From contig NZ_GG697169.2 in NCBI RefSeq assembly GCF_000161835.1, positions 1,110,418 through 1,174,417 of the forward strand: a stretch of DNA of 64,000 nt. Direction: 5' to 3'. This DNA comes from Thalassobium sp. R2A62 (GTDB taxonomy: Bacteria; Pseudomonadota; Alphaproteobacteria; Rhodobacterales; Rhodobacteraceae). The position numbers and the translations under genes were made by a program. Under the pieces are notes generated by a model. That model did no database searches. It was not told the origin of the DNA and saw only the letters and a program-made list of their open reading frames with translations. This document shows, piece by piece, positions 1 to 64,000 of the stretch (its first letter is position 1; every line of letters begins with the position of its first letter).

Positions 1-1358
<1,358 letters not shown>

Positions 1359-1367
1359 CCGAGCCTC

Positions 1368-1760
1368 TTATACCGTCGGTATTCCGTTTTCCGTGCAATC
1401 TGCGACGGTGACTTCTGCGTCAATTGTTTTCAAACCCTGCGGCAAGCTGGGTGAGATCGTATAGACGGAATCGGCAGTCCAGAGACCGGCCTCTTCGCCC
1501 ACATTTGTGCGCACGTGACGGGCAAAGCCATAGCCACGGATCAGCGTGTATTGCGCGGCAGCACATTCTGCGTATTTGCTGACGTCTTCAGCAGTCCGAG
1601 CACCAACCATCGCCACGCGGAAATTAACCAAATCACCGTCCAACAGCCGTGTTTCGATCCCACGATACCCCGGCGCAAAGGCCACGTCCGCCAAAGGAGC
1701 CACTGGCTCGCATCCTGCGATCGCTGCAATTGTGCCTGTCATGAGAGCCACGGAGCGCAT
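1368..1760 (-). CDS. Small lipoprotein between nuoG and nuoH
   Basis: A 130-residue predicted lipoprotein. Residues 1-16 are a short hydrophobic signal and AIAGC ends at Cys17, a fair lipobox. The mature part contains four further cysteines or fewer and no motif I recognise; it looks like a compact secreted domain (sequence CAAAQYTLIRGYGFARHV near the middle). The ATG is placed 3 nt after the nuoG stop, with TAAAGG directly abutting it, so it is probably translated by coupling with nuoG. Its place inside the complex I transcript suggests an accessory or assembly role, but that is inference from position only. No enzyme function can be assigned. Confidence 0.75.
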   Translation of the reverse strand: MRSVALMTGTIAAIAGCEPVAPLADVAFAPGYRGIETRLLDGDLVNFRVAMVGARTAEDVSKYAECAAAQYTLIRGYGFARHVRTNVGEEAGLWTADSVYTISPSLPQGLKTIDAEVTVADCTENGIPTV

Positions 1761-1763
1761 CCT

Positions 1764-3785
1764 TTACTCGGCCGCGATCGGGGCGTTTGCCCGCGACTTG
1801 GCGTTTGCGCTGAGTTCGGCCATCAATTCGGACGCACGCGCAATCGGGTTCGTCAGATAAAAGTCTGTAACAGCATTCAGGAACTTGGCTTTGCCCAACT
1901 TCTTGGTCTTGAGCGGCTGCCATTCGTTTTTAGCAACCACATCGATTTGCGCCAAATGCGGATGATCCGCGACCATCGCGGTGCGCAGCTGTGCAAGGCT
2001 ATCAAAAGGTAATTTTGTACCAAGCTCGGACGACAAAGCGCGCAAGATCGCCCAGTTTTCTTTAGCCTCGCCCGGGGCAAAGCCCGCACGCATGGCCAAC
2101 TGTGGACGGCCTTCTGTATTTACAAAGAGACCGTTCTCTTCGGTATAGGCAGCCGCTGGCAGGATGATGTCAGCGCGGTGTGCACCACGGTCGCCGTGGC
2201 TACCCTGGTAGATAACAAACGGGCCATCCGCGATTTCAACTTCGTCTGCACCCATGTTGTAGACAACATCAACGCCGTCGATCGCAGCAGCCATGCCACC
2301 TTTAGTCACGGCCCCTACATCCATCGCACCAACACGGCCTGCTGCAGAATGCAGGATCATCAGTTTGGACTTCGACGCTACACACACTTGCATAGCAGCG
2401 GCCAGAACCGCCTCGCCGTCAGCCTCGCGCAACGCGCCTTGGCCGATGATGACAACGGACGGGTTTTCAACAATCGCTTTTGTCGGTTTGGTATCAAGGA
2501 TCGTTTGCAAAGCTGCGCGGTCCGCACCTTTGTGATTGTAGTCATATGTCAGATCAACGGGCGCACCGATCAGATCCACGTTACAGCCGTTCACCCATGC
2601 CTTTCGGACACGAGCGTTCAGAACTGGCGCCTCAATGACGGGGTTCGTGCCGATGAACATCACGTATTTTGCTGCATCGATATCTTCAATGCTGGCGGTG
2701 CCAACATATCCACCGCGGTTGCCCGCAGGCAATTTGGCATTATCGGTACGACACTCGACAGAACCGCCCTGCCCTTCAATCATCGCTTTGAGCGCATAAG
2801 CCGCTTCGGTCGGGGCAAGATCGCCAACGAGACCCACAACCTTTTTGCCGTTCATCGCGGTTGCCGCCACAGTCAATGCCTCGGCCCAACCTGCTGCACG
2901 CAGTTTTCCGTTTTCACGGATGTACGGGGTGTCGAGACGCTGGCGACGCAGACCGTCCCAGACGAAACGGGTTTTGTCGGAAATCCACTCTTCGTTCACG
3001 CCATCATGGTTGCGCGGGATAAACCGCATGACTTCGCGACCTTTGGTATCCACACGAATGTTCGAGCCGAGCGCGTCCATTACGTCGATAGATTCAGTTT
3101 TGGTCAGCTCCCAAGGACGCGCGGTGAACGCGTACGGCTTAGAGACCAGCGCACCGACGGGGCACAAATCGATGATGTTGCCCTGCATGTTAGAATCGAG
3201 TGTCTCACCGAGATAGGACGTGATCTCGGCATCTTCGCCACGGCCCGTTTGGCCCATTTGTTTGATGCCCGCAACTTCGGTCGTGAAACGGACGCAGCGT
3301 GTGCATGAAATGCAGCGCGTCATATGTGTCTCGACCAGCGGACCCAGATCCAGGTCGTCGGTTGCGCGCTTGGGCTCGCGGAAGCGTGAAAAGTCGACGC
3401 CGTAGGCCATTGCCTGATCCTGAAGATCGCATTCACCGCCTTGGTCGCAGATCGGGCAGTCCAGCGGATGGTTGATGAGCAAAAACTCCATCACACCTTC
3501 GCGGGCCTTTTTGACCATTGGGCTGTTTGTTTTAACCTGTGGTGCCTGGCCTTCTGGGCCCGGGCGCAAATCACGAACCTGCATCGCACAAGATGCGGCA
3601 GGCTTGGGTGGGCCACCTACGACCTCGACCAAACACATACGGCAATTGCCTGCGATGGTCAGACGTTCGTGGTAGCAAAAGCGCGGAATTTCGATGCCAG
3701 CTTCTTCGCATGCTTGGATCAGGGTCATAGCCCCATCCACCTCGATCTCGTTGCCATCAATATTGATTTTGCGCAGATCAGACAT
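1764..3785 (-). CDS. nuoG: NADH-quinone oxidoreductase subunit G
   Basis: Large iron-sulfur subunit of the peripheral arm, 673 residues. The N-terminal ferredoxin domain has [15 protein letters not shown] ([2Fe-2S] ligands), followed by [18 protein letters not shown] and the CISCTRC motif for [4Fe-4S] clusters, and then a molybdopterin-oxidoreductase-like domain that in this family lacks the cofactor. The frame is open 34 codons further upstream, but the ATG at 3785 ([16 protein letters not shown]) matches the family start and the upstream residues look non-coding. It heads a separate transcript: a terminator at 3989-4020 lies between it and the DUF5333 genes. I could not resolve its promoter in 3786-3988. 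Confidence 0.97.
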
Positions 3786-3988
3786 GAGCAAGCCTATCTT
3801 CTGAAGGCGGGGCGCGGTGGCCCGCCAAAGTGTTCCCAATAACCGAACACGCGAACACGCATCGGTAGCTGGCGGCTTTCTAACCAACTCATGCGCGGGA
3901 TGCCAGTGTGTAAGCGCCTATTGCGCCAATTTTGCACCCTGATTTAACAGGTTTTTGAAACCACTTGGGCATAGTCCCGATAGAACGC

Positions 3989-4020
3989 AAAACCGCGACC
4001 CCATTTTCATGGAATCGCGG
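3989..4020 (-). terminator. Intrinsic terminator after the DUF5333 pair
   Basis: Read on the minus strand, CCGCGATTCCAT and ATGGGGTCGCGG form a 12-bp stem (two G-U pairs) around a GAAA tetraloop, followed by TTTT. It ends the nuoA-to-DUF5333 transcript and sits about 200 nt before nuoG, so nuoG-H-I must be expressed from their own promoter or by read-through. Confidence 0.85.
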
Positions 4021-4049
4021 CGAATATCAGAACGGTACAGAACGCTGTG

Positions 4050-4436
4050 TTAGTTCAGCATTTGGCCTATTTTGCTTCCCTTAGCGATCTCGGATGCACC
4101 AAAGCCACAGAGACCTTCTTCGGTCTTTGGATCAAACCCTTCATTCGTGATGAATTGGTCGATGCTGTTGGAAATTTGACTGCGGAATGCCTCGGACTGA
4201 ATAAGACCAGCCTCATTCGCGCTGTAACCCTGAGAATTCACATGGTTGGTCAGCTCTTCGACCAATGCGGACATCGCGTTTGCGTTCATGCCAATGCTCG
4301 GACAGCCCACAATCACTCGTGCCGCTCCTTCGGACGTCAGCATCGCGCTTTGAATTTTTGGATCATCGGTGATCGCAGCTTGTACCACGCTCGCCGACAT
4401 CAACAAGGCCGCAGCCCCCATTCCCAAGAATTTCAT
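4050..4436 (-). CDS. DUF5333 family secreted protein (second copy)
   Basis: A 128-residue exported protein. Residues 1-20 form a signal peptide (MKFLGMGAAALLMSASVVQA). The mature part is mostly helical with two Cys, one in VGCPSIG and one in EEGLCGFGASEIAKGSKIG. That C-terminal pattern, C-x-(L/F)G-x(2-3)-EI-x(4)-IG-x(2)-L, is shared with the gene just upstream, so the two are diverged tandem paralogues. DUF5333 proteins are typical of Rhodobacterales and I recall them near nuo genes; function is unknown. Starts 3 nt after the upstream stop, with purine-rich GGGGCAGATAAG as ribosome site. Followed by a strong terminator. Confidence 0.8.
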   Translation of the reverse strand: MKFLGMGAAALLMSASVVQAAITDDPKIQSAMLTSEGAARVIVGCPSIGMNANAMSALVEELTNHVNSQGYSANEAGLIQSEAFRSQISNSIDQFITNEGFDPKTEEGLCGFGASEIAKGSKIGQMLN

Positions 4437-4439
4437 GTC

Positions 4440-4865
4440 TTATCTGCCCCTTAGCAAGTTGCCGATCGCGCTTTCGGCGGAAATCTCATCGCGTCCTAGT
4501 GCACAATAGCTGGCCTCGTCGCCGCTGACCACGCCCCGTTCCGCCAGATAGCTAGCCGCTTCTGCCTTGATCCGGTTTTTCTCAATTTTATCGCTGACAA
4601 AGTCATCAATCTCAGTGCTGGAATACCCTTGGGCCTCAGCATAGTTTTCGATGCTACGCAAAAAACTGACAGCACGCATCAACCGCGCATTGATTGATCC
4701 ACAGTTGTCACGGATCTCGCCAGCAATTGCGACAGACCGCAGGCCTTCGTTCACAACTTCAACTTCGCCTAGTTTCGGCAACGCATGTGCGCCTGTCATA
4801 ATGACCACGGCGGCCGACGCTAGAACGACGGATTTAATCGTGCGGGTTGGTTTTAACGTATTCAT
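4440..4865 (-). CDS. DUF5333 family secreted protein (first copy)
   Basis: A 141-residue exported protein with a cleavable signal (hydrophobic SVVLASAAVVIMTGAHA) and a mature helical domain beginning LPKLGEVEVVNEGL. Two Cys are present (DNCGSIN and ASYCALGRDEI), and it ends SAIGNLLRGR. It matches my memory of the DUF5333 consensus better than its downstream paralogue. The ATG at 4865 has GAGGTGAGAG 4-5 nt upstream; a GTG 9 nt further up is also in frame but would overlap that site. It shares a transcript with the downstream copy and ends at the terminator at 3989. Role unknown; conserved position in the complex I cluster suggests, but does not prove, a link. Confidence 0.82.
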   Translation of the reverse strand: MNTLKPTRTIKSVVLASAAVVIMTGAHALPKLGEVEVVNEGLRSVAIAGEIRDNCGSINARLMRAVSFLRSIENYAEAQGYSSTEIDDFVSDKIEKNRIKAEAASYLAERGVVSGDEASYCALGRDEISAESAIGNLLRGR

Positions 4866-4975
4866 GACTCTCACCTCAGGACTGCCCGTTTTCGAGCGTT
4901 TATCTGAGTTATATCAAGGTGTTTTGCCGATGTTATTCAATAACGAGAGCCCAAACCCCTGTTTTTAAGCGGAAA

Positions 4976-5452
4976 TCATTCGATCTCTTTCAGATGGGTA
5001 TTCAACGTCTTCCAACCAAAGGCCGCGACTGTATCGCCATCTCGTTCCCGCAGCGCCAGCTTTGCCAGCCCTTCTTCCAATGTTGGCTCGTGACCCTCAG
5101 GCACCCACCACATTGCTAAATGTTGTTCGCCCAATATCTCGAACCATTAGGCTTTGCGTTCCATGAACTTGGCGTGCAGCGTATCAAACACAAACGTTTT
5201 GAGGCTCACCGCATCGCTCCAGACGGTCATGTTAACGATGAACCGTGGATCACCCGCGATCTTCATCTCGGTATTGCCAGTGCCAGGTTCGCCCGACCCT
5301 TCTGACATCCAGACAAAACTAGGCATTCGTTTGCCCAAGCCATTGATCCGGTCAAGGTTATTCATGAAATCCGCAACGCGCGGATCATCTACATCCGCCA
5401 ATAGTCGACCAATGTTGAGTTCAGCGAGATGATGTCCAGCGGGTTGTTTCAT
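4976..5452 (-). pseudogene. DUF3291 gene broken by an in-frame TAA
   Basis: The reading frame from 5452 encodes 101 residues of a DUF3291 protein (LAELNIGRLLADVDDPRVADF at the N-terminus, VNMTVWSDAVSLKTFVF later) and then meets TAA at 5147-5149. In the same frame, with no shift, the family continues beyond the stop: WFEILGEQHLAMWWVPEGHEP and on to a TGA at 4976. The whole frame is 159 codons, the normal size of the family (about 150-160). Homologues I remember have an acidic residue before WFE, so a single G-to-T change of GAA to TAA would explain it. ATG overlaps the previous stop by 4 nt (ATGA). DUF3291 has no established function. Confidence 0.85.
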
Positions 5453-5646
5453 CTGTGGCGGCGTTCGCGGCTGGTTGAAACGCCAGAGAATGCTTTGCTA
5501 AGGAACGACACGGTCATCAAAACCCCAACAGCGGCCAAGGCCCCCGCCGCCGCATAGGCCCAAGTCGGCGCGATTTGGAACTGCACCGCCTGATAAGTGA
5601 ACCACGCGGGCAAGCCGCAAATCGCGATAGAGGCCACTGCGGCCAA
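5449..5646 (-). CDS. Small two-span membrane protein, TTG start
   Basis: A frame of 65 residues with two hydrophobic segments (SIAICGLPAWFTYQAVQF and TWAYAAAGALAAVGVLMTVSF) and a basic C-terminus (SRERRHR), so probably an inner-membrane protein with both ends on the same side. No ATG is available: an in-frame TAA lies 18 nt above the TTG at 5646, and TAAGGG stands about 12 nt before it. Its stop overlaps the start of the DUF3291 gene (ATGA), which supports its being translated. No family recognised. The start is uncertain; an ancestral start lost by mutation is possible. Confidence 0.55.
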   Translation of the reverse strand: MAAVASIAICGLPAWFTYQAVQFQIAPTWAYAAAGALAAVGVLMTVSFLSKAFSGVSTSRERRHR

Positions 5647-5702
5647 GAAGCTGAGAAACCCTTACATACATTGCGCCAACTATGGCCCGATCCGTTCTGC
5701 GA

Positions 5703-5900
5703 TCACAACCCGTCTCGAATGTCTTCGCTCAGACTATAGGTGCAATTGGACGCTGGAACGTCTGCCCGATCACAGCGTTCCGAGGGCGAAGGTACCGATG
5801 CAGCGCATGCGGCCAGCCCCAACGCCGAAAGCACGACAGCCGAAGAAACGAAAAAACGCGCGCCAGAGGCACGCGTTTTAAGGTCTTGCATAGTCATCAT
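5703..5900 (-). CDS. Very small lipoprotein after nuoF
   Basis: A 65-residue predicted lipoprotein. After a basic N-region (KTRASGAR) comes a hydrophobic stretch ending LGLAAC, a good lipobox with Cys32. The mature part is only about 33 residues with two more Cys (ERCDRADVPASNC), which could form a disulfide. Starts 6 nt after the nuoF stop; three ATG codons lie within the first 12 bases of the gene, so the exact start is uncertain. No family known to me. Position suggests co-expression with complex I. Confidence 0.65.
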   Translation of the reverse strand: MMTMQDLKTRASGARFFVSSAVVLSALGLAACAASVPSPSERCDRADVPASNCTYSLSEDIRDGL

Positions 5901-5906
5901 TTGCGA

Positions 5907-7196
5907 TCACTCGGCCGCGACACGACCCGAGCGTTTGTGCGCAATGCGATCTTCAATTTCGTCGCGGAAATTGCGGATCAAACCTTGGATCGGCCACGCC
6001 GCAGCATCGCCGAGCGCACAGATTGTGTGGCCCTCGACCTGTTTGGTCACATCAAACAGCATGTCGATTTCCTCTGGGTCAGCATCGCCTTTGACCAAAC
6101 GGTCCATGACGCGCATCATCCAGCCCGTACCTTCACGGCAAGGCGTACATTGGCCACAGCTTTCGTGCTTGTAGAATTTGGACAGACGCCAGATTGCTTT
6201 GATGATGTCAGTTGACTGATCCATGACGATCACGGCTGCCGTACCTAGGCCCGAGCCCAGCTCGCCGCGCAGATAGTCAAAGTCCATAATCGCGTCTTTC
6301 ATGTGCTCGCCGCGCACACATGGCACTGACGATCCACCCGGAATGACGGCCTTGAGATTGTCCCAACCGCCGCGGATGCCACCACAGTGTTTTTCAATCA
6401 GCTCTTCAAAGCTGATCGACATCTCTTCTTCGACAACACATGGGTTGTTTACGTGACCCGAAATCGCAAACAGCTTGGTGCCTGCGTTGTTCTGACGTCC
6501 AAAGCCCGCAAACCATTCAGGACCGCGGCGCAGAATTGTCGGCACAACAGCAATAGATTCGACGTTGTTCACTGTGGTTGGGCAGCCATAGAGACCCGCC
6601 CCCGCAGGGAATGGCGGCTTCATCCGCGGCATACCCTTTTTGCCCTCAAGGCTTTCGAGAAGCGCAGTCTCTTCGCCACAAATATATGCACCCGCACCGT
6701 GGTGCAGATAGATATCAAAATCCCAACCAGTTTTCGCAGCGTTCTTGCCGACGAGACCTGCGTCATACGCTTCGTCGATCGCAGCTTGGAGCGCTTCTTT
6801 TTCGCGGATGTATTCGCCGCGAATGTAGATGTAGCAGGCGTTTGCATTCATCGCGAATGACGCAATCAAGCAGCCCTCGATCAATGTATGCGGGTCATGG
6901 CGCATGATCTCGCGGTCTTTGCATGTACCCGGTTCGGATTCGTCAGCGTTCACCACCAGATACGCAGGGCGGCCATCGCTCTCTTTGGGCATAAACGACC
7001 ACTTGAGGCCCGTTGGGAAACCCGCGCCGCCGCGACCGCGCAAACCAGATGCCTTCATCTGGTCAATGATCCAGTCGCGACCATTCTTGATGATCTTGGC
7101 TGTTCCATCCCAATGCCCACGTTTCTGTGCACCCTTCAAAGAGCGGTCGTGCATGCCGTAGATATTGGTGAAAATGCGGTCTTCGTCCTTGAGCAT
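5907..7196 (-). CDS. nuoF: NADH-quinone oxidoreductase subunit F
   Basis: The NADH- and FMN-binding subunit, 429 residues. Near residue 50 is [16 protein letters not shown] (FMN/NADH glycine-rich site), then [14 protein letters not shown] and [16 protein letters not shown]; the C-terminal [4Fe-4S] ligands are in [12 protein letters not shown] with a distant Cys in HTICALGD. The frame is open 19 codons upstream, but the ATG at 7196 ([11 protein letters not shown]) has GGACGAG six bases before it and matches the family start; the longer version would overlap the DUF5337 gene by 40 nt. Partner of NuoE in the NADH-oxidising module. Confidence 0.97.
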
Positions 7197-7213
7197 AACG
7201 GGCTCGTCCTTTG

Positions 7214-7429
7214 TTAGTCCTGGCGCGACCGCCAGATACGATAAGTCATCCATAATGCCCAGCCGAAACCGGCCAAAGCAATGAGGTCAAACAGCGCACG
7301 CACCCGAAGGCTTAGCCCCATTTGCCCCCCTATCCATGTCGCCCCGATCCAAAACAGCCCCGTCCCTGCAATCACCACCGCGATGCGGCGTCCAATCCGA
7401 GATGTCTCACTGTTTTGTTCGGTTTTCAT
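7214..7429 (-). CDS. DUF5337 family membrane protein
   Basis: A 71-residue protein with two hydrophobic helices ([19 protein letters not shown] and [20 protein letters not shown]) and a polar N-terminus. Composition, length and position between nuoE and nuoF fit DUF5337, a Rhodobacterales family of unknown function. Starts 3 nt after the stop of the helix-hairpin-helix gene and ends 17 nt before nuoF, so it is translated within the nuo transcript. A role in complex I assembly or stability is inference from its location. Confidence 0.8.
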
Positions 7430-7432
7430 GGC

Positions 7433-8146
7433 TTACTTGTAGACTCCACCTTTGGAGACTTTCTTCGAGAACTCAGTCTTGCCACCCTTAGCGAGTGTCT
7501 TGGCCTGAGAAACCCAGTTGTCACGGCTTACGCGACCTTTGAAGCCCTCAAGGTTGTCATCAACCCATTCGACTTCTTTCTTGCGCCAGCCAGCGACCTG
7601 ATCAAAGTGATAGACGCCCATCGAGTTGAGCATACGCTCCATCTTTGCACCAACACCTTTGATCTCTTTGAGATCGTCTGCACCACCTGCACGAGCCTTA
7701 GTCAGCATCTCAGGTTTGCCGGTCGCCGATACAGGCTTGCGTGCTGGTGCCTTTGCAGCAGCAGCTTTAGCGGGCGCTTTAGGCTTGGCGGCAGCTTTGG
7801 GTTTGGCCGCGGCCTTAGGCTTGGTCGTTGTAGCAGGAGCTGCAGCAACCGCAGCTGGAGTTGCTGCCGATGTTGTCGCCAAAGTAGATGCCGATGCGGC
7901 AGCCGAAGTCGAAGAGCCCGACCCAGCATTTGCGCCATCAATGCTGCTAGCGCCCTTTGGGTCAGCAGCAGGTTCGCGCCACCCTAACATCAGCAAGATC
8001 GCTACAATCGCGGCGACCAGCAGGCCAATAAAGGCCGCGCCAAGAAACGCATATTCATAAGCTACATAGGCTACGCCCGCAGCCACGACGCCAAACAGGG
8101 CCGCAATAGCAATAATGCCTGTGCCCTTTGGTGCTGTATCATTCAT
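7433..8146 (-). CDS. Membrane protein with Ala/Lys-rich linker and helix-hairpin-helix domain
   Basis: About 237 residues. Two adjoining hydrophobic spans (residues 10-60) are followed by a long linker of Ser/Thr/Ala and then repeated KPKAAAKPKA-type units, and by a compact C-terminal domain from about residue 155: GGADDLKEIKGVGAKMERMLNSMG, then FDQVAGW and WVDDNLEGFKGRVSRDNWVSQAK. The C-terminal domain is a helix-hairpin-helix fold and is closely related to the tail of NuoE encoded two genes upstream. Three start codons (8155 GTG, 8152 ATG, 8146 ATG) lie close together; GGAGAG favours one of the ATGs and I chose 8146. HhH folds often bind nucleic acid, but here a protein-docking role beside complex I is equally possible. 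Confidence 0.8.
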   Translation of the reverse strand: MNDTAPKGTGIIAIAALFGVVAAGVAYVAYEYAFLGAAFIGLLVAAIVAILLMLGWREPAADPKGASSIDGANAGSGSSTSAAASASTLATTSAATPAAVAAAPATTTKPKAAAKPKAAAKPKAPAKAAAAKAPARKPVSATGKPEMLTKARAGGADDLKEIKGVGAKMERMLNSMGVYHFDQVAGWRKKEVEWVDDNLEGFKGRVSRDNWVSQAKTLAKGGKTEFSKKVSKGGVYK

Positions 8147-8213
8147 CTTCATCACTCTCCGTATGTGACCCAGTTTCGGGTCTTAATGTTTTACCGCGCA
8201 AATGCCGGACGAC

Positions 8214-8909
8214 TTAATTGCCGTCTCTAAATCTTGCGACCTTCTTCTTAAACGACTTTACGCGCCGATTATAAGGGATTTTGGCGACATAAGACGCTGC
8301 ATTTGGCTCGATACGGTGCTCTTCCAACACTTTTAAGGTCTTGGCGCCGTCTTTTGCGAACAAAAGCGTGTTTTGCGTGAACCAATAGAACGCATCGTTA
8401 TGGCCGGCCATCTTGCGACGTACTGGATCATAAGTGTTGTAGCCATGCTCAGCGAACATCCGAGCCCATGCATCCTGCCAACGCAGATTGATGTGACCAG
8501 ATCCGCCCTGCCCTGGAATGCCTGCTGAAAAAAGTACCACATCAGACAACGCGCACAACTCGGCCACGAACGCCTCTGACCGCTCTGGGATCAGGTGCTC
8601 TGCGACTTCGATGCTGGACGCCATGTCATACCGTTTGTCGGCAGAAAAAGGCGTGTTCAGATCGTGGATCGTGTAATTGTCTTTGTCGATTTCCGGTTTG
8701 AGCGGCTCGACCCAATCACCATCAACGCCGTGGACCGAAGCCCCTTTGGCTTCGCAGGCTTTGAGAAAGAACCCTAAGCCGCACCCCAGATCGATGACCG
8801 ATTTAGGTTGCACGTAATTCCACAGAATGTCCGCCAAATATTCCCCATTCCGCAGCCGCTGATCGCGCTGTTCGTCATGGGCTTCGAACATTTCTGTGTA
8901 ATCTTTCAT
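8214..8909 (-). CDS. SAM-dependent methyltransferase
   Basis: A 231-residue class I methyltransferase. Motif I is VIDLGCGLGFFL near residues 39-50, motif II acidic region VHGVDGDW follows, and SSIEVAEHLIPE is the motif IV-like stretch seen in small-molecule methyltransferases. The middle region GIPGQGGSGHINLRWQDAW resembles enzymes annotated in surface polysaccharide clusters. The C-terminus is very basic (RRVKSFKKKVARF). It lies 3 nt after nuoE, in the same transcript. Substrate unknown; a glycan or sugar intermediate is my guess because a sulfotransferase is inserted in the same operon. Confidence 0.85.
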   Translation of the reverse strand: MKDYTEMFEAHDEQRDQRLRNGEYLADILWNYVQPKSVIDLGCGLGFFLKACEAKGASVHGVDGDWVEPLKPEIDKDNYTIHDLNTPFSADKRYDMASSIEVAEHLIPERSEAFVAELCALSDVVLFSAGIPGQGGSGHINLRWQDAWARMFAEHGYNTYDPVRRKMAGHNDAFYWFTQNTLLFAKDGAKTLKVLEEHRIEPNAASYVAKIPYNRRVKSFKKKVARFRDGN

Positions 8910-8912
8910 GCG

Positions 8913-10013
8913 TTACCCCTTGGCCAGTTTCTTGGCCTGCTTAATCCACTCGTCACGCTCGATGCGGCCTTTGAACATTAGCCGCTCGTCAACCCAAGAC
9001 ACCTCCTGCTTGGTCCACTTGGCAACCTGATCGAAATGCCAAAAGCCCATTTCGTTGAGCACGCCTTCGAGTTTTGGACCAACACCGCTGATTAGTTTGA
9101 GATCATCAGCACCCGACTTGCGCGGGGCGGTCATAGTCCGTGGCTTTTTCTCGGCAGCAGGCTTGGTCGCGGCCTTAGCCGGAGCTTTTGCAGCAGCAGG
9201 CTTTTTTGTCGCTGCTGGTTTCGGGGCCTTCGCTGCTGCAGACTTTGCGGCAGCCTTTGGCTTGGTTGCGGCTTTACGCTTGGCTTTTGCCTTTGTCTTG
9301 GATGCTCCACCCTGCCACGGCGCCAACAATGGCACCTCGGTCCCGTCGATACGCTGAACGGTATCGCCGATGTCTGTGGCGAGCTGGGCAGACGCATTGT
9401 ACTGGGTCCTGCCGCTGTCGTATTCCGTCAGACTTGTCAGACCGGACAATGGCTCGGCTGCGAAGCGACCATTCTGCGGACCCGGAGTTGGCACTTTGCC
9501 TGCGTCCAGTTCTTCAATGATCTCGACCAAACGCTCAGTGTTCAGGTCTTCGTAATAGTCTTTGCCGATTTGGGCCATTGGTGCGTTCGCACAGGCACCC
9601 AAGCATTCGACTTCTTCCCACGAAAACTTGCCATCAGCCGACAAATGATGCGGTTTCGCGGCGATCTTGTCCTGACAGACGCCGATCAGATCCTCTGCAC
9701 CGCAGATCATGCAAGACAGCGTGCCGCAAATCTGGATGTGTGCGACCGAACCAACGGGCTGCAACTGGAACATGAAATAGAACGATGCGACCTCGAGACC
9801 GCGGATGAACGCAAGATCCAGCATGGTCGATACATGCTCGATTGCCGGGCGGGTCAACCAGCCCTCTTGTTCCTGAGCGCGCCACAACAGCGGGATGATC
9901 GCGCTGGCCTGACGGCCTTCGGGATATTTCGTGATTTGCGCCTCGGCCCATTTCTGGTTCGCTGGCGTAAAGGCAAAGCTGTCAGGCTGTTCGTGATGAA
10001 GACGGCGTAGCAT
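8913..10013 (-). CDS. nuoE: NADH-quinone oxidoreductase subunit E with C-terminal HhH extension
   Basis: The N-terminal ~170 residues are NuoE proper, the thioredoxin-fold [2Fe-2S] subunit: CGTLSC with MICGAEDL and later [10 protein letters not shown] carry the cluster ligands. Total length is 366 residues, about twice a typical NuoE. After [16 protein letters not shown] the protein runs through a Gly/Thr-rich stretch, then an Ala/Lys/Pro linker (about residues 240-295), and ends in a helix-hairpin-helix domain ([23 protein letters not shown] ... [10 protein letters not shown]) that closely matches the C-terminus of the protein encoded at 7433-8146. The tail is not needed for the known electron-transfer role. 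Starts 5 nt after the preceding stop. Confidence 0.95.
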
Positions 10014-10018
10014 TCGTA

Positions 10019-10381
10019 TTATCCTGTCGTCAGTGCCAAGACCAAAGCGATCCCTGCCACAACAGCAGAGAGCACGCCGGCCCGTACATGTTTCGTCGTA
10101 TTTAAGTTCGCTCGGGCGTAAACCGACCCGTCATAAAATCCCATGGCCGCAAAACCGGCATAGATATAAGCAATGATCCACGCGTTCATCGTGAACGCCG
10201 CACCAATAGCAAAGAACCCCAGCACAGCATAGCGTCCCGCCATAACCGCCGGCAGATGTTCGAGATGGTGGGCCACATCATCCATCGCAATCACTGGATT
10301 GGTCGCAAAACGGTAGGCCAGCCAAAACAATGGCAAAGCCCCTAAAAAGGCCGCAATGGCCAACAAGTTGACGATGCTCAT
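10019..10381 (-). CDS. Four-span membrane protein between nuoD and nuoE
   Basis: A 120-residue hydrophobic protein with about four spans: residues 4-25 ([20 protein letters not shown]), 47-66, 68-85 and 100-118. A loop ([16 protein letters not shown]) contains His and Asp residues. I do not recognise a family. It stands 55 nt after nuoD and 5 nt before nuoE, so it is co-transcribed with complex I. The gene is intact and has the codon use of its neighbours. Confidence 0.75.
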
Positions 10382-10436
10382 GCGTCGCCTCCGTGCGAGC
10401 GAACCGCCTGTCCATTATATGCAACCCATTGGTTCA

Positions 10437-11654
10437 TTAGCGGTCAATCTCGCCAAATACGACGTCCATCGTGCCGATGATGGCAGCAACGTCGGCCAGT
10501 TGGTGACCTTTGCAGATGTGATCCATCGCTTGCAGGTGCAGGTAACCCGGCGCACGCAGCTTGGCGCGATATGGTTTGTTCGAGCCGTCCGCTTTGAGGT
10601 AGACCCCAAATTCGCCTTTTGGAGCTTCAACAGCAACGTAGACTTCGCCCTCGGGGACGTGGAAGCCTTCGGTATAAAGTTTGAAGTGGTGGATGAGCGC
10701 TTCCATCGAGGTTTTCATCTCGCCGCGCGTCGGTGGGGTCATCTTGCCCCGCGCCATGACGTCACCCTTTTCTACCCGCAGCTTGGCAACCGCTTGGTGG
10801 ATGATCTTAACGCTTTCACGCATTTCCTGCATGCGACACAGATACCGGTCATAGCAGTCACCGTTCACACCCACTGGGATCTGAAAGTCAAACTCGTCAT
10901 AGCATTCGTAAGGCTGCGAACGGCGCAGGTCCCAAGCGAGACCAGAACCGCGCGCCATGACGCCGGAAAAGCCCCAGTCGAGGATTTCTTGCTCGGACAC
11001 GACGCCAATATCAGCATTTCGCTGTTTGAAAATACGGTTTTCAGTCAGCAAGCCGTCGATGTCTGCGAGAACCTTTGGGAACTCAGTGGCCCATGAGTCG
11101 ATTTCTTCGATCAGATCATCAGGCAGGTCCTGATGCACGCCACCAGGACGGAAATACGCCGCGTGCAGACGTGCGCCACAGGCACGTTCGTAAAACACCA
11201 TCAGCTTTTCGCGCTCTTCAAAACCCCAGAGCGGTGGCGTCAGCGCGCCAACATCCATCGCCTGTGTCGTGACGTTCAGCAAGTGGTTCAACACGCGGCC
11301 AATTTCAGAATAGAGAACGCGGATCAACGACGCGCGGCGTGGCACTTCGGTTCCGGTCAGCTTCTCGATCGCCAAACACCAAGCGTGCTCTTGGTTCATC
11401 GGAGCGACGTAGTCCAGACGGTCGAAATACGGCAGGTTTTGCAGATAGGTCCGGCTCTCCATCAGCTTTTCTGTGCCGCGGTGAAGCAGGCCGATGTGCG
11501 GGTCACACCGTTCAACAATCTCGCCGTCCAGCTCGAGCACGAGACGCAAAACGCCGTGTGCCGCAGGGTGCTGCGGGCCAAAGTTGATGTTGAAGTTGCG
11601 GATCTGCTGCTCGCCAGTCAGCGCATCCTCGAACCCTTTGGTGCCGTCCATCAT
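10437..11654 (-). CDS. nuoD: NADH-quinone oxidoreductase subunit D
   Basis: The 49-kDa-type subunit that lines the quinone cavity, 405 residues. Signature stretches are [14 protein letters not shown] near residue 25 (with the His that contacts quinone head groups in structures), [10 protein letters not shown], and the C-terminal ARIGTMD-like end [16 protein letters not shown]. NuoC is a separate gene here, not fused. The sulfotransferase gene ends 3 nt upstream of the start, so the insertion has not broken translational coupling. Intact. Confidence 0.97.
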
Positions 11655-11657
11655 AGT

Positions 11658-12551
11658 CTAAACCCTCGCAAGGTTGTTCTGCCAAGCTTCTGGCAGAGGG
11701 CCCACATTCTGGGCCGCCCATTCGTATTGATGTTCCAAGAACCGCGCTGTTTGACTGCGCTGTTCATCGTCTAGTGAAATCTTGATGCCTTCGTGGACCC
11801 GTTCTTGGGTTTCGGCCGCTTGCATCGGCAAACCTAGAAACGCGCAAAGCCGTTTTAGCCCCGCCTCGGTCAACAGGTTCTCTGCGTATTCAACAAGCAG
11901 CTTGCCCGGTGGCAGTGCCGCGCGCAGCCTTTGGACCGTACCGCGGTAGTCCCCTCTTGCGGGGATATGCGTCTCTTGGCCCTTGTTCACGGTGCGGTTC
12001 AAAATACGACCCGCTTTGATTTCGACCTCTTCGCCTGGTTGCAAGAACCGTTTGGCCTGCATCCGTACATGGCTCCAAAGACGCTCAACCGGATCACGCA
12101 TCAAAAATACAAACCGCGTGTTCGGGCTCGCCTGTTCCATTTGGCGGTACATGTTTTCGTCCAGCAGCGAATAGCCAGGTGTCATGTCACCAACTAACCG
12201 CTGGCCGTCGATCCCACTGTGCAAATAGTCGATATAGGCCGCATCACGATCGCGCACGCCACCGATCACGCGGATCAGTTCGTCCATATCTGCGATGCGG
12301 CGATCCATATTGCGGACTTTCCACCCTTTTTTGGCTTGCTCTGCTTCAACACGTGTTTTCACGAACCGATCGCGCCCCGTTAGAAATTGCTGCAGCTGCT
12401 TGTCGCGAGCATCGGCCTCAAAAGTATCAAAGTAGTGCAGCTCTTTGACGGACCGAAAATGGCAATCATCGCGGCCATGCAAATAGCGATACAACCAAGA
12501 CGTTCCCGCCTTGGTCGCACCGACACAATACATGACCACAGGCTCGCCCAT
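11658..12551 (-). CDS. PAPS-dependent sulfotransferase inserted in nuo
   Basis: A 297-residue sulfotransferase. The 5'-phosphosulfate loop is CVGATKAGTSWLYRYL near residues 9-24, and the 3'-phosphate-binding motif is FVFLMRDPVERLWSHVRMQ near residue 145; later RIRAALPPGKLL and YAENLL are typical of the Sulfotransfer_3-like group found in Roseobacter genomes. It probably transfers sulfate from PAPS to a carbohydrate or other hydroxyl acceptor. The gene lies 3 nt after nuoC and 3 nt before nuoD in the same direction, so it must be co-expressed with complex I. No codon bias difference is obvious. Confidence 0.88.
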   Translation of the reverse strand: MGEPVVMYCVGATKAGTSWLYRYLHGRDDCHFRSVKELHYFDTFEADARDKQLQQFLTGRDRFVKTRVEAEQAKKGWKVRNMDRRIADMDELIRVIGGVRDRDAAYIDYLHSGIDGQRLVGDMTPGYSLLDENMYRQMEQASPNTRFVFLMRDPVERLWSHVRMQAKRFLQPGEEVEIKAGRILNRTVNKGQETHIPARGDYRGTVQRLRAALPPGKLLVEYAENLLTEAGLKRLCAFLGLPMQAAETQERVHEGIKISLDDEQRSQTARFLEHQYEWAAQNVGPLPEAWQNNLARV

Positions 12552-12554
12552 GCG

Positions 12555-13166
12555 TCAGCCCTTCGCTTCTTCCACCTTGTCATCGCCGGGCAGGATATAT
12601 TCAGCCCCTTCCCACGGTGACATGAAATCAAACTGGCGATATTCCTGAACCAGGCTCACTGGTTCATAGACAACGCGCTTTTCAGCCTCGTCGTAACGCA
12701 CTTCGGTGTAGCCGGTTGTCGGGAAATCCTTGCGCAACGGATATCCACGGAAACCATAATCCGTCAGGATGCGGCGCAGATCGGGGTGGCCCGAAAACAG
12801 AATGCCGAACATGTCAAACACTTCACGCTCGAACCAGTTGGCCGCCGGATAGACGTCGATGATCGACGGAACCATGTCCTCTTCTCGGATTTGAACCCGG
12901 ATGCGTATACGGTGGTTCTGGTACATGCTGAGCATGTGATAGACGACATCGAACCGTTTGGCGCGGCTGGGATAGTCCACTGCAGTAATATCAACCAATG
13001 TCGATAACTTGCAGGTCGCATCGCTCTTGAGGAACTCAACGAAGTCCACAAGGTTCGAGACCGAGACTGTCACGTTCAGTTCCCCATAGGACACTTCGTG
13101 AGACAGCACACAGTCGGGACGTTTTGCGACAATATGCGCGCCAAGGTCATTCATTTCTTGCGACAT
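12555..13166 (-). CDS. nuoC: NADH-quinone oxidoreductase subunit C
   Basis: The 30-kDa-type peripheral subunit, 203 residues. The conserved core is [44 protein letters not shown], seen in the middle third, preceded by [10 protein letters not shown]. It contacts NuoD and NuoB. Not fused to NuoD. Starts 6 nt after nuoB and is followed after 3 nt by the sulfotransferase gene. Confidence 0.97.
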
Positions 13167-13172
13167 CTCAGA

Positions 13173-14062
<890 letters not shown>

Positions 14063-14126
14063 GACCGCGCTCCTTATGTCGCGAGGGTCGCATCACGACA
14101 TCCCGCATCTAATGTTGGCTGCCTGT

Positions 14127-14155
14127 TACCTACCCCCGCATATGGTCAGGGTCAA
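14127..14155 (-). promoter_or_regulatory. Putative sigma-70 promoter of the nuo operon
   Basis: On the minus strand TTGACC (14155-14150) and TAGGTA (14132-14127) are separated by exactly 17 nt. The start would fall near 14120, giving a leader of about 58 nt to the nuoA ATG. The -35 matches five of six consensus bases, the -10 is weaker. Confidence 0.5.
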
Positions 14156-14405
14156 CGCCCCGCGACACCCAACCACAGGGATTCTGACAAGGTTTTTAGC
14201 CGTTGTTTGGTGCAAAACACGGCTGATTGTGGGGAGTAACGCGATTGGCAAATCTGCGCGCTACAATGCCGCGGCGATGCATGGTCCGCGAATGCATCAA
14301 CGAAGCCCACGCGACCGCCCTGTCGGGGACCAACACAAAGCGTTGTTTAGCGTGCAGCGTGATTTCCAAAATGAGGTCGGGTGTTGCCGCTCTGGCCAAA
14401 CAAAA
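14156..14405. other. Gap between nuo promoter and helicase terminator
   Basis: No convincing protein gene. The stretch holds a 7-bp inverted repeat near 14277-14299 (GATGCAT ... ATGCATC around a 9-base loop) and further G/C-rich imperfect repeats. A plus-strand transcript starting here could end at the bidirectional-looking terminator at 14402-14443, so a small RNA is conceivable; I see no clear promoter for it. Confidence 0.35.
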
Positions 14406-14443
14406 ACATCCCGCAGCTGGCACCAGCGGCGGGATGTCTTTTT
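14402..14443 (-). terminator. Terminator after the DEAD-box helicase gene
   Basis: ACATCCCGC (14406-14414) pairs with GCGGGATGT (14429-14437), and inside it GCTGG pairs with CCAGC, making one long hairpin. On the minus strand it is followed by TTTTG and lies 25 nt after the helicase stop; on the plus strand it is followed by CTTTTTG, so it may work both ways. Confidence 0.85.
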
Positions 14444-14461
14444 GATCATAAGAACGCGATC

Positions 14462-16636
14462 TTAGCCCTTACGACGCGGTGTCGCGTTAGGGCCTTTGGC
14501 TTTGCGCAACTTTGGCTTCCCCCCGGGCTTGCCCGGAGGAGTAAAGCGTTTGCTTGTGTCTGCGGCCTTCACCGAGCGCGGCTTGGTTGGCGACTCGGTG
14601 TTGCGAGACTTGCTGCGCCCGGGCTTTCCGTTCGGGCTATCAAAGCTTGGCTTGCCCTCTGGTTTACCCTTGCCACCCTTTGGTTTGTCGAACTTTGGCT
14701 TTCCACCTTTGGGCTTGTCAAAATTCGGCTTGCCACCTTTGGGTTTGTCGAACTTGGGCTTGTCTTTCTTTGGACCGTCAGACTTTGGCCAAACCTTCTT
14801 GGGCTTGGCCTCATAGTTGTCGACACCCTCGTTTACATATGCCTTTGGCTTGGGTACTGCGCCCTTTGGTTTAGGAGTACGGTCGGTTTTTTGACGTTCC
14901 TTGCGCGGTGCACTGTCATAGTCGTCACGCGGCGGCCGTGGTCCACGACGTGCATCTGAGTCTGGTCCGGATTTGCGGTGCGGCTTGCCACCCTTGCGGT
15001 CATCGCGGGGTTTACCCTCGAACCGTGGTGGACGCGCGAGCTTAGAGGCGTCAGGTGCTGTCGCAAGCTCTGTAACTTCGACACCCTTTTCCAGCTCCAT
15101 CGCATCGCCCAACGCAGATTTGAAGCCTGGCGCGCTGGTCTCTTTTAGCTCGACAAAGGTCTCGGCATCTTGAACGCGGATCGCACCGATGTCGTCTTTC
15201 GAAATATCGCCAGCACGGCACAGCATGGGCAGAATCCAGCGAGCTTCCGCCTTGTCCTTGCGGCCAATTCCTACGCGGAACCATTTGGACGGACCAAATG
15301 GAGCACGCTCTTTGCGTTCGCGCGATGCCGGTGCCGAGCCTGGATCAGCCAAATCCTCAGGCGCAGACTGGCGTGCACGATAGAGACGCAAATACGACGC
15401 AGCAATTTGCTCGGGTGAATACATCTCGGTCAGCTTTGTAGCAAAGACGGCTTCGTCTTTGGTTGTTTCTGCTTTCCATACATCGTCAGCCAGCAGACGC
15501 TCTTCGTCACGGCGCAAGACGTCATCTGCAGAAGGTGGTACGTCCCACTCAGCTTTGACCTTGGCCCAACCCAGCAAACGTTCGGCCTTTTTCGACCAAC
15601 GCTGTGGCACGATCAGTGCCGAGACACCTTTGCGCCCTGCCCGTCCGGTGCGACCAGAACGGTGCAGCAAAGTCTCAGCATTTGACGGCAGTTCGGCATG
15701 AACGACCAATTCCAGCTTTGGCAAATCGATACCACGCGCGGCGACATCTGTGGCTACGCACACCCTTGCACGGCCATCCCTCATCGCCTGCAACGCATGG
15801 GTTCGCTCTGCTTGGGTTAGCTCACCCGACAAGGCAACAACCTGAAACCCGCGATTGGCGAAACGCGATGTCAGACGGTTGACGACCGCGCGCGTGTTAC
15901 AAAACACCAACGCATTCGCCGCCTCATAGTAACGCAACACATTGATGATCGCGTTTTCCGGATCATTCCCCGCAACGCGCAATGCACGATATTCAATGTC
16001 AGCATGCTGTTCGCGTTCGGCCACGGTCGACACGCGTACCGCATCGTCCTTTTGATAGGCCTTGGCCAGACCGACAATTCCACGCGGAACAGTCGCCGAG
16101 AACAACAACGTCTGACGTTCTTCAGGCGCTTCGCCCAAAATGTATTCGAGATCTTCGCGGAACCCGAGGTCCAGCATTTCGTCCGCCTCATCCAGCACGA
16201 CAGACCGGATCGCAGACATATCAAGAGAGCCGCGCATGATGTGGTCGCGCAAACGCCCCGGTGTGGCGACAACAATGTGTGTACCGCGCTCTAGCGAACG
16301 GCGTTCTTGGCGGGCATCCATACCACCAACGGCGGATGTCACAATGACACCTGCAGGGCGGTAGAGCCACTCTAGCTCGCGCTTCACCTGCATCGCCAAT
16401 TCACGCGTTGGCGCGATGCACAGGGCCAGCGGCGACGCTGCACGTTCAAAGTTGCCATCTTCTTCTAGGATGACCGGCGCGATCGCCAGACCAAAGCCCA
16501 CCGTTTTGCCCGATCCAGTTTGCGCCGACACCAGCATGTCGCGCCCGATCAATTCGGGTTTCGAAACCTCTGTCTGTACAGGGGTCAAAGTCGAATAGCC
16601 TTGCGCTTCGAGTGCGGCGGCAATGGTAGAAATCAT
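14462..16636 (-). CDS. DEAD-box RNA helicase with DbpA-type domain and repetitive basic tail
   Basis: A 724-residue ATP-dependent RNA helicase. The core holds AQTGSGKT (motif I, near 38-45), PTRELA, VLDEADEMLDLGF (motif II), SAT (motif III) and HRSGRTGRAG (motif VI). Around residues 455-525 is an RRM-like domain of the DbpA C-terminal type (WFRVGIGRKDKAEARWILPML), which in the family binds structured rRNA. The last ~180 residues are a low-complexity basic tail with three near-perfect ten-residue units of the KPKFDKPKGG type (coded around 14677-14766). The frame opens with a GTG at 16672, but ATG at 16636 has GAGG six bases upstream and fits the family start. Likely roles are ribosome assembly or cold adaptation. 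Confidence 0.95.
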   Translation of the reverse strand: MISTIAAALEAQGYSTLTPVQTEVSKPELIGRDMLVSAQTGSGKTVGFGLAIAPVILEEDGNFERAASPLALCIAPTRELAMQVKRELEWLYRPAGVIVTSAVGGMDARQERRSLERGTHIVVATPGRLRDHIMRGSLDMSAIRSVVLDEADEMLDLGFREDLEYILGEAPEERQTLLFSATVPRGIVGLAKAYQKDDAVRVSTVAEREQHADIEYRALRVAGNDPENAIINVLRYYEAANALVFCNTRAVVNRLTSRFANRGFQVVALSGELTQAERTHALQAMRDGRARVCVATDVAARGIDLPKLELVVHAELPSNAETLLHRSGRTGRAGRKGVSALIVPQRWSKKAERLLGWAKVKAEWDVPPSADDVLRRDEERLLADDVWKAETTKDEAVFATKLTEMYSPEQIAASYLRLYRARQSAPEDLADPGSAPASRERKERAPFGPSKWFRVGIGRKDKAEARWILPMLCRAGDISKDDIGAIRVQDAETFVELKETSAPGFKSALGDAMELEKGVEVTELATAPDASKLARPPRFEGKPRDDRKGGKPHRKSGPDSDARRGPRPPRDDYDSAPRKERQKTDRTPKPKGAVPKPKAYVNEGVDNYEAKPKKVWPKSDGPKKDKPKFDKPKGGKPNFDKPKGGKPKFDKPKGGKGKPEGKPSFDSPNGKPGRSKSRNTESPTKPRSVKAADTSKRFTPPGKPGGKPKLRKAKGPNATPRRKG

Positions 16637-16758
16637 GTAAGCCTCGGGGTTTTGCATCAGGTGCAATGACACCCGTTCGTGGCCTCTTACGGCGTAATCT
16701 GCCCCGTGTATAGGGTGTGTGACCCCTCGCGTGCTGCAATGCAGCTATGCGTGGCGCA

Positions 16759-17783
16759 TTATTTCATGGCCCATGGCGGCGGTACCTTGGCAAAGAACGC
16801 CGACAGCCCCTGTTCAACCTCGGGGTCACCCCAGCGCGCGACCAATGCATCAATGGTCGCCTCGATCTGATCCGAGGTAATCGATGGGCCCAAATCGCGA
16901 GCCATCACCTTGGCCGCGGCAACGGCCCCCGGTGCGCACAATAGATAAGGTGCAATCTCGACCTCGACCGCGGCGTTTAGGGCGTCTGCATCAACAGCCT
17001 CTACAATGATCCCTAGGCCAATGCCTGCCAACACCACACGTTCATAGTCTAGCCCTGACATCAGAACGGCGACGCCGCGCCCCTCTTCGCCCAGAACACA
17101 TTCAAACGGGACCGCCACATCATCAAATATCAGCTCTGCCGTATTCAAGCCACGCATCCCAAGTTTGTCAAAATGGTGCGATGTCGAAAACCCGTCCATG
17201 TCTCGGTCAATCAAAAATGCGGTGATCCCTTTTGATCCTGCTGCCGGATCTTTTTTTGCATAAACGACCAAGGTCTGAGCCTCGGCCCCGTTTGTGATCC
17301 AAAACTTGTTCCCGTTCAGGACATAGTGGCTGTTGCGACGTTCAGCGGCGAGGGTCATCGACACCACATCTGATCCGGCGCCAGCCTCGCTCATCGCGAG
17401 CGCGCCCACATGTGCGCCTGAAACAAGCGATGGCAGCAGGCTCTGCTTTTGCTCTTCGGTGCCGTTCAATTTGATTTGGTTCACGCAAAGGTTGGAATGC
17501 GCCCCATAAGACAATGCAACACTGGCACTGGCCCACGCGATTTCCTCAACAGCGACAGTATGGGCAAGGTAGCTCATTCCTGATCCGCCGTACGCGGGGT
17601 CAATCGTGACGCCGAGCAGTCCAAGGTCACCCATTTCGCGCCAGATCTCGTGTGGGAACAGGTTGTCACGATCCACATCGCCCGCGATGGGTTTGAGACG
17701 GTCCTGCGGCCAGCGGTGCACCATTGTTCGCAACGCGTTGGCGTCTTCGCCAGATCAAATTCCATCGATGTCAGAAACATCAT
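16759..17783 (-). pseudogene. Chimeric remnant: isovaleryl-CoA dehydrogenase 5' part fused to enoyl-CoA hydratase 3' part
   Basis: From 17733 the open frame gives the first two thirds of isovaleryl-CoA dehydrogenase: GLLGVTIDPAYGGSGMSYLAHT, AMSEAGAGSDVVSM, KFWITNGAEAQTLVVYAK, HFDKLGMRG. After MSGLDYERVVLAGIG (about 17020) the dehydrogenase stops abruptly. The last ~84 residues instead look like the C-terminus of a methylglutaconyl-CoA (enoyl-CoA) hydratase: GIIVEAVDADAL, CAPGAVAAAK, ITSDQIEATIDALVARW, ending in a Pro/Trp-rich tail. The catalytic C-terminal domain of the dehydrogenase and most of the hydratase are missing. The true start (ATG 17783 or 17780, MFLTSMEFDL) is out of frame with the rest because of a 1-nt deletion near 17750. 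Inactive leucine-degradation remnant. Confidence 0.88.
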
Positions 17784-17794
17784 CGACCCTTTTA

Positions 17795-17810
17795 TTGAAC
17801 ATTTGTTCAA
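17795..17810 (-). promoter_or_regulatory. Palindromic operator before the ivd remnant
   Basis: TTGAACA-TT-TGTTCAA is a perfect 7+7 inverted repeat centred 20 nt upstream of the ivd start codon. On the minus strand TATTAT, a possible -10 box, lies at its upstream edge. The size and symmetry suit a dimeric TetR- or FadR-like repressor responding to acyl-CoA; which protein binds is unknown. Confidence 0.55.
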
Positions 17811-17860
17811 ATAATAGAGCGGACCCAAGCGCGAGGTCAATGATTCCCAATCAACCGGCG

Positions 17861-19060
17861 TTACTTGGCTTGTGACTGATAGACGATTTCGACTTCGGCC
17901 CGAATGATCCGCGCGATCTGGGCGCAGTCTTCTAGGCTAAACGTAAGCGGCAGACGCATATCCATGATCCCGCTCAGAATACGGTCGCTTTCTGGCATAG
18001 GCTCGGGTGCTGCATATCGCCAGTGGCTATAGCGCGAGGTAAAGGCAGCAGGATCAGGCGCGCCAAACCATTTCAATTCAACGCCGCGGGCGAGACACCG
18101 CGCAACCACGTCACGGATCGCATCATCTGACCAATCCAACAGCAAGAATTGATAGGACGATGCGACAAAGCTCTCTTTGGTGTCGCGGGGGATCACCGTC
18201 ATGCCAGTAGCGCCAGCCAACCCATCGTCCAAAACCCCGTAGCGGTCGTTCCAACGCTGTACTTGGGCAGGTAAATCAGCCAACTGAGGGCGCAAGATCG
18301 CCGCGCGCAGGTTGTCCATGCGCCCCGAGACATTTGGCATCTCGTATCGCAACGTCTCAAAATGCTCGGGCGCAGGCGCCGCATCGTGCCGATCGTACAG
18401 CATATAACTGCCTGACATCAGGACAGCGCGGGCCATCAGGTCAGGATCATCCGAGATCAGAAGCCCGCCCTCGCCCGAATTGATATGCTTATAGGTTTGT
18501 GTCGAAAAACACCCCATCGCCCCATGACGGCCGCTGGGAACACCGTTCCACGCAGCGCCCATTGTGTGGGCGCAATCCTCAATCACGATAACACCAGCGG
18601 CGTCACACATCGCCACTAGACGATCCATATCACAGATGTGCCCGCGCATGTGCGAGAGCATCAAAACCCGCGCCAGCGGCAGTTTTGCCTCGAGATCATC
18701 CAGGTCGATCAACAAATCCTCGGTCACGCCAACAAAGATCGGACGCGCGCCAACGCTTTTGATCGCGCCCGGCACGGGTGCCAGTGTAAACGTGTTGGTC
18801 AATACAGTATCGCCCGGCAAGACATCGCAGGCACGCAAGGCACAGCCCATCGCATAGCCGCCCGACGCCACAGCCAACGCGTAATTCGCACCCGTGGCCT
18901 TAGCAAACTCGACCTCGAGCAAAGCCGCCTCAGAGGTTTCGCCCTCGACCACATTATAGCGGTGCAATCGACCGTGCAACATCACAGCCATGGCCGCATC
19001 AATCCCAGCTTGGGGGATCGGTTCTTGTTGGGTGAAACTACCGGTAAAAATCTCTGTCAT
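17861..19060 (-). CDS. DegT/DnrJ/EryC1/StrS-family aminotransferase
   Basis: A 399-residue PLP enzyme of the sugar-aminotransferase type. The PLP lysine is in FSTQTYKHINSGEGG, the aspartate pairing with the pyridine nitrogen in VIVIEDCAHTMGA, and the N-terminal VASGGYAMGCALRA matches the phosphate-cup region. Members aminate keto sugars or keto groups in antibiotic and surface-glycan precursors. The frame is open 12 codons above, but ATG 19060 (MTEIFTGSF) is the natural start. It stands alone, between the ivd remnant and gph, with no sugar-nucleotide genes beside it, so its substrate cannot be inferred. Confidence 0.9.
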   Translation of the reverse strand: MTEIFTGSFTQQEPIPQAGIDAAMAVMLHGRLHRYNVVEGETSEAALLEVEFAKATGANYALAVASGGYAMGCALRACDVLPGDTVLTNTFTLAPVPGAIKSVGARPIFVGVTEDLLIDLDDLEAKLPLARVLMLSHMRGHICDMDRLVAMCDAAGVIVIEDCAHTMGAAWNGVPSGRHGAMGCFSTQTYKHINSGEGGLLISDDPDLMARAVLMSGSYMLYDRHDAAPAPEHFETLRYEMPNVSGRMDNLRAAILRPQLADLPAQVQRWNDRYGVLDDGLAGATGMTVIPRDTKESFVASSYQFLLLDWSDDAIRDVVARCLARGVELKWFGAPDPAAFTSRYSHWRYAAPEPMPESDRILSGIMDMRLPLTFSLEDCAQIARIIRAEVEIVYQSQAK

Positions 19061-19148
19061 GCACTGACTATTGGACGTGGCCCTCGCCCCCGTCAATCGC
19101 GCAAAATCTCTTTGGAAAAACCGAAGGCATGTTTGGGTTATTCGCAGA

Positions 19149-19814
19149 TCACAGTTTTAGGGCTTCAACCACGTCGAAGAGTTCGTCGAAATGATCAATC
19201 GTGGCTTCTGGCGCAAGATCGGCAACCGTGTGGGCGTTGGGCCCAAAGGTCACAAGGATTGCAGGACGCCCTGCATCCTTTGCAGCATTCCGATCTGTCG
19301 CCGTGTCGCCAACCAAACAACATCGTGCCGGATCCCCACCCGCCTGCACAACAGTTTCTGTCAGATGACGCCCGTCTGGTTTGCGTATATCCAAGCTGTC
19401 GGCCCCCAAAAGAGCCGCAAATTCATCACGGAAATTGAGCGAGGTCATAAGTTTTTCGGCCAAGCCCACCGGTTTGTTCGTACAAATCGCAACAACATAG
19501 CCCGCATCCTGCAATCGCAAGATCGCCTCGCGGGTTCCAGGGTAGAGAACCGAATGAACGTCGATATTGGCATCATAGAACGCCAAGAGCCGTGGATACT
19601 GGCGATCAATCTCGGCCTCGTCATAGTCCCGCCCCATCCGGTCAAAGCCAGCCTTGAGCATGGCGCGCCCACCACGGTGTGCGATCCCGTCATCTGGCCC
19701 CGGGACCAGCAGATCGCCCAGACCTAAATCGCGGAAACAAGCATTTGCCGCCGCCAAAAGGTCACCACTGGTGTCCGCAAGCGTCCCATCAAGATCAAAA
19801 ACCACTGTCCGCAT
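19149..19814 (-). CDS. gph: Phosphoglycolate phosphatase (HAD family)
   Basis: A 221-residue haloacid-dehalogenase phosphatase. Motif I is VVFDLDGTLADTSGDLL at the N-terminus, motif II is in AICTNKP, and motifs III/IV are in RKPDGRHL and LVGDTATDRNAA. It fits Gph, which removes 2-phosphoglycolate formed by oxidation or DNA repair, though related HAD substrates are possible. ATG 19814 has GAGGGGG six bases upstream; the frame extends 13 codons further without such a site. Divergent from glmU, with 136 nt between them that must hold both promoters. Confidence 0.88.
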   Translation of the reverse strand: MRTVVFDLDGTLADTSGDLLAAANACFRDLGLGDLLVPGPDDGIAHRGGRAMLKAGFDRMGRDYDEAEIDRQYPRLLAFYDANIDVHSVLYPGTREAILRLQDAGYVVAICTNKPVGLAEKLMTSLNFRDEFAALLGADSLDIRKPDGRHLTETVVQAGGDPARCCLVGDTATDRNAAKDAGRPAILVTFGPNAHTVADLAPEATIDHFDELFDVVEALKL

Positions 19815-19950
19815 CTTGTACCCCCTCGGCGGTTTCCCGCCACGTTCTGTCATGTTCTGACACTCAAATTGAAACGCTTTACCCTTGCGACAAGGTCACA
19901 AGCCGTTAGAAGCACGTAAATCACGAGGACCAAAATGCAAAGGGTACAAT

Positions 19951-21300
19951 ATGGCAACGGCGCTGATCATTTTAGCAGCTGGTATGGGCACCCGAATGGC
20001 ATCTGACATGCCCAAAGTCCTGCATCAGGTCGCTGGTGCCCCTCTTTTGGTACACGCAATGATGTCGGGCGCAGCCCTGTCACCTGAACACACAGTCATC
20101 GTGACCGGCCACGGTGCAGAACGGGTCGGCCCTATCGCCACCGCGTTTGACGAGGCCGCAGAGGTCGTCATCCAAGAAGACCGGCTCGGCACAGCTCATG
20201 CGGTCGCACAGGCCAAAAATGCGCTAGCCGGGTTTTCCGGTGACGCGATCGTTCTTTACGGTGATACGCCCTTTATCCGCCCAGAAACGCTTGAGGCGAT
20301 GATAGAAGCCCGCAGCGACCATGCTGTCGTGGTCCTAGGTTTTGATGCCGCCGACCCTGCGCGTTATGGCCGTCTGGTGACCAAGGGTGATACCCTAGAG
20401 CGGATCGTTGAATTCAAAGACGCGACCGAAGCCGAGCGCGCGATCACCCTGTGCAACAGCGGTGTTATCTGCGCCGATGCGGAAACCCTGTTCGATCTGA
20501 TTGATGCGGTGGGCAACGACAACGCCTCGGGCGAATACTATTTGACCGACATTGTCGGCCTTGCCCGAGACCGCGGGTTGTCTGCCAGCGTCGTGCGCTG
20601 CGATGAAAATGAGACGATGGGCGTGAACAGCCGTATCGATCTTGCTGTGGCCGAGGCTGCATTCCAAACCCGCGCCCGGACCGAGCTGTTGACACTCGGC
20701 GTTACTATGACCGCGCCAGAAACCGTATTTCTAAGCCATGACACAGTCATCGGCCGTGACACAATCATCGAGCCTAATGTCGTCTTTGGTCCTGGGGTCA
20801 CAGTTGAATCCGAGACAACCCTTCGTGCGTTTTCACACCTTGAAGGCTGCCATGTTTCGCGCGGCAGCATCGTTGGCCCATACGCCCGCCTACGTCCGGG
20901 TACAGAGTTGGCCGAAAACACTAAGATCGGCAACTTTGTCGAGACGAAAAACGCCATCATCGCCGAAGGGGCCAAGGTCAATCACCTGTCCTATGTCGGC
21001 GACGCCGATGTTGGCGCACATGCAAACATCGGCGCTGGCACAGTGACATGTAACTATGACGGCGTGTTCAAGCATAAGACGACCATCGGTGCAGGCGCCT
21101 TTATTGGCTCAAACACCATGCTGGTGGCACCGGTTACTGTCGGCGCAGAAGCCATGACAGCAAGCGGCTCGGTCATTACCACCGACGTAGAAGACGGCGC
21201 ATTGGCCGTCGGACGTGGTAAACAGACAAATAAATCGGGCCTCGCCCGCAAAATGTTCGAAAAGTTAAAGTCCAAGCGGGCTAAATTGGGTAAAGGGTAG
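19951..21300 (+). CDS. glmU: Bifunctional GlmU (GlcNAc-1-P uridyltransferase / GlcN-1-P acetyltransferase)
   Basis: Makes UDP-GlcNAc, precursor of peptidoglycan and lipid A. The N-terminal nucleotidyltransferase begins LIILAAGMGTRMASDMPKVLHQ, and the C-terminal left-handed beta-helix carries repeated hexapeptides, with NFVETKNA and HLSYVGDADVGAHANIGAGT around the acetyl-CoA site. Length 449 residues matches E. coli GlmU. ATG 19951 has AAAGGG six bases upstream; the frame is open for 22 further codons but these are not GlmU-like. Followed after 5 nt by glmS, so both steps of the pathway are co-expressed. Confidence 0.98.
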   Translation: MATALIILAAGMGTRMASDMPKVLHQVAGAPLLVHAMMSGAALSPEHTVIVTGHGAERVGPIATAFDEAAEVVIQEDRLGTAHAVAQAKNALAGFSGDAIVLYGDTPFIRPETLEAMIEARSDHAVVVLGFDAADPARYGRLVTKGDTLERIVEFKDATEAERAITLCNSGVICADAETLFDLIDAVGNDNASGEYYLTDIVGLARDRGLSASVVRCDENETMGVNSRIDLAVAEAAFQTRARTELLTLGVTMTAPETVFLSHDTVIGRDTIIEPNVVFGPGVTVESETTLRAFSHLEGCHVSRGSIVGPYARLRPGTELAENTKIGNFVETKNAIIAEGAKVNHLSYVGDADVGAHANIGAGTVTCNYDGVFKHKTTIGAGAFIGSNTMLVAPVTVGAEAMTASGSVITTDVEDGALAVGRGKQTNKSGLARKMFEKLKSKRAKLGKG

Positions 21301-21305
21301 TCAAA

Positions 21306-23129
21306 ATGTGCGGAATTGTAGGGGTGCTTGGTAACCATGAAGCAGCGCCAATCCTAGTTGAAGCGCTGAAACGGCTGGAATACCGCGGTTATGACAGCGC
21401 AGGCATCGCCACTGTCAAAGAAGGCGCGCTGGACCGCCGCCGTGCGGTCGGTAAGCTGGTGAACCTATCCGACGTATTGGTGCATAACCCCCTCGCGGGC
21501 AAAGCAGGCATTGGTCACACACGCTGGGCCACTCATGGTGCCCCGAATGTTGGCAATGCACACCCTCACCGCGCGACTGATGTGGCCGTCGTTCACAATG
21601 GAATTATTGAGAATTTCCGCGAATTGCGTGAATTTCTGACAGAAAACGGCATTGGCTACGTCACAGACACCGATACAGAAACCGTTGCGTTGCTGTGCCA
21701 ATACTACCTCGACCAAGGCAACAGTCCCCGCGACGCTGCAGAACAGACGATCGCACGCATCGATGGCGCCTATGCCCTGTGTTTCTTGTTCCAAGGCCAA
21801 GCAGACCTGCTTATTGCTGCCCGCAAAGGTTCGCCTTTGGCAATCGGACATGGCGAAGGCGAAATGTTTGTTGGCTCTGACGCTATCGCATTGGCCCCTA
21901 TGACCGATCAAATCACCTATCTCGAAGAAGGTGACTGGGCTGTCATCACGCGTAACTCGTTAGAAATACGCGATATAAACGGGGCGATCGCCAGCCGTGC
22001 GGTGACCAAGACGAACATCGACGCCGCAATGATCGATAAAGGTGGGCACAAACACTTTATGGCCAAAGAGATCGCCGAACAGCCAACTGTGCTGTCCGAA
22101 GCGGTCGGTCATTACGTTGCCGCTGAGGGTGCCGAGATCAATTTGCCCGGTGCCGGGATCGATTTCACCAAGTTTGACCGTATCATTATGGTTGCTTGCG
22201 GCACCGCGAACCTCGCCTGTTTGACGGCCAAGTACTGGTTCGAGCAAATCACCCGTATGCCTGTCGAAGTCGACGTCGCATCCGAGTTTCGCTACCGTGA
22301 ACCCCCGATCCCTAGCCGGACTGCGGCGCTGTTTGTCAGCCAATCCGGCGAGACTGCTGATACCCTCGCCGCTTTGCGTTATTGCACGGGTAAGGCTGAA
22401 ACCATCCTTTCAATCGTAAACGTCTCGACCAGCTCGATTGCTCGTGAAAGCGACCTCGCTTTGCCGATCTACGCCGGTGCGGAGATCGGCGTGGCCTCGA
22501 CCAAAGCATTCACTTGTCAGTTGACTGTTCTGGCGCTCTTGGCTCTCGAAGCCGCCCACCAACGTGGCGAGCTATCAACGGACGAACTCGTGAAAAAGCT
22601 TGATCAGGTGCGGCTGATGCCGGGCCTTGTGAACCAAGCTATGTCCATTGCAGACGCATCCGAGACTGTGGCTCGCGGCTTGGCCGAGGCCCAAGACGTG
22701 CTGTTTTTGGGTCGTGGCGCGATGTTCCCTCTTGCCCTCGAAGGTGCATTGAAATTAAAGGAAATCAGCTATATACACGCCGAAGGTTATGCATCAGGTG
22801 AACTTAAGCACGGACCAATCGCATTGGTTGACGACCGCGTGCCAATTGTTGTGCTCGCGCCTCGGGATAGCTTGTTTGAAAAGACCGTCTCTAACATGCA
22901 AGAAGTCATGGCGCGTGGCGGCAAGGTTCTGTTGATCACCGACGCTGAGGGCGCACGCATCGCCAGTGACGGCGTCTGGGATACGATAGTCATGCCCGAC
23001 ATCGCTGACTTTTTGGCCCCGATCCTCTATGCGGTTCCGGCGCAAATGCTCGCGTATCACACGGCCGTCGCGAAGGGCACAGATGTTGACCAACCCCGCA
23101 ACCTTGCAAAATCAGTGACCGTAGAATGA
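21306..23129 (+). CDS. glmS: Glutamine-fructose-6-phosphate aminotransferase
   Basis: Makes glucosamine-6-phosphate from fructose-6-phosphate and glutamine. The mature N-terminus after Met removal is Cys2 (MCGIVGVLGNHEAAP), the glutaminase nucleophile, and two SIS sugar-isomerase domains follow (SQSGETADT and ASTKAFTCQ). The C-terminus PRNLAKSVTVE is the canonical end. 607 residues, full length. No glmS ribozyme is expected or seen in the 5-nt gap. The stop overlaps the next ATG by 4 nt. Confidence 0.98.
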   Translation: MCGIVGVLGNHEAAPILVEALKRLEYRGYDSAGIATVKEGALDRRRAVGKLVNLSDVLVHNPLAGKAGIGHTRWATHGAPNVGNAHPHRATDVAVVHNGIIENFRELREFLTENGIGYVTDTDTETVALLCQYYLDQGNSPRDAAEQTIARIDGAYALCFLFQGQADLLIAARKGSPLAIGHGEGEMFVGSDAIALAPMTDQITYLEEGDWAVITRNSLEIRDINGAIASRAVTKTNIDAAMIDKGGHKHFMAKEIAEQPTVLSEAVGHYVAAEGAEINLPGAGIDFTKFDRIIMVACGTANLACLTAKYWFEQITRMPVEVDVASEFRYREPPIPSRTAALFVSQSGETADTLAALRYCTGKAETILSIVNVSTSSIARESDLALPIYAGAEIGVASTKAFTCQLTVLALLALEAAHQRGELSTDELVKKLDQVRLMPGLVNQAMSIADASETVARGLAEAQDVLFLGRGAMFPLALEGALKLKEISYIHAEGYASGELKHGPIALVDDRVPIVVLAPRDSLFEKTVSNMQEVMARGGKVLLITDAEGARIASDGVWDTIVMPDIADFLAPILYAVPAQMLAYHTAVAKGTDVDQPRNLAKSVTVE

Positions 23130-23818
23130 CCCCTGAAGCCGCACTAAACGAGATGCGTCAGGCCGCTGATCCGGTCAAAGCACTGGGTATGCAGGGCTAC
23201 CACAAAATCGACCGTCCCTACTTGGGTTTGGCCAATCCCGACATCGATGCCTTTGTGAAAACATGGCGCGCGGCGCTGTCTCTGCATGACCGTTTGGCGT
23301 TGGCTTCTGGCCTGTGGGAGAGCAACATTCACGAGGGTATGGTCGCCGCGTCTAAGCTGCTGACCCAAGCGCGTATTCGCCCCGATGACACCGCTGCATG
23401 GGAGCTGACCAAATCTTGGGTTCCCAGCTTTGACGCATGGGCAATCGCCGATCACGCCTGCATTGCAGGGCAAAAGCGTCTGGTCTGGCAGCCTGAACGA
23501 GTGAACGAAATCGAAGATTGGGTCACATCAGAGCATATGTGGACCCGCCGTGCTGTTTTGGTCATGACACTGCCATGGACCAAGCAGAACCACCCCAAGC
23601 CCGAAGACGAGGCCATTCGCGACCGCGTACTCGGCTGGGCAGCGACCTACGTGGCTGATCCAGATTGGTTCATGCAAAAGGCAGTGGCATGGTGGCTGCG
23701 CGAACTGTCAAAGCATGACACGCCCCGCGTCCAAGCATTTCTCGACGCCCACAGCGATGTCATGAAACCATTTGCTGTCAAAGAGGCTGCTCGCAAGCTC
23801 CCCGATAACTCGGGTTAA
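23126..23818 (+). CDS. AlkD-like DNA alkylation repair protein
   Basis: A 230-residue all-helical protein resembling the HEAT-like repeat DNA glycosylase family of AlkD. Recognisable pieces are GMQGYHKIDRPYLGL near the N-terminus, LWESNIHEGMVAAS, TKSWVPSFDAWAIADHAC (the Trp/Asp region that faces the lesion in AlkD structures) and WWLRELSKHDTPRVQAFL at the C-terminus. It would excise N3- or N7-alkylated purines. ATGA overlap with glmS means translational coupling, an odd partnership of wall precursor synthesis with DNA repair. Convergent with a lipoprotein gene that overlaps it by 4 nt. Confidence 0.85.
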   Translation: MTPEAALNEMRQAADPVKALGMQGYHKIDRPYLGLANPDIDAFVKTWRAALSLHDRLALASGLWESNIHEGMVAASKLLTQARIRPDDTAAWELTKSWVPSFDAWAIADHACIAGQKRLVWQPERVNEIEDWVTSEHMWTRRAVLVMTLPWTKQNHPKPEDEAIRDRVLGWAATYVADPDWFMQKAVAWWLRELSKHDTPRVQAFLDAHSDVMKPFAVKEAARKLPDNSG

Positions 23819-24309
23819 TTCTTGTAAACAATAACTTCAGGAAGCCCGGTCAACGGCGCCTCGAGCAATCGCATGGCCGGCAATGACAATTGACTGCCTG
23901 ATCCCGCCTCGCCGCCCGAGGGGCGCAATTCGGCATTCACAGACTTGCCGTTAGCAGGGTACTCAACCCGTCCCATCGCAAGCTCGGTCACAAATGGTGT
24001 CTTTAGCCAGAACCCCGGATCTGCGGGTGATCCAAGGGACGCAATTGTGCTTCCTAATCTTGTTTCCCCTGCGAGTTCAGCCTCAGCGCGATCTTCGGCT
24101 GTCGTCGTATCGAACTGTTCTACTGTACGCGCGGTCGGCGGTGGAGGCGGCGCTGGCGTGGTGTCCAATGTCGCAGGGCAGGCCAAAGGACGCACCAAAT
24201 TGGGATCGGCACTCACTCCAGCAGTTTCATTGACTGATGGACCGACACTTAAACCGTTGACACATCCTGATAAAATCAGGCCCGACACTGCAGGAACAAT
24301 ATACTTCAT
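23815..24309 (-). CDS. Predicted lipoprotein, Pro-rich linker
   Basis: A 164-residue outer- or inner-membrane lipoprotein. Residues 1-15 are the signal and LILSGC gives Cys16 as lipidation site. Then come a low-complexity stretch with APPPPPTA near residue 55, and a globular end that begins GETRLGSTIASLGSPADPGFWLK and finishes PEVIVYKN. One further Cys is near residue 44. Family not recognised with certainty; I recall similar Rhodobacterales proteins with misleading enzyme names. Divergent from moaA with 85 nt between the starts. Confidence 0.8.
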   Translation of the reverse strand: MKYIVPAVSGLILSGCVNGLSVGPSVNETAGVSADPNLVRPLACPATLDTTPAPPPPPTARTVEQFDTTTAEDRAEAELAGETRLGSTIASLGSPADPGFWLKTPFVTELAMGRVEYPANGKSVNAELRPSGGEAGSGSQLSLPAMRLLEAPLTGLPEVIVYKN

Positions 24310-24394
24310 GCCTCTGAGATAAGGCGTGGAATGAACACTTGCAACACATCGAATCGACCTTGCGCAATCCCCTGCTCAGGCATACGTTTTAGCC

Positions 24395-25399
24395 ATGAGC
24401 AGCCTCATTGACCCCTTCGCCCGCAGCATTGACTACCTTCGCGTTTCCGTCACGGACCGATGCGATTTTCGGTGTGTCTACTGCATGTCCGAAAATATGA
24501 GCTTCCTTCCAAAGAAAGAGCTGCTGACCCTCGAAGAGCTTGATCGTCTTTGCAGCACATTTGTCAAACTTGGCGTCAAGAAGTTGCGTATCACTGGCGG
24601 TGAACCGTTGGTTCGGCGCGGTATCATGACCTTCTTTGAATCCATGTCGCGGCACCTAGAGACCGGCGATTTACAAGAGTTAACGTTGACAACCAACGGC
24701 AGCCAGCTCGAGAAATATGCAGACCAGCTGTATGCCACGGGCGTCCGTCGCGTAAACGTGTCGTTGGACACACTGGACCCAGACAAATTTGCGGAAATCA
24801 CCCGCTGGGGACGCCTACCCCAAGTCTTGCGCGGCGTTGAGGCCGCAACGAACGCGGGATTGCGCGTTAAGATTAACGCAGTCGCGTTAAAGAACTTTAA
24901 CGACGTCGAATTGTTTGACCTTGTAGGCTGGTGCGCAGATCAGGACCTCGACCTCACATTTATCGAAGTGATGCCGATGGGCGATTTGGGAAACGAGGAC
25001 CGTCTAGATCAATATTGGAGCCTCAAAAATCTACGCGCGAACTTAGAAGAACGCTTTACGGTCAACGACTTGACCGAACGGACTGGCGGTCCTGCCCGCT
25101 ATATTCGGGTCGAAGAAACCGGCCAAAAAATTGGTTTAATCACGCCACTGACGCACAATTTTTGTGAAAGCTGCAACCGCGTGCGGATCACGTGCACTGG
25201 TGAAATTTTTACGTGCTTGGGCCAAGAGGGTTCTAGCGATTTACGAGAGCCACTTCGGGCTTTTCCGGACAATGACCTACATCTAGAAAACGCTATTCGC
25301 GCGGCGATTGCTCTCAAGCCTAAAGGGCATGACTTTGACTATTCGCGTCAGCAGGCAGATGGTCAGATGTCTAGACACATGTCACATACAGGCGGCTAA
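24395..25399 (+). CDS. moaA: GTP 3',8-cyclase MoaA
   Basis: Radical-SAM enzyme that starts molybdenum-cofactor synthesis. The N-terminal cluster is CDFRCVYCM near residues 26-34, the glycine-rich SAM site is [12 protein letters not shown], and the C-terminal second [4Fe-4S] cluster ligands are in [18 protein letters not shown]. 334 residues, full length. No MoaC or other Moco gene follows: the next gene is convergent. No molybdenum riboswitch fits in the 85-nt leader. Confidence 0.97.
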
Positions 25400-25412
25400 A
25401 GTACTGAAATCC

Positions 25413-26225
25413 CTAAGCCCATTCGTCGCCAAGGTCCCTGCGCGCCTCATCAATCCAATGATGTGCCAGCCAGTCGCATGGACGGGAATATCTCAACCAA
25501 GAGCCTGAATACCCTTCGACAGCTTCGGGCATTTTGGGATGACCATGAAAGCAAACCACACGGGCATTCTTAGGTAATTTCGGAACGTTAAAGTAGTTTA
25601 ACGGCGGCAACGACATGCAGTCGTGTTTGTAGCTGACAACCAAATCACCCGGAATGTAGGCGAAATCATCACGCTCTTGCGCTTTGGTCGACGTATATCG
25701 CTGCTCAGACCCACGGGCGACTTCTACTTCTTGCGTAGGATTTTCCGCAATTAAATCATACAGGTAGCCGTGAGCGGAAGGGTCGTAGCGAAAGACGGAA
25801 CCATGGCCTGTCTTACGACCACGGCGGGCTTCGACCCAATCATGTCGCATGGTGATTTTGCCCGGATCGTTCGACAGCAAGGGGGTCAAATCTCCGGTGA
25901 TCACGACATCCAAATCGAAACCCAAAACCGGACCTGTCAAATCTGGAATGAGACCGGGCTTGAACAGGCTGACTTTGCGCATAGCCCCTTGTCGATTTGC
26001 GACAGCAAGGGCTGCATTCATCGGTTCGTGAAACGGTTCAATCGGGAGCGGCATGACCTTGATATCTGGGTTAAAACCGCTTGAATCCTCGGTCATGCAG
26101 TAGAAATCTATGTCACATTTTAGATGCCGTCGGACACCAGAATACAAACGGTTCACATACTCGGGCCCAAAGAGGGTTCCCCATTTAATGCAGGCGATTG
26201 TAGCGGTGGACTGTTCTGTTTTCAT
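25413..26225 (-). CDS. Glycosyltransferase-like protein
   Basis: A 270-residue protein with a nucleotide-sugar transferase fold by appearance: an N-terminal strand (TIACIKWGTLFG), a helix ARKVSLFKP-like segment, and GFDLDVVITGDL, whose DxD would bind the metal and the sugar nucleotide. A conserved HDW and later VVCFHGHPKMPEA and WLAHHWIDEA also suggest the GT-A group. No membrane span or signal, so cytoplasmic. The acceptor is unknown. It stands alone, convergent with moaA (13 nt apart). Confidence 0.75.
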   Translation of the reverse strand: MKTEQSTATIACIKWGTLFGPEYVNRLYSGVRRHLKCDIDFYCMTEDSSGFNPDIKVMPLPIEPFHEPMNAALAVANRQGAMRKVSLFKPGLIPDLTGPVLGFDLDVVITGDLTPLLSNDPGKITMRHDWVEARRGRKTGHGSVFRYDPSAHGYLYDLIAENPTQEVEVARGSEQRYTSTKAQERDDFAYIPGDLVVSYKHDCMSLPPLNYFNVPKLPKNARVVCFHGHPKMPEAVEGYSGSWLRYSRPCDWLAHHWIDEARRDLGDEWA

Positions 26226-26371
26226 TGTGATGGCCTAGCCCAGCTATTGGATCAGACGCAAGCCGTTAACTATCTTCAGCGATCAGGACCATGCGGGTGC
26301 TTCAGGCTTGGTCCCGCATAACACGGGCCCAAGGACTGTCGTTGCAGAAACGAAAGCTGGGTGTTTCGATC

Positions 26372-27535
26372 CTACGCTGCAGGCATCCGCGTCTCGATGA
26401 TATCAGCCCACCAGCTGCAGCCCGCTGGTATTGCATCGTCATTAAAGTTGTATTTGGGGTGGTGGACCATCGCCGTGTCGCCATTGCCGACAAGAATATA
26501 CGCACCCGGACGTTCCTCGAGCATAAAGGCAAAATCCTCGCCGCCCATTACCAAAGGGGCCTTTTGGAGGTCGCCAGACACCGAACGGGCCACATCTGAG
26601 ACAAATTCGGTGGGTTCTTCGTGGTTCACCATGACCGGATAGCCGTCCATGTAGTTAACAGTAGCTGAGCCGCCGTAGGCAGACGCAGTGTGTGTGGCGA
26701 TCTCAGTCAGGCGGCGTCGGGCCAGATCGCGTGTATCAGGATCGAGCGTCCGGACCGTTCCGCGCAGGGTGACCTGTTCGGGGATAACGTTGAACGCCTT
26801 GGATTCGGTTTCAAAGCTGGTGACTGAAACAACGAGTTGTTTCACAGGGTCAGCATTCCGCGACGCGATCGATTGGAACGCGAGCACCATGTTGCTGGCT
26901 AGAACAGTAGTGTCGACAGTCTCATTCGGCTTGGCGGCATGTCCGCCGAGCCCACGCACATCGATTTCGAATGTGTCAGTTGCAGCGAAAAAGGGACCGG
27001 GGCGAATATGAAAGCTGCCAGTCGGCATGCCGGGCCAGTTATGCATGCCGTAAACCTCGTCGATGTTCCACCGGGTCATCAGGCCGTCGTCGCACATCTC
27101 GCGACCACCGCCCCCTCCCTCTTCGGCCGGTTGAAAGATTACGACGCAAGTGCCATCAAAATGGCGGGTCTCACAGAGGTATTTCGCAGCGCCCAACAGC
27201 ATCGCTGTATGACCGTCATGGCCACAGGCATGCATGACACCTTCGGTTTTTGATGCATATGGCAGACCAGTGTCTTCGAAAATTGGAAGAGCATCCATAT
27301 CGGCGCGCAACCCGATCGTTTTGCCAGAGACTGACTGTTTGCCTTTGATCACGCCGACAACGCCCGTCCGACCAATTCCTTCGGTGACGTCATCACACCC
27401 AAATGCCCGCAACTTTTCGGCGACCGTAGCTGCTGTCCGGTGTGTGTCGAACATCAGTTCTGGATGCTCGTGCAGATCGCGCCGCCATGCGGTAATTTCG
27501 TCGTGAAGTTCGGCAAATCGATTCTTAATCGGCAT
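26372..27535 (-). CDS. M20 amidohydrolase (hippurate hydrolase / N-acyl amino acid deacylase type)
   Basis: A 387-residue zinc hydrolase of the M20D group. Signatures are AWRRDLHEHPELMF at the N-terminus, LRADMDALPI, MHACGHDGHTAMLLGA (metal His), and FQPAEEGGGGGREMCDDG (catalytic Glu and metal ligands), ending near GGEDFAFMLEERPGAYI. It removes acyl groups from amino acids or hydrolyses N-acyl dipeptides in the cytoplasm. The gene lies 78 nt after argE-like 27614 in the same direction, and both are divergent from a peptide transporter, which suggests use of imported peptides or acylated amino acids. Confidence 0.93.
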   Translation of the reverse strand: MPIKNRFAELHDEITAWRRDLHEHPELMFDTHRTAATVAEKLRAFGCDDVTEGIGRTGVVGVIKGKQSVSGKTIGLRADMDALPIFEDTGLPYASKTEGVMHACGHDGHTAMLLGAAKYLCETRHFDGTCVVIFQPAEEGGGGGREMCDDGLMTRWNIDEVYGMHNWPGMPTGSFHIRPGPFFAATDTFEIDVRGLGGHAAKPNETVDTTVLASNMVLAFQSIASRNADPVKQLVVSVTSFETESKAFNVIPEQVTLRGTVRTLDPDTRDLARRRLTEIATHTASAYGGSATVNYMDGYPVMVNHEEPTEFVSDVARSVSGDLQKAPLVMGGEDFAFMLEERPGAYILVGNGDTAMVHHPKYNFNDDAIPAGCSWWADIIETRMPAA

Positions 27536-27613
27536 GGTGGCTCCTTGGTGTCGTCATTGGACGCAAATTGGGTCGGCAGGTCACTCGTTCAAGGGGCCTG
27601 CGGCGATGCGCCG

Positions 27614-28786
27614 TTAGTTTTGTAGGTGTTCGATCAAACGAGACAGGAAAACCTCGCCTTTGGCCAGCTCAGACATTTCGAGGAATTCGTCTGGTTTATG
27701 TGCTTGGTCGATGTTTCCTGGACCACAGACAACCACGGAAAATCCGGCCTCTTGGAAATGCCCGCCGTCGGTACCGTAGCTAACTGTATGCGACGCGTTG
27801 TCACCAGTAAGCTGGCGGGCAAGGCGTTCGGCTTCGCCGCCTTCTTCGGGTTTAACCCCCGGCCCCGGCGCAAAGAGCTTCACGTCGATGCCGGTGTCTG
27901 GATGTATTGCCTGCATATCGGCACTGATCCGCGCGGCCTCGGCGCGGAGTGCGGCAAGCCAGTCGGCACCGGACTCAGTCGGGACACAACGAATGTCGAC
28001 ATTAAACCGACAGTCTTTGGCTGTGATGTTCGAAGCCGTGCCGCCGTTGATTACCCCGACATGCAAGGTTGTGAAGGGGGGATGAAACATTGCCGCGACC
28101 GGATCAGGGGTCTTGGCCATATTGGCCGTTGTTTGATCGGTGATCCAGTTGATCAGTTTGGCCGCATTCATAATGGCGCTGACGCCTTCATGCACGAGGC
28201 TGGAATGCACCTCGTAGCCTCGGACATGCACTTCGATGGCATCACACCCCTTGTGGCCTGAAACGACACGCATCTCGGTTGGCTCGCCAACAATAACAGC
28301 TGCGGCCTTGGCGTTCGGGAACGTCTCTAGCATTGCCGCGGCCAAACCAGGCGCGCCCAAAAGACCAACTTCTTCGTCGTAAGAGAATGCAATCTGTAGA
28401 GGGCGCTTGAGATCTACTGCGACGGCTGCTGGCACGGCGGCCAGTGCAAGGGCGTCGAACCCTTTCATGTCGCACGACCCACGCGCATAGAGCCGCCCGT
28501 CTTTTTCAGTCAGCTCCCATGGATCGGTCGACCAATCCTGCCCTTCGACCGGCACAACATCCGTGTGTCCAGACAAAGCGACACCACCCGCGACATCTGG
28601 GCCGATGCTCGCATAGATCGATGCCTTTTGCCCCGTCTCGTCGTAAACCCGATGAGACGCGACCCCATGGCTTTCGAGATAGGTCTCGACCCAGTCTACC
28701 AGTGGTAGATTCGTTTCGCTGCTGACCGTCGGAAAACTAACCAATTTGGCCAGAATTTCGGTCGGAGTCATCATCATCGGGGTCAT
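27614..28786 (-). CDS. argE: Acetylornithine deacetylase (ArgE-type M20 peptidase)
   Basis: A 390-residue M20 deacetylase. It has SGHTDVVPVEGQDW, the metal-binding ARGSCDMKGFDALALAAV, SYDEEVGLLGAPG (catalytic Glu-Glu pair), and the family tail with YGTDGGHFQEAG and VCGPGNIDQAHKPDEF. These fit ArgE, which yields ornithine, but the subgroup also takes other acyl amino acids. Four ATG codons occur close together near the start; I chose 28786 with GGA about nine bases upstream, not the longer frame opening at 28840. Head-to-head with the peptide transporter operon, 225 nt apart. Confidence 0.88.
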   Translation of the reverse strand: MTPMMMTPTEILAKLVSFPTVSSETNLPLVDWVETYLESHGVASHRVYDETGQKASIYASIGPDVAGGVALSGHTDVVPVEGQDWSTDPWELTEKDGRLYARGSCDMKGFDALALAAVPAAVAVDLKRPLQIAFSYDEEVGLLGAPGLAAAMLETFPNAKAAAVIVGEPTEMRVVSGHKGCDAIEVHVRGYEVHSSLVHEGVSAIMNAAKLINWITDQTTANMAKTPDPVAAMFHPPFTTLHVGVINGGTASNITAKDCRFNVDIRCVPTESGADWLAALRAEAARISADMQAIHPDTGIDVKLFAPGPGVKPEEGGEAERLARQLTGDNASHTVSYGTDGGHFQEAGFSVVVCGPGNIDQAHKPDEFLEMSELAKGEVFLSRLIEHLQN

Positions 28787-28948
28787 TGGGGGATTCCATC
28801 TCGGTGTGGGTTCTCTGCAGGGTGCGGCGCGATTGGGCAATCGTCAAGCAAAGAAGCCCTCAGTTTTGGCCGATCCAAAAATTTCGACCAATGAGACAAA
28901 AACAGACTTGCGAGAGGGTTTTAAACTGCTACGTTCTTGGCATGCCTG

Positions 28949-29008
28949 CACCCAAGCGTCGTCTTGGGGGATAAAAAAGAATAATAATCAGAACCACTTG
29001 GGAGGTTC
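28949..29008 (+). promoter_or_regulatory. Leader with competing hairpins over the transporter ribosome site
   Basis: CCCAAG (28951-28956) can pair with CTTGGG at 28963-28968 (tight 6-bp hairpin, 6-base loop) or with a second CTTGGG at 28997-29002 that overlaps the Shine-Dalgarno GGGAGG (29000-29005). A third option, GAACC (28991-28995) with GGTTC (29004-29008), puts the ribosome site in a small hairpin. The three pairings are mutually exclusive in part, so the leader could switch translation of the operon on and off. Confidence 0.45.
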
Positions 29009-29011
29009 TAT

Positions 29012-30022
29012 ATGCCCGATGGGGCCACGCCCGTAACAGGGCCCGTACTTGATGTCTCGGGTCTAAAAACCGTTTTTAATACACGTGGCGGCGAAGTCCA
29101 CGCGGTCAACGACGTTAGCTTTGATCTGACTGCCGGTGAATTATTAGGCGTTGTCGGAGAGAGTGGGTCAGGCAAGTCAGTAACGATGATGTCGCTGATC
29201 GGGCTGTTGCCAATGCCACCTGCCGAAATTCGCGCCGGCCGTGTGTCATTCGATGGGCTTGATTTGCTGAATACCGATGTTGAAACGCTACGGGCAATCC
29301 GTGGCGGCAAGATTGGTTTCGTGTTTCAGGATCCAATGACGTCACTCAACCCTACCTTTACCGTAGGATTCCAGCTGGCCGAACCCCTGCGCAAGCACAT
29401 GGGAATGAACAAACGCCAAGCCCGCGTTCGGGCGCGTGAATTGTTGGAACTAGTTGGCATTCCCGATGCAGATCAGCGGCTCGATGATTTTCCACACCAA
29501 TTCTCTGGCGGTATGCGCCAACGTGTGATGATCGCGATTGCATTGGCGTGTGATCCACAGGTGTTGATCGCTGACGAACCGACAACAGCGCTAGATGTGA
29601 CCATCCAAGCGCAAATCTTGGAACTGATGAAAGAGCTCCGGACCAAACTGGGTATGGGGGTCATCTGGATCACCCACGACTTGGGTGTGATCGCAGGCAT
29701 CGCTGACCGCGTTTTGGTGATGTACGGCGGGCAAGTCGTCGAACAGGCGCCCGTGCGAGAATTGTTCGAGAACCCGCAGCACCCTTATACCCGCGCGCTT
29801 TTGGAGACGATCCCGTCTGTCAGTGGCGAGCGCGAAGAGCGTTTGACAGTAATTGAAGGCCAGCCACCGATTTTGGGTGCTGCCCCGACTGCATGCCCGT
29901 TTCTGGATCGTTGCGATGTGGCGACGGACCGTTGTGCCCGCGAAAACCCTACACGTGTAGAAGTAGCCTCAGGTCATGATGCCGCCTGCTTTAATCCGGG
30001 GGCTGTGCCAATTGCTGGATAA
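29012..30022 (+). CDS. Peptide ABC transporter ATP-binding protein (DppD/OppD type)
   Basis: A 336-residue ATPase of the oligopeptide family. Walker A is [10 protein letters not shown] near residues 47-56, the signature LSGG equivalent is [12 protein letters not shown], and Walker B is [12 protein letters not shown] with the H-loop in [11 protein letters not shown]. The C-terminal extension with [14 protein letters not shown] holds Cys residues typical of DppD/OppD. ATG 29012 has GGGAGG seven bases upstream. It pairs with the next gene in the operon to drive import of peptides. Regulated, perhaps, by the leader at 28949-29008. Confidence 0.95.
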
Positions 30023-31022
30023 CTCCGCCAAAAAGCTGGTCGAGGTCAAGGACCTCAAAATGCACTTCCCGGTCTATGCTGGTCTTTTTCGGCGCAAGGT
30101 TGGTGACGTCAAAGCCGTCGATGGCGTGTCGTTCGATGTCTACGAAGGCGAAACGCTGGGGCTGGTCGGTGAAAGTGGCTGTGGCAAGTCGACCTGCGGG
30201 CGCGCCGTTTTGCGGCTCTATGACATCACCAATGGGTCGGTGAAGATCAACGATATCGAAATCGGCGAAACACCTCAGTCTGAATTGCGCCCGATGCGGC
30301 CCGAGATGCAGATGGTGTTTCAGGACCCGCAGGCATCTTTGAACCCGCGGATGACAGTTCAGGCCATCATCCAAGAGCCCCTGGACGAGCACACCACACT
30401 GACCAAGGCCGAGAAGGCACAAAAGGTTGGCGAGCTGATGGATGCGGTGGGTTTGAACCGCGCCTTTGCAAAACGTTACCCACAAGCATTTTCAGGCGGT
30501 CAACGCCAACGTATCGGCATTGCACGTGCGCTGGCCCTGAACCCCAAGTTCATCGTGTGTGACGAGCCTATCGCCGCACTTGATGTTTCGATCCAAGCGC
30601 AGGTCGTGAACCTGCTGGAAGATCTGCAAGAACAATTGGGCCTGACCTATCTCTTTATCAGTCACGATCTGAGTATGGTTCGCCACATCGCCGATCGTGT
30701 GGCTGTGATGTATCTGGGCAAAGTGGTCGAGCTGGCCCCGCGCGAGGCGCTCTATGCCACGCCCAAGCATCCCTATACCCAAGCGTTGCTATCAGCCGTT
30801 CCTGAGCCTGACCCAACCAAAGTCACGGGTGCGGACCGTGTTGTGCTGACGGGCGATGTGCCCTCACCCAGCAACCCGCCCAAGGGCTGTAATTTCTGCA
30901 CACGTTGTCCAGCAGTGATGGACATCTGCAAGCAGATCGAACCAACATACCAAGAATTAGAGCCAGGTCATTTTGTGGCCTGTCATCTATTTGAGACCAC
31001 CGGCGAACAAGGTGGTTCATGA
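29976..31022 (+). CDS. Peptide ABC transporter ATP-binding protein (DppF/OppF type)
   Basis: Second ATPase of the transporter. Walker A is [14 protein letters not shown] near residue 70, signature [12 protein letters not shown], Walker [16 protein letters not shown]-loop ISHDLSMV, and the C-terminal [15 protein letters not shown] tail. As drawn (ATG 29976) it is 348 residues and overlaps the previous gene by 47 nt. An alternative TTG at 30012, which follows GGGGG by nine bases, would leave an overlap of only 11 nt and fit the usual family N-terminus; I could not decide. The 3' end overlaps the upstream leader of the binding-protein gene. Confidence 0.92.
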
Positions 31023-31054
31023 GGATTTCAAGAGCACTCAACAAGGAGAGAACA

Positions 31055-32770
31055 ATGACACTTAAAACAGTCCTGATGGGCGCAGTGGCATCAATGGCGT
31101 TTGCGCCAATGGTTGTTGCCGATGCGCACGAAGGCGAGCGCGGCCGCGATGGCCAAGTCAATATTATCTATTGGCAGGCGCCTTCGATCATGAACCCGTA
31201 TTTGTCGGGTGGTACAAAAGAATTGGAAGCGGCCTCTTTGGTTCTCGAACCTCTGGCACGCTACAACCAAGACGGCACCATGATTCCATGGTTGGCCGCA
31301 GACGTTCCGACCGTAGCAAACGGTGGTGTGAACGCAGAACTGACACAGGTCACTTGGACGCTGAAAGAGGGCCTGTTGTGGTCTGACGGCACACCAGTGA
31401 CATCCGCGGACGTCAAGTTCTCGTGGGAGTATTGCACTGCAGAAGGTGGCGGCTGTGCGCAGTCCGAGAAATACAATGACGTGACTTCGGTTGAGACACC
31501 CGACGCGCTGACAGTTGTGGTGAACTTTGGCGTGTCCAAGCCGTTCCCATATGGCCCATTTGTTGGTGCTCAGTCGCCGATCATTCAGGCCGCTCAGTTT
31601 GCTGAGTGTCTGGGTCCAAAGGCGCCTGAGTGTACGGATGCGAACTTTGCCCCGATCGGCACAGGTCCATTTGTTGTCGATGAATTCCGTCCAAATGACG
31701 TGATCACACTGTCGGCCAACGACAACTACCGTGAAGAAGGCAAGCCTGCGTTCGCAAGTGTGAACTTCAAAGGTGGCGGCGACGCAACTGCGTCGGGTCG
31801 TTCGGTTCTCGAGACTGGCGAATTTGATTACGCTTGGAACCTTCAGTTGGCACCCGACGTACTGGCCGGCATGCAAGCCGCAGGCAAAGGTCAGATCGTA
31901 TCTGGCTTCGGTACGCTGGTTGAGCGGATCATGGTCAACATGACCGATCCGTCAGCAGACTTGGGTGAAGGTCGTGCAACGGCTGCTCACCCTCACCCGT
32001 TCCTGACAGACATTGCGGTACGCAAGGCGATGTCCATGGCGATCGACCGCGAACTGCTGGTTGAGATCGGTTATGGCGACGCAGGTCGTCCGACATGTAA
32101 CGTTCTGCCAGCTCCCGCAATCTATGCATCGACTGCAAACGACGCGTGTCTGACGCAGGACATCGCAGGTGCTAAGGCTGTTCTCGAAGCTGCTGGCTGG
32201 ACCGATAGCAACGGTGACGGTTCGCGCGACAAAGACGGTGTCGAGCTGAGCATCCTTTACCAAACATCCTCGAACGCTGTTCGTCAGGACTTCCAAGCTT
32301 TGATCAAAGAGTGGTGGGCTGAGATTGGTGTAGAGACAGAGTTACGCAACATCGACGCGTCGGTCTTCTTTGGTTCGGACCCAGGTTCGCCTGACACGTT
32401 TCAGAAGTTCTTCGCTGACGTTGAAATGTACGCGAACAACTTTGATGGCACAGATCCAGAAAGCTATATGGCGAACTGGGAAAGCACTCAGGCACCACGT
32501 CCTGAGACACAATGGCAGGGCAACAACATGCCGCGCTATTCGTCTGATGCCTATGATGCGCTGGTCGCTGAAATGGCAACAACAGGTGACATCAACGAAC
32601 GCGCGCGTTTGGCCAAAGCGATGAACGATATGCTGATGCAAGAGTATATCATTATCCCACTGGTTGACCGTGGTCGTGTGTCGGCTCACGCAAACACCTT
32701 GGGTGGCGTTGTGTTGAACACATGGGACAGCGAGCTGTGGAACTCAGCTGACTGGTACCGCACCGAGTAA
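31055..32770 (+). CDS. Peptide ABC transporter substrate-binding protein
   Basis: A 571-residue periplasmic SBP of the SBP_bac_5 (DppA/OppA) group. A signal peptide ends near VVADAHEG. Family stretches are VTWTLKEGLLWSDGTPVTSADVKFSW, PFPYGPFVG and AVLEAAGWTDSNGDGSRDKDG, and the C-terminus ends NSADWYRTE. Several Cys pairs are present (EYCTAEGGGCAQ and AECLGPKAPEC). ATG 31055 has AAGGAGAG five bases upstream; the longer open frame from 31019 lacks one. Substrate unknown; peptides or acylated amino acids are suggested by the divergent M20 genes. Confidence 0.93.
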   Translation: MTLKTVLMGAVASMAFAPMVVADAHEGERGRDGQVNIIYWQAPSIMNPYLSGGTKELEAASLVLEPLARYNQDGTMIPWLAADVPTVANGGVNAELTQVTWTLKEGLLWSDGTPVTSADVKFSWEYCTAEGGGCAQSEKYNDVTSVETPDALTVVVNFGVSKPFPYGPFVGAQSPIIQAAQFAECLGPKAPECTDANFAPIGTGPFVVDEFRPNDVITLSANDNYREEGKPAFASVNFKGGGDATASGRSVLETGEFDYAWNLQLAPDVLAGMQAAGKGQIVSGFGTLVERIMVNMTDPSADLGEGRATAAHPHPFLTDIAVRKAMSMAIDRELLVEIGYGDAGRPTCNVLPAPAIYASTANDACLTQDIAGAKAVLEAAGWTDSNGDGSRDKDGVELSILYQTSSNAVRQDFQALIKEWWAEIGVETELRNIDASVFFGSDPGSPDTFQKFFADVEMYANNFDGTDPESYMANWESTQAPRPETQWQGNNMPRYSSDAYDALVAEMATTGDINERARLAKAMNDMLMQEYIIIPLVDRGRVSAHANTLGGVVLNTWDSELWNSADWYRTE

Positions 32771-32780
32771 TCGGAACTTG

Positions 32781-32805
32781 GGGGTCGCGTGTCATGCGCG
32801 GCCCC
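32781..32805 (+). other. Strong hairpin after the binding-protein gene
   Basis: GGGGTCGCG and CGCGGCCCC form a 9-bp stem with one G-U pair and a seven-base loop, 10 nt after the stop of the binding-protein gene. No T-run follows, so it is not a standard terminator. In transporter operons such structures protect the upstream mRNA of the abundant binding protein from exonucleases. Confidence 0.6.
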
Positions 32806-32816
32806 TCCCCCTGTTG

Positions 32817-33161
32817 ATGCGTGCCTTTGGCTTAATCATAATTCTCTTTGCAACCCCGTTGGGTGCAGCAAAGTACGAATGCGTCGCCAGAGAGATTTGT
32901 CAGGGAAACGTTTGCAACGCGGGAACGGATGTTTTCATTGTTGAGATCGGCGACACGGGTGTCGCCGTTCTGAGCGATGAAATCGGGCAAGTGGTGATGA
33001 CCGACCAAGGCGCGGGCATGTATTTGACGCCTCTGTTCGGACCACAACAAAGCCTAGAGTTTGATCCGCGCACAAGATTGGCCAAGCGGCGTTTACCCGT
33101 TTTGGTGAAAGGAACACATCCGGTGATTCACATCGGGTTTTGCAAAGGAGACGGCGGCTAG
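32817..33161 (+). CDS. Small secreted protein inside the transporter operon
   Basis: About 114 residues from the ATG at 32817 (MRAFGLIIILFATPLGAA). A signal peptide covers residues 1-18 and the mature start is AKYECVAREICQGNVCNAG, with three Cys in 12 residues and a fourth near the end in IGFCKGDG. The rest is beta-rich and I know no family. An in-frame TTG further up (32778) exists, but it lies in the hairpin. Ribosome site is weak. The gene ends exactly before the first permease (stop at 33161, next ATG at 33162), so it is an integral operon member and may be a periplasmic accessory. Confidence 0.65.
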   Translation: MRAFGLIIILFATPLGAAKYECVAREICQGNVCNAGTDVFIVEIGDTGVAVLSDEIGQVVMTDQGAGMYLTPLFGPQQSLEFDPRTRLAKRRLPVLVKGTHPVIHIGFCKGDGG

Positions 33162-34226
33162 ATGCTGACCTTTACGATCAGGCGATTGGTGTTTGCGGTC
33201 CCGACGCTATTGTTCATCGCCTTGGTGATTTTCCTGCTGCTGGAATTGGCACCGGGTGATCCGATGGCTCAGGTACCATTGACTGTGCCCCCCGAAGTCA
33301 AAGAAGCCATGCGCCAAGCGTTGGGTCTAGGCGAACCTGTCCCGATCCGGTTCTGGAAATGGCTGGTCCAGTTCTTTTGGATCGAACCTCAGGTATTCAT
33401 CGACTGGCTGACAAACAAGAGCTTCTTGTTTGGTTGGTTGCCCGATACGGATGTCTATGTGCCTTGTTCGGACGCCACACGCGCCTATTGCGATCAACGT
33501 GTCATTTCATGGCAGACCCGTAGCCCTGTGATGGACATCGTCATGCAGCGGATGCCGCAGACGCTGACCGTTGTCGGCCTGTCATACGTGGTCGGTATAC
33601 TTATCGCTCTGCCTATCGGCATTTACAGCGCTTACCGCCAATATTCGGTATTCGATCAGGTTGGTACATTCGTGTCGATGATCGGTTATTCCGTCCCGCC
33701 ATTCTTTAGTGGCGTTTTGGTCATCGTAGTCTTTTCGGTGGTTTTAGGTTGGTTTCCATCGATCTATGACACCACCCACCGCGTCACTGATTGGGATAGC
33801 TTTGTCTATCAGGTCAAACAGATGATCATGCCCGTCATGGTGCTGGCATTGCAGACCACCGCGCAAATCAGCCGCTTTATGCGCGCCTCGATGCTCGACA
33901 ACCTGAACCAAGATTACGTCCGCACAGCACGCGCCAAGGGGATGACCGAATGGGTCGTCGTCCTGACCCACGTATTGCGCAACTCGATGATCCCAGTTGT
34001 GACTGTGATCGCACTGGGCGTCCCTGCCGTATTCGGTGGTGCAATCATCACCGAGCAGGTGTTCAAAGTGAATGGATTGGGTCAGTTGCTGATCACAGCG
34101 ATCCAAGCAAACGACCTGCCGATGGTACAAACGATTACCTTTATTTTCGCGATCTTGATCGTGTTGTTTAACTTGATCGCCGATGTTCTCTACGGCGTCT
34201 TGGACCCGAGGATCCGCTATGACTGA
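33162..34226 (+). CDS. Peptide ABC transporter permease (DppB/OppB type)
   Basis: Inner-membrane permease, 354 residues, with the family N-terminus RRLVFAVPTLLFIALVIFLLLELAPGDP and the EAA loop VRTARAKGMTEWVVVLTHVLRNSMIP that contacts the ATPases. Six spans are expected. Between spans 1 and 2 there is an insertion (roughly residues 60-125) containing PCSDATRAYCDQ, with two Cys facing the periplasm; this is longer than in E. coli DppB. Overlaps the second permease by 8 nt. Confidence 0.94.
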   Translation: MLTFTIRRLVFAVPTLLFIALVIFLLLELAPGDPMAQVPLTVPPEVKEAMRQALGLGEPVPIRFWKWLVQFFWIEPQVFIDWLTNKSFLFGWLPDTDVYVPCSDATRAYCDQRVISWQTRSPVMDIVMQRMPQTLTVVGLSYVVGILIALPIGIYSAYRQYSVFDQVGTFVSMIGYSVPPFFSGVLVIVVFSVVLGWFPSIYDTTHRVTDWDSFVYQVKQMIMPVMVLALQTTAQISRFMRASMLDNLNQDYVRTARAKGMTEWVVVLTHVLRNSMIPVVTVIALGVPAVFGGAIITEQVFKVNGLGQLLITAIQANDLPMVQTITFIFAILIVLFNLIADVLYGVLDPRIRYD

Positions 34227-35199
34227 TGCAGCTGTCGCGAAACCGCCGCGCAATCAATGGTGGGACGTTTGGGATCAATTCAAATCGCACCGAGGGGCGC
34301 TGATCAGCGCTGTGATTTTTATCGCGATCATTTTGATCGTCCTGATCGGCCCAATGATTTGGCCCTATGAACCGACCAAGACCGACATTCGAAACAAAAA
34401 CATGCGCCATATGTTGTCGTGTTTTGGCCTCGATTGGGGCGCTATTGCAGGCTGTCTTGTGAACCCGACTGAGAGCGGTATCAAAGTGTCGTGGTGGCAC
34501 CCACTGGGTACCGATCAGCTGGGACGCGATTTGTTTGCGCGTATGATGTTTGGTGGTCGTATTTCGATGGCCGTGGGTGTGACTGCTATGCTGATCGCCT
34601 TGGTTCTCGGAACGGCTGTCGGCGTAATCTCGGGCTACTTCAAGCGGTTTGACTGGGCGTTGATGCGCCTCACTGACTTGTTCCTCGCGTTGCCACTGCT
34701 GCCGTTGCTGTTGGTCATGGTTATGCTGTTTCGCGCGCCCCTGTCGGCCACCTTTGGTACGGAACAGGGTATCTTTATCCTGATGGTCACTGCGATCGGC
34801 ATCACAAGCTGGATGCCCACTGCACGGATCGTCCGAGCCGATGTTCTGGCCATCAAAGAACGTGAATTCGTTTTGGCGGCGCGATCAATCGGGACCCGCC
34901 CCCGCAAGATGATCATGCGCCACCTGCTGCCAAATGTAATGAGCCCGATCATGGTATCTGCAACACTTGGCATCGCGAATGCGATTATCACTGAAAGCGC
35001 GCTTAGCTTTCTTGGGCTAGGCTTTCCGCCAGACTTTCCAACATGGGGCCGCCTGCTGAACGACGGTGTCCAGTACATGCAGGCCTACCCCGAGCGGGTG
35101 ATGTGGCCTGGCATTTTCATCTCAGTGATTGTGCTATGCGTCAACTATGTCGGTGACGGCCTACGCGACGCGTTGGACCCTCGTATCCGAGGTCTGTGA
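34219..35199 (+). CDS. Peptide ABC transporter permease (DppC/OppC type)
   Basis: Second permease, 326 residues. N-terminal cytoplasmic stretch PPRNQWWDVWDQFKSHRGAL leads to span 1; then a periplasmic insertion with LSCFGLDWGAIAGCLVNP (two Cys), the family motif HPLGTDQLGRDLFARMMFGGRISM, and the EAA loop ARSIGTRPRKMIMRHLLPNVMSP. Start ATG 34219 overlaps the end of the first permease. The Cys-bearing loops of both permeases would meet outside the membrane. Last gene of the operon; convergent with DUF3422, 17 nt apart. Confidence 0.94.
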   Translation: MTDAAVAKPPRNQWWDVWDQFKSHRGALISAVIFIAIILIVLIGPMIWPYEPTKTDIRNKNMRHMLSCFGLDWGAIAGCLVNPTESGIKVSWWHPLGTDQLGRDLFARMMFGGRISMAVGVTAMLIALVLGTAVGVISGYFKRFDWALMRLTDLFLALPLLPLLLVMVMLFRAPLSATFGTEQGIFILMVTAIGITSWMPTARIVRADVLAIKEREFVLAARSIGTRPRKMIMRHLLPNVMSPIMVSATLGIANAIITESALSFLGLGFPPDFPTWGRLLNDGVQYMQAYPERVMWPGIFISVIVLCVNYVGDGLRDALDPRIRGL

Positions 35200-35216
35200 T
35201 CCAGAGGGCCCTGTGG

Positions 35217-36497
35217 TTATTCCATGCGTTTGCGGATGGACCGTACGGCCCACCACACGCATAGGATCACCACCGGAGTGATGAGCGCCTTGAATGTGGT
35301 CGTGCCCAACCCTGCCTCTTTGGCCAGAGGTGTGCCCATATTCGCCACGAGGTTCACAGCATAATAGCTGATCGCCACAACCGAGAGCCCCTCGACGGTC
35401 TTTTGCAATCGCAGTTGTATGTCAGCACGCTTGTTCATGCTTTCAAGCAGGTTTTGGTTCTGTGCCGAGCGTTCAACATCAACCCGTGTGCGCAGCAGAT
35501 CACCGGACCGTAGCGCACGGTCAGACAAAGCCTTCAGACGCGCTTGGGTCGATTTGACAGTGCGCATCGCCGGATCATACCTCCGCATCATAAACTCGGC
35601 AAAGGTTTGGCGTCCGGCAAATCGATCCTCGCGCAGCACCTCGATCCGTTGGTTCACAATCGTCTCGTAGGCCTCTGTCGCAGCAAACCGAAATTCTGAC
35701 TGCGAGATCATCTGCTCCAGCTCGGACGAAACTTGAAGCAGTTGTGACAAGGTCTGTTCGGGGCTCGTCATCACGCCGCACAACTCGTCCGTGATCGCCG
35801 CAAGCTTGGTATCTATCTCACCCATACGCGGGCCTAACTGCCGCGAACGCGACAGGCCCAACATCGACATCGCCTTGTAAGTTTCAATCTCGCAAAGACG
35901 TTGGACAACGCGGCCTACACGGCGTTCGCCGGTCTCAGTGCGTGCGAATACGGCAAAGCGCATATGCCCTGCTGGGTCGATGCGGAAATCACCCGCCGTC
36001 ACGGCACTATCGTCCAGCATGCGGCTGACAGCCAGGCTCTCAGGCACAAACCAATCGCGGATCTTGTTCTCGATCCCCTCATCGCCATCTTGGACTTCGA
36101 CACGGATCAGAGCCGACGTCACACGGGTGCCGGGGGATTGAACCAGCCAATCCTCGGGGAACATCGCGAAAGTATCCGCATCAAAAGGTGGTTCAGAATT
36201 GCCCGGTCCAAAAATCGTGTAGGTCACAAATTCGGTATGGCTCTCCCACTTGAGTTGGTGTTTGCCGATCGGGCCAAAGTAGTGGGTCGCCCCCTCTTCG
36301 GGGTGTGGCGCGGCATAGTGATCAAGCAGCAACTTAAGATGCGCGAGATCGGCAGCGCGATCACGGCCCACTGCATTCTGCGCAGGTTTGATCGCAAGAT
36401 AGGCCGCACGGCATGGTGCCTCAAGCTTTGGAAACGGGCGGGCGTGCAGTTCGTTGGCCAACGCATACCGCAACGGATGGTCTGAGATCGGAGGCAT
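35217..36497 (-). CDS. DUF3422 family protein
   Basis: A 426-residue protein with two hydrophobic spans near the C-terminus (TVEGLSVVAISYYAVNLVA and LITPVVILCVWWAV). The N-terminal MPPISDHPLRYALANELHARPFP is the family hallmark, and KWESHTEFVTYTIF follows. The middle is helical and coiled-coil-like (residues 230-330, many Gln/Glu/Arg). DUF3422 is widespread in Rhodobacterales and Burkholderiales; function unknown, membrane location suggested by the spans. The frame opens 12 codons above ATG 36497, which has AGGAG 11 bases upstream. Confidence 0.9.
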   Translation of the reverse strand: MPPISDHPLRYALANELHARPFPKLEAPCRAAYLAIKPAQNAVGRDRAADLAHLKLLLDHYAAPHPEEGATHYFGPIGKHQLKWESHTEFVTYTIFGPGNSEPPFDADTFAMFPEDWLVQSPGTRVTSALIRVEVQDGDEGIENKIRDWFVPESLAVSRMLDDSAVTAGDFRIDPAGHMRFAVFARTETGERRVGRVVQRLCEIETYKAMSMLGLSRSRQLGPRMGEIDTKLAAITDELCGVMTSPEQTLSQLLQVSSELEQMISQSEFRFAATEAYETIVNQRIEVLREDRFAGRQTFAEFMMRRYDPAMRTVKSTQARLKALSDRALRSGDLLRTRVDVERSAQNQNLLESMNKRADIQLRLQKTVEGLSVVAISYYAVNLVANMGTPLAKEAGLGTTTFKALITPVVILCVWWAVRSIRKRME

Positions 36498-36629
36498 AAT
36501 GTACGAGGCTCCTGCCCTTGGGTTTACGGCCATAGAGATAGATTGCCAGACGCTAGGTCAAGAAAAAAATCCTATACTTTTAAGGGGTTTGGGTGCGCAG
36601 TTGTATACCAACATGACAGCCGATCGCAC

Positions 36630-36658
36630 AAAAAAGGGCGCCGCAACGGGCGCCCTTT
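36630..36658 (-). terminator. Terminator after pntB
   Basis: On the minus strand AAAGGGCGCC and GGCGCCCTTT form a 10-bp stem around a six-base loop, followed by six Ts. It stands 22 nt after the pntB stop. Textbook intrinsic terminator. Confidence 0.93.
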
Positions 36659-36679
36659 GATTTGTTGTATCGACAAGCG

Positions 36680-38113
36680 TTAGTCGATCATTGGCAACAG
36701 TTCGTCCAAGGATTTCTTGGCATCGCCATAGAACATGCGCGTGTTCTCTTTGAAGAACAGCGGGTTTTCGATACCCGAATACCCCGTGCCCTGACCGCGC
36801 TTGGATACGAACACCTGCTTGGCTTTCCAACACTCCAGAACCGGCATACCGGCGATAGGAGAGTTTGGATCGTCTTGGGCTGCCGGGTTCACGATGTCGT
36901 TCGAACCGATAACGATAGCCACGTCTGTTTCAGGGAAATCATCGTTGATTTCGTCCATCTCCATAACGATGTCATACGGCACCTTGGCCTCGGCCAGCAG
37001 AACGTTCATGTGACCTGGCAAACGCCCCGCAACGGGGTGGATTGCAAAGCGCACGTTCTTGCCTTGTGTGCGCAGCTTGCGAACCAGCTCGGACACGGCT
37101 TGCTGCGCTTGTGCGACAGCCATGCCGTAGCCAGGGATGATGATGACGCTGTCAGCATCGTTCAGAGCGGTCGCAACGCCTGCGGCCTCAATAGCAATCT
37201 GTTCACCTTCGACCGCCATCTGTGGACCTGACGCGCCACCAAAGCCGCCCAAGATCACACTGACAAACGACCGGTTCATCGCCTTACACATGATGTAAGA
37301 CAGGATCGCACCGGATGAACCAACAAGCGCACCAACAACAATCAATAGATCGTTGCCAAGGCTAAAGCCGATCGCCGCAGCCGCCCAGCCAGAGTAGCTG
37401 TTGAGCATCGAGACAACCACGGGCATATCCGCGCCGCCGATGCCCATGATCAGGTGGTAGCCAATGAACAGAGCGGCCAGTGTCATCAAGAACAACGGCA
37501 GGAAGTCACCCGTGTTAAAGTACCAGACCAAGCACACGATCGAGAGGCCTGCCGCTGCTGCGTTCAGGACGTGACCGCCCGGTAGTTTGGTTGCAGAGCT
37601 GTCTACGCGGCCAGCAAGCTTGCCATACGCGATAACCGAACCAGTGAACGTGATCGCACCAATAAAGACGCCCAAGAACAGTTCGACCCGTAGAATGCCA
37701 ATCTCGATGCCGTCTTTCTTGGCCAAAAGGGCTGCGAAGCCTTCGAGAGATTTGCGCGCGGTGTCATCCATCGCCAGAACGCGCCCCAGTTCGATGTGAG
37801 CGATAAAGCCGACAAAGACCGCAGCGAGGCCAACGAGGCTGTGCATCGCAGCGACGAGTTCGGGCATTTGCGTCATCTGCACCTTGGTCGCCAATTGGTA
37901 GCCAATCATGCAACCACCGATGATCAAGAGGATCGACAAGTGCCATAAGCCCGAGCCGGGACCGACAAGTGTTGCTGCCACCGCAAGCGCCATACCGACG
38001 ATGCCGTACCAAACTGCACGCTTGGCGCTTTCTTGCCCCGAGAGGCCGCCTAGCGACAGGATGAAGAGAACTGCTGCGACGACGTAAGCCGCTGTTGTGA
38101 AACCGAATTCCAT
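36680..38113 (-). CDS. pntB: NAD(P) transhydrogenase subunit beta
   Basis: A 477-residue membrane-plus-NADP-binding subunit. About nine spans lead to the cytoplasmic domain [23 protein letters not shown] (nucleotide site), [21 protein letters not shown], and [15 protein letters not shown]. Together with PntA it couples proton flow to hydride transfer from NADH to NADP+. Gene order pntA-pntB, 12 nt apart, ends at a clear terminator. Confidence 0.97.
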
Positions 38114-38125
38114 GTCAGTTCCTCC

Positions 38126-39700
38126 TTAAGACTTTTGGAACATGGCAAGCATGCGCCGTGTCACGAGGAAACCCCCGAAGATGTTGATACCCGTCATAAA
38201 GACCGCGAGACCTGCAAGAATGACGACGAGGTAGGACCCCGATCCGATCTGCATCAACGCGCCCAAAATGATGATCGACGAAATCGCGTTTGTCACCGCC
38301 ATCAGCGGAGTGTGCAACGAATGCGCGACGCCCCAAATGACCTGGAAGCCGATGAACACCGACAAAACAAAGACGATAAAGTGCTGCATAAAGCTGGCAG
38401 GAGCAACAAACCCCACACCCAACACAAGTGCTGCACCAACGGCCAAGAGCGTGACCTGATTGCGGGTCTCTTTCTTGAACGCGGCTTGCTCGGCTGCGGC
38501 TTTTTCCTCGGCAGTAAGCTCGGGTACGGCTTCTTGTTTAGGAGCAGCAGCAATAGCAGCAATCTTTGGTGGGGGCGGTGGAAAGGTGACCGCTTTTTCA
38601 TGGGTGATCGTCGCGCCACGAATGACATCGTCATCCATATCGTGATTTACGACGCCGTCCTTTTCAGGGGTCAGGTCTGCCATCATGTGGCGGACGTTAG
38701 TCGCATAAAGCGTCGACGCCTGAGCAGCCATCCGGCTAGGGAAGTCTGTGTATCCCACGATTGTCACACCGTTGTCGGTGACAATCTTCTCATTCATGAC
38801 GGTCAGCTTGCAGTTGCCGCCTTTTTCCGCAGCAAGGTCAATGATGACCGATCCGGGTTTCATGCTCTCGACCATGTCTTTGGTCCAAAGCTCGGGCGCC
38901 TCGCGGTTCGGGATCAACGCCGTGGTGATGACGATGTCCATTTCAGGAGCAAGCTCGCGGAACTTAGCAAGCTGTGCAGCGGTAAACTCTGGCGAGGACA
39001 CAGCAGCATAGCCACCCGTTGAGGATCCGTCGGCCTGTTCTTCGTCAAAGTCGAGGAACACAAATTCGGCGCCCATAGATTCGACCTGTTCGGCGACCTC
39101 TGGGCGGACGTCGAATGCATAGGTGATCGCACCCAGTGACGTGGCCGTACCAATCGCGGCGAGACCCGCAACACCAGCGCCAACCACCAGAACCTTGGCC
39201 GGTGGCACTTTGCCCGCAGCCGTAACCTGTCCGGTAAAGAAACGGCCAAAGTTGTTACCTGCTTCAATCACAGCACGGTAGCCCGCAATATTTGCCATGG
39301 ACGACAGCGCATCCATTTTCTGGGCACGCGAAATACGCGGCACCATGTCCATTGCGATGGCTGTTGCGCCTTTCTTGGCGACCGTGTTCATCAACGCCTC
39401 GTTGGCGGCAGGGTAGAAGAACGAGATCAGCGTTTTGTCGGCCGTCAGACGTTTTGCCTCGGTGTCAGACGGTGGACGAACCTTGGCGATCACGTCGGCT
39501 TCTTTGAAGAGGGCCGTTGCCGTTTTGACGACCTTGACGTCGGCCTCTTTGTAAGTCGCATCCGAGAACCCAGCGGCAGCGCCTGCTCCAGCTTCGATCA
39601 CACATGTGTGGCCCAGCTTTTGCAGTTCTTTCGCACTCGCAGGTGTCATAGCGACCCGCGCTTCGCCTTCGAAAATTTCTTTTGGTGTACCGATAATCAA
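38126..39700 (-). CDS. pntA: NAD(P) transhydrogenase subunit alpha, TTG start
   Basis: A 524-residue alpha subunit. The NAD-binding domain I starts IIGTPKEIFEGEARVAMTPASA, contains VLVVGAGVAGLAAIGTATSLG and VITTALIPNREAPELW, and is followed by a hinge rich in Pro/Ala/Glu (PPPPPKIAAIAAAP) and three or four C-terminal membrane spans, as in E. coli PntA. No ATG fits: TTG at 39700 is preceded by AAGGGGG nine bases upstream and gives the family start, whereas the upstream open frame (to 39787) is unrelated to PntA. Co-transcribed with pntB. Confidence 0.95.
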   Translation of the reverse strand: MIIGTPKEIFEGEARVAMTPASAKELQKLGHTCVIEAGAGAAAGFSDATYKEADVKVVKTATALFKEADVIAKVRPPSDTEAKRLTADKTLISFFYPAANEALMNTVAKKGATAIAMDMVPRISRAQKMDALSSMANIAGYRAVIEAGNNFGRFFTGQVTAAGKVPPAKVLVVGAGVAGLAAIGTATSLGAITYAFDVRPEVAEQVESMGAEFVFLDFDEEQADGSSTGGYAAVSSPEFTAAQLAKFRELAPEMDIVITTALIPNREAPELWTKDMVESMKPGSVIIDLAAEKGGNCKLTVMNEKIVTDNGVTIVGYTDFPSRMAAQASTLYATNVRHMMADLTPEKDGVVNHDMDDDVIRGATITHEKAVTFPPPPPKIAAIAAAPKQEAVPELTAEEKAAAEQAAFKKETRNQVTLLAVGAALVLGVGFVAPASFMQHFIVFVLSVFIGFQVIWGVAHSLHTPLMAVTNAISSIIILGALMQIGSGSYLVVILAGLAVFMTGINIFGGFLVTRRMLAMFQKS

Positions 39701-39805
39701 GACGTACGTCCCCCTTTTCCGACAGGTATTTAGCCAATTCCGACGTGCTACCCAAGCTAGTGCGGGATCACAAGGACGCCAACGCAATAATCTTGCGTGT
39801 TACCG

Positions 39806-40261
39806 CTAAAGTGGGGCTTTTGTGACCCAACGCGGCGTCACCGCAGCCCAATCTGCAAACTCATTTTGAAATACACGCATCAGCCGCGCCTCTTCTCCGA
39901 TGATAAAGCGTTTGGTGATCAAGCTGATAAACACCGGAATAAGGATAAGGGTCAAGGGTACAGACCACACAAGCGCAAGCCCTGCGAGGATCATCGCGTC
40001 GCCCATATAGATCGGATTTCGCGTCCATTGAAACGGCCCCGAGGTGACCAGTGCGGTTGGGTTTTGACGCGGGATCGGCGTTGTGCGCGCGCGCTGCATA
40101 GTAACAACAGACCACACGATTGCAGCTAGTCCCGCGGCGATCAACGCCCAACCGACAAACACAATCTCTGACGGCATGGGGCGGGAATAGATCTGTTTCA
40201 CGCTCCACATCACAGCGGCGAAGAGGGCAGTCCAGACAGGCGGCAAGTCGATCCATTTCAT
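39806..40261 (-). CDS. Isoprenylcysteine/phospholipid methyltransferase-family membrane protein
   Basis: A 151-residue integral membrane protein with four or five spans. The conserved C-terminal core, LVTSGPFQWTRNPIYMGDAMILAG followed by EEARLMRVFQNEFADWAAVTPRW, is the SAM-binding region of ICMT/PEMT-like methyltransferases. In bacteria these methylate lipids or small hydrophobic molecules, and the exact substrate cannot be told. Divergent from the DUF523 gene with 63 nt between. Convergent-side neighbour is pntA. Confidence 0.87.
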   Translation of the reverse strand: MKWIDLPPVWTALFAAVMWSVKQIYSRPMPSEIVFVGWALIAAGLAAIVWSVVTMQRARTTPIPRQNPTALVTSGPFQWTRNPIYMGDAMILAGLALVWSVPLTLILIPVFISLITKRFIIGEEARLMRVFQNEFADWAAVTPRWVTKAPL

Positions 40262-40324
40262 TCAATCTTTGTGCACCGGATTGTTTTGCTTGTCACCTGC
40301 GCAATGCTGGGTCAGCATCCCAGT

Positions 40325-40813
40325 ATGAGTGACAAGATTTTGATCAGTGCCTGCTTGTTGGGACATCCCGTGCGCTACGATGGACAAGGCAAACGATCGG
40401 AGCATCCGTTGATCGCGCAATTGCGTGCAGACGGGCGGCTGGTGGCCGTGGGCCCTGAGCTCGCTGCGGGGTTTGCAACACCGCGCCCCGAGGCCAAAAT
40501 CCTAGGTGGGACGGGTGTCGATGTCTTGGACGGATCAGCGCAGATCTACGAGCGAACAGGCAGAGACGTGACAGACGGCTATGTTGCTGGCGGTGTTGCG
40601 GCAGTTGATGCCGCGCAGACCGCTGGATGTTCACATGCGATATTGATGGACGGTAGCCCCTCGTGCGGCTCGACCGAGATTTACTCGGGTGATTTCGCTG
40701 GCGAACGGGCTCCCGGTCACGGTGTCACGGCGGCGCAATTGCACAGGGCTGGTGTTCAGGTTTGGGCTGTCAGCCAATTAGACGATTTGGCACAGGTGCT
40801 CGCAGATGGATGA
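40325..40813 (+). CDS. DUF523 family protein
   Basis: A 162-residue soluble protein. The hallmark N-terminus KILISACLLGHPVRYDGQGKR and the internal AILMDGSPSCGSTEIYSG place it in DUF523; conserved Cys residues in ACLLG and SCGS are typical, and the family has no assigned function. ATG 40325 chosen over the frame opening at 40271. Overlaps the next gene by 8 nt, so the pair is probably translated together. Confidence 0.9.
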   Translation: MSDKILISACLLGHPVRYDGQGKRSEHPLIAQLRADGRLVAVGPELAAGFATPRPEAKILGGTGVDVLDGSAQIYERTGRDVTDGYVAGGVAAVDAAQTAGCSHAILMDGSPSCGSTEIYSGDFAGERAPGHGVTAAQLHRAGVQVWAVSQLDDLAQVLADG

Positions 40814-41558
40814 TTTGACGGGACAACACGCACTGGTCACAGGTGGCGGGACCGGGATCGGATTGGCCATCGCCCAGATGCTGCAGGCCCAAGGTGCCGA
40901 GGTGACGATCACAGGGCGCCGTGCCGACGTGCTAGAGGCCGCAGGTGATCAGTTTCATCCCGTCGCAATGGATGTCAACGATGAGACCGCGACACGCTCT
41001 GCGATCGCCCGTTCTAGGATGGACCGTGGGCCGATTTCAATTTGTGTTGCGAACGCGGGCATTGCAGAGGGCGGACCATTTGACACTGTCACCTTGGCTG
41101 ATTGGCGCCGCATGATGTCGATCAACCTAGATGGGGCTTTTGTTACGATGCAGGCCTGTCTCGCCACCCTGCCCCACGATCACTGGGGGCGCTATATCGC
41201 GATCAGCTCGATCGCTGGCCTTAGGGGCTTGCGCGGTGCGGTTCCCTACACTGTCAGCAAGCATGGTTTGATTGGCCTCGTTCGTGGTCTGAGCGAGGAA
41301 TACATGCGCAGGCCCGTTACATTTAACGCCATCTGCCCCGGCTATGTTGAAACGGACATTGTTACGCGCCAAGTGCCCCTCATCGCCAAACGAGACGGCA
41401 TTTCAGAAGACGCCGCGAGGGCAATTCTGGCGGGCGGAAACCGGCACAAATCCCTGTTGCACGTCGAAGAAATTGCGGCAACCGCAAGGTATTTAGTCGG
41501 TTTTGGATCCAACAGTGTGAACGGTCAAACCCTGACGATTGCAGGCGGCCAACTCTAG
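40806..41558 (+). CDS. Short-chain dehydrogenase/reductase
   Basis: A 250-residue NAD(P)-dependent SDR. Cofactor motif ALVTGGGTGIGLAIAQ, NAG in VANAGIAEGG, catalytic Ser in SSIAGLRG, Tyr and Lys in PYTVSKHGL, and the end NSVNGQTLTIAGGQL. The fold and the PGYVETDIV stretch resemble 3-hydroxyacyl or 3-ketoacyl reductases, but the substrate cannot be decided. ATG overlaps the DUF523 gene by 8 nt. Nothing in the surroundings shows a pathway. Confidence 0.9.
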   Translation: MDDLTGQHALVTGGGTGIGLAIAQMLQAQGAEVTITGRRADVLEAAGDQFHPVAMDVNDETATRSAIARSRMDRGPISICVANAGIAEGGPFDTVTLADWRRMMSINLDGAFVTMQACLATLPHDHWGRYIAISSIAGLRGLRGAVPYTVSKHGLIGLVRGLSEEYMRRPVTFNAICPGYVETDIVTRQVPLIAKRDGISEDAARAILAGGNRHKSLLHVEEIAATARYLVGFGSNSVNGQTLTIAGGQL

Positions 41559-41902
41559 CCGAGAGTCCTTGACACACCGCTTCACACCCAAACCACCCCA
41601 ATTTTTACTAACTTTCTCAATGGATTACGAAATCCAAAGCACACGCAGCAATTGTATGCTGACGTGGCGACACCCCTGACGGGAACAATCTGGCGTTTCT
41701 GTGAAATTAACCACGTCGCCGCCACAATTCCGCCCTGACTGCCCCAATGTGTCCAGACTTGACTTTGATTGATCACAATCGGCTCAAATTCTTGCCTTAG
41801 CCCAACGTTAGGGATTGCCCGTTAGCGAGCGTGACGCGTGGTTGTCTCGTTCAAGCTTAGGGGCAGTACGACCCCGATTGTCGAAGTAAGGAAGTAGTAA
41901 AT
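41559..41902. other. Gap upstream of the repeat/Hint gene
   Basis: No protein gene I can support. It must hold the promoter of the Hint-domain gene, whose ribosome site AAGGAAG lies 9 nt before the ATG. A TTGACT (about 41759) is a possible -35, but I see no good -10 at the right distance. The stretch contains TTGATTGATCACAATC, which is only a poor match to an FNR/CRP site. Confidence 0.4.
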
Positions 41903-44095
41903 ATGGCTCAGGGTTATCTAGTAACACTTGGCGACACCACCTTGGATGCAGGTGATGTCATCAGCGGTGCGTTGATCACATACACGACTGATTTTGTGAT
42001 CGGTTCTGGCTCTTGGACATGGTCCGGCACATGGACTGTCAATGACACTAACTACAACAACATTACAGATTCTGGTACCTACGAGCTAGGCACCGACGGC
42101 AACGTCTACTTTATTCCGACCAACTGGTTCGTTGATCCAATCACGACTGCGTCCGCCACGACCGCCCCTACCTATACAATCGGCGACACACCTTCGCCCT
42201 TCGTAGAAGGTACAACCGGCAGCGACACGGTCGACAACAGCTACACCGACAGCGACGGTGACCAAGTCAGCGTCGACCATGACTTCATTTCGACTGGTGA
42301 CGGCAACGATACAATCACAAGCACCGGTGGCGGCAATGACACCGCTTACGGCAGTATCGGCTCTGATACGATCACTACTGGCAGCGGTGACGACACTGTT
42401 TATGGCGACAGCAACCTCGGTCAGGTTGGCAGCGTTAACATGTCTTGGCTTGCAGAAGGTGCATCCGGGACGGACGTCACGGCCGGCTTTACCCAAGACA
42501 CTGGTGACATCAACGTTGAGGTGACCATCACTGACTTGGGTGGTCTGAACAATGCGTCCACCAACAACTCGACCCAATACGGGAGCCAGTTTGACAACTT
42601 TAACCCAAATTCCGCGCTTCAGCTTGGTGGTAACGGAAGCGCTACGTCCGGCGTTGAATCCGGCACTGCCGAAGTCAAATTTGACTTCTCAGACAGCTCT
42701 GGCGGCTTGTACGAAGACGAAGTTGCAAACGTACAGTTCCGCATCAACGACATCGACCAAAGCTCTTGGGACGACCAAGTTACTGTTGTGGCCTTTGACT
42801 CCGCCGGTAACCCCGTTTACTTAGATTTCCAGCTGGCTGGCGATGACATTTTGACCGGAAACTCGATTGACGGTGTCGGCAACGATTCCCAAGCCGATGA
42901 GGGTGGATCGGTTCTGATCAACGTTCCTGGCCCTGTTGCGTCGATTGAAATCACCTATGCCAACACCGGCACCGGCGGTCAGGCGCTTTGGATTACCGAC
43001 GTAGCCTTTGATCCCATTTCGATCACAGAAACCTTTGACGACAACATCAATACCGGCATCGGTGACGACGTCATCTATGGTGAACTGGGCGATGACGACA
43101 TCAACGCCGGATCCGGCGACGACATCATCGATGGTGGCGTTGGCGACGACACAATTTACGCAGGCAGTGATAATGACACTGTCACAGGTGGCGCTGGAAA
43201 TGACACGATCTTTGGCCAAGGTGGTGATGACATCATCAACGGCGGCGAAGGCGACGATACGGTAACCTTCTCCGAAGGTGACGATATCGAAGGCGGCTCA
43301 GGCAACGACACGTTTGTCCTCGAAGACCTCGGCGAGCCGTCCAACGGTGTGATCACCATCGACGGTGGTTCGGGCGACGAAGGTTTGGGCGGTGATACGC
43401 TTCAGCTGGGCAACCTCGGGGTTTTCACCCAAGATGTCATCGACAGCTTTGTCGACGACGGCACAGCCAGCTTCTCGGGTTCGGTCACGCTGGAAGACGG
43501 CACAATCCTGAACTTCTCTGAGATCGAGAACATCATCTGCTTTACCAAAGGTGCGATGATTGCCACGCCGCGCGGTGCACGTGCGATCGAAGACCTGCGC
43601 ATTGGCGATCTGGTGGTGACACGTGATCACGGGCTGCAGCCAATCCGCTGGATGGGCAACCGGACTGTGCCGGCAATGGACAAATTCGCACCCGTGCAGA
43701 TTTCCCAAAGCGTATTGCCGGGTTCCGAGCGCGACATCCTCGTTTCACCTCAGCACCGGATGCTGTTCCAAGGCTACCGCGCAGAACTGTTGATTGGTGA
43801 AAGCGAAGTTCTGGTTGCAGCCAAGCATTTGATCAACGGCAAAGACGTTTTTCAAAAGACCGGCGGTCTGGTGACCTACTATCACATGATGTTCGAGCAC
43901 CACGAGATCGTGTTTGCTGATGGTGCGTCGTCCGAGAGCTTCCACCCCGGTGAGATTGGTTTGTCCGCAGTAACGGATGCGGCCCGCAACGAACTGTTCA
44001 GCCTGTTCCCAGAGCTGCGCTCTGATCCGAACGGCTACGGCCAGACAGCACGCCGTTGCCTGCGTAAATGTGACGCTGTTCTGCTCCGCAGTTAA
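41903..44095 (+). CDS. Ca-binding-repeat protein with C-terminal Hint domain
   Basis: A 730-residue acidic protein, probably secreted without a Sec signal by a type I system. An N-terminal region (residues 1-100, aromatic and Thr-rich) is followed by a short block of RTX-like nonapeptides (GGNDTAYGS, GSGDDTVYG, about residues 146-172), a beta-rich domain, and a longer block around residues 385-475 with GDDVIYGEL, GDDIIDGGV, GNDTIFGQG and others. Residues 546-700 are a Hint domain starting at Cys546 in ICFTKGAMIATPRGARAIEDL, with HRMLF and FEHHEIVFADG as later motifs. Hint domains self-cleave or splice. Such proteins are common in Roseobacters; natural target unknown. Confidence 0.92.
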   Translation: MAQGYLVTLGDTTLDAGDVISGALITYTTDFVIGSGSWTWSGTWTVNDTNYNNITDSGTYELGTDGNVYFIPTNWFVDPITTASATTAPTYTIGDTPSPFVEGTTGSDTVDNSYTDSDGDQVSVDHDFISTGDGNDTITSTGGGNDTAYGSIGSDTITTGSGDDTVYGDSNLGQVGSVNMSWLAEGASGTDVTAGFTQDTGDINVEVTITDLGGLNNASTNNSTQYGSQFDNFNPNSALQLGGNGSATSGVESGTAEVKFDFSDSSGGLYEDEVANVQFRINDIDQSSWDDQVTVVAFDSAGNPVYLDFQLAGDDILTGNSIDGVGNDSQADEGGSVLINVPGPVASIEITYANTGTGGQALWITDVAFDPISITETFDDNINTGIGDDVIYGELGDDDINAGSGDDIIDGGVGDDTIYAGSDNDTVTGGAGNDTIFGQGGDDIINGGEGDDTVTFSEGDDIEGGSGNDTFVLEDLGEPSNGVITIDGGSGDEGLGGDTLQLGNLGVFTQDVIDSFVDDGTASFSGSVTLEDGTILNFSEIENIICFTKGAMIATPRGARAIEDLRIGDLVVTRDHGLQPIRWMGNRTVPAMDKFAPVQISQSVLPGSERDILVSPQHRMLFQGYRAELLIGESEVLVAAKHLINGKDVFQKTGGLVTYYHMMFEHHEIVFADGASSESFHPGEIGLSAVTDAARNELFSLFPELRSDPNGYGQTARRCLRKCDAVLLRS

Positions 44096-44118
44096 GAACG
44101 TTTAAACCGACAAAAGAA

Positions 44119-44151
44119 GGCCGGCCTGAACATTCAGACCAGCCCTTTTTT
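44119..44151 (+). terminator. Terminator after the repeat/Hint gene
   Basis: GGCCGGCCTGAA and TTCAGACCAGCC form a 12-base stem with two C-A mismatches and a two-base CA loop, followed by a run of six Ts (44146-44151). It starts 24 nt after the stop. The minus-strand C26 hydrolase gene ends just beyond it. Confidence 0.75.
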
Positions 44152-44170
44152 CTAGGACGTTGCCCAGTGT

Positions 44171-44941
44171 TTAGGCTGACTTGAGGATCTTAGGGAATTG
44201 CGACCATGAACGGGCCGCCTGCCCCAACCCTTCGAACAATGGGCGCGATACCGCGTCATAGGCCGCACGATATTCAGGGTGCCATTGCACGCCGATCGCA
44301 TACCCGCGGGCATCTTGGATATAGATCGCTTCGGCAGTGCCGTCCGGTGCGTGGCCGTCGACAACAACACGCGCGCCAGCTGTTCGAATGCCCTGCCCGT
44401 GCAGCGAATTGGTTATGACCTCAGGCGCGCCCATCAAGTCGTGAAAAACACCACCCTGCGAAAACGTCACCGTGTGCCGCATCGCAAACTTTTCATCGAG
44501 CGTTCCATCAGGCGGCATGCGGTGATTGTCGCGCCCTGGCAGATCACGAATTTCGGGATCCAATGTGCCCCCCATCGCGACGTTGATCTCTTGGAAGCCA
44601 CGGCAAATCCCCAAGAACGGCTGGCCTCGCTCCACCAGAGCCCGGATCAGCGGCAACGTAACCGCGTCACGTGCGCGATCAAATTCGCCATGCTCGGGTG
44701 TCTCTGACTCGCCATATTCATCGGGGTGCACATTGGGTCGAGCGCCGGTGAATACAAATCCATCGCACATCCGCAACAAATCATCTGTCGATGCATATCT
44801 CGGATCAGCAGGGATAATGACCGGCAGTGCACCGCACACCTCTGCGACGGCGTCACAGTTCATCGACCCAGCCGCCTGAGCGGGATATTCATCGTTGATC
44901 AGATAGCTATTGCCGATGATGCCTATTGTCGGGCGTGTCAT
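44171..44941 (-). CDS. Class I amidotransferase-like hydrolase (peptidase C26)
   Basis: A 256-residue enzyme like gamma-glutamyl-gamma-aminobutyrate hydrolase (PuuD). The nucleophile elbow is FLGICRGFQEINVAMGG (Cys), and the His-Glu pair is in VQWHPEYR. It also has TNSLHGQGI and MPPDGTLDEKFAMRHTV, as in this family. It likely hydrolyses a gamma-glutamyl amide in the cytoplasm, as in polyamine use. No polyamine genes are adjacent, so the exact substrate is open. Confidence 0.88.
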   Translation of the reverse strand: MTRPTIGIIGNSYLINDEYPAQAAGSMNCDAVAEVCGALPVIIPADPRYASTDDLLRMCDGFVFTGARPNVHPDEYGESETPEHGEFDRARDAVTLPLIRALVERGQPFLGICRGFQEINVAMGGTLDPEIRDLPGRDNHRMPPDGTLDEKFAMRHTVTFSQGGVFHDLMGAPEVITNSLHGQGIRTAGARVVVDGHAPDGTAEAIYIQDARGYAIGVQWHPEYRAAYDAVSRPLFEGLGQAARSWSQFPKILKSA

Positions 44942-45040
44942 TCCAAACCTTTCCGTCTTCTATCTAACGAGAACTTAGGCCGACAATCTTGATGATAAAA
45001 CTCGACTTTTCCGCACAAGTCGCGCGGCGCTCCTGCACAT

Positions 45041-45469
45041 TTAGATTTCAGCGGTAAAGCCGGCCTCTTCGATCCCAGCCTTAGCTGCGATAGCGTCGTT
45101 GTCCGACGTGTCACCTGTCAAACCGACGGCACCGATTACCGCACCTGATGCATCACGTACCAATACGCCACCCGGTACTGGGATGACCTGACCGCCGTAG
45201 GCTCCGTTGACGGCTGTCATGAAATACGCCTGCTGTTCAGCTCGGGCCATTTGCGCAGTCCCTGCCATCCCTAACATGATCGAGCCGTACGCTTTGCCCT
45301 GCGCAATCGCGAACCGGCCCGGTGCTGCACCGTCTTCGCGCTCGAATGCTTTGACATGGCCGCCAGTGTCCAGCACGACCACTGACAAGGGTTTCAAACC
45401 CATCTCGTGGCCTTTGGCGATTGCGGTCTCGATGATGGTCTTTGCTGCGGCGAGGCTGAGTTCGGTCAT
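45041..45469 (-). CDS. GlcG/HbpS-family protein
   Basis: A 142-residue single-domain protein of the DUF336 type. The Gly-rich motif GGQVIPVPGGVLVRDASGAVIGAVG and the start LSLAAAKTIIETAIAKG are characteristic. Members bind heme or cobalamin (HbpS) or form part of glycolate and propanediol clusters (GlcG); the role here is not known. No signal peptide, so cytoplasmic. No operon partner: the next gene (DUF2256) ends 93 nt upstream. Confidence 0.87.
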   Translation of the reverse strand: MTELSLAAAKTIIETAIAKGHEMGLKPLSVVVLDTGGHVKAFEREDGAAPGRFAIAQGKAYGSIMLGMAGTAQMARAEQQAYFMTAVNGAYGGQVIPVPGGVLVRDASGAVIGAVGLTGDTSDNDAIAAKAGIEEAGFTAEI

Positions 45470-45561
45470 GTGTTTTCTCTATCCCTGATGGCGATGGCCG
45501 CACCCGCGGTTATCAATTCACCGCCAGAGAATAGAGCATCACAGACCTACGCCAAGACGTA

Positions 45562-45729
45562 TTAGTGGGTAGATGGGCCATCTGACTTGGCGCGCTCGTT
45601 CCGGCACCGATCCGAGCAATATTTAACATCATCCCAATGGCGCGCCCATTTCTTGCGCCATGTGAACGGCCGGTCACAGGTGGCGCAAATCTTGGTTGGT
45701 AGATCAGATTTCTTGCGGGTCTTGCTCAT
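45562..45729 (-). CDS. DUF2256 zinc-ribbon-like small protein
   Basis: A 55-residue basic protein. The sequence is [18 protein letters not shown] followed by [20 protein letters not shown] and [13 protein letters not shown], which matches DUF2256: two Cys pairs (CATC and CSDRC) that can bind one zinc. The N-terminus is positively charged. DUF2256 genes often lie near cryptochrome/photolyase genes; none is seen here. No clear ribosome site. The gene is easily missed because of its length. Confidence 0.88.
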
Positions 45730-45849
45730 ACTATAGCTGGTACATTTCTACCCGCATTGTCGTCAACCAACGCGTCAGTGTCGGGCGCTGCATCATCATA
45801 TTGGTTTGCACAGCGAAACCCGTTTGATGAAATTTCACGCGCCTTCTAT

Positions 45850-45886
45850 CGCATTTTTGGGGAGGTCTAAGATTTTCAAAAATGCG
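45850..45886. repeat. Perfect inverted repeat upstream of pepN
   Basis: CGCATTTTTG (45850-45859) and CAAAAATGCG (45877-45886) are perfect 10-base complements with 17 nt between. It lies 117 nt before the pepN ATG, in a long leader. Could be an operator or an RNA hairpin; no T-run follows, so not a terminator. Confidence 0.6.
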
Positions 45887-46003
45887 CTAGGTCCTGTGAT
45901 TGCGAGCCACAATTGTTGCGTCTACTGTGGGATCAAACAAAGTGCAGAGCTCACAAAAGCTGCGATCTGCCAGATCAACCAAGCCAAAAAGCGAGCCACC
46001 AAC

Positions 46004-48556
46004 ATGACCCAGACGCCGCCCGAGACGATCTACCTCGCTGACTACACACCGCCGAACTATTTGATCGATACGGTGCATCTGACTTTTCGCCTAGCCCCTG
46101 ACGCGACACGCGTCATCAGCCGCATCCAGTTTCGCCCCAACCCCAAAGCGGAAAACGACCAGTTCTTTCTTCATGGCGAGGGTTTGACCCTGATATCAGC
46201 CACGATTGATGGTGCTGCGGTCACGCCTCAGCCGGTGGATGGTGGGCTGACCTGCCCCGTACCCAACGCCCCCTTTGTGTGGGAGACAGAGGTCGAAATT
46301 GACCCCGCCGCCAACACGGCGCTGGAGGGGCTATATATGTCAAACGGCATGTATTGCACCCAATGCGAGGCCGAAGGGTTCCGCAAAATCACCTATTACC
46401 CCGACCGACCGGATGTCATGGCCGTCTTTACGGTGCGCATAGAGGGCGATGCACCGGTGCTATTATCAAACGGCAATCCAGGGGACACCGGCAAGGGTTG
46501 GGCCGAATGGCATGACCCGTGGCCCAAACCCGCCTACCTCTTCGCGCTCGTCGCGGGCGATCTGGTGGCCCACCCTGACGCATTCACCACATCAGAGGGC
46601 CGGCAGGTCGCGTTAAACATTTGGGTGCGTCCCGGAGACGAAGACAAATGTGCCTTTGGTATGGACGCGTTGAAACGCTCGATGGTTTGGGACGAAGAGG
46701 TCTATGGCCGCGCCTATGACTTGGACCTTTTCAACATCGTGGCCGTTGACGATTTCAACATGGGCGCGATGGAAAACAAAGGGCTGAATATCTTTAACAG
46801 CTCATGCGTCCTCGCCTCGGCGGACACATCGACCGACGCGGACTTTGAACGGATCGAAGCGATTATTGCCCATGAATATTTCCATAACTGGACAGGCAAC
46901 AGGATCACCTGCCGCGATTGGTTTCAGCTTTGTCTCAAGGAAGGCCTGACAGTCTTTCGCGACCAGCAATTTACCGGCGACATGCGCGGCCATGCCGTGA
47001 AGCGGATCGATGACGCGATTGTTCTGCGTGCACGCCAATTCCGCGAAGACCAAGGGCCGTTGGCCCATCCTGTTCGCCCTGCAAGTTTCGTCGAAATCAA
47101 CAATTTCTACACAGCCACCGTTTACGAAAAAGGTGCCGAGCTGATTGGCATGTTGAAACGGCTTGTAGGCGATGAAGCCTATGATCGCGCACTTGAGCTC
47201 TACTTTGCGCGCCATGACGGCGATGCCGCGACGGTCGAGGATTGGCTCGCCGTTTTCGAAGAAACAACAGGCCGCGATCTATCACAGTTCAAGGGCTGGT
47301 ATGAGCTGGCCGGAACGCCGCAGGTGCGAGTGTCAGAGACTTGGGAAAACGGGGTCTATACCCTCCACTTCGAGCAAGAAACCCAGCCAACGCCAGGCCA
47401 ATCAGACAAAGTTCCTATGGTGGTTCCGATCGTGATCGGACTGCTGGATGAAACAGGTGTAGAAGTCGTCGAAAGCCACGTTTTCGAGATGACGGAAAGC
47501 GTGCAATCTACTTCATTCAATGGATTAAAAAACAAACCTATACCATCGATATTACGTGATTTTTCCGCTCCCGTTTCTGTGCATCGCGACACGACCGATG
47601 CCGAACGGACGCTGCTATTGGCGCATGACACCGACCCGTTCAACAGATGGGAATCTGGCCGTATTCTAGTCGGACAAACTCTGGCCAAGATGGCAACCGA
47701 TGGGGCATCACCCAGCACACAAATGCTGGACGCTTTGCTGGCAGTCGCGCGCGACGACACGCTCGACCCTGCGTTTCGCGCGTTGGTTCTCAGCCTGCCC
47801 AGCCAAGAAGACACATCAGCCTCTATTGCCGCATCGGGGCGCGTCCCAGATTCATTGGCAATCCACCGTGCGCACGAGACCCTGCGCCAAGCAATCGCAC
47901 AACATATGCAAGACATCCTACCTCGGCTTTACGCGACTATGCAGATCGAAGGCGCCTATGCACCGACGGCCGTGGATGGCGGTAAGCGCGCGCTTGGAAA
48001 TACAGTTATGCGGTTGCTTAGCCAGCTAGACGGCGGGACGACAGCGCAGGCACAATTTGCGGCTGCAAACAACATGACGCAGCAGGTCACGGCGCTGAAC
48101 TGTCTCGTCGAAATCGACAAAGGGGCAGACGCGCTGGCCGCGTTCGAGGCGCAATGGTCACATGATCGTTTGGTCATGAACAAATGGTTTGGCGTTCAGG
48201 TGCAGATGGCGCAGCCCCAGCACGCGGCACAGGTTGCACAGCGGTTGACCGAACACCCGCAATTTGACTGGAAAAACCCGAACCGTTTTCGTGCGGTGAT
48301 GGGCGCACTGGCCGCCAACAGTGCTGGATTCCATTCCGAAGATGGCGCCAGCTATGACCTGTTGGCCGATTGGCTGATCCGGCTGGACCCAATAAACCCA
48401 CAGACCACAGCGCGCATGACCGCAGCGTTTGAGACGTGGAAACGGTTCGATGTAGACCGTCAGGCCCGTATCAAATCCGCGCTAAACCGCATTCAAAGCA
48501 GCGCGAATTTGAGCCGCGACACCGGTGAAATGGTTGGGCGGATCCTCTCTGCATGA
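46004..48556 (+). CDS. pepN: Aminopeptidase N
   Basis: An 850-residue M1 zinc aminopeptidase. The exopeptidase motif is VDDFNMGAMENKGLNIF, and the zinc site is HEYFHNWTGNRITCRDWFQLCLKEGLTVFRDQ. E. coli PepN is about 870 residues, so this is full length. The open frame continues 66 codons upstream, but ATG 46004 (MTQTPPETIYLADY) agrees with the family and the upstream part overlaps the inverted repeat. It releases neutral and basic N-terminal residues from peptides in the cytoplasm. Stop overlaps the next gene by 4 nt. Confidence 0.97.
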   Translation: MTQTPPETIYLADYTPPNYLIDTVHLTFRLAPDATRVISRIQFRPNPKAENDQFFLHGEGLTLISATIDGAAVTPQPVDGGLTCPVPNAPFVWETEVEIDPAANTALEGLYMSNGMYCTQCEAEGFRKITYYPDRPDVMAVFTVRIEGDAPVLLSNGNPGDTGKGWAEWHDPWPKPAYLFALVAGDLVAHPDAFTTSEGRQVALNIWVRPGDEDKCAFGMDALKRSMVWDEEVYGRAYDLDLFNIVAVDDFNMGAMENKGLNIFNSSCVLASADTSTDADFERIEAIIAHEYFHNWTGNRITCRDWFQLCLKEGLTVFRDQQFTGDMRGHAVKRIDDAIVLRARQFREDQGPLAHPVRPASFVEINNFYTATVYEKGAELIGMLKRLVGDEAYDRALELYFARHDGDAATVEDWLAVFEETTGRDLSQFKGWYELAGTPQVRVSETWENGVYTLHFEQETQPTPGQSDKVPMVVPIVIGLLDETGVEVVESHVFEMTESVQSTSFNGLKNKPIPSILRDFSAPVSVHRDTTDAERTLLLAHDTDPFNRWESGRILVGQTLAKMATDGASPSTQMLDALLAVARDDTLDPAFRALVLSLPSQEDTSASIAASGRVPDSLAIHRAHETLRQAIAQHMQDILPRLYATMQIEGAYAPTAVDGGKRALGNTVMRLLSQLDGGTTAQAQFAAANNMTQQVTALNCLVEIDKGADALAAFEAQWSHDRLVMNKWFGVQVQMAQPQHAAQVAQRLTEHPQFDWKNPNRFRAVMGALAANSAGFHSEDGASYDLLADWLIRLDPINPQTTARMTAAFETWKRFDVDRQARIKSALNRIQSSANLSRDTGEMVGRILSA

Positions 48557-48981
48557 ATTGGTCATTTCAGCGAAACGGGCGCAGTAGACGGGCCGTGATT
48601 GGCCTCATTCTGTTTGTGAGCCTTCTGTTGGCCCTGCGCATTTGGATCCACGCGGCTTACGGTGTTTTGATAGTGCTCAGTCTCTTTGCCCTGCCCTTGG
48701 TGTGGGATGTGCTGCGCAATCCGGTTTCTGGGATGGACATCACAGAGAATGATCTGCTCTGGTACTCTGGTCGTGCGTGCGGTGCAGTCGCATTGAAAGA
48801 AATTGCGCTTGTGCGATTTGACACCCGTCTCGATTTTTCGGTGAGGGTCACGATTGTCCTGCACAGCGGGCGCAAGGTTCGGGTCATTCAAGCGGCAACA
48901 CCGACCCCTGACGATTTAGAAAAAACCTTGGTTCGTTTTGGCGTTGCAACCCAACACCACCATTTCAACCTGATGAATTAG
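48553..48981 (+). CDS. Small membrane protein after pepN
   Basis: A 142-residue protein with two hydrophobic spans (residues 16-30 and 35-54: VIGLILFVSLLLALR and GVLIVLSLFALPLVW). The remainder is a soluble domain with VRFDTRLDFSVRVTIVLHSGRKVRVI and ends HHHFNLMN. No family recognised. ATGA overlap with pepN argues that it is translated with it. The 3' end overlaps the convergent lytic transglycosylase pseudogene by 17 nt. Confidence 0.75.
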   Translation: MNWSFQRNGRSRRAVIGLILFVSLLLALRIWIHAAYGVLIVLSLFALPLVWDVLRNPVSGMDITENDLLWYSGRACGAVALKEIALVRFDTRLDFSVRVTIVLHSGRKVRVIQAATPTPDDLEKTLVRFGVATQHHHFNLMN

Positions 48982-49744
48982 GCTCTGCCGTGTACAGACG
49001 AACATCCAACGTTTCTGGCCGGTTGCGTGGGCGCACGCTGTTCGTAGCGCGGCAATTGGTCTGTTGACGCATCCAGTTCGACATTTCGTTGCGTTTTCCA
49101 GAACTGACCATTGGGCCCCAGTCCGCTGCGACACCGCGCCAGCAAGTATCACGGATTGTGATTGCATTATCGCGTGGCACGGTGACGGCCATGATCCGAA
49201 CAGCACATGACAAGTTATCTGTCGTATCTTTGAGCATCGCACCAGTTCGGGCGTGGCATCCATAGCGACGCGCCGTATCAGGATAAACCTGCAAGAGACC
49301 GTACCACAGATCACCCCCGCCAACGGCCGTTGGACGGTAGTTACTCTCGTGTTTGGATAGCGCAGACATCATGCCGACCCAAAATGCGCGGCTTAGCTCG
49401 GGCGGGTTATCTGGTTACGCTGGGCACCAAGTCGCAATATCACGCGGAACAACGTCTTCGATCCCTGCCCCATGCGCCAGAAGCGCGGACAGAGCCGCGC
49501 GGGTCCAAGCACGGCCATTCGGGATAGTATCCCACCGTGTGCGCGGCAGATAAGCGTTGCGAGCAGTTGGGCGAACCTCGGGGTTGATCGCGGCCAGTAT
49601 TTCAGGTGACGCAGTCGTTACGACACCCGCAACTGGGCGGATTGTGGGTTCCATAGGTGCAACTGACTGCGCCGAGCCAAATGTAGGCGACACAGACAGA
49701 ACAGCACCCAGAATCAGGGCGGATAGGCGAGCAGGAGCAGACAT
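48965..49744 (-). pseudogene. Lytic transglycosylase-like gene with an in-frame TAA
   Basis: The frame begins with a signal peptide (MSAPARLSALILGAVLSVSPTFGSAQ) and runs to IATWCPA, then meets TAA at 49415-49417. In the same frame it continues PDNPPELSRAFWVGMMSALSKHESNYRP and on through GGGDLWYGLLQVYPDTARRYGC and VAADWGPMV to a TAG at 48965: the SLT-type transglycosylase fold with catalytic Glu in SKHESNY. The full frame is 260 codons, a normal size. Homologues I recall carry Tyr after WCPA, so TAC or TAT changed to TAA. It would cleave peptidoglycan in the periplasm. Confidence 0.85.
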
Positions 49745-49942
49745 AGAGAGCAATTAACCCGTTTCTGACCATAAAAATCAATCATTTACGAGAAAATCGA
49801 CCGCTTTTGCAGCCGCCGATCTAGGCGTAGAGAGCCGCCCAACCAGAGCCACAAAATATTGACGGGCTGCGCGTGCGTCCCTCTTGTTCCCATGGCGATG
49901 AAAGCCTAAAAGCGCAGGCAACCTGAATGGCGGAGACGAGAT

Positions 49943-51457
49943 ATGCTTGACCTCACATACGAGACCCCAAAACCCAAAGTGATTGCGGGCGCAAAGCATG
50001 ATTGGGAACTGGTGATTGGCCTCGAGGTTCACGCCCAAGTGTCGTCCAAGGCCAAACTGTTCTCAGGCGCCTCGACGCAGTTTGGTGCAGAGCCCAACAG
50101 CAACGTTGCCTTTGTTGACGCAGGCATGCCCGGCATGTTGCCCGTCATCAACGAAGAATGTGTCGCACTGGCCGTCAAAACCGGTCTGGGGCTCAATGCC
50201 GAGATCAACCTCAAATCTGCCTTTGACCGCAAAAACTATTTCTATCCTGACCTGCCGCAGGGCTACCAGATTTCGCAGCTCTACGAACCGATCGTAGGAC
50301 CTGGTGAAATTTTGGTCGATATGGGCCCCGGCATTGCACGCAAAGTGCGGGTCGAGCGTATTCACCTAGAACAAGACGCAGGCAAATCGATCCACGACAT
50401 GGATCCGAACATGTCGTTTGTCGATTTGAACCGGACTGGCGTTGCCCTGATGGAAATCGTGTCGTTCCCGGACATTCGCGGCCCCGAAGAGGCCGCAGCC
50501 TATGTCGTGAAGTTGCGCCAAATTCTGCGCTATCTCGGGACCTGTGATGGCAACATGCAGAATGGCAACATGCGCGCCGATGTAAACGTGTCCGTGTGCC
50601 GTGCCGGCCAATACGAAAAGTTCCAAGAGACCGGAGATTTCGGACATTTGGGCACACGTTGCGAGCTGAAAAACATGAACTCGATGCGGTTCATCCAGCT
50701 GGCGATTGATTTCGAGGCGCGGCGCCAGATTGCGATCCTCGAGGATGGTGGCGAGATCACCCAAGAGACCCGTCTCTATGACGCTGACAAAAACGAAACG
50801 CGTTCTATGCGATCCAAAGAAGAAGCGCACGACTATCGCTACTTTCCTGATCCAGACCTGCTGCCGCTGGAAATCGAACAGGCCTGGGTTGATGACATTG
50901 CAGCGTCGTTGCCAGAACTTCCCGATGCGAAACGTGCGCGGTTTGTGGGCGATTTTGGTTTGTCACAATATGACGCAAGCGTTCTGACTGCCGAGGCCGA
51001 GAACGCCGCCTATTTTGAACAAGTGGCTGACGGCCGCGACGGAAAAATGGCTGCGAACTGGGTGATCAACGAATTGTTCGGCCGTTTGAAAAAGGACGAC
51101 GACAAGGCAATCACCGACAGCCCCGTGTCCCCTGCCCAACTGGGCGGCATTATCGAGCTGATTTCCAGCGATGCCATTTCCGGCAAGATCGCCAAAGACC
51201 TGTTTGAAATCGTCTACACCGAAGGCGGCGACCCAGCCGTTATCGTTGAAGAGCGCGGCATGAAGCAGGTCACCGACACAGGAGCGATCGAAGCGGCGGT
51301 GGATGAGATTATCGCTGCGAACCCAGATCAGGTCGCCAAGGCCAAAGAAAACCCCAAGCTGGCCGGTTGGTTCGTAGGTCAGGTGATGAAGGCCACTGGC
51401 GGCAAGGCTAACCCCAAAGCCGTCAACCAATTGGTGGCCCAAAAGCTGGCCGAGTAA
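49943..51457 (+). CDS. gatB: Asp-tRNA(Asn)/Glu-tRNA(Gln) amidotransferase subunit B
   Basis: A 504-residue subunit that presents mischarged tRNA and binds the GatCA complex. Family hallmarks are [24 protein letters not shown] at the N-terminus, [14 protein letters not shown], the metal-binding [19 protein letters not shown] and EDAG-like [13 protein letters not shown]. The C-terminal tail has the YqeY-like helical domain ([12 protein letters not shown]). GGAGACGAG precedes the ATG. gatA and gatC are not in the window. Stop and the next ATG are adjacent. Confidence 0.97.
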
Positions 51458-52621
51458 ATGGCACATGTCCTGATTGCGGGTGCAGGGATCGGCGGTCTAA
51501 CCGCGGGTCTTGCCCTCGCCCAATCAGGACATCAGGTCGACATTTTGGAACGCACCAAGGTGCTGAGCGAAGTCGGCGCGGGTCTTCAACTGTCTCCGAA
51601 CGCCATGCATGTGATGGCGACCCTCGGCCTGAAATCTACGCTAATGGATGTGGGGTTTCAGCCGGAAAATGCGGTTGTTCTGGACTACCAAACTGGCGAG
51701 CCCCGTTTCGAGTTACCCCTAAGGGACCGAATGCAGGCCAAATATGGCGCGCCCTATCTGAACCTCCATCGCGCCGATCTGCAACAGACGCTTTTGGAGA
51801 CCGCTCTTGCTGCGGGGGCTCAGGTCCACCTTGGCGTGGAGGCTGCAAATTTTGATCAGAACACAAACGAGGTGCGCGTTGCGGACTATCAGGGTGACCT
51901 GTTGATCGGGGCGGACGGTATTCGATCATCGATCGCGGCTCAGATGTTTGGGCCACAAGATCCTCGGTTTACGGGCCAAATTGCGTGGCGCGGGACAGTC
52001 GCCGCCGACGCCGTTCCCCATGGCACGATAAAGCCAAACGCGACGGTTTGGGTCGGCGACGGCCTTCACATCGTTACTTACTTACTGCGCGGGATGTCCC
52101 AGATCAGCTTTGTCGCGGTGGAAGAACGCTACGATTGGCGGGCCGAAGATTGGGAACAGCAAGGGGATGTCGCTCAGTTCCGCGCACGTTTTGCACAAGC
52201 CGCCGAGCCGCTACAAACGCTGTTTTCAGCTGTGGAAAATGTCCACTTGTGGGGGCTTTTTGATCGCCCTGCACGGCCATCATGGGTGGATGGGCGCGTG
52301 GCCCTGCTGGGGGACGCTGCCCACCCTATGCTGCCATTCATGGCCCAAGGTGCGGCAATGGCAATCGAAGATGCGTGGGTCTTGGCCGATGCGATCTCGC
52401 GATTTGATGGGCCTGACGCATTAAAGCGCTATCAGAACGCCCGTCATACCCGCGCCACCCGCGTGCAAGACATGAGCCGCGCCAACGCCGATTTATATCA
52501 CCGCCCGAATTCAGTATTGAACCGCGCCAAGATGAAGATCGCCCAACTGCTCCCATCCGTCGCCCATGCACGCCTTGCGTCGGTCTATGGTGTGAAGGTC
52601 ACCCGCGAAACCGGACTTTGA
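51458..52621 (+). CDS. FAD-dependent aromatic monooxygenase (salicylate hydroxylase type)
   Basis: A 387-residue flavoprotein. The Rossmann motif is VLIAGAGIGGLTAGLALAQSG, the second FAD site GDAAHPMLPFMAQGAAMAIEDA, and GADGIRSSI is the intermediate DG motif. It has the size and pattern of salicylate 1-hydroxylase or 3-hydroxybenzoate 6-hydroxylase, though the group also includes other aromatic and ubiquinone hydroxylases. Starts directly after gatB, so it is expressed with a housekeeping gene, which argues against a dedicated catabolic cluster. Confidence 0.88.
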   Translation: MAHVLIAGAGIGGLTAGLALAQSGHQVDILERTKVLSEVGAGLQLSPNAMHVMATLGLKSTLMDVGFQPENAVVLDYQTGEPRFELPLRDRMQAKYGAPYLNLHRADLQQTLLETALAAGAQVHLGVEAANFDQNTNEVRVADYQGDLLIGADGIRSSIAAQMFGPQDPRFTGQIAWRGTVAADAVPHGTIKPNATVWVGDGLHIVTYLLRGMSQISFVAVEERYDWRAEDWEQQGDVAQFRARFAQAAEPLQTLFSAVENVHLWGLFDRPARPSWVDGRVALLGDAAHPMLPFMAQGAAMAIEDAWVLADAISRFDGPDALKRYQNARHTRATRVQDMSRANADLYHRPNSVLNRAKMKIAQLLPSVAHARLASVYGVKVTRETGL

Positions 52622-52748
52622 CGATACATTTGGGGCCGTACAGCGCCTGCAACACAACCCCTAGGCGAGTGAGAAAAATCAACGAATCCTTCCCCTTAGC
52701 GGCCACAGTTGATACAAACTGCGCCACAGTGACTTGGAAAGTGTGACG

Positions 52749-53177
52749 ATGCGTTTTGAATACAAAGTAATCCCCGCCCCGAAAAAAGGCCGCAAAGCGC
52801 GCGGTGTTCGTGGGACTGAAAAACGCTTTGCCAATGCGCTGGAATTGGCGATGAACGAGCTGGCCGCAGAAGGTTGGGAATACCAGCGGACCGACACGCT
52901 TCCTTGTGAAGAGCGCCAAGGTTTGACCGGTCGCACAACATCATTTCAAAACATGTTGGTGTTTCGCCGCACTGTTGATGAGGCGGTGGATCGGAGCGAC
53001 GTTCTAGCGATTGCGGCGCCCGTCGATGATCTGTCCGACGACATCGAAGACGCGGATGATGAGAACCCAATTGATGAAGGTCAAACAGATGAAGACATCG
53101 CCGATCTAGAGGCGTTGGATGGGGTTGAGCCAGAGACCGCCGATCAAGACACTGCGCGGCAGTCAGCCGCTGAATAA
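52749..53177 (+). CDS. DUF4177 domain protein with acidic tail
   Basis: A 142-residue protein. The N-terminal ~85 residues, starting MRFEYKVIPAPKKGRKARG and including ALELAMNELAAEGWEYQRTDTLP, match DUF4177, a small alpha/beta domain. The C-terminal ~55 residues are strongly acidic (DDLSDDIEDADDENPIDEG). No function assigned. The frame opens 5 codons above; GGAAAG lies before ATG 52749. Convergent with bolA-like gene. Confidence 0.85.
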   Translation: MRFEYKVIPAPKKGRKARGVRGTEKRFANALELAMNELAAEGWEYQRTDTLPCEERQGLTGRTTSFQNMLVFRRTVDEAVDRSDVLAIAAPVDDLSDDIEDADDENPIDEGQTDEDIADLEALDGVEPETADQDTARQSAAE

Positions 53178-53180
53178 CCT

Positions 53181-53435
53181 CTAACGGATTTCGATGCTAA
53201 GCGCATGAATGCGTCCGATGATGTCTGTACCAATCGCCGAATGGATCGCGCGGTGACGTGCAACTCGGCTCATACCCTTGAATGGCTCACCCGATATCAC
53301 CAGATTGAAATGGCTTTCGCCGCCTTCCTGAAACCCTGCGTGGCCACGATGTGCCTCGCTGTCATCATGCACTTCAACCAGCTGTGGTGAAAACGCTGCG
53401 ACCAAAGCCGATTTAATTTCGTCTGCGACTGACAT
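53181..53435 (-). CDS. BolA family protein
   Basis: An 84-residue BolA protein. It has the core DDSEAHRGHAGFQEGGESHFNLVISGEPFKGMSRVARHRAI. This group forms a [2Fe-2S] complex with monothiol glutaredoxins and acts in iron sensing or cluster delivery; the short size and the single conserved His of HRGHAG fit. Divergent from the J-domain protein with 99 nt between; that pairing is common in Rhodobacterales. No glutaredoxin gene is visible. Confidence 0.93.
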   Translation of the reverse strand: MSVADEIKSALVAAFSPQLVEVHDDSEAHRGHAGFQEGGESHFNLVISGEPFKGMSRVARHRAIHSAIGTDIIGRIHALSIEIR

Positions 53436-53534
53436 TTTTTCGCTCTACCCTGCCTAAATCTTTGCCAGAGGTCTTCCCTTGGCTGACCAACAGTTTATGC
53501 TCTGCCGTCCTAACCGCAACGCCAAAGGTGTCCC

Positions 53535-54161
53535 ATGAAAAAAGATGATCCATTTGGGTTCGACATGTCGGTGTCTTCCGCGAAGAAAAAGAACCCGCGC
53601 GGACGGCGTGGAATGTCTGGCGCGTCCGAGACATCGACCCGCCTATGTGAACACCCTGGTTGCGAAGAGGCAGGCAAATACCGTGCGCCCAAATCGCCAG
53701 ATGTGTTGGATGATTTTTACTGGTTCTGCCAGCAGCACGTACGCGAGTATAACACCAAATGGAATTTCTTTGACGGCACCACCGAAGCCGAAATGCACGC
53801 GCAAGAAAACAGCGACCGTGTGTGGGAACGTCCAACCAAACCCTTTGGCAATGACGAACAGCGTGCATGGTCCCGTCTGGGCGTCGATGATCCGCACCAA
53901 GTTCTCGGGGCGAATGCGACCCAGAACAAAGGTAAATCGATCACTGGGACAAGACGCCTGCCCCCGACCGAACGCCGTGCAATCGAGATCCTCGAATGCA
54001 AGGACCATTGGTCCAAGGCCGAGGTGCGCAAATCCTACAAAAAGCTGATCAAGGTGTTGCACCCTGACATGAACGGTGGTGACCGGTCTGACGAGGAAAA
54101 GCTGCAAGAGGTTGTTTGGGCCTGGGATCAGATCAAGGGCAGTCGGAACTTTAAGGACTGA
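53535..54161 (+). CDS. J-domain (DnaJ-like) protein
   Basis: A 208-residue protein with the J domain at its C-terminus: AIEILECKDHWSKAEVRKSYKKLIKVLHPDMNGGD, with HPD in the usual loop. The N-terminal part is unlike DnaJ: EHPGCEEAGKYRAPKSP and FYWFCQQHVREYNTKWNFFDG, containing Cys and His that could bind zinc. It likely helps DnaK on a specific client. Downstream convergent gene starts directly at 54162. Family common in alphaproteobacteria next to bolA. Confidence 0.93.
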   Translation: MKKDDPFGFDMSVSSAKKKNPRGRRGMSGASETSTRLCEHPGCEEAGKYRAPKSPDVLDDFYWFCQQHVREYNTKWNFFDGTTEAEMHAQENSDRVWERPTKPFGNDEQRAWSRLGVDDPHQVLGANATQNKGKSITGTRRLPPTERRAIEILECKDHWSKAEVRKSYKKLIKVLHPDMNGGDRSDEEKLQEVVWAWDQIKGSRNFKD

Positions 54162-54523
54162 TCAGACCTGAAAGATCGTTTCACGTTCGTCACGGTAACG
54201 TTGATAGCTGATGTGAAACGCCCACAGTGCGAAGGTTACCGGCAGCAACAAGACGGGCGCTTGGACAAAAGTCACAACCAATAGCCATGGGCCAAACATT
54301 GTGCCGAACACTGGCAGTGCGATTGTGCCGCCAATCACACCAGCCAAAAGCACGGAAGCGATGCTAGACACAGCCGCATAGACCCCAAAAAAATGCCGCG
54401 ATGGCCGAACCCTTCGCGGGTCAGGAATACAGCCGATGATAGGCCAACTGCCCCACCTATCGCGGCCACGGTCACCGCTGCAATCGCACAGCGTCCGTTG
54501 AATACTCGTTTTGATATGGTCAT
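54162..54523 (-). pseudogene. Small membrane protein with homopolymer frameshift
   Basis: The ATG at 54523 starts a membrane protein (MTISKRVFNGRC, then VTVAAIGGAVGLSSAVFL), but after RGIF the frame goes wrong at T7 on the minus strand (54387-54393). In the next frame the protein continues GVYAAVSSIASVLLAGVIGGTIAL and MFGPWLLVVTFVQAPVLLLPVTF to the end (ETIFQV). With one extra T it would be 120 residues with three or four spans. So a single T has been lost (8 to 7), or frame slippage occurs in the T-run. The product is unknown. Convergent with the J-domain gene. Confidence 0.75.
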
Positions 54524-54635
54524 GTCTCACCCTTGAATTGATCCGTCTCAAAGCATGGATCACCTAATGGGTACGCAACAAAAAAGGGCGCTCTGTGCAG
54601 GGCGCTCTTAGAATTCTCTAGAATTTGCGCAGTCG

Positions 54636-55103
54636 TCAGGCGGCCCTGAACACGAGGCTCACACCATTCAAACAGTGCCGCTGACCCGTTGGCGCAGGTC
54701 CGTCGCTAAAGATGTGGCCCAAATGGCTGCCGCAGCGCCGGCAATGGCATTCGGTCCGCACAGAAAACAACTTGCGGTCTTCCATCGTTCTGATCGCATT
54801 TCGGCGCGCGCGGAAAAAGCTGGGCCAGCCTGTTTTGCTGTCGTATTTGGTGTCGCTATTATAGAGCGCCAAATCACAGCCGCGGCAGTGGTAGACGCCA
54901 TCGGAATAGTTTTTGTCCAATGGCGAAGAACCAGCGCGCTCGGTCGCCTGGAGCCGCATCACGCGGTACTGGAGATCGGTCAACATCGCGCGCCATTCTG
55001 CATCGGTGCGCGTCACTTCAAAATTGCCTTCAGCGGCCGCAATAGCGAGACTGGGCATGGCCGTGCTGGCAAGAGCGGCGATGACAAAAGTTCTGCGGTC
55101 CAT
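54636..55103 (-). CDS. msrB: Exported peptide-methionine (R)-S-oxide reductase
   Basis: A 155-residue MsrB with an N-terminal export signal (MDRRTFVIAALASTAMPSLAIA) that ends near residue 25, so it works in the periplasm. Zinc ligands are in CRGC and CRRC, and the catalytic Cys is in HCLNGVSL; a middle Cys is absent, so reduction would rely on another thiol. It repairs oxidised methionine in envelope proteins. ATG 55103 has GGAG seven bases upstream; an upstream ATG at 55115 overlaps that site. Confidence 0.92.
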   Translation of the reverse strand: MDRRTFVIAALASTAMPSLAIAAAEGNFEVTRTDAEWRAMLTDLQYRVMRLQATERAGSSPLDKNYSDGVYHCRGCDLALYNSDTKYDSKTGWPSFFRARRNAIRTMEDRKLFSVRTECHCRRCGSHLGHIFSDGPAPTGQRHCLNGVSLVFRAA

Positions 55104-55115
55104 CGAGATCTCCAT

Positions 55116-55409
55116 TCAATAGCGTCTTGGCGTAAATAGGTCTGTTACCCGTGTAATAGTGCACCGCCCCTCACGAGGCGATGCACTTTCATGTAATTGA
55201 ATGCGTCTCCCTCGCACTCGCAAGCCTGCTCATCACATTAATTCTTGGGGGGGGCGCAGTCATCGAGGGAATGATCGCGGCTCACACATTTCCAGCCCCA
55301 AGGCGCAGTCGCGATGGTCTGATAGAAACAACGAGATCACACGAGGAAAAGTTTCATTGAGGTTGTCGAAATGACGAGGCGCCTCGCTGAGCATTGGAAT
55401 AGAGCAGCT
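55116..55409. other. Gap between msrB and the anti-sigma gene
   Basis: No firm gene. It contains the hairpin at 55159-55186 and a G8 run at 55247-55254. On the minus strand 55238-55357 reads as MKLFLV, a TGA, then CFYQTIATAPWGWKC and DDCAPPKN to a TAA: protein-like Cys/Trp-rich text, but with a stop in the seventh codon. I list it in the findings only. The promoter of msrB must lie here. Confidence 0.35.
55159..55186. other. Inverted repeat upstream of msrB
   Basis: GTGCACCGCC (55159-55168) pairs with GGCGATGCAC (55177-55186), 9 of 10 bases, around an eight-base loop. It is not followed by a proper T-run on either strand. It could end the anti-sigma transcript or lie in the msrB leader. Confidence 0.5.
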
Positions 55410-56111
55410 TTAGAGAGACGAAATCACACCAATGCCCAAGACATCGCCGGTTGGACCACCCGTCGTCGAGCCGCCCAACGGCTCGTTACTAATGGCAAGG
55501 GTCGCGCCATTGATCACGTCCGAGGCGCCAGCAGGCAGCATCAAGACCGTTCTGATCTCATTCCCAACCAGCCCCAAAGAAACCGGTGCTGCGTCGCCTA
55601 CGATCAACCACAGCTCCCAACTGCGTCCGGGTTCGACGAAACCCGCGGCCCGATCGATAAGCAGTTGACCGCTATCAGGATCATACGCGGCTTGGACAAA
55701 CAGGGCCTGATCCTGCGCACCGATTTGCGCAAATAGATCGTTGTCCGCAGGATGTTGATTAGCAGAGTTCACAAACCACAACATACCGACGCCAAAGAGG
55801 CCTGCGGCCAACGCACCGCCCAATGCCTCGAACAGGCGCAGGTGTCTCCACCATGTTTGGGATTGCTCCAAGAACAAGCGACCCATGATTGCGGAAAACG
55901 TCCCAGCTGGCGGTTCGATCTCTGGCACCGGATCAGCAAGGACAGCCAAGAGTTCAGACCAAGCCGTGACCTCGTCGCGCAAATCAGGGTCACGTGCCAA
56001 ACGGGTTTCGAATGCGGTGATTTCAGCGGCGGACATCAGACCCATCACATATTCTGCGGCGTGAACTGTGTCAGCCGCATCGCCACCTTTATGATCAACG
56101 TCGTCCGTCAT
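55410..56111 (-). CDS. RskA-like anti-sigma factor
   Basis: A 233-residue membrane protein. The N-terminal cytoplasmic domain (HAAEYVMGLMSAAEITAFETRLARDPDLRDEV) resembles the sigma-binding helices of RskA-type anti-sigma factors, one span follows (FEALGGALAAGLFGVGMLWFV, about residues 98-118), and the C-terminal RskA_C-like domain is periplasmic (SWELWLIVGDAAPVSLG and the GGSTTGGPTG end). ATG 56111 overlaps the stop of the sigma gene (ATGA), confirming both ends; the longer frame to 56156 is not used. Its partner sigma is broken, so the protein may now have no target. Confidence 0.87.
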   Translation of the reverse strand: MTDDVDHKGGDAADTVHAAEYVMGLMSAAEITAFETRLARDPDLRDEVTAWSELLAVLADPVPEIEPPAGTFSAIMGRLFLEQSQTWWRHLRLFEALGGALAAGLFGVGMLWFVNSANQHPADNDLFAQIGAQDQALFVQAAYDPDSGQLLIDRAAGFVEPGRSWELWLIVGDAAPVSLGLVGNEIRTVLMLPAGASDVINGATLAISNEPLGGSTTGGPTGDVLGIGVISSL

Positions 56112-56643
56112 CGCGACAAACACTCTCTTAGCGATAGCAAACTGCGGCGCAACCACGTTCGCATCGTGTTCAATGGCACGTCAAAATGTGAAGCGAGGTC
56201 TTTGTACGTGTCCCCTTCGAGATACGCACGGCGGTCGCGCGGTCCGGCTTTAGCTCGTCCAGACCACGGTCGATCTGCGCCCGCTCAGAACCCGCAATTG
56301 CCAATGCTTCGGGGCTTGGGGCTGCATCTGGTAGCTCGACGATCTGTTCCATCGTCGCCGCGTTCATTCGCCGCGCGCGCAAACGGTCAACTGAATGGTT
56401 TCGCGCAATTGTAATCAACCATGACGTGGGGCTCAGACCATTCGATTTGTAATTGCCAGCGGCGCGCCAAACTTTGACGTAGATTTTTTGCAAAGCGTCT
56501 TCGGCTTCCGCCCGATCATTCAAAACACGAAGCGAGACGCCAAAGAGTTTCGCCGAAGTTGCAGAATAAAGTTTGGCAAACGCATCTCGGTCACCCAACG
56601 CCATACGCCCGATCCAATGTTCTATGTCATCGCGCGAGGTCAT
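56108..56643 (-). pseudogene. ECF sigma factor gene broken in region 4
   Basis: Region 2 is intact: LYSATSAKLFGVSLRVLNDR and EDALQKIYVKVWRAAGNY, then SWLITIARNHSVDRLRARR. In the open frame the protein goes wrong after ELKPDRATAV (56222-56229) and ends soon after at a stop near 56170. In the next frame region 4 continues normally: AYLEGDTYKDLASHFDVPLNTMRTWLRRSLLSLRECLSR, to TGA at 56108, which overlaps the anti-sigma ATG as expected. The frame would be restored by 7 extra bases (180 residues), as if CGTGGCG had been lost between short CG repeats. Without region 4.2 the factor cannot read -35 elements. Confidence 0.85.
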
Positions 56644-56792
56644 CGATTGAGTTTCTCCCAAGATCGATAGAATTTAAGCACAAGAAATGAGCGCAAACCA
56701 GTCCAGTTTACGCAAATCATCAGTCCTCCCCTTTCCAACGCTGACGCATAGGATATGTTGTAATGCGACTCCTTATTAAGAAAGCAAACTCT

Positions 56793-57779
56793 ATGGCTGA
56801 CGGCGCGATTGATATTGATGCAAAACCAACCGAGGATGTCTCGGTTCGGGATGTATTTGGCATCGATACGGATATGAAAATCAAAGGTTTCGCCCAAAAT
56901 TCTGAGCGGGTACCAGAGATCGACAGCACCTATAAATTTGATCCAGATACAACAATGGCGATCTTGGCCGGTTTTGGCTACAACCGCCGCGTGATGATCC
57001 AAGGGTATCACGGCACGGGTAAGTCGACTCACATCGAACAAGTTGCGGCACGCCTCAACTGGCCAGCTGTGCGCGTCAACCTCGACAGCCACATCAGCCG
57101 GATCGATTTGGTCGGAAAAGATGCCATCAAATTGAAAGACGGCAAGCAGGTCACAGACTTCCAAGAAGGCATCCTGCCTTGGGCACTGCGCAACCCAACC
57201 GCGATCGTTTTTGACGAATATGATGCGGGCCGCGCGGACGTTATGTTTGTGATCCAGCGTGTTTTGGAGAAGGACGGCAAGCTAACATTGCTGGACCAGA
57301 ACCAAGTCATCACACCACACCCGTATTTCCGCATTTTTGCGACGGCCAACACCGTCGGTCTGGGCGATACAACCGGTCTCTATCACGGCACTCAACAGAT
57401 CAACCAAGGTCAGATGGACCGTTGGAGTCTGGTGTCGACGCTGAACTATCTCAGCATCGATGCAGAAGCCGCGATCGTTTTGGGCAAGGCACCGCACTAC
57501 AACACCGAAGCCGGGCGCAAGACCGTTCAGCAGATGGTCACTGTTGCTGATCTCACTCGAACCGCGTTCATGAACGGTGACCTGTCGACAGTGATGTCGC
57601 CACGGACCGTGATTGCTTGGGCTGAGAATGCTCAGATCTTTAACGACCTGGGCTATGCCTTCCGGCTGTCGTTCCTCAACAAATGCGACGAGCTCGAGCG
57701 TCAGACAGTCGCCGAGTTCTATCAGCGCTGCTTTGACGAAGAACTGCCCGAGAGTGCAGCGAGCCTGAGCTTGGGGTAA
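56793..57779 (+). CDS. cobS: Cobaltochelatase subunit CobS
   Basis: AAA+ ATPase subunit of the aerobic cobalt chelatase that inserts Co into hydrogenobyrinate diamide. It has the N-terminal [19 protein letters not shown], Walker [16 protein letters not shown], Walker [16 protein letters not shown], and [14 protein letters not shown]. 328 residues from ATG 56793; an upstream ATG at 56763 (AGGA nine bases before it) would give 338, so the start is uncertain. Pairs with CobT, 79 nt downstream. No CobN is in the window. Confidence 0.96.
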
Positions 57780-57804
57780 CGGTCAAGACGATGACCAAGA
57801 CAAT

Positions 57805-57839
57805 GGGGCGTAAAAATCTGGGTCAAGGTTTTTCACCCC
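57805..57839 (+). other. Hairpin in the cobS-cobT gap
   Basis: GGGG...AAAAA (57805-57816) and TTTTT...CCCC (57829-57839) can form a stem with one mismatch and a bulge, around a 12-base loop. It lies 20 nt before the cobT ATG and could regulate translation, but is imperfect. Confidence 0.35.
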
Positions 57840-57858
57840 GCATCAATGGGCGCGCTGC

Positions 57859-59739
57859 ATGAGCAATCCGAACGACAACCCTGCTGATCCGTTCAAAAAG
57901 GCGCTGGCCGAAGCGACCAAAGTCATGGCGGACGACCCTGATCTTGCGGTCAGCTATTCGGTTGATCCTGCAGGACAGACCTCTGACAGTATTCGCCTGC
58001 CGCAGGTGTCGCGTCGGATGACACGCAGAGAGGTTTTGCTGGCCCGCGGGACCGCCGATGCCTTTGCCCTGCGTCACAAATTCCATGATGCAGCGACCAA
58101 CAACAAATACCTGCCCCAAGGGCAAATGGCGCGGGATATCTACGAAGCCATGGAAACCGCACGGATCGAGGCGGTTGGTGCTGAATTCATGCCCGGTACA
58201 GCGGGCAACATCGACGCCAAGATCGAAACAGAGGCTCTGCGCAAAGGTTACGATCAGATCAAAGAGCCATCAGAGGCCCCTCTTGCCATTGCGGCTGGAT
58301 ATTTGATCCGTCATCTGGCCACTGGTCGTCCACTGCCCAAAGGGGCGGACAACGTGATGGAGCTGTGGCGCGGGTTTATTGAAAACCAAGCGGGCAACAC
58401 CCTGGATGAACTGGGCGACATGCTGAACGATCAACAATCGTTCGCAAAGTTTGCACGCCAAGTGATTGATGATCTGGGCTACGGCGACCAATTGGGTGAT
58501 GATCCCGATGGCATCGACGACGAAATGGAAGACGACGCGCAAACCGACGACGATGCGCAGGACGAACCCGATAGCACCGGACAAGACGACGGCGACGATC
58601 AAGACGACATGGAAGGTGCGCCGGAACAGTCACAGGAAGAGCAGCAGGATCAACAGCAGGCTCAGGTCAGCATGGACGATGCTGCCGATGCTGAGATGGG
58701 CGAAGAGGCTGAGATGCCCGAAGGCGAAAGCCCTCTCGAGCCGCCTGCCCCGCAGCCCATTTCCGATGCTGACCCGAATTACCAAGTCTATCAGACCGAA
58801 CATGACGAAGAGATCATGGCAGAAGATTTGGCTGAACCAGCTGAATTAGAACGCCTACGCGCCTATCTGGACCAACAGTTAGAGCCACTCAAAGGGGCCG
58901 TTTCGCGTTTGGCTAACAAATTGCAACGCCGCCTCCAAGCTCAGCAAAACCGCAGCTGGGAATTCGATCTCGAAGAAGGCATGCTCGATGCCGGACGTTT
59001 AGCGCGTGTGGTTGCGAACCCAACGACGCCACTGTCGTTCAAGGTCGAAAAAGACACCGAATTCCGCGACACATGCGTGACGCTCTTGCTGGATAACTCT
59101 GGCTCGATGCGTGGTCGTCCGATTTCAATCGCTGCGATTTGCGCCGATGTTTTGGCACGGACGCTTGAGCGTTGTCAGGTAAAGGTCGAAATCCTCGGGT
59201 TCACCACCCGGGCGTGGAAGGGTGGCACCGGCCGCGAGAACTGGTTGGCAGATGGTCGTCCGCAACAACCCGGACGCCTGAATGATCTGCGCCATATCAT
59301 CTATAAATCCGCCGATGCCCCGTGGCGTCGTGCGCGCCCAAACCTCGGGTTGATGATGAAAGAGGGCCTTCTCAAGGAAAACATTGATGGCGAGGCGCTG
59401 GAATGGGCGCATCGCCGTTTGGTCGGGCGTCACGAAGCACGCAAAGTTCTGATGGTGATTTCGGACGGTGCGCCGGTTGATGACAGCACGCTGTCTGTGA
59501 ACCCAGCTAACTATCTGGAAAAGCACCTGCGCGACGTAATTTCGATGGTTGAAAAGCGCAAAGCCGTTGAGCTGCTTGCCATTGGAATCGGCCACGATGT
59601 GACACGCTACTACGATCGGGCTGTGACAATAACGGATGTCGAACAATTGGCCGGCGCTATGACCGAACAATTGGCGGCACTCTTTGACAATGACCCACGC
59701 GCACGCGCACGGTTCTTGGGTATGAAGAAAGCCGGCTAA
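57859..59739 (+). CDS. cobT: Cobaltochelatase subunit CobT
   Basis: A 626-residue partner of CobS. The N-terminal part has [18 protein letters not shown], and between residues 210 and 300 is a very acidic linker ([20 protein letters not shown], Gln-rich [11 protein letters not shown]). The C-terminal VWA domain has the MIDAS motif [13 protein letters not shown] near residues 414-426 and [15 protein letters not shown]. Complete. Followed by a peptidase gene, not a cob gene. Confidence 0.95.
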
Positions 59740-59764
59740 CCCCGTTTTGACAAAGGACACGACC

Positions 59765-61540
59765 ATGTTTCAGACGTTCGATGCGCCTTCGTCCCCTGAA
59801 GCAGGCCCTGCCCGTCTGGCCGCTTTGCGCACGGAAATGGCCAACGCTGGTGTCAGTGCATTTCTTGTCCCCCGCGCCGATGCGCATCAGGGTGAATATG
59901 TCGCCCCATGCGATGAACGCTTGTCGTGGCTGACAGGGTTTACGGGTTCGGCTGGTTTCGCGGTAATCACCCCAACCGATGCTGGTGTCTTTATCGATGG
60001 ACGCTATCACGTTCAGGTCAAAACCCAAATCGCGCTAAGCGATTTTACCCCTGTTCATTGGCCAGAAACAAACTTGGCCGATTGGCTGGCTGAAAGAACG
60101 AAAGCAAACGACAAGATCGGCTTTGATCCGTGGCTTCATACGGTCGACGAAATCGCCAAATTGACCAAAGTATTGGACGCAGACGTTGTTCCGCTTGGGA
60201 ATTTGGTCGACCGCATCTGGCAAGATCGCCCTGACCAACCCAATGGAAAAATCAGCGCCTATCCTATCGAGTTGTCTGGACAAAGCTCAGTTGAAAAACG
60301 AGAAGCGATAGCAGCCACATTGCATGCGGCCAACCAAACAGCGGTCGTCCTGACATTGCCCGACAGTATCGCGTGGCTGCTGAATATTCGTGGCAATGAC
60401 ATCCAGCGCATTCCGGTGCCTCGCGCATTTGCAATCCTGCATGCAGATGCGACAGTCGAACTGTTTGTCGATCCACAAAAGGTCGCATCCCTTGGACCGG
60501 ATCCGTCGATCACTGTTCATGCACCTGAGCATTTTGCAGACAGGCTGGCGGCTTTGACTGGCCTTGTACGCATTGACCCCAAGTCTGCACCAGCGGCGAT
60601 TGCAGCGGCGCTGCAATGCACATTGGCTCACGGCACCGACCCATGCGTTCTGCCCAAGGCATGCAAGAACAAAACCGAATTAAAGAACGCCCGCGTGGCC
60701 CATCAACGCGATGCTGTGGCTGTGGCCGAGTTCCTATTCTGGATGAGTGAACAAACCCCAGGGTCTGTGACTGAAATTCAGGCCGCCATCGCGCTAGAGG
60801 GGTGTCGCCGCGCCACCTATGAACTGATGGACATCAGCTTTGACACGATCAGCGGTTCAGGACCAAACGGTGCCATCGTGCATTACCGCGTAACCCATGA
60901 CACGGACCGCGTGGCCCAAGACGGTGAACTGTTCTTGATCGACAGTGGCGGTCAATATTTGGACGGGACAACTGACATCACGCGCACGCTTGCCGTCGGG
61001 CAGCCAGACGCTGAGCAACGCACCTGCTTTACCCTCGTTTTGCGCGGCATGATCGCAATCAGCTGCGCCCGTTGGCCCCGTGGCTTGATGGGTCGCGATC
61101 TCGACCCTCTTGCGCGTTCACCCCTATGGTCCCGAGGAATGGACTATGACCACGGGACTGGCCACGGCGTCGGCCAATACCTTAGCGTGCACGAAGGTCC
61201 GCAGCGGATCAGCCGCTTGTCAGAAGTTGCTCTTGTTCCGGGGATGATCCTATCGATCGAACCGGGGTACTACCGCGAAGGCGCATTTGGCATACGGATC
61301 GAGAACCTCATCGTGGTTCAAGATGCCGCCGCGTTGGCAGGCGCTGATGACCGTTCCATGCTTGATTTTGAAACACTCACATATGTGCCGATCGACCGAA
61401 ACCTGATTGATCCATCGTTGATGTCGTCAGAAGAGCTGGCTTGGCTCAATGCCTATCACGCCGAAACTCTTCGACGTCTGTCGCCTCATGTCTCAGTCGA
61501 ATGTGCACGCTGGCTCAAAGGTGCCTGCGCGCAACTTTGA
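59765..61540 (+). CDS. M24 aminopeptidase P family protein
   Basis: A 591-residue Xaa-Pro aminopeptidase-like enzyme. Metal ligands lie in LIDSGGQYLDGTTDITRTL, the catalytic His in GHGVGQYLSVHEGP, and Glu ligands in MILSIEPGYYREGAFGIRIENLIVV. An N-terminal creatinase-like domain (FTGSAGFAVITPTDAGVFIDGRYHVQ) and a second region make it one of the three-domain type. It removes residues preceding proline, cytoplasmic. ATG 59765 has AAGGA seven bases upstream. Nothing links it to cobalamin. Confidence 0.92.
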   Translation: MFQTFDAPSSPEAGPARLAALRTEMANAGVSAFLVPRADAHQGEYVAPCDERLSWLTGFTGSAGFAVITPTDAGVFIDGRYHVQVKTQIALSDFTPVHWPETNLADWLAERTKANDKIGFDPWLHTVDEIAKLTKVLDADVVPLGNLVDRIWQDRPDQPNGKISAYPIELSGQSSVEKREAIAATLHAANQTAVVLTLPDSIAWLLNIRGNDIQRIPVPRAFAILHADATVELFVDPQKVASLGPDPSITVHAPEHFADRLAALTGLVRIDPKSAPAAIAAALQCTLAHGTDPCVLPKACKNKTELKNARVAHQRDAVAVAEFLFWMSEQTPGSVTEIQAAIALEGCRRATYELMDISFDTISGSGPNGAIVHYRVTHDTDRVAQDGELFLIDSGGQYLDGTTDITRTLAVGQPDAEQRTCFTLVLRGMIAISCARWPRGLMGRDLDPLARSPLWSRGMDYDHGTGHGVGQYLSVHEGPQRISRLSEVALVPGMILSIEPGYYREGAFGIRIENLIVVQDAAALAGADDRSMLDFETLTYVPIDRNLIDPSLMSSEELAWLNAYHAETLRRLSPHVSVECARWLKGACAQL

Positions 61541-61588
61541 CATTACCACAGCGGCCTGACATCTTAAGCGCAATCAGGAGATTTCCAA

Positions 61589-61933
61589 ATGACAGATCAC
61601 ATCAAAATCCGCCCTGCGGCGGGCACTTGGACTGTTCGCGCCGCAGGGGCAATTCTAGCAGAGAGCGCCAACGCGCTTGAGCTAAGCGAAGATGACTATC
61701 CAGACGTGATCTATTTCCCGCGAGGTGACAGCGCGATGGCATTCATCGATGCAAGCGACCGCACATCCTTTTGCCCTCACAAAGGTGACGCGCGGTATTT
61801 TTCAATCGAAGCAAAATCGGGAACGATTGCCGACGCCGCTTGGTCGTATGAAGACCCCAAGCCACAGGTCGCTGAGATAAAAGACCACCTCGCCTTTTTT
61901 GCATCTGACAAGGTCACGATCGAACAAATCTAA
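61589..61933 (+). CDS. DUF427 family protein
   Basis: A 114-residue beta-rich protein. Hallmarks: IRPAAGTWTVRAAGAILAES, VIYFPRGDSAMAFI, and the His/Cys-containing CPHKGDARYFSI motif, ending in AWSYEDPKP and ADDHLAFF-like sequence. The family is widespread and unassigned. AGGAG precedes the ATG. Convergent with the CLC channel gene, 43 nt apart. Confidence 0.92.
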   Translation: MTDHIKIRPAAGTWTVRAAGAILAESANALELSEDDYPDVIYFPRGDSAMAFIDASDRTSFCPHKGDARYFSIEAKSGTIADAAWSYEDPKPQVAEIKDHLAFFASDKVTIEQI

Positions 61934-61976
61934 CTGTTGGCTGCGTTCATAGACGGCCCGCGGCGATTGAGCAGAA

Positions 61977-63677
61977 TTATGAATGCTCTTCAGCCGCGGT
62001 CTGCGCCAATGCTTTGTTATAGGCGCGCAGAGCATCGACCTGAAACAACGCACCCAATAGCTCAGGCGGCTGATCTTCGCCCCCGAGCGTCACAACTGGG
62101 ATAAACACCTCGTTGCCTGCTTCAAACAACGGCATCGCCTGTTCCAGCGTCGCGTTTGCATCCAGATATAGCCCGCTTTCTACAACCTCCCAACAGGCCT
62201 CTTCTGCCGCACCTTTGGGATCATCTTTGGCACGCATCACCTCGGCCACTCGGAACAGCGCCAAGAGGTACGCTTGTGGTCCAGCCGCTAGGTGCACATC
62301 ACGACGTTCCAATTGGGTTAGGAAAAACGACCGGTCCACAAGTTTAGATGCCAATGCGGTCGACAAAGAAACCGACACCATCACAGCCAGTCCAGTTTGC
62401 CAGTCGCCTGTCAGTTCGAACACAATCAATGTGGTCGAAATCGGCGCACCCAAAACTGCGGCCGCCACCGCTCCCATCCCTGCCAGCGCATAGAGCGTTT
62501 CTTCGCCAGACACATTTGGGAAAATCGCTGTGGCCACGATACCAAAGGCGAGTCCGGTTAACGCGCCGACCATCATGGCGGGGGAAAAGATACCACCGCC
62601 CATGCGACCGCCCATTGTAACCGCAACCGCGATGATCTTGAGCACGATGAATACCATGGCCTCGTGAAAGAGCAGCGAGCCTGTCAGCGCCTGAGACGTC
62701 GTCTCGTAGCCGACACCAATGACATGTGGGAACCATACGGCGATCCCGCCCAAGACCAGCCCAGCGATTGCCGGACGCAAAACCGGATGCAGTTTCATCC
62801 ACCCACTCAGATGGGTCGCCACATCATCTGCCCAAAAAACCGAACGCATCAGGATCACCGCCACCAAACCGCAGACCAAACCCAGCAACAAGAAGGCCGG
62901 CAATTCGACGTAGAACACCAACGCATTGTCAGCAGGTAGTACAAATTCAGTGACGTCGCCAAATTCCAAACGGCTGATCACCGTGCCCGCGACACTCGCA
63001 ATAACGATCGGCGCAAAGGCATGAACCGCAAAATGCCTAAGGATAACCTCGAGCGCAAAAAGAGCGCCCGCAATAGGCGCGTTAAAACTGGCCGAGACAC
63101 CAGCCGCCACAGCGCAGCCCAACAGATCACGCCCTGTGATCCCGTCGGCGCGGATCAGCTTGGACACATAGGTCGATATGACACCAGCGAGGTGCACAAC
63201 CGGCCCCTCTCGCCCTGTCGAGCCGCCTGTCGACAGTGTGACAAAAGATGCCAACGCTGACCCAAGACCTTCTTTGATTTCAACGCGGCCTTCTCGTAGG
63301 GCGGACCCTTCGATCACATCCGCGACAGAACGGGCGCGACCATCACCAGTCGTCAAATGAAGGATCAAGCCGACGACCAAACCGCCCATGACAGGGATGA
63401 CGACAATCCAATACCATTCGAGCGACGTCATGAAGCTATGCAAACGGCTGACGTCATCCGTGCCGTAGACAAACGCTTGTAGACCGTCGATGCCTTTGCG
63501 AAATCCAAGGGCGGCAAAGCCCGCGACGATACCGATCAGCAGGGCTAGAAACCAAAACTGAAGTTGGCTGGGGCCTCGTTCGCGCATCACCCGCCATCCT
63601 CGCAAGCATGCTGCACGCCCCTCTCGCACCCCTTGGCTGATGAGGTTCTGCTTGGGTGTCGTTGGATCGTCGGACAT
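61977..63677 (-). CDS. CLC family chloride channel/antiporter with C-terminal CBS-like region
   Basis: A 566-residue membrane protein. About 11 helices span residues 45-455; the selectivity motif STGGSTGREGPVVHLAG carries the gating Glu of the GREGP type, and GGRMGGGIFSPAMM is the later conserved GxFxP-like motif. Glu in the proton path cannot be judged. The C-terminal ~110 residues hold a CBS-like domain (ATLEQAMPLFEAGNEVFIPVV). The Glu suggests H+/Cl- exchange. Frame is open 24 codons above ATG 63677. Convergent with DUF427. Confidence 0.9.
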   Translation of the reverse strand: MSDDPTTPKQNLISQGVREGRAACLRGWRVMRERGPSQLQFWFLALLIGIVAGFAALGFRKGIDGLQAFVYGTDDVSRLHSFMTSLEWYWIVVIPVMGGLVVGLILHLTTGDGRARSVADVIEGSALREGRVEIKEGLGSALASFVTLSTGGSTGREGPVVHLAGVISTYVSKLIRADGITGRDLLGCAVAAGVSASFNAPIAGALFALEVILRHFAVHAFAPIVIASVAGTVISRLEFGDVTEFVLPADNALVFYVELPAFLLLGLVCGLVAVILMRSVFWADDVATHLSGWMKLHPVLRPAIAGLVLGGIAVWFPHVIGVGYETTSQALTGSLLFHEAMVFIVLKIIAVAVTMGGRMGGGIFSPAMMVGALTGLAFGIVATAIFPNVSGEETLYALAGMGAVAAAVLGAPISTTLIVFELTGDWQTGLAVMVSVSLSTALASKLVDRSFFLTQLERRDVHLAAGPQAYLLALFRVAEVMRAKDDPKGAAEEACWEVVESGLYLDANATLEQAMPLFEAGNEVFIPVVTLGGEDQPPELLGALFQVDALRAYNKALAQTAAEEHS

Positions 63678-63770
63678 AGGTGCGGCTTTGTGACGGGTAC
63701 GCGGGCTTAGGCTTTGCCCCGACCTCCCGTATCGCCTAGGCTCTACCACGCAATCAAAGGGGCATGGCCA

Positions 63771-64000
63771 ATGACCATCACATCCGCAATTGAGGCGTTG
63801 ATCCCAGTCTTAGGCGAAAGGCTGTCGCGCTCCAAGTCCGATCTCGACCTGCATGGCGCCTCAGAGAGCCATTTTGCCAATACTCCTCCCGATGCGGTCG
63901 TCTATCCAACCTCTACCGAAGAAACCGCGGAGATCGTAAAGATATGCGCAGCCCATGATTGCCCCGTGATCCCATATGGAACAGGCACTGCTCTCGAAGG
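63771..64000 (+). CDS. FAD-linked oxidase (GlcD type), partial
   Basis: The first 76 codons of a flavoprotein cut by the window end. VVYPTSTEETAEIVKICAAHDCPVIPYGTGTALEG is the PCMH-type FAD-binding domain of glycolate oxidase or D-lactate dehydrogenase. AAGGGG stands eight bases before the ATG at 63771; an ATG at 63764 lies in another frame. Divergent from the CLC gene. Substrate cannot be told from this part. Confidence 0.85.
   Translation, partial: MTITSAIEALIPVLGERLSRSKSDLDLHGASESHFANTPPDAVVYPTSTEETAEIVKICAAHDCPVIPYGTGTALE

Follow-up and report, generated by a model that had tools for sequence, protein, structure and literature searches.

A likely recent loss-of-function frameshift in a SigK-like sigma factor gene beside a complete RskA-like anti-sigma gene in Thalassobium sp. 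R2A62

The window analysed here, a 64,000-nucleotide stretch of the Thalassobium sp. R2A62 genome (a single 3.49 Mb contig, 99.99% complete), contains an ECF sigma factor gene that an earlier note described as broken, adjoining an anti-sigma gene that remains complete. This raises the questions of whether the lesion is genuine and of how much regulation the organism would have lost by it.

Reading frame of the sigma gene and state of its partner

The sigma gene lies on the minus strand (56643-56108), with its ATG at 56643. Its native frame is read to approximately residue 139 (56227-56643, minus strand; region 2 and linker), after which translation runs out of frame through RISKGTRTKTSLHILTCH, an 18-residue nonsense tail (56170-56226, minus strand), to a premature TGA at 56172-56170. 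The sigma-4 sequence, YLEGDTYKDLASHFDVPLNTMRTWLRRSLLSLRECLSR, survives in another frame (56108-56224, minus strand) and ends at the native TGA (56110-56108), so that the DNA-reading region 4.2 is indeed displaced as the earlier note described. Frame is lost at ~56223-56230, inside GCCGTGCGTATC (56222-56230, minus strand), where comparison with relatives of ~180 aa gives a net loss of 7 nt (two codons plus one base), matching the deletion that had been placed at 56222-56229. Region 2 is intact in the native frame, as claimed (Sigma70_r2, PF04542, E=1.3e-15; TIGR02937 sigma70-ECF model, 56.7 bits, cut-off 42.9), and residues 1-139 match PRK12514, an RNA polymerase sigma factor, with E=3.2e-51; Sigma-70 region 4 is not in the same polypeptide.

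A protein consisting of sigma-2 and linker would not recognise the -35 element, which should go unread because sigma-4 is missing, and hence would direct no transcription. Since region 2 is kept, contact of the product with core polymerase and with the anti-sigma factor may persist; in known complexes the anti-sigma factor contacts both sigma-2 and sigma-4 (PMC7406223). The possibility of a two-part sigma with a separate sigma-4 subunit was rejected, the sole start in that frame being an internal GTG at 56179 that would give 23 aa. No second copy of the sigma gene was found in the genome, and takeover by another sigma was likewise discounted, the other three genomic ECFs (a ChrR-linked RpoE and two unrelated factors) offering no obvious candidate.

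The adjoining RskA-like anti-sigma gene (55410-56111, minus strand) is complete at 233 aa, carries RskA_C (PF10099, E=8.5e-14, above cut-off) and shows ordinary conservation relative to its relatives. Its ATG (56111-56109) overlaps the native sigma TGA as ATGA, the arrangement reported previously. Ribosomes now stop ~59 nt before this ATG, and translational coupling is therefore probably lost; anti-sigma translation is probably reduced accordingly, and "intact" holds for its sequence. The RskA-like protein would be left without a working partner.

Relationship to SigK/RskA pairs and conservation in relatives

By sequence, the pair is SigK/RskA-like (ECF19-like). The best solved relative of the sigma is Mycobacterium tuberculosis SigK (PDB 4nqw, 2.6e-17), and the SigK model NF007228 matches with 3.3e-27, under its cut-off (95 vs 226 bits); together with RskA_C in the partner, which the M. 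tuberculosis anti-sigma factor also contains, these matches agree with the earlier designation as an ECF/RskA pair. The two conserved cysteines of M. tuberculosis SigK are also found in relatives of the present sigma, which itself differs from the mycobacterial protein in lacking both an in-frame sigma-4 and Cys127. The lesion also differs from those of M. bovis and M. orygis, in which RskA is mutated and SigK activity raised, whereas here it is the sigma that is broken. In the same bacterial family, the Rhodobacter capsulatus "RpoE-ChrR" pair has been described as SigK-RskA-like and as more distant from R. sphaeroides RpoE/ChrR than from the SigK/RskA of M. tuberculosis (PMC7074977); unlike the present pair, that of R. 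capsulatus is apparently working and is reported beside the photosynthetic gene cluster (PMC7074977).

Homologues were gathered by similarity to sigma residues 1-139 only, so that an intact sigma-4 was not a criterion for inclusion. The comparison with ECF/RskA pairs of relatives that the earlier note had proposed returned intact copies throughout: all 109 homologous loci, some of which share a genome, are open through sigma-4, and relatives show AVR-xx-YL at the position of the break. The lesion is thus not a matter of chance, and the gene, with sigma-4 out of frame where 109/109 relatives have it, is a broken descendant and not a working member. The genus is represented by the present genome alone; a cobS tree places an assembly labelled Flavimaricola nearest to it, 0.42 substitutions per site away and weakly supported.

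SigK/RskA-like pairs (loci L005-L113), often beside cobS, are widespread in Rhodobacteraceae, and with a match at 1e-20 in 120 of the 298 genomes searched family-wide their distribution is patchy. Open frames shorter than 179 aa in that family-wide list comprise the present one (167 aa) and those of G085 (166 aa) and G022 (109 aa; here the match starts at the edge of a contig). Six further genomes suspected of carrying broken copies (G149, G039, G075, G212, G281 and G072) all proved open through sigma-4. In G085 (L146, G085:C60:2500-6000) the related sigma gene has unrelated sequence in place of sigma-4 from its very beginning, and no RskA was found within 3.5 kb; this loss is independent of the break described here and differs from it in kind.

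Conservation counts, based on 79 distinct full-length sequences, identify a second lesion that is absent from the earlier note. Codon 127 (56263-56265, minus strand) is GGT, encoding Gly, where all 79 relatives have Cys; the residue, positioned by count, aligns with Cys133 of SigK in 4nqw. The equivalent of Cys183 (in RECLSR) lies in the lost frame, and neither of the two redox cysteines conserved in relatives is therefore kept in the frame that is read. In M. tuberculosis SigK the disulfide between Cys133 and Cys183 influences the binding of RskA; substitution of both cysteines leaves SigK minimally active in mycobacteria, and a comparable outcome is described for a Yersinia pair (PMC7509140). 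The Nocardia SigK is naturally cysteine-less yet active (PMC7509140), so C127G alone need not inactivate.

A predicted promoter upstream of msrB

Downstream of rskA lies an intact msrB (54636-55115, minus strand; SelR 5.9e-43, MsrB equivalog 1.6e-42) with an apparent signal peptide, as judged by eye, and all 49 conserved columns unaltered; elsewhere the genome encodes a second MsrB. Among the relatives cobS occurs in at least 81 and msrB in at least 55 of the 109 loci, many of which are truncated, and by Pfam check a fasciclin gene is near the pair in 43 of the 76 loci with enough downstream DNA. MPT70 and MPT83 are fasciclin-domain proteins. Both are SigK targets in mycobacteria (PMC7509140), a likeness to the many Rhodobacteraceae in which fasciclin adjoins the pair; unlike the mycobacterial case, the local (predicted) target here is msrB, at a locus without fasciclin. 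A fasciclin remnant between rskA and msrB was sought and not found. The sole fasciclin gene of this genome lies elsewhere (G000:C1:1308267; L114:1399-1914), lacks the motif described below as judged by eye, and may be a different paralogue.

The motif GAAAC-N16-18-CGT, mostly in the form TGAAACT-N16-CGTG, precedes fasciclin in 55/55 loci, against a shuffled mean of 0.4 and none on the reverse strand. As it was discovered and counted in the same set, the independent controls are the upstream regions of the sigma genes, where it occurs at 2 of 83 loci, and the 16 loci without fasciclin, 7 of which have it again ahead of msrB. The former count also led us to reject autoregulation of the sigma. 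Dyads (GCAAC/CATAT...) that are enriched upstream of the sigma genes in relatives may belong to cobS. Across loci L034-L113, the predicted SigK-type promoter TGAAACT-N16/17-CGTG is found at all 55 fasciclin loci, in Rhodobacteraceae and some Rhizobiales, and in the literature searched we found no description of it.

The search for an ECF promoter motif upstream of target genes, which had also been suggested, was productive: the window contains one exact copy of TGAAACT-N16-CGT, between rskA and msrB (55356-55331, minus strand), and this is the predicted target promoter. Its -10 element is CGTT, a variant present in 1 of the 55 relatives. The genome's other exact TGAAACT-N16-CGTK site, antisense within a CpaF-like gene, was dismissed as chance, and relaxed genome-wide scans gave no excess over the reversed control. 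With the motif placed before fasciclin or msrB, present once here and in no genome-wide excess, the predicted loss is of inducible control over one or very few genes, and the regulon in this organism is predicted to comprise little or nothing besides msrB. The earlier statement that the whole regulon would be lost accordingly goes too far, given one motif copy before an intact msrB and a second MsrB elsewhere. That this sigma transcribes msrB is itself a prediction. In its terms the enzyme, a secreted methionine sulfoxide reductase that should be switched on under oxidative stress for protein repair in the periplasm, would no longer be induced from the TGAAACT-N16-CGTT promoter, and msrB would then be expressed from other promoters only. 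There is a precedent in kind in BcrS-AbcS of Brucella melitensis (ECF16; PMC8315932), an ECF/anti-sigma pair that adjoins and activates a methionine sulfoxide repair operon, although that pair is intact, belongs to another ECF group, uses the promoter (T/C)GTAAC-N17-CGAA and controls an MsrPQ-type system rather than MsrB.

Origin of the break and its significance

Frame is broken within the codons that specify A-V-R-R/G-A-Y (AVRRAY encoded). At the homologous site 34 of the 109 relatives have a pair of neighbouring 7-mers that differ at two positions at most, against a background frequency of such pairs of 1.7% of positions across these genes. Slippage is thus a likely cause, as replication slippage between adjacent 7-mers would delete exactly 7 nt; this origin is read from the repeats of relatives. 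All 21 strongly conserved columns of sigma-4 are unchanged though no longer translated, indicating that the frameshift is young; as a rough estimate, fewer than ~0.06 neutral substitutions per site have occurred since (~47 nonsynonymous sites). In the N-terminal part 3 of 41 conserved columns are changed, inside the range of intact genes, and as a whole this part is, by this count, not decayed relative to intact relatives.

The absence of any decay in sigma-4 would equally be expected under continued selection, that is, if the wild gene were intact and the 7-nt deletion existed only in the assembly or in the sequenced clone, through an error of sequencing or assembly or a change during laboratory passage. 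That a single genome represents both species and genus leaves room for such an artefact, which we regard as the main rival, albeit an unlikely one: a 7-nt deletion is no homopolymer error, the genome is contiguous and near-complete, the neighbouring genes are open, and C127G, a separate change at an invariant cysteine, suggests a factor that was already altered. The near-tandem 7-mers of many relatives could also suggest a contingency locus, at which repeat slippage toggles the sigma reversibly on and off within the population. We consider this very improbable, given that one repeat unit is left here, making re-expansion slow, that two-copy 7-mers are weak slippage sites, that the off state occurs at none of the 109 loci of relatives, and that C127G would persist.

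Some full-length sigma might still arise by ribosomal frameshifting, such as slipping by -1 at the GGGG run of TCGAAGGGGAC; the shift needed is -1, re-pairing of a GGG codon one base back is possible, and the sigma-4 remnant is fully conserved. Nevertheless, the site has no known slippery heptamer, relatives are simply in frame and so have no conserved signal, and the product would lack two residues and Cys127 and begin sigma-4 with altered residues, which makes this the least probable of the explanations weighed. Hardly more credible is a new role for the shortened sigma-2 protein in place of promoter reading, in which it stays bound by the RskA-like factor and acts as a decoy or a stress-released competitor for the RNA polymerase core. 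By far the most likely reading is a recent loss-of-function mutation of a SigK/RskA-type (ECF19-like) sigma, with loss of msrB stress induction and of no large regulon. The frameshift, which the earlier note correctly recognised as breaking the gene, is thus probably real, recent and inactivating, in an otherwise conserved pair, and an event of a common kind.

The locus would then show a pair that senses stress at an early stage of its decay, the sigma having been lost first, with its inhibitor, the target and the promoter all still recognisable. Of greater use than the lesion is what its analysis yielded as a by-product, namely the predicted promoter TGAAACT-N16/17-CGTG and the gene order cobS-sigK-rskA-(fasciclin)-msrB across Rhodobacteraceae, which make the regulon of a poorly studied alphaproteobacterial group directly testable. 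The SigK-like pair of R. capsulatus has been suggested to come possibly from Gram-positives (PMC7074977), and the occurrence of such pairs beside cobS across the family bears on that proposal.
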